The notes below the pieces were generated by a model that had not been told where the DNA came from, searched no databases, and saw only the letters and a program-made list of their open reading frames with translations. 12,016 nucleotides of DNA, taken from contig JAGHZG010000015.1 in assembly GCA_017743275.1 (NCBI GenBank), forward strand, positions 1 through 12,016. The letters are read 5' to 3'. A program made the position numbers and the translations under genes. Origin of the DNA: Chloroflexota bacterium. GTDB lineage: Bacteria; Chloroflexota; Anaerolineae; B4-G1; DUEL01. This document shows, in pieces, positions 1 to 12,016 of the stretch; within the stretch, counting starts at the first letter, position 1, and every line of letters starts with the position of its first letter.

Positions 1-794
1 GCGTAGAAGTCCACCCCGCCGGACGGGTTGGCATGGACCCGCCGGGCTGTCCATTCGGCACCCCGTTCCCGACCGTAGAAGGCCACCCGGCCCCCTTGTG
101 CCTGGCGCTCCTGGCCCAGTTCCCGCGCCACCAAGTGATCCCAGCAGGCCACCAGCAGGCCGTCGGGCGGGATGCGGGCCACGAATTCTGCAAACGCCTG
201 GCGGAAGTCGGCGAAGGTCGGATAGCAATCCGGGTGGTCGTGCTCCACGTTGGTCACAACGGCGATTCGCGGTGAAAATCCCAGAAAAGTCCGGTCGTAC
301 TCGTCCGCCTCCACCACGAAGTGGGGCCCGCCGCCCGCGCGGGCGTTGATCCCCAGCCCCGCCATCGTCCCGCCAACAATGAAGGTCGGGTCCAGGCCAG
401 CCTCCCAGAGAACCGTGGCGATCATCGCCGTCGTTGTCGTCTTGCCGTGGGTTCCGGCGACGGCGATGCCGATGCACCCTTCCATCAGTTGTCCCAGGAC
501 CTCGGCGCGCCGGAGCACCGGGATGCCCGCCGCCCGCGCGGCCTGGACCTCCACGTTGTCCTCCCGCACTGCTGAGGAGGCAATCACCACATCTGCTCCG
601 GCGACGTGCCCGGCCCGGTGGCCGATGTAGACCTGCGCGCCGTCCCGCGCCAGCGCCTCTGCTGCCGGGGAGAGGGCCAGGTCCGACCCGGAGACCACGG
701 CCCCGCGCTCCATCAGCACGCGGGCAATAGCGGAGAGCCCCGCTCCACCGATGCCGATGAAGTGGACGTGACGGGCATCCTGCAATCCGGGCAT
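1..794 (-). CDS. murC: UDP-N-acetylmuramate--L-alanine ligase MurC (N-terminal 264 residues; runs off left edge)
   Basis: MurC joins L-alanine to UDP-MurNAc in the cytoplasm using ATP, the first amino-acid step of peptidoglycan precursor synthesis. The translation shows the N-terminal Rossmann-type glycine loop IGIGGAGLSA (about residues 13-22), the ATP-binding P-loop GTHGKTTTT (114-122), EADEYD (162-167) and TNVEHDH (181-187), all in Mur-ligase order. The C-terminal domain lies outside the window. The ATG at 794 overlaps the stop of the upstream nuclease-like gene by one base (TGATG), and GAGG stands four bases before it, so translation is probably coupled to that accessory gene. In related clusters murC follows murG directly; here three genes intervene. 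Identity is firm; only the length is unknown. Confidence 0.96.
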   Translation of the reverse strand, partial: MPGLQDARHVHFIGIGGAGLSAIARVLMERGAVVSGSDLALSPAAEALARDGAQVYIGHRAGHVAGADVVIASSAVREDNVEVQAARAAGIPVLRRAEVLGQLMEGCIGIAVAGTHGKTTTTAMIATVLWEAGLDPTFIVGGTMAGLGINARAGGGPHFVVEADEYDRTFLGFSPRIAVVTNVEHDHPDCYPTFADFRQAFAEFVARIPPDGLLVACWDHLVARELGQERQAQGGRVAFYGRERGAEWTARRVHANPSGGVDFY

Positions 795-1351
795 CAGACC
801 TCACCCCTACCACGAATGCCCAGGTAAACCCAGAACTCTCTCAACGATCCGAATTTCTTTCCCCAGAGGGGTTGAACGACAACCATCTCTTTGCCCCTCC
901 AGGAAGGGATGATTTTCGCTGGCCGTTTCCGGTCCCCAGAACCCTCTGGGGTGATGAATTTCCGGTACTCTGAACCCACCTGACCGACGACGACCGCAAC
1001 AACCCGGTGCTCTCTCCCCAGGGGCAAAAGGGAAGCACATTCCCAGTGGTGCTCTTCCCCTCCTTCTTCTCCGCCCTTCCCCAAAGCAGGACGGACATCT
1101 TTGAATTTTCCCAGGGCATGGGACCACCCGGTCCGACTCTTGGACTCCATCAATACGACCACCCAGGGCTCTTCTCCGACCCGGCCCACGAGCAGGTGAT
1201 CCGGTCTTTTGAAACCCATATCTCCGAAATATGCCTCCAGATCATAGGCCCAAAGTCGTTCATCTTTCTGCACGGTTACCGAGATCCCCCGGAGGGCAAA
1301 AGTGGACTGCCGGGATGAGTCGTAGATGCAGTACTGGGCCAGCCGGCACAT
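794..1351 (-). CDS. Hypothetical protein, possible PD-(D/E)XK-type nuclease partner of the adjacent ATPase
   Basis: A 185-residue protein that I do not recognise as a named family. It has no membrane segment or signal peptide. The one suggestive feature is an Asp at about residue 51 (RPDHLLVGR), then a hydrophobic strand (WVVVLMES) ending in E69-S-K71 and followed by a basic helix-like stretch. That D...ExK pattern resembles the core of PD-(D/E)XK nucleases, but it is short and could arise by chance. I chose the ATG at 1351 because GGGAGG lies just ahead of it; a GTG at 1357 would give a 4-nt overlap with the ATPase and two more residues. The ATPase stop is only two bases upstream and murC begins within this gene's stop codon. 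The tight pairing suggests that it works with the ATPase. Function is inferred, not shown. Confidence 0.75.
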   Translation of the reverse strand: MCRLAQYCIYDSSRQSTFALRGISVTVQKDERLWAYDLEAYFGDMGFKRPDHLLVGRVGEEPWVVVLMESKSRTGWSHALGKFKDVRPALGKGGEEGGEEHHWECASLLPLGREHRVVAVVVGQVGSEYRKFITPEGSGDRKRPAKIIPSWRGKEMVVVQPLWGKKFGSLREFWVYLGIRGRGEV

Positions 1352-1353
1352 CC

Positions 1354-2526
1354 TCACCTCCCATACGCCCTCAGGTAGTCTATCCGGTTCGCCTCTACGA
1401 CCAGAGATTCCCCCACTTCCGCCAATTCCGCCTCTGAGATCACGCCGAGGGCTTTATCCACCAGGTCCACCACCACTCCATCCTCACGGAAGAAGTAGGC
1501 CCCCACTTTGCCCGGCTTCAGGCGCACTTCGGGTTCGGGAATGCCCGGCTCCGTGTAATCTTCTGGCAGCGCCGACGCTTCTATCAGGTTGTTGAGCACG
1601 TAGAGAACGGTCATAGAATGCGTCGTCACCAGGACCCGGAAGCCGTGGTTGACCAGGTAGGCCAGGATTTTGACCATCGCGACCTGGGCCTCCGGGTGCA
1701 GGTGAATTTCGGGCTCCTCCACGTGGATCGCGAAGTCCTCCGGTATCTCCCGGTCCCGGCGCCAGGTAAACAGTACCTCCGCCAGCAGGACCAGGGGCCA
1801 GTTCGCTTTCTGGCCTGAGGAGGCCATATCTACGTCCAGCCGTTCTTTTCCTCCGAACTCCCATTTCCACCGTTCCCCCACCCGATATACCTCTCCTCCC
1901 AGCGCTTGCTTCCCCATCTCACGAATCCTTTGCCCTTCTACAGTATCCGGTTGGCCGTCTTCCCACTGGTGAAACGTCTCGGCAACCATTTCCATCAAAT
2001 CCCCAAAACGAAAGAGCGTAGAGGGCCACGAGAGAATTTCCCATACAGATGGGGCCTGGGCGTGAGAGTACAGGATTCTTTCCGCCGGGATATATACGGC
2101 CTTGCCCAGCCTACCAGTTTCCAGGCGGCCGTGCATGCGTTCAATATATCTCTTCATAGATTGGTGGGGGTAAATCAGCCGGTTTCGGCGATCCATACGG
2201 AATCCCCACTCCTGACCAGCATAACCGTACGTCACTATAGCAGAGGGGTCAGCGAAAACCGCTATGGCTCTTCGGGCGCTCCGAAGATTATCCAGGGCTG
2301 TCCGAAGGATCCTCTCCGGGCTTGCCTCTGGACCCATTCTTGCCCTATAATAGCGGACCAGTAAAGGTAGATTCCTAAAGAAATAAATCAGTTGGGATAC
2401 CAGCGACTTCCCTGTTCCCTGCTTGCCGATGAACAGAGTAAACGGGTAAATCTCTAACCCACCTTCCGGCAAATTCCGTATAGGCCCGAGGGCCCCTTTC
2501 TCAATGCGCAAGATTTCTTTTTCCAT
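1354..2526 (-). CDS. AAA/ABC-type ATPase of the OLD/AAA_15-like kind
   Basis: A soluble 390-residue SMC/ABC-like ATPase. Visible motifs: Walker A GKQGTGKS (residues 34-41), a signature-like ASSGQ (about 236-240), Walker B FAIHVEEPEIHLHP (265-278, with E270 and E271), and the H-loop TTHS (301-304). The EPEIHLHP form is typical of AAA_15/AAA_21 and OLD-type ATPases found in defence modules. The ATG at 2526 is preferred: GGGAGGA lies about ten bases upstream. An in-frame TTG at 2544 would place the start inside that ribosome-binding site. No Toprim domain is present in the C-terminus, so any nuclease activity would have to come from a partner, most simply the next gene. Base composition is locally low: 23 of 60 bases are G/C at 2341-2400, against 45 of 60 in a GC-rich part of murG (3481-3540), which suggests acquisition. 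The exact subfamily and role are unknown. Confidence 0.88.
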   Translation of the reverse strand: MEKEILRIEKGALGPIRNLPEGGLEIYPFTLFIGKQGTGKSLVSQLIYFFRNLPLLVRYYRARMGPEASPERILRTALDNLRSARRAIAVFADPSAIVTYGYAGQEWGFRMDRRNRLIYPHQSMKRYIERMHGRLETGRLGKAVYIPAERILYSHAQAPSVWEILSWPSTLFRFGDLMEMVAETFHQWEDGQPDTVEGQRIREMGKQALGGEVYRVGERWKWEFGGKERLDVDMASSGQKANWPLVLLAEVLFTWRRDREIPEDFAIHVEEPEIHLHPEAQVAMVKILAYLVNHGFRVLVTTHSMTVLYVLNNLIEASALPEDYTEPGIPEPEVRLKPGKVGAYFFREDGVVVDLVDKALGVISEAELAEVGESLVVEANRIDYLRAYGR

Positions 2527-2547
2527 AAAAAATATTCCTCCCAAGCC

Positions 2548-3126
2548 TTACAGCAGGACCACCAGCACCACAATTAACGTCACCCCGGTCAGGATGAGGA
2601 TCATTTGATCGCTCATCCAGGCCTGGGGCAAAAAGGTCTCGGCAAACCGGGCCACTTGAGGATCTGGCACCCGAATTCCCCAGAGGCCGGGAATGTTCTG
2701 CAGTGCTTCCGGCGGAAGATCTTGTGGAAGGTTTGGCGGGAGTCCGTAGTTTGCCGCATGCAGAAACCCCCAAATCGTTCCCGCCAGCAGATAGGCGTTT
2801 GCTGCCCCAACGATGAACCCCAGGATCAAATCCTGAACCTTCTCCCGCCGGGCCTTGCCCGCCAGATAGGGCGATATGGCGGGTCCGGCATAACCAAACA
2901 ACGCCATAATGATAAAGAGCACGCTGAAAATGTAGAACTGGTCTAAGGCAGAGCGCTCCTTCAGGTACTCCCGCACGAAGGGAATGATGTTCAGGAACAG
3001 CCAGCGCAGGAAGTAGGCAGAGATAATGGCCAGGGTGACCAGCAACTCCCGCACCCATCCCCGCAGCGCGCCCACGAGGCTGAACATCAAGACGACCAGC
3101 CAGAAGAAGGTGTTGAGCGGCATCAT
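2548..3126 (-). CDS. CvpA-family-like integral membrane protein
   Basis: A 192-residue hydrophobic protein with five likely membrane segments, at about residues 4-21, 27-48, 63-82, 99-121 and 173-192. The N-terminal LRGWVRELLV after the first segment and DLILGFIVGAANAYLLAG in the fourth match the general layout of CvpA (colicin V production) proteins; the fifth, C-terminal segment is extra. The molecular function of CvpA proteins is poorly defined. AGGGAG precedes two adjacent ATG codons at 3126 and 3123, and either could be used. A longer frame reaching 3204 overlaps murG but has no ribosome-binding site at its upstream ATG codons. The gene starts 53 bases after the murG stop and is followed 21 bases later by the ATPase start. 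Whether it belongs with the wall genes or the accessory cassette is unclear. Confidence 0.72.
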   Translation of the reverse strand: MMPLNTFFWLVVLMFSLVGALRGWVRELLVTLAIISAYFLRWLFLNIIPFVREYLKERSALDQFYIFSVLFIIMALFGYAGPAISPYLAGKARREKVQDLILGFIVGAANAYLLAGTIWGFLHAANYGLPPNLPQDLPPEALQNIPGLWGIRVPDPQVARFAETFLPQAWMSDQMILILTGVTLIVVLVVLL

Positions 3127-3179
3127 GGCTCTCCCTGATAGGCGGGAAACTCCCATTTGAGTGACACCGTTTGCATTTT

Positions 3180-4271
3180 TCACCCCCTGATCTCCGCCAA
3201 CCATTGAGCCAGATGTCCCGCCGCATCAGGACGGGACAGGGCCCGCGCGCGCTCCCGCATCTCCGAAAGTCGCGCCGGGTCCTCTAACAGCGACCGCACC
3301 GTCGGCACCAACTCGCCCTTCAGCCGCGCGTCCTCCAGGATGACCGCTGCGCCGCGCGAGACCAGCCACTCCGCATTCACCCGCTGGTAGCGCCATGCAT
3401 ATGGGTAGGGCACCAGGACGGCTGGCAGGCCGAAATACGGCAACTCCCCCAGCGTGGACGCCCCGGCCCGGCAGACGGCCAGGTCGGCCGCGGCCAGCGC
3501 CTGCCCCATCGCCGCGCCGTGCAGATATGGGTACGGGTGGTAGCGGCCCCGCGCGGGGGCCGGAAGGGTATCCGCCCGCGCCGCCACCCAGGGCCAGTCC
3601 CTCTCCCCGCTGATGTGGACCACGTGCGCCACCTCCAACAGGCCCTCCAGGTTCTCCACCACCGCCTGATTGATGCTCCGGGCGCCTGTGCTTCCCCCGA
3701 AAGCCAGCAGCACCGGTTCCCCGTCCGGCAAACCCAGCGCCGCCCGCGCCGCTGCCCGCTCTATCCCGGCGAACTCCGGCCGGACCGGGTAACCCGTCAC
3801 CACCACTTTGCGGGCCGGCAGGAAGGCCCGCGACTCCTCCACTGTCACCCCGATGCGGGTGGCCAGACGGGCGATGAACCGCACCGCCAGCCCCGGCTCA
3901 ATGTCCGGCAGATACAGCAGAATGGGCACCCGCAGAACCCATGCTGCCAGCGCCACCGGTACGCTGGCGTACCCCCCGGTGACGAAGAGGACGTCCGGGC
4001 GGCGCCGACGGCCCAGTCGCAGCGCTGCGAAGAATCCCTGCGCCAGTTTGACCAGATTGCGCGCGGCTCGCCAGGGCGCCAGCCCGTGCAGGCCCCCCGC
4101 CGGGATTCCGGCAAAGGGCAGCCCCGCGCGGGCAACCAGCCGTTCCTCCACGCTCCCGCTGCCGCCCACGTAGAGCACGTCCATCGGCCCCGCGGCCTTC
4201 AAGGCCTGCAGGACGGCCAGGCCCGGGTAGACGTGCCCGCCCGTTCCCCCACCGGCCATCCAGAGAAACAT
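3180..4271 (-). CDS. murG: UDP-GlcNAc:lipid I N-acetylglucosaminyltransferase MurG
   Basis: MurG is a peripheral inner-leaflet GT-B enzyme that transfers GlcNAc from UDP-GlcNAc to lipid I, giving lipid II. The 363-residue protein is of normal length. It shows the first glycine loop GGGTGGHVYP (7-16), VTGGYASVPVALAA (98-110), the C-domain glycine loop GGSTGARSIN (192-201), and the donor-site CRAGASTLGE (267-276) followed by PYPYAWRYQRVNAEWL. The usual HEQN-type acceptor loop reads LPDIEPG here (121-127), and the usual DHQ before NA reads YQR; both may be lineage variants. AAGGA lies eight bases before the ATG at 4271. The gene follows ftsW by 16 bases, and a repeat-derived stem-loop lies just upstream. 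Confidence 0.97.
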   Translation of the reverse strand: MFLWMAGGGTGGHVYPGLAVLQALKAAGPMDVLYVGGSGSVEERLVARAGLPFAGIPAGGLHGLAPWRAARNLVKLAQGFFAALRLGRRRRPDVLFVTGGYASVPVALAAWVLRVPILLYLPDIEPGLAVRFIARLATRIGVTVEESRAFLPARKVVVTGYPVRPEFAGIERAAARAALGLPDGEPVLLAFGGSTGARSINQAVVENLEGLLEVAHVVHISGERDWPWVAARADTLPAPARGRYHPYPYLHGAAMGQALAAADLAVCRAGASTLGELPYFGLPAVLVPYPYAWRYQRVNAEWLVSRGAAVILEDARLKGELVPTVRSLLEDPARLSEMRERARALSRPDAAGHLAQWLAEIRG

Positions 4272-4287
4272 CGTTTTTTTCCTTATC

Positions 4288-5463
4288 TCACCGCAGAGAG
4301 CGCGGAGAACGCAGAGAGTTTTGTACTTTTAGTTCATTTCCACTCCGCGTTCTCTGCGGCGGTAATTCCTCCCCCTTCCAGCGGCGGGGCGGACGCCCCC
4401 GCGCGACGCTCTGCAAGAGCCCCACCGCCGCCAGCGAGGTCACCAGCGAGGAGCCGCCGACCCCGATGAAGGGCAGATTCGTTCCCGTGAACGGCAGCAG
4501 CGATACGATGACCCCCATGTTGAAGAGGGCCTGGAAGACCAGGAGGACCGTCAGCCCGGCCGCCAGCAGACCACCGAATCCGTCCCGTGCCCGCAGCGCG
4601 ATGCGAAAGCCCCGCCAGGCCAGGACGCCGAACAGCCCGATGACCGTCAGACATCCGATCAGTCCCAGTTCCTCCCCCGTGACGGCGAAAACGGCATCGG
4701 TATGGGCAGCGGGCAGGTAGAACTTCACCCGTCCCTCCCCCAGTCCCGTGCCGAAGAGGCCGCCGCTGGCCAGCGCGTAGAGCGCCTGCTGGGGGTGATA
4801 CGGCAGGAGCGATGGGTCCTTCAATCCTGCCAGGAACATTTCCAACCGCTCTTGCGCGTGCGGATACACCATCACCAGCCCCCAGAAGACAACTCCTCCC
4901 ATCAGCCCGGCGAAGAACAACTGGCCGATGTGCGCGCCGGAGAGAAAGAAGACCACAAAGCCCGCCACGATGATCACGGCCATTGTGCTCAGATCCGGTT
5001 GCAGAGCCACCAGTCCCGCCACCAGCCCCATCCAGACCGAAAAGGGGATCAGGCCATAGGTCAGGTCGCGGATGCGCTCTCCTTTGGACGAGGCCCAGGC
5101 GGCGGCATAGATGACCGTCGCGATCTTCGCCAGTTCGCCCGGCTGGACGGAACTTCCCAGCAGGGCGCGCTGCATCCCCCCCTGGGGACGGCCCACGATC
5201 AGCACCAGCACCAGCAGGACCAGCGTCCCGCCCAGGAGCGGCACGGCCCAGTCCCGCCAGAGGGTGTAGTCTATACGGGCCAGCGCGACGGCCACCGCGA
5301 CCCCCAGGGCCAGCCACAGGACGTGCCGCTTGAGCCAGTAGAGGGGGTCACCGTACTGGCCGTAGCCCCAGTCAAAGGTGGTGCTGTAGACCATCAGCAG
5401 CCCCACCATCACCAGGGCCGCCACCGAGAGCATCAACAAATAATCGGGCGGTCGGTCTTTCAT
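4288..5463 (-). CDS. ftsW: FtsW/SpoVE-type SEDS peptidoglycan glycosyltransferase
   Basis: A 391-residue polytopic membrane protein of the SEDS family, which polymerises lipid II into glycan strands with a cognate class B penicillin-binding protein at the septum. Diagnostic motifs: QPGELAK (107-113; most relatives have QPSE), QPDLST (155-160), the loop GTGLGEGRVKFYLPAAHTD (238-256) followed by VTGEELGLIG (261-270), and LPFIGVGGSSLV (330-341). Position between murD and murG supports FtsW over RodA. The last 15 or so residues (after about 376) are encoded by an intergenic 9-nt-period repeat and are probably not conserved. The ATG at 5463 has no clear Shine-Dalgarno sequence, because another copy of that repeat ends seven bases upstream. 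Alternative internal ATGs lack one too and would cut the first membrane helix. Confidence 0.95.
   Translation of the reverse strand: MKDRPPDYLLMLSVAALVMVGLLMVYSTTFDWGYGQYGDPLYWLKRHVLWLALGVAVAVALARIDYTLWRDWAVPLLGGTLVLLVLVLIVGRPQGGMQRALLGSSVQPGELAKIATVIYAAAWASSKGERIRDLTYGLIPFSVWMGLVAGLVALQPDLSTMAVIIVAGFVVFFLSGAHIGQLFFAGLMGGVVFWGLVMVYPHAQERLEMFLAGLKDPSLLPYHPQQALYALASGGLFGTGLGEGRVKFYLPAAHTDAVFAVTGEELGLIGCLTVIGLFGVLAWRGFRIALRARDGFGGLLAAGLTVLLVFQALFNMGVIVSLLPFTGTNLPFIGVGGSSLVTSLAAVGLLQSVARGRPPRRWKGEELPPQRTRSGNELKVQNSLRSPRSLR
4290..4318 (+). repeat. 9-nt-period CGCAGAGA repeat, copy A (ftsW 3' end)
   Basis: Plus-strand orientation, with a T-run (GTTTTG) to its right. It covers the ftsW stop codon and final codons. 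Positions 4292-4317 are identical over 26 bases to the inverse complement of copy E (6081-6106). Confidence 0.88.
4291..4359 (-). other. Potential stem-loop between ftsW and murG
   Basis: Arms 4291-4307 and 4343-4359 pair at 16 of 17 positions (one C-A mismatch in the minus-strand transcript) around a 35-base loop. It lies in the last codons of ftsW and 20 bases before the murG start codon. It could slow ribosomes, set a processing site or tune murG expression. No T-run follows on the transcript side. Confidence 0.6.
4343..4362 (-). repeat. 9-nt-period repeat, inverted short copy B (inside ftsW 3' end)
   Basis: An inverted partial copy within the ftsW tail. Its bases 4343-4359 are complementary to 4291-4307 of copy A at 16 of 17 positions. 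Confidence 0.8.
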
Positions 5464-5467
5464 ATCT

Positions 5468-5510
5468 ATCTAACCGCAGAGAACGCAGAGAGTGCAGAGA
5501 TTTTTATCTC
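5468..5510 (+). repeat. 9-nt-period repeat, copy C (before ftsW)
   Basis: A unit beginning ATCTAACCGCAGAG and ending TTTTTATCTC, with three 9-nt steps between. It ends close to the ftsW start and appears to take the place of its ribosome-binding site. Confidence 0.88.
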
Positions 5511-5515
5511 ACGTT

Positions 5516-5560
5516 ATCTAACCGCAGAGCGCGAAGAACGCAGAGGTTTTTTTATCTCTC
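5516..5560 (+). repeat. 9-nt-period repeat, copy D (after the GxxExxY gene)
   Basis: A direct copy of the unit at 5468-5510, displaced by 48 bases, again beginning ATCTAACCGCAGAG and ending in a seven-T run and ATCTC. The gap 5464-5603 between ftsW and the GxxExxY gene consists mostly of copies C and D. Confidence 0.87.
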
Positions 5561-5603
5561 AAGGAGTGTGTGTCAGGGACCCAGAAGAAACGTCAATCTT
5601 GCT

Positions 5604-6056
5604 TTATGAGCGCGGCAAGCCTCTCCCAGGGAAGTCGGGAAAGTTGTTGACCAGGCGGTGAATGCCGTTTTTCAAAACCTTCACGTTGAAATTGATCAGC
5701 AGGCCGACCCGACACCCCGAAAGCCTCAAATAGGATAGCAGTTGGGCATAATGCACGGGCAGCAACTGGTCTACTGCTTTAATCTCCACAATGACCTTCT
5801 CCTCAACCAACAGGTCCAGACGATAGCCGCCGTCCAGCCGCACATCTTTGTACACGACAGGAAGCGGCTTTTGCTGCTCCACCTTCAGTCCGCGCTGGGC
5901 CAATTCAAAGGCCAGGCACGCCTCATATGCGGACTCCAGCAACCCAGGCCCTAGAGCATGGTGGACTTCCATCGCCGCCTGGATAACTGTTTCTGTAATT
6001 CGATTCATCTCCTCCGCTTCTTTCAACAGCGCATTGTGTGCGGAAGAGGAGTCCAT
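5604..6056 (-). CDS. GxxExxY protein (PD-(D/E)XK nuclease-like superfamily)
   Basis: A 150-residue member of the GxxExxY family. The name motif is G38-LL-E41-SA-Y44 in [15 protein letters not shown]. It is followed by [19 protein letters not shown], with D81 and E91-I-K93 matching a PD-(D/E)XK core, and by [24 protein letters not shown], the usual C-terminal block with Q105. The biological role of the family is not established. Members average about 125 residues; this one has extra N-terminal and C-terminal tails, the latter ([11 protein letters not shown]) entering sequence next to the repeats. AAGGAG stands five bases before the ATG at 6056; a GTG at 6062 is a weaker choice. It begins 19 bases after the murD stop and is bracketed by inward-facing copies of the 9-nt-period repeat, which suggests that it arrived as an inserted unit between murD and ftsW. 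Confidence 0.92.
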
Positions 6057-6075
6057 AAGCACTCCTTACAAAAAA

Positions 6076-7491
6076 TCAAGTCTCTGCGTTCTCCGCGCTC
6101 TCTGCGATGAGTTGATGAACCAGTTCCTTAAATCGGTCGCCCCGGTGGGCGAAATCCCGGAAGGCGTCAAAACTGGTGCCGCCGGGGGAGAGGAGCACCA
6201 CCTCTCCCGGACGGGCGACCCGTGTGGCGGCCTCCACTGCCTCCTCCAGCGTCCGCACTCGCTGGACTCCCTCCAGCCGCCCCGACATCCCCCGCGCTGC
6301 CTCCTCCACCTTCCCGGCGATCATCTCTCCGGCCTCGCCGAAGGTGATGAGGTAGCGGACCCGCCGGACGACCTCCTGAGCGAATTCCTCCCAGGGCAAC
6401 TTCTTATCCCGCCCTCCGGCCAGCAGGACAATGGGCTCGGTGAACGACTGTAGCGCCGCCAAAACCCGCTCCGGTGCAGTGGCGATAGAATCGTCGTACC
6501 ACTGGACCCCGCGCCACTCCCGGACCCACTCCAGCCGGTGCTCCACGCCGGGGAAGGTCCGGATCACCTGCCGCATCGCTTCCACCGGTATGCCCACCAC
6601 CCCTGCCAGCGCGCAGGCGGCCAGGACGTTCAGCAGGTTGTGCTCCCCCCGCAGGCGGACCTCCGCCCGCTCGCAGATGACCTCCTCCCGGCCTCCCAAC
6701 CGCAAGGCCAGTTGGCCGTTGGTCTTGTACGCTCCTTGGTCCACCTGGACCCCGCGACTGAAGAAGACGACGCGGGCCGGGGTTGCCAGCGCCATTGCGC
6801 GGGCATTGGCGTCGTCAAACCCCAGGACGGCCCAGTCCTCCGGCCGCTGGAAGGCGACGATGCGCCGTTTGGCCGCGATGTACGCCTCCATCGTCCCGTG
6901 CCGGTCCAGGTGGTTGGGCGTGATGTTGAGCACTGCGGCCACCGGCGGGCTCACTGTCACCAGTTCCAGTTGGAAACTGGAGAGTTCCATCACCACCAGG
7001 TCGTCCGGCGCGATGCGTTCCAGGTCGTCCAGGAGCGGGTTGCCGATGTTCCCGCCGACCCAGGTGGTGCGCCCGGCGGCCCGGCCCATCTCCCCCACCA
7101 GCACCGTTGTCGTCGTCTTGCCCGCGGAGCCGGTGATGCCGATGACGGTCGCCGGGCAGCGCTCCAGGAAGAGTTGCGCGTCGCTGGCCAGCGGGATGCC
7201 CTTCCGCCGCGCCTCCACCAGCAGCGGGATGTCCAGCGGCACCCCGCCGCTGACGCAGAACAGGTCGGTCCCTCGCAGGAGCGACATCGGGTGGCCGCCC
7301 AGGGCGTAGCGGACGGGCAGGTCGGCCAGCGCCGCCAGCGCGTCGGCCAGTTCCGCCTTCGTCTTCAGGTCGGAGACGGTGACCTGGGCCCCGGCGCGGG
7401 CCAGGAAGCGGGCCATCGCCACCCCCTGGCGGGCCAATCCCAAAACCACCACCCGCTTCCCGGCCAGGTCGCGGGTGGGCGAATCGGACAT
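6076..7491 (-). CDS. murD: UDP-N-acetylmuramoyl-L-alanine--D-glutamate ligase MurD
   Basis: MurD adds glutamate to UDP-MurNAc-L-Ala in the cytoplasm with ATP. Counting from the ATG at 7491 the protein has 471 residues: the N-terminal Rossmann loop VVVLGLARQGVA, P-loop GITGSAGKTTTT (118-129; most relatives have GTNGKTTTT), NITPNHLDRH (189-198), GEHNLLN (282-288), DSIATAP (334-340; often KATN-type) and LSPGGTSFDAF (434-444). I chose 7491 because GAGGAAG lies just ahead and the true domain starts soon after. The frame stays open to an ATG at 7548 that overlaps the previous gene's stop (ATGA), but the intervening residues are a translated 15-nt repeat. The C-terminal tail (AESAENAET) is encoded by a 9-nt-period repeat, which also lies just before the stop codon. 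Confidence 0.95.
   Translation of the reverse strand: MSDSPTRDLAGKRVVVLGLARQGVAMARFLARAGAQVTVSDLKTKAELADALAALADLPVRYALGGHPMSLLRGTDLFCVSGGVPLDIPLLVEARRKGIPLASDAQLFLERCPATVIGITGSAGKTTTTVLVGEMGRAAGRTTWVGGNIGNPLLDDLERIAPDDLVVMELSSFQLELVTVSPPVAAVLNITPNHLDRHGTMEAYIAAKRRIVAFQRPEDWAVLGFDDANARAMALATPARVVFFSRGVQVDQGAYKTNGQLALRLGGREEVICERAEVRLRGEHNLLNVLAACALAGVVGIPVEAMRQVIRTFPGVEHRLEWVREWRGVQWYDDSIATAPERVLAALQSFTEPIVLLAGGRDKKLPWEEFAQEVVRRVRYLITFGEAGEMIAGKVEEAARGMSGRLEGVQRVRTLEEAVEAATRVARPGEVVLLSPGGTSFDAFRDFAHRGDRFKELVHQLIAESAENAET
6080..6107 (-). repeat. 9-nt-period repeat, copy E (murD 3' end)
   Basis: Minus-strand orientation, with its T-run pointing toward the GxxExxY gene. It encodes the final AESAENAE residues of MurD, and the stop follows immediately. 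With copies C and D it brackets the GxxExxY gene as inward-facing inverted repeats. Confidence 0.88.
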
Positions 7492-7504
7492 AGACTTCCT
7501 CATT

Positions 7505-7549
7505 CCCTCATTGGTCATTCTGTCATTGGTCATTCCGTTATGGGTCATT
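7505..7549 (-). repeat. 15-nt tandem repeat overlapping the optional murD start
   Basis: Three 15-nt units (AATGACCCATAACGG, AATGACCAATGACAG, AATGACCAATGAGGG) run from 7549 to 7505 on the minus strand, and a partial fourth unit follows. Since 15 is a multiple of three, each unit places an ATG in the murD frame (7548, 7533, 7518, 7503) before the preferred start at 7491. Confidence 0.85.
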
Positions 7550-7772
7550 CCACCCAGATATGATCGGGCAGGACGGCACGGGAAGGGCGGACCTCCACTT
7601 CGCCGACCCGCGTCGGTTGGGCGCGGCCGTTCTCCCCCAGCAGAGTGGGATGCACGAAGCAGACCCGCGGCCGCTGGCCGTACTTCTGCTGGTAGCGGGC
7701 CACCGCCCGCTGGATTTTCTCGTTGATGCCCCGGTAGGGGTTATCGTCAAACCAGAGGAGACCGGAGTTCAT
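7545..7772 (-). CDS. Small conserved-looking hypothetical protein (75 residues)
   Basis: A 75-residue soluble protein with a firm ribosome-binding site (GGAGG seven bases before the ATG at 7772). Its start overlaps the stop of the DUF4276-like gene by four bases (ATGA). Visible segments are MNSGLLWFDDNP, a basic helix-like stretch KIQRAVARYQQKYGQRPRVC, FVHPTLLG, and a C-terminal VEVRPSRAVLPDHIWVE. I recall similar short proteins as conserved hypotheticals in Chloroflexota, but cannot confirm this here. No catalytic motif or zinc site is evident. The stop overlaps the optional upstream murD start. It could be a third member of the ATPase/Toprim cassette, or an ordinary lineage gene that the cassette landed beside. 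Confidence 0.78.
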   Translation of the reverse strand: MNSGLLWFDDNPYRGINEKIQRAVARYQQKYGQRPRVCFVHPTLLGENGRAQPTRVGEVEVRPSRAVLPDHIWVE

Positions 7773-8416
7773 AGGGCTTCCTCCCTCCGCGAGAGATACT
7801 TTTGAAGCATCTGTTCAAAGCGTCCCGCCCCTACGGGACAGTACTGGAGAACCAGTTCCCATCGGTCAGCGACATCGCGTAACCAACGCCGAAAATCCTC
7901 CTTGTCTGATGCAGAACTATTTCCACCTTTCAGTCTCTCAATCACCTCTTGCACATTCTTCGGAAGATGTTCTTCTGGCTTAGGTTCGCATTCCAGTTGG
8001 GGAGTTTTCGCTTTGCATCCGCTCAGGCCTGCACAGACCCAGGCTTCCAGTTTCTGGAGCATAATAGCCAGCACCACCCCTTCCGGCCACTCTCCTCGTT
8101 TGGCCCATTTCAGGGCAATACCGGAGACCTCCTCCCACTGGTCCTCTGCACTGGGCCTGCAAGGCTTTGAGGACTTTGCGACATCACCGTCCAGTTGAAG
8201 GACGATAGTGTCGAGTCCATCAAACTTCATGAAGATTTCCAGTTGACGCCCGTTTCGTACCAGCCATTGCTGAATTCCCGGATAGCCTCGAGTTTCCCTC
8301 TGCTCCCATTTGGGCTGGAGAGGGCTGATCTCTACATCCTCACCGCAGCGACTTTTGATAAGAATTTCCAAGAACGTGTAATCCGTCCACCCCTCCACAA
8401 TCAGACCGACCCGCAT
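7769..8416 (-). CDS. DUF4276-like protein with Toprim-type nuclease fold
   Basis: A 215-residue soluble protein. The N-terminal MRVGLIVEGWTDYTFLEIL carries the conserved Toprim glutamate (E8), and IVLQLDGDVAKS carries the DxD (D76, D78), the metal-binding pattern of Toprim nucleases and primases. LQKLEAWVCA (about 121-129) and the C-terminal CPVGAGRFEQMLQKYL fit the DUF4276 family as I remember it. The ATG at 8416 follows AGGAGG; the frame extends to 8470 but that part overlaps the ATPase gene. The ATPase stop is 11 bases upstream and the ribosome-binding site abuts it, so the two are almost certainly translated together. An ABC ATPase paired with a separate Toprim protein recalls PARIS and split OLD-type defence modules. 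Nuclease activity and defence role are inferences. Confidence 0.84.
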   Translation of the reverse strand: MRVGLIVEGWTDYTFLEILIKSRCGEDVEISPLQPKWEQRETRGYPGIQQWLVRNGRQLEIFMKFDGLDTIVLQLDGDVAKSSKPCRPSAEDQWEEVSGIALKWAKRGEWPEGVVLAIMLQKLEAWVCAGLSGCKAKTPQLECEPKPEEHLPKNVQEVIERLKGGNSSASDKEDFRRWLRDVADRWELVLQYCPVGAGRFEQMLQKYLSRREEAL

Positions 8417-8427
8417 TGCCCTCCTCC

Positions 8428-9636
8428 TCAGAACAAGACAGGGACTGCCCCCAACCAGCCCTGCAGCCACAGGTCTGAGAGAACCAGACCGTGCTCTTCC
8501 TTCAACTTCCTGGCTTCTTCAGTTACCGCAATGGGTCGAACCGTTGTAGCCCCTTTGCTGTCCCGTTCCACCGCAAACAGGCGTACCCCAGGGTCAAACA
8601 AAGGCAGACCATCCAGAACCATAGGGTCATGAGTCGTAAGCAGAACCTGGCGACGGGGTGACTCCTCAAGAAGGAGTTTGCAGAATGTACTTGTCAACTT
8701 CCTGACCAGCCACGGGTGCATGCCATATCCGAAATTGTCCACGGCCAGGAACGGCGGCAGATTCGGATGAAGAGCAAGCGCCAGGGTAAAAAGGACGTAG
8801 AGGACCCCTTCGCTGGCGTCGTAGGCTGTAATTTGATTTCTCCCTCCCCGCATCCGCCTGTCAGTAAATACGATCACTCGCCGTGTGGTAGGCAATGCAG
8901 GAGGGATGCGGGCTTTCGTAGGGGGCAGTACTTCAACTTTTTCTACCCAGTCCACCATTTCCTGAAGGTGCCGGACCACTTTCTCCCCCTGCGGCGAATT
9001 GAGCAAAGATTCCAGTAACTCAGTGAATCCTCCTCCGGAAAGTCCAAGAGGTGAGAGGGGCATAGGGTCAGGCTGGATTCCCCGCAGCATGGGGGTCAGA
9101 GGTGTGAAAATGACGAAACTTCGCAGAGCCTCCAGAACCTCTACCCCTTCTTCTGGCAGGTAGAGATAGGCCATGCGGACATATCCCTGTTCTGGCCGGG
9201 GCTTTTCGGACCGTCTGCCTCGCCCGAATCGCATCCGTCCAGGCCCCCTTCCCAGTACAGGCGTTCCGCCCACCTGCAAATTTTCCGTGGTGTATTGCCA
9301 ACTGGGGCGTGGCTTTTCTATCGGATTATCCAGCCCCACCCGATAGAGGACTCCCTGTGGCCCATCCCCACCTACGGCTTCCAGAGTAATGACTCTACGG
9401 AACCGAATGTCCTGCAAAGAGACTTTGTAGAGCGCCGGCAGCCCCCAGCGCACTCCCCTTCGGCTAAGATAGGCGTCATCTACGGCCCCCTCCACCGCCG
9501 CACCCAGGACACCAATGGCCTCCAGCAGATTGGTCTTTCCAACCCCGTTGGGGCCAATGAACACATTGACCTGCCCTAACTCTATTTCTGTGTCTACAAT
9601 GGATTTAAAGCCCTGAATGCGTATTTTGCGGATCAT
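8428..9636 (-). CDS. AAA_21-like ABC-type ATPase paired with the DUF4276 gene
   Basis: A 402-residue ATPase beginning MIRKIRIQGFKSI, the classic start of RecF/SMC-like defence ATPases. Walker A is GPNGVGKT (28-35). A signature-like DASEG lies at 273-277. Walker B reads PPFLAVDNFGYGMHP (294-308), and the H-loop is LLTTHDP (332-338). Position 301, normally the catalytic glutamate, is asparagine; I believe DN is a habit of the DUF4276-linked subfamily, so it need not mean inactivity. AGGAGG precedes the ATG at 9636. The gene start overlaps the Phd-type antitoxin by 32 bases, and the DUF4276 gene follows 11 bases after the stop. It is clearly different in sequence from the other ATPase in this window (1354-2526). 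Confidence 0.88.
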   Translation of the reverse strand: MIRKIRIQGFKSIVDTEIELGQVNVFIGPNGVGKTNLLEAIGVLGAAVEGAVDDAYLSRRGVRWGLPALYKVSLQDIRFRRVITLEAVGGDGPQGVLYRVGLDNPIEKPRPSWQYTTENLQVGGTPVLGRGPGRMRFGRGRRSEKPRPEQGYVRMAYLYLPEEGVEVLEALRSFVIFTPLTPMLRGIQPDPMPLSPLGLSGGGFTELLESLLNSPQGEKVVRHLQEMVDWVEKVEVLPPTKARIPPALPTTRRVIVFTDRRMRGGRNQITAYDASEGVLYVLFTLALALHPNLPPFLAVDNFGYGMHPWLVRKLTSTFCKLLLEESPRRQVLLTTHDPMVLDGLPLFDPGVRLFAVERDSKGATTVRPIAVTEEARKLKEEHGLVLSDLWLQGWLGAVPVLF

Positions 9637-9940
9637 TGTTCCTCCTCAACTTTGAAATCTCCACCACCAGGGTGCTCACCAATACCTGCCCCCGGTTCAT
9701 TCCGGCTGGCTCTGGGATGCGCGCCGGCTCACCGGTCCAGGCCAGAATCCCCTCGGCAGCCAGTTCCCACATTCGTCCTTCCAGGTCCGGCGGCCACGTT
9801 TCCTTCCCCGAAGGCACAACCGGCACCAGACGGGCCACCGGTTTCCCCCGGTCCGTCACCACAAAGGCCCGCCCCTGGCGAATGGCCCGCAAGTAGTACC
9901 CCAGCCGGTTTTTCAGTTCCCGTATCCCTACTGTCTCCAT
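9605..9940 (-). CDS. Phd/YefM-family antitoxin without an adjacent VapC-type toxin
   Basis: A 111-residue protein whose first 45 residues, METVGIRELKNRLGYYLRAI then GRAFVVTDRGKPVARLVPV, are a standard Phd/YefM DNA-binding and dimerisation domain. In VapBC operons such a gene is followed by a PIN-domain toxin; here an ATPase follows instead, and the antitoxin tail (from about residue 100) overlaps its first 32 bases. The segment GQVLVSTLVVEISKLRRN looks like a normal VapB ending that has continued past its usual stop. AAGGA stands four bases before the ATG at 9940. The PIN gene lies upstream, 27 bases away, but already has an AbrB-type partner. It could be an orphan left by toxin loss, a second antitoxin for the PIN toxin, or a regulator of the ATPase/Toprim pair. 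Confidence 0.85.
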   Translation of the reverse strand: METVGIRELKNRLGYYLRAIRQGRAFVVTDRGKPVARLVPVVPSGKETWPPDLEGRMWELAAEGILAWTGEPARIPEPAGMNRGQVLVSTLVVEISKLRRNNDPQNTHSGL

Positions 9941-9967
9941 GCGTTCCTTTCCACTGCCTGTGGTCCC

Positions 9968-10420
9968 CTATGTTGCCAGCAGGGCCAGCAGTTCGCGCAC
10001 CCGAACGATGAAATCCCCGGGCCGCAGGACGGTGACCGAGGGATGGCCGGGCTGGAAGTGCCGAAGGTTGAAGGTCACCAGCCACGGGCACCTTTCCCGG
10101 ACGGCGGCGACCAGAATCGGCAAATCCTCCGGGTCGGCCAGGCCCGTGTAAGGCTCCAGGTCGTCCGGTGTCGGGTCGGGCACCACCTGCAGGGACCGGT
10201 GGACGATCATCTGAAAGGCCGGGATGGCCTGGGGTAATTTCTCCGCCAGATTCCGCTCCCCTTCGGTAACGGCCTGCCGGGAAGTCATCCCCTCTATCAG
10301 CGTGATTTCGGCCATCCGCAGAAGGAGCAGACTGGCCCCGTGCTCGCCCGGGCTGGCGGCCCCGGCGAAAAGAACATCCGCATCCACAAAGACGCGCGGT
10401 TTAGACGGTCTGGCGGACAC
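9968..10420 (-). CDS. PIN-domain ribonuclease toxin (VapC-like, COG1569 style)
   Basis: A 150-residue PIN-domain protein. PRVFVDADVLFAGA holds the first acidic residue (D13); an acidic pair at E53/E55, D99 in DPEDLPILVAAV and N118 in VTFNLRHF complete the usual metal-binding set. PIN toxins cleave RNA and are held inactive by the partner antitoxin. The best start is the GTG at 10420, which overlaps the end of the AbrB-type gene by 20 bases; no later start keeps the first strand of the PIN fold. The upstream ribosome-binding site is weak, which fits translational coupling to the antitoxin. The overlap and order (antitoxin first) are those of a type II toxin-antitoxin operon. Confidence 0.87.
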   Translation of the reverse strand: MSARPSKPRVFVDADVLFAGAASPGEHGASLLLLRMAEITLIEGMTSRQAVTEGERNLAEKLPQAIPAFQMIVHRSLQVVPDPTPDDLEPYTGLADPEDLPILVAAVRERCPWLVTFNLRHFQPGHPSVTVLRPGDFIVRVRELLALLAT

Positions 10421-10679
10421 CGTACTTTTCCCGGTAATACCGCTCTCGCTGTTCCCGCAGGCTGGATAACAGGTCCTCTATGCTCAGCCCGGCTTCCAGA
10501 CGCATCCGCTCAATCTCCCGAGCCAGTTCCGGCACCATCGGCACCATCGGCGTCAGCACAAAAATGCCATCCAGGTCCACCAGGCGAAAAGTGTCCCCGG
10601 GCCGGATACCGTACTTCTCCCGCAGTTCGGCCGGCAGGGTCAACGTCCCCCGTTGTCGCACCTGAACCGTCGCGCTCAT
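10401..10679 (-). CDS. AbrB/MazE-type (SpoVT-AbrB) antitoxin
   Basis: A 92-residue protein with an N-terminal swapped-hairpin AbrB domain: MSATVQVRQRGTLTLPAELR, then EKYGIRPGDTFRLVDLDG. The C-terminal half (about residues 50-85) is charged and probably helical, as expected for the toxin-binding part. The ATG at 10679 follows AAGGAG; a longer frame to 10754 would begin upstream of the likely transcription start and is rejected. A nine-base tandem duplication (GGCACCATC, 10531-10548 on the plus strand) gives MVPMVP at the hinge. It pairs with the overlapping PIN gene and, as is usual for such antitoxins, may repress its own promoter just upstream. Confidence 0.87.
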   Translation of the reverse strand: MSATVQVRQRGTLTLPAELREKYGIRPGDTFRLVDLDGIFVLTPMVPMVPELAREIERMRLEAGLSIEDLLSSLREQRERYYREKYGVRQTV

Positions 10680-10700
10680 GTCCCTATCTCCTTGTCTGCA

Positions 10701-10726
10701 TTTCTGCAACGGCTGATTTTCTGCAA
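10701..10726 (-). promoter_or_regulatory. Direct repeat TTGCAGAAA, possible operator
   Basis: TTGCAGAAA occurs twice on the minus strand (10726-10718 and 10709-10701), 17 bases apart, between the likely -10 element and the AbrB ribosome-binding site. Position suits autoregulation by the antitoxin. The spacing is not a whole number of helical turns, and no binding consensus is known to me. Confidence 0.3.
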
Positions 10727-10754
10727 GTATACACCTGCATACCCAATTCCACAA
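10726..10754 (-). promoter_or_regulatory. Likely sigma-70-type promoter of the AbrB-PIN operon
   Basis: On the minus strand TTGTGG (10754-10749) and TATACT (10731-10726) are separated by exactly 17 bases, a good match to housekeeping promoter elements. The start of transcription would fall near 10719, about 40 bases before the AbrB start. Downstream genes as far as the DUF4276 cassette and murD could also be read from it. Confidence 0.6.
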
Positions 10755-10766
10755 GCGGAACTACCC

Positions 10767-10811
10767 CGTAGCCCAGCCAGGCCTGTACACAGGCTGACAG
10801 CCTGCGCTACG
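10767..10811. repeat. Nested palindromes in the mraY-AbrB gap
   Basis: An outer pair CGTAGC (10767-10772) and GCTACG (10806-10811) encloses CCTGTACACAGG (10782-10793) and the perfect inverted repeat CAGGCTGACAGCCTG (10790-10804, seven-base arms around one base). No T-run follows on the minus strand, so it is not a standard intrinsic terminator. It resembles REP-like intergenic palindromes and could protect or attenuate the mraY transcript. Confidence 0.55.
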
Positions 10812-10848
10812 TCATCTGCAGACAATAGAGCGGGCAGTACAGTTGGCC

Positions 10849-11847
10849 TCACAAGAGCGCCAGTGCGACGCCCGCCATCGCCGCCATCAGTTGGACCAGC
10901 CAGAAGCGCTGCACTACCTGTGTCTCCGACCAGCCTAACAGTTCAAAGTGGTGGTGGAGCGGGGCCATCTTGAAGACCCGCCGCCCCTGCCCGTAGCGCC
11001 GTTTGGTGTATTTGAAGTACAGCACCTGGATGATAACCGAGAGCACCTCCGCCACCGGCACCAACGCCACCACGGGCAGGATCAGCCACTGCCCGGTCAT
11101 CAATGCCACGACCCCCAGGGTGGCCCCCAGGGCCAGACTCCCCGTGTCGCCCATAAACAACTGGGCCGGGTGGGCATTGTACCACAGAAAGGCGAAGCAG
11201 GCCCCCACCACGGTGAAGCAGAACCGCACCAGGTAAATCTGCCCCTGCAGGTAGGCGATGACCCCGTAGGCCAGAAATGTACTGGCGGCGATGATGCCCG
11301 CCAGCCCATCCAGCCCGTCGGTAAAATTCATCGCATTGGACGCCCCGATGATGACAAACATCGCCACCGGGATGTAGAAGAGACCGATGTCTATCTTCTG
11401 CGGGATGCCCGGGATCGCCACACTCCGCAGTTCCATTCCGAAGTGGAGCGCCAGGGCGATGCCGAAAGTCAGGATGGCTTCCCAGAGGAGTTTCTGGCGA
11501 GCCGTCAGCCCTTCGCCCCGGCGGATCCCTCGTACCCCGGCCAGGTCATCCACCGCGCCAATTATGGCGTAGACGACCATCACCCCCAGCGGCACCAGAA
11601 TGGAGCGCCCCACCAGGTTCCGCTGGATCAGATTGTAGATGTTCAGCCCCAGCGTGATCAGGAGCACCGGCACGACGATCATCAGCCCACCCATTGTGGG
11701 TGTGCCCAGTTTGATCTGGTGGCCGCTGGGGCCGTCAATGCGGATGCGCTTGCCGATGCCGTAGCGGCGCAGCAGCCGAATCAGCAGCGGCCCCCATCCG
11801 ACCGCCAGCAAAAATGAGATACTGGCCAGGATCAGCGCAAAGTCCAT
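10849..11847 (-). CDS. mraY: Phospho-N-acetylmuramoyl-pentapeptide-transferase MraY
   Basis: MraY is the integral membrane enzyme that moves phospho-MurNAc-pentapeptide from UDP to undecaprenyl phosphate, making lipid I. The 332-residue protein has about ten membrane segments and all key motifs: GTPTMGG (48-54), AVDDLAGV (98-105, with the Asp pair D100-D101), NAMNFTDGLDG (171-181), FMGDTGS (231-237, with D234) and PLHHHFE (296-302). The ATG at 11847 directly abuts a 7-nt repeat array and has no recognisable Shine-Dalgarno sequence, yet the protein begins as expected. In the usual order murD would follow; here about 3.3 kb of accessory genes intervene. Confidence 0.97.
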   Translation of the reverse strand: MDFALILASISFLLAVGWGPLLIRLLRRYGIGKRIRIDGPSGHQIKLGTPTMGGLMIVVPVLLITLGLNIYNLIQRNLVGRSILVPLGVMVVYAIIGAVDDLAGVRGIRRGEGLTARQKLLWEAILTFGIALALHFGMELRSVAIPGIPQKIDIGLFYIPVAMFVIIGASNAMNFTDGLDGLAGIIAASTFLAYGVIAYLQGQIYLVRFCFTVVGACFAFLWYNAHPAQLFMGDTGSLALGATLGVVALMTGQWLILPVVALVPVAEVLSVIIQVLYFKYTKRRYGQGRRVFKMAPLHHHFELLGWSETQVVQRFWLVQLMAAMAGVALALL

Positions 11848-11937
11848 AATCGCTTATCGCTTATCGCGTATCGCGTATCGCGTATCGCTGATCGCGTATC
11901 GCTGATCGCGTATCGCGTGTTGCCAATCGCTTATCGC
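11847..11937. repeat. Heptanucleotide tandem repeat (NNATCGC) in front of mraY
   Basis: From 11847 to 11916 the plus strand is ten unbroken 7-nt units of the form NNATCGC (TTATCGC, GTATCGC, TGATCGC). A degenerate unit and two further units follow up to 11937. The first unit touches the mraY start codon. It resembles the short tandemly repeated heptamers known from filamentous cyanobacteria. There is no gene in 11848-12016. Confidence 0.9.
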
Positions 11938-11940
11938 TTT

Positions 11941-12016
11941 CTGCTCCCCTGCCCATCTGCCCCTCCGCTCCCTCGCTCCTCTGCTCCCCCGCTCCCCTGC
12001 TCCTCCGCTCCTGTCT
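11941..12016. repeat. Octanucleotide degenerate tandem repeat (YNGCTCCY)
   Basis: Starting at 11941 the plus strand divides cleanly into nine 8-nt units such as CTGCTCCC, CCGCTCCC and CTGCTCCT, plus four bases to the window edge. It follows the heptamer array after three bases and may continue past the window. One strand is almost pure pyrimidine. Confidence 0.85.

Follow-up and report, generated by a model that had tools for sequence, protein, structure and literature searches.

Among the closest described systems is WonAB, an experimentally tested pair of an OLD-ABC ATPase and a PD-(D/E)xK nuclease in which both genes are needed (PMC12137116). According to the available text of that report, residues K34, R182, E300 and H333 of WonA and K71 of WonB are essential for defence, activation of WonAB inhibits translation, WonB toxicity requires WonA, and host RNA is suggested as the WonB target. 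The same text places WonAB in a prophage and relates it to PD-T4-4 and to an "OLD-ABC ATPase + novel REase" operon. OLD-ABC ATPases pair with HNH, PD-(D/E)XK or PIN nucleases (594 taxa with BREX and BR systems; PMC12839542, available sections). PARIS and Septu likewise combine an ATPase with an effector nuclease, which the accessible parts of the sources give as TOPRIM for PARIS (PMC12839542) and HNH for Septu (PMC10952713); Krishnan et al. 2020 is the survey cited in the available portions of PMC10952713 and PMC10853773. The pair analyzed here had been put forward as possibly undescribed, a claim that does not stand: the type of system is known, because OLD-ABC/PD-(D/E)XK dyads appear in the text seen of PMC12839542 and the tested WonAB in that of PMC12137116.

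The window (the whole 12,016-nucleotide stretch that was analyzed) belongs to a 2.26-Mb, 76.5% complete genome. The minus strand carries its main genes, which follow the dcw order (mraY, murD, ftsW, murG, cvpA, an ATPase gene, a small gene and murC), with mur and fts names taken from sequence likeness and order and the cvpA name from Pfam. The same operon also holds Phd, MazE-like and PIN genes. A cvpA-like gene (2548..3204, minus strand; Colicin_V, 4.1e-9) forms the upstream border of the occupied junction, and the 5' part of murC (3..794, minus strand), which runs past the window end and was named from sequence likeness and operon order rather than a family scan, forms the downstream border. 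The first gene of the dyad encodes an OLD/AAA_15-like ABC ATPase of 390 aa (1354..2526, minus strand; ORF, Pfam and near-full-length relatives) and the second a small PD-(D/E)XK-like protein of 185 aa (794..1351, minus strand; ORF, alignment and predicted structure).

The ATPase stop TGA is at 1356-1354 and the ATG of the small ORF at 1351, two bases further on, while the small-ORF stop TGA at 796-794 shares its A with the murC ATG (TGATG, 792..796, minus strand); the original prediction had this spacing and the ending within the murC start codon at the correct coordinates. Translation could alternatively start at a GTG at 1357 that overlaps the stop of the ATPase (GTGA); the ATG was preferred because M1 is invariant in 12 aligned close relatives. 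In G001, a congener without the pair, the cvpA and murC frames share 4 bases, so the TGATG overlap is ordinary for this operon. The murC overlap is a trait of a compact operon and no sign of common function.

In a Pfam scan the ATPase matched AAA_15 (9.5e-16) and AAA_21 (1.9e-8) and nothing else, nuclease families included, in agreement with its first description as an OLD/AAA_15-like ATPase without a nuclease domain. The motif set is complete, with Walker A, signature, Walker B and H-loop and no fused TOPRIM. Within Walker A (GKQGTGKS, residues 34-41; 2404..2427, minus strand), G34, Q36, G37, G39, K40 and S41 are invariant in 22 rows, and G34 and K40 also against three PD-T4-4-like ATPases. 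The conserved arginine R150 (2077..2079, minus strand) is invariant both in 22 relatives and against the PD-T4-4-like ATPases. The ABC signature-like SSGQ (residues 236-239; 1810..1821, minus strand) is invariant in 22 rows, S236 alone being so against the PD-T4-4-like ATPases, and the Walker B/D-loop EEPEIHLHP (residues 270-278; 1693..1719, minus strand) is invariant in 22 rows. H303 of the H-loop (1618..1620, minus strand) is invariant in 22 rows and against the PD-T4-4-like ATPases, and the THS of that loop in the 22 aligned relatives. A protein search returned 254 relatives at E≤1e-3, of which 120 were listed, and eight sequence matches in the PDB all fell in the C-terminal ATPase region.

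The pair resembles WonAB in its two-gene operon layout, where the gene of an ABC ATPase that carries the Walker A, R, E and H residues comes first and that of a small, here putative, PD-(D/E)xK protein second; the motif lysine of the small protein is at position 71, as in WonB. The counterparts of the essential WonA residues would be K40, R150, E271 and H303, all conserved here and matched by motif and spacing, not from WonA/WonB sequences. The R-to-E and E-to-H distances agree (118/33 in WonA versus 121/32 in the window ATPase), whereas the K-to-R distance differs (148 versus 110), and R150 is a possible counterpart of WonA R182, judged from its spacing to E and H only. Unlike prophage-borne WonAB, the window pair sits in a chromosomal cell-wall operon.

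In the small protein, the residues D51 and E69-S70-K71 are at the predicted places, as is the hydrophobic stretch that precedes E69. P50-D51 (1199..1204, minus strand) would supply the first acidic residue of the active site, with P and D in 12/12 close family members and D in 18/18 of a wider alignment. E69-S70-K71 (1139..1147, minus strand), the putative [D/E]xK half of the motif, closes strand 64-69 on the evidence of alignment and predicted structure. A further conserved pair, H101-H102 (1046..1051, minus strand), occurs in 12/12 of the close family and in 13/18 and 15/18 of the wider alignment. All 12 close rows have D51 and K71, and at position 69 nine have E and three have D. When close and distant partners were aligned together (18 rows), only D51 (18/18) and E69 (17 E, 1 D) were conserved in at least 90%, and K71 was not universal (K 11, R 4, E 3). 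In a 25-row partner alignment the columns conserved in at least 90% were M1, D51, G56 and W174, and position 69 was E in 22 and D in 3. Conservation of the D/E/K residues holds in the close family and breaks down at K71 in some distant partners, which have R or E there. The putative D51/E69/K71 motif is beyond chance.

No Pfam, PADLOC or NCBIfam family matched the small protein at E≤1; the first reading could assign it to no named family. A partner profile found no PDB sequence at E≤10, and a Pfam scan of 25 partners gave 12 families, each through a single member. The AlphaFold2 model (mean pLDDT 73.4, pTM 0.74) places D51 ahead of strand 52-58, E69 at the close of strand 64-69 and then a helix at 76-90. 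The 50 listed structural matches were mostly to what we take to be PD-(D/E)XK enzymes (FokI cleavage domain, Can2, BspD6I, McrC, HamA, SduA and Hjc). Structure prediction, a check suggested at the outset, gave a nuclease-like predicted core, and the identification of the small protein as a putative nuclease is well supported.

Pairing of the two genes was recurrent in both directions. The near ATPase set comprised 18 distinct loci (window, G003, G006, G013, two in G016, G022, G030, G036, L035-L038 and L040-L044) and left out the weak loci L046-L077 (n = 32) and ATPase matches above E 1e-30. Directly downstream of the ATPase, 16/18 had a small protein that aligned over the motif region, the lysine not always being present. 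The two exceptions were G013, in which a very divergent ATPase is followed by a uvrA-like gene, and G006, a remnant locus. The more distant ATPases of G436 and G070 are ~27% identical across most of the query; no partner was recognized at the G436 locus, and G070 has an 82-aa ORF at its locus end. From the other side, the partner profile found 15 places in 11/298 genomes of the class, the window's own counted, and an ATPase relative adjoins in 15/15: six are known pairs and the other nine have the ATPase immediately upstream. One of those nine, L156, duplicates the L044 locus (identical over 2000 bases), and the locus end truncates two of the ATPases; the weakest two partner matches had E 2.7e-5 and 5.8e-4. 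The counts of 16/18 and 15/15, which answer the neighbourhood survey proposed originally, mean that the two genes travel as a pair, one that becomes looser among more distant relatives. Together with the close-family motif and the nuclease-like predicted core, this pairing upholds the proposed two-gene system of an ATPase and a D...ExK protein.

We compared the pair with three PD-T4-4-like yardstick dyads, two of them carried by plasmids of Escherichia marmotae and Bernardetia and one by a Vibrio phage. In PADLOC the E. marmotae yardstick was clear for both genes (ATPase 870 bits, partner 358), and the Vibrio phage and Bernardetia yardsticks had strong ATPases (614 and 332) and weak partners (63 and 46). 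The window pair shares the PD-T4-4 gene order, and D51 and K71 align in 10/10 rows with the three yardsticks. Its ATPase is 71-93 aa shorter than theirs and only partially similar to PD-T4-4_A (1.7e-15, residues 226-362), scoring 54.9 bits versus 332-870 (best model each) for the yardsticks. Membership of the PADLOC PD-T4-4 type was rejected on this partial match and on the lack of a PD-T4-4_B match at E≤1, though two of the yardstick partners score just 46-63 bits themselves.

The best PADLOC match of the window ATPase was AriA (1.4e-17). The parallel drawn originally with PARIS and Septu holds for the combination of an ATPase with an effector nuclease and fails for the effector type: neither the TOPRIM partner of PARIS (AriB) nor the HNH partner of Septu (PtuB) is present, there being no Pfam or PADLOC match at E≤1 and a motif of a different type, and both assignments were rejected. 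Gabija/OLD was rejected as well, since the fused TOPRIM is absent from an ATPase of 390 aa with AAA_15 and AAA_21 only in Pfam. PADLOC candidates with partial ATPase matches were PDC-M56A (9.7e-16), PDC-M29A (1.7e-14) and PDC-M47A (2.7e-12), and the partners of some relatives match PDC-M47B (best 0.00066) or PDC-M29B (best 0.00097). PDC-M29, PDC-M47 and PDC-M56 were nevertheless rejected for the window, where the small protein matches none of them and the ATPase falls far below clear members (PDC-M56A 417 bits, PDC-M31A 431 bits). A search of 298 class genomes for PDC-M29 as the identity (E≤1e-60) found none, an absence that is uninformative because no control genome matched either.

Like the BREX/BR dyads in the available text of PMC12839542, the pair has an OLD-ABC ATPase with a PD-(D/E)XK-like protein in place of TOPRIM, and some relatives lie within or near Hma genes; unlike those dyads, it has no BREX/BR genes beside it in the window. 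Relatives of the family were found in Chloroflexota, cyanobacteria and Deltaproteobacteria. A PADLOC scan covered ten proteins encoded near the pair, chosen by eye at six non-mur loci. In a Laspinema locus (L041) HmaA and HmaB flank the pair; it lies ahead of HmaB in a Geitlerinema locus (L043) and ~2 kb from HmaC in L037, one protein of which had no match. It precedes Cas8e/Cas11e and then a PDC-M56A ATPase in a Deltaproteobacterium (L038) and lies ~2.6 kb from AbiEi in L036; L040 gave weaker effector-type matches only.

Mobile elements were also searched. On viral contigs, 138 stretches matched a pattern and none encodes a relative by tblastn. No relative was found on plasmids at 1e-15, and the 26 plasmid records at 1e-3 included none with 80% query coverage; two plasmid searches with relatives as queries gave 1 and 11 records, partial matches. 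Phages gave 5 records, one of which, unannotated, had 89% coverage at 23% identity.

We consider it probable that the pair is an OLD-type ABC ATPase/PD-(D/E)XK nuclease defence dyad, WonAB/PD-T4-4-like, that was laterally acquired and is co-transcribed at the cvpA-murC junction. An ATPase dimer would act as sensor and gate and, upon infection, license the small nuclease, which might then cleave either DNA or host RNA (the target suggested for WonB) and shut the cell down. The dyad would have entered the cvpA-murC junction of the peptidoglycan operon by lateral transfer and would be transcribed together with that operon. An ATPase sensor licensing a nuclease to abort infection is the most likely working; beyond sequence and predicted structure, we infer the nuclease activity, ATPase control, trigger, target, abortive outcome, co-transcription and arrival route.

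Occupancy of the junction was read across the order, in which 41/48 genomes have murC at E≤1e-60. The 41 readable junctions include G036, whose murC is cut by a contig end, and exclude G026, whose contig ends 155 bases upstream. The dyad stands directly before murC in five (window, G003, G016, G030 and G036), a remnant was found in one (G006), and 35/41 had no ATPase or partner there (blastp, 1e-3). The G001 junction is empty despite a murC 96% identical, and congener G002 also lacks the pair. In G030 the contig begins at the ATPase, with cvpA outside the view, and no cvpA was recognized in G010 and G021. In G006 the two ends of the ATPase are on two contigs, and the C-terminal piece runs in frame into apparent last residues of the small protein and then overlaps murC; we read the locus as a deletion remnant, possibly an assembly fault. 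The pair had been called coupled to murC, which is right for the layout and no evidence of a common function, given the 35 junctions without ATPase or partner. The same frequent absence and the remnant argue against an addiction module, in which the ATPase would hold a nuclease toxin in check and a place beside an essential gene would make losing the module costly. The two-gene layout, the adjoining murC and the Phd, MazE-like and PIN genes of the operon speak for such a module; against it, simple sequestration is excluded for WonAB because WonB toxicity needs WonA (available text of PMC12137116); we regard this explanation as improbable for the window.

Other ATPase matches in the order at E≤1e-40 lie outside the junction, in G022, G013 and a second G016 copy. 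Overall the ATPase is uncommon in genomes, occurring in 8/48 of the order (E≤1e-40) and in 3/400 of an even phylum draw (E≤1e-30, the window's own counted, only four candidates being scored per genome). This patchiness, and the defence genes near some relatives, weigh against a RecF/OLD-like ATPase/nuclease for DNA repair or mobile-element control whose target would be plasmids or damaged DNA and not phage, a role that resemblances to the Old family and to holliday-junction resolvases would favour and that we hold to be quite improbable.

In 131-row and 32-row ATPase trees, which are unrooted and in which many rows are metagenome proteins of unmapped location, G036 groups with the second G016 copy and with ATPases of cyanobacteria, apart from the other mur-slot rows. 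A single clade of the five intact mur-slot ATPases was rejected against ten known non-mur rows (p-AU 2.8e-53; long-branch rows G013 and L044 removed beforehand). With unrooted trees, the result fits either two separate arrivals at the junction or a single arrival and later exits; we find the former more likely. The partner in G036 is of another type, ~23% identical to that of the window. Without G036, the other four mur-slot ATPases form one side of a branch against the ten non-mur rows with support of 84/77, which is not strong, and one or several arrival events are possible among them.

Within the genus, differences at fourfold sites between the window and G003 were 0.559 in the ATPase gene and 0.552 in the small gene versus 0.270-0.414 in mraY, murD, ftsW, murG, cvpA and murC. 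This divergence (~0.55 for the pair, 0.27-0.41 for dcw genes) speaks against vertical inheritance from a genus ancestor. Faster synonymous change or different codon use is a possible source of the divergence; the pair seems not to have simply been passed down together with its flanking genes, and replacement or separate arrival fits better. The comparison with G016 is silent because all values are high (pair 0.69 and 0.76, dcw genes 0.55-0.78). A housekeeping dcw addition for cell-wall synthesis or division, with an ATPase acting on envelope or chromosome, would suit the shared strand, tight spacing, murC overlap and recurrence at one junction across several genera of the order, and is highly improbable in view of the 35/41 junctions without the pair (congeners G001 and G002 included), the G006 remnant, the Hma, CRISPR and Abi genes adjoining some relatives elsewhere, and a divergence between the window and G003 that is greater in the pair than in the genes flanking it.

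The pair extends the OLD-ABC/nuclease dyads to a family whose effector is unnamed in the profile libraries searched here. It suggests that such modules are able to settle, probably more than once, inside a highly conserved essential operon rather than a classical defence island, and it offers surveys confined to defence islands a concrete extra place, the cvpA-murC junction. Among the papers listed in literature searches, nothing looked pertinent to defence genes located around dcw or murC. Such pairs are known already, and their presence in several genera at one junction looks new; what deserves to be kept is that two branches of the ATPase family occupy the junction. We think it doubtful that the junction of Thermoflexales-type operons is a recurrent landing site for dyads and that the embedding is functional (growth-tied supply, costly loss or the guarding of cell-wall synthesis).

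GC content was rejected as proof of lateral transfer: the pair (0.56-0.57) is below murC (0.69) and murG (0.72), yet cvpA is equally 0.57. An Rfam scan of the window gave no match at the gathering threshold. Between 700 and 2700, no repeats flank the pair like element ends; the region has only an imperfect inverted pair and some short two-copy families, also imperfect. On the gene strand, 1 promoter-like site (in cvpA) and 4 terminator-like sites were found, and the totals of 3 and 5 exceed shuffled means of 0.8 and 2.4, all of these being consensus matches only.

A second ATPase dyad, M31A plus M31B (7769-9636, minus strand), was recognized in the window by its PADLOC matches. M31A matched PDC-M31A across almost full length (1.5e-129), while M31B matched PDC-M31B (9.6e-20) and, weakly, DUF4276. 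This dyad is located between mraY and murD, in the same dcw operon as the dyad between cvpA and murC. M31A/M31B was not seen in the corresponding stretch of the operon in congener G003. The interval between mraY and murD also encodes Phd/YefM-type antitoxin, PIN_3, and MazE-like proteins (9605-10754, minus strand). Relatives of all three were present in G003, in a gene order different from that of the window, and G006, the genome with a remnant of the cvpA-murC dyad, has a PIN relative; this stretch of the operon therefore looks variable within the genus.

A 75-aa ORF immediately before murD (7545-7772, minus strand) has relatives (54-86% identity) at the same place in G003, G006, G008, G011, and G012, and so it looks like an unnamed operon resident. 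A gene for a GxxExxY protein (5604-6062, minus strand; PDDEXK_3, 1.9e-44; GxxExxY, 6.8e-47) is flanked by murD and ftsW; its 43% relative in G003 sits downstream of murC rather than between those two genes. In congener G001, a 94-aa ORF lies between murG and cvpA (L116, 3092-3376), and by impression we take its product to resemble a small antitoxin-like protein.

In the G006 remnant of the cvpA-murC dyad (L030, 1-523), the reading frame of the ATPase C-terminus continues directly into what appear to be the final residues of the small protein and overlaps murC; most of the small gene is therefore missing, unless the assembly is at fault. The middle part of P0013, a relative of the small protein, appears frameshifted, including the motif region, reflecting decay or sequencing error. 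In genome G070 (L085, 844-2291), the distant ATPase is followed by an 82-aa ORF that, compared by eye, resembles the start of the 177-aa partner at another locus (L159, 302-1977). This likeness suggests that the G070 partner has been cut or shortened.

Finally, two ATPase modules flank Cas8e/Cas11e in a type I-E CRISPR locus of a Deltaproteobacterium (L038, 4814-9868), where a relative of the cvpA-murC dyad precedes Cas8e and a PDC-M56A ATPase (1.2e-125) follows Cas11e.
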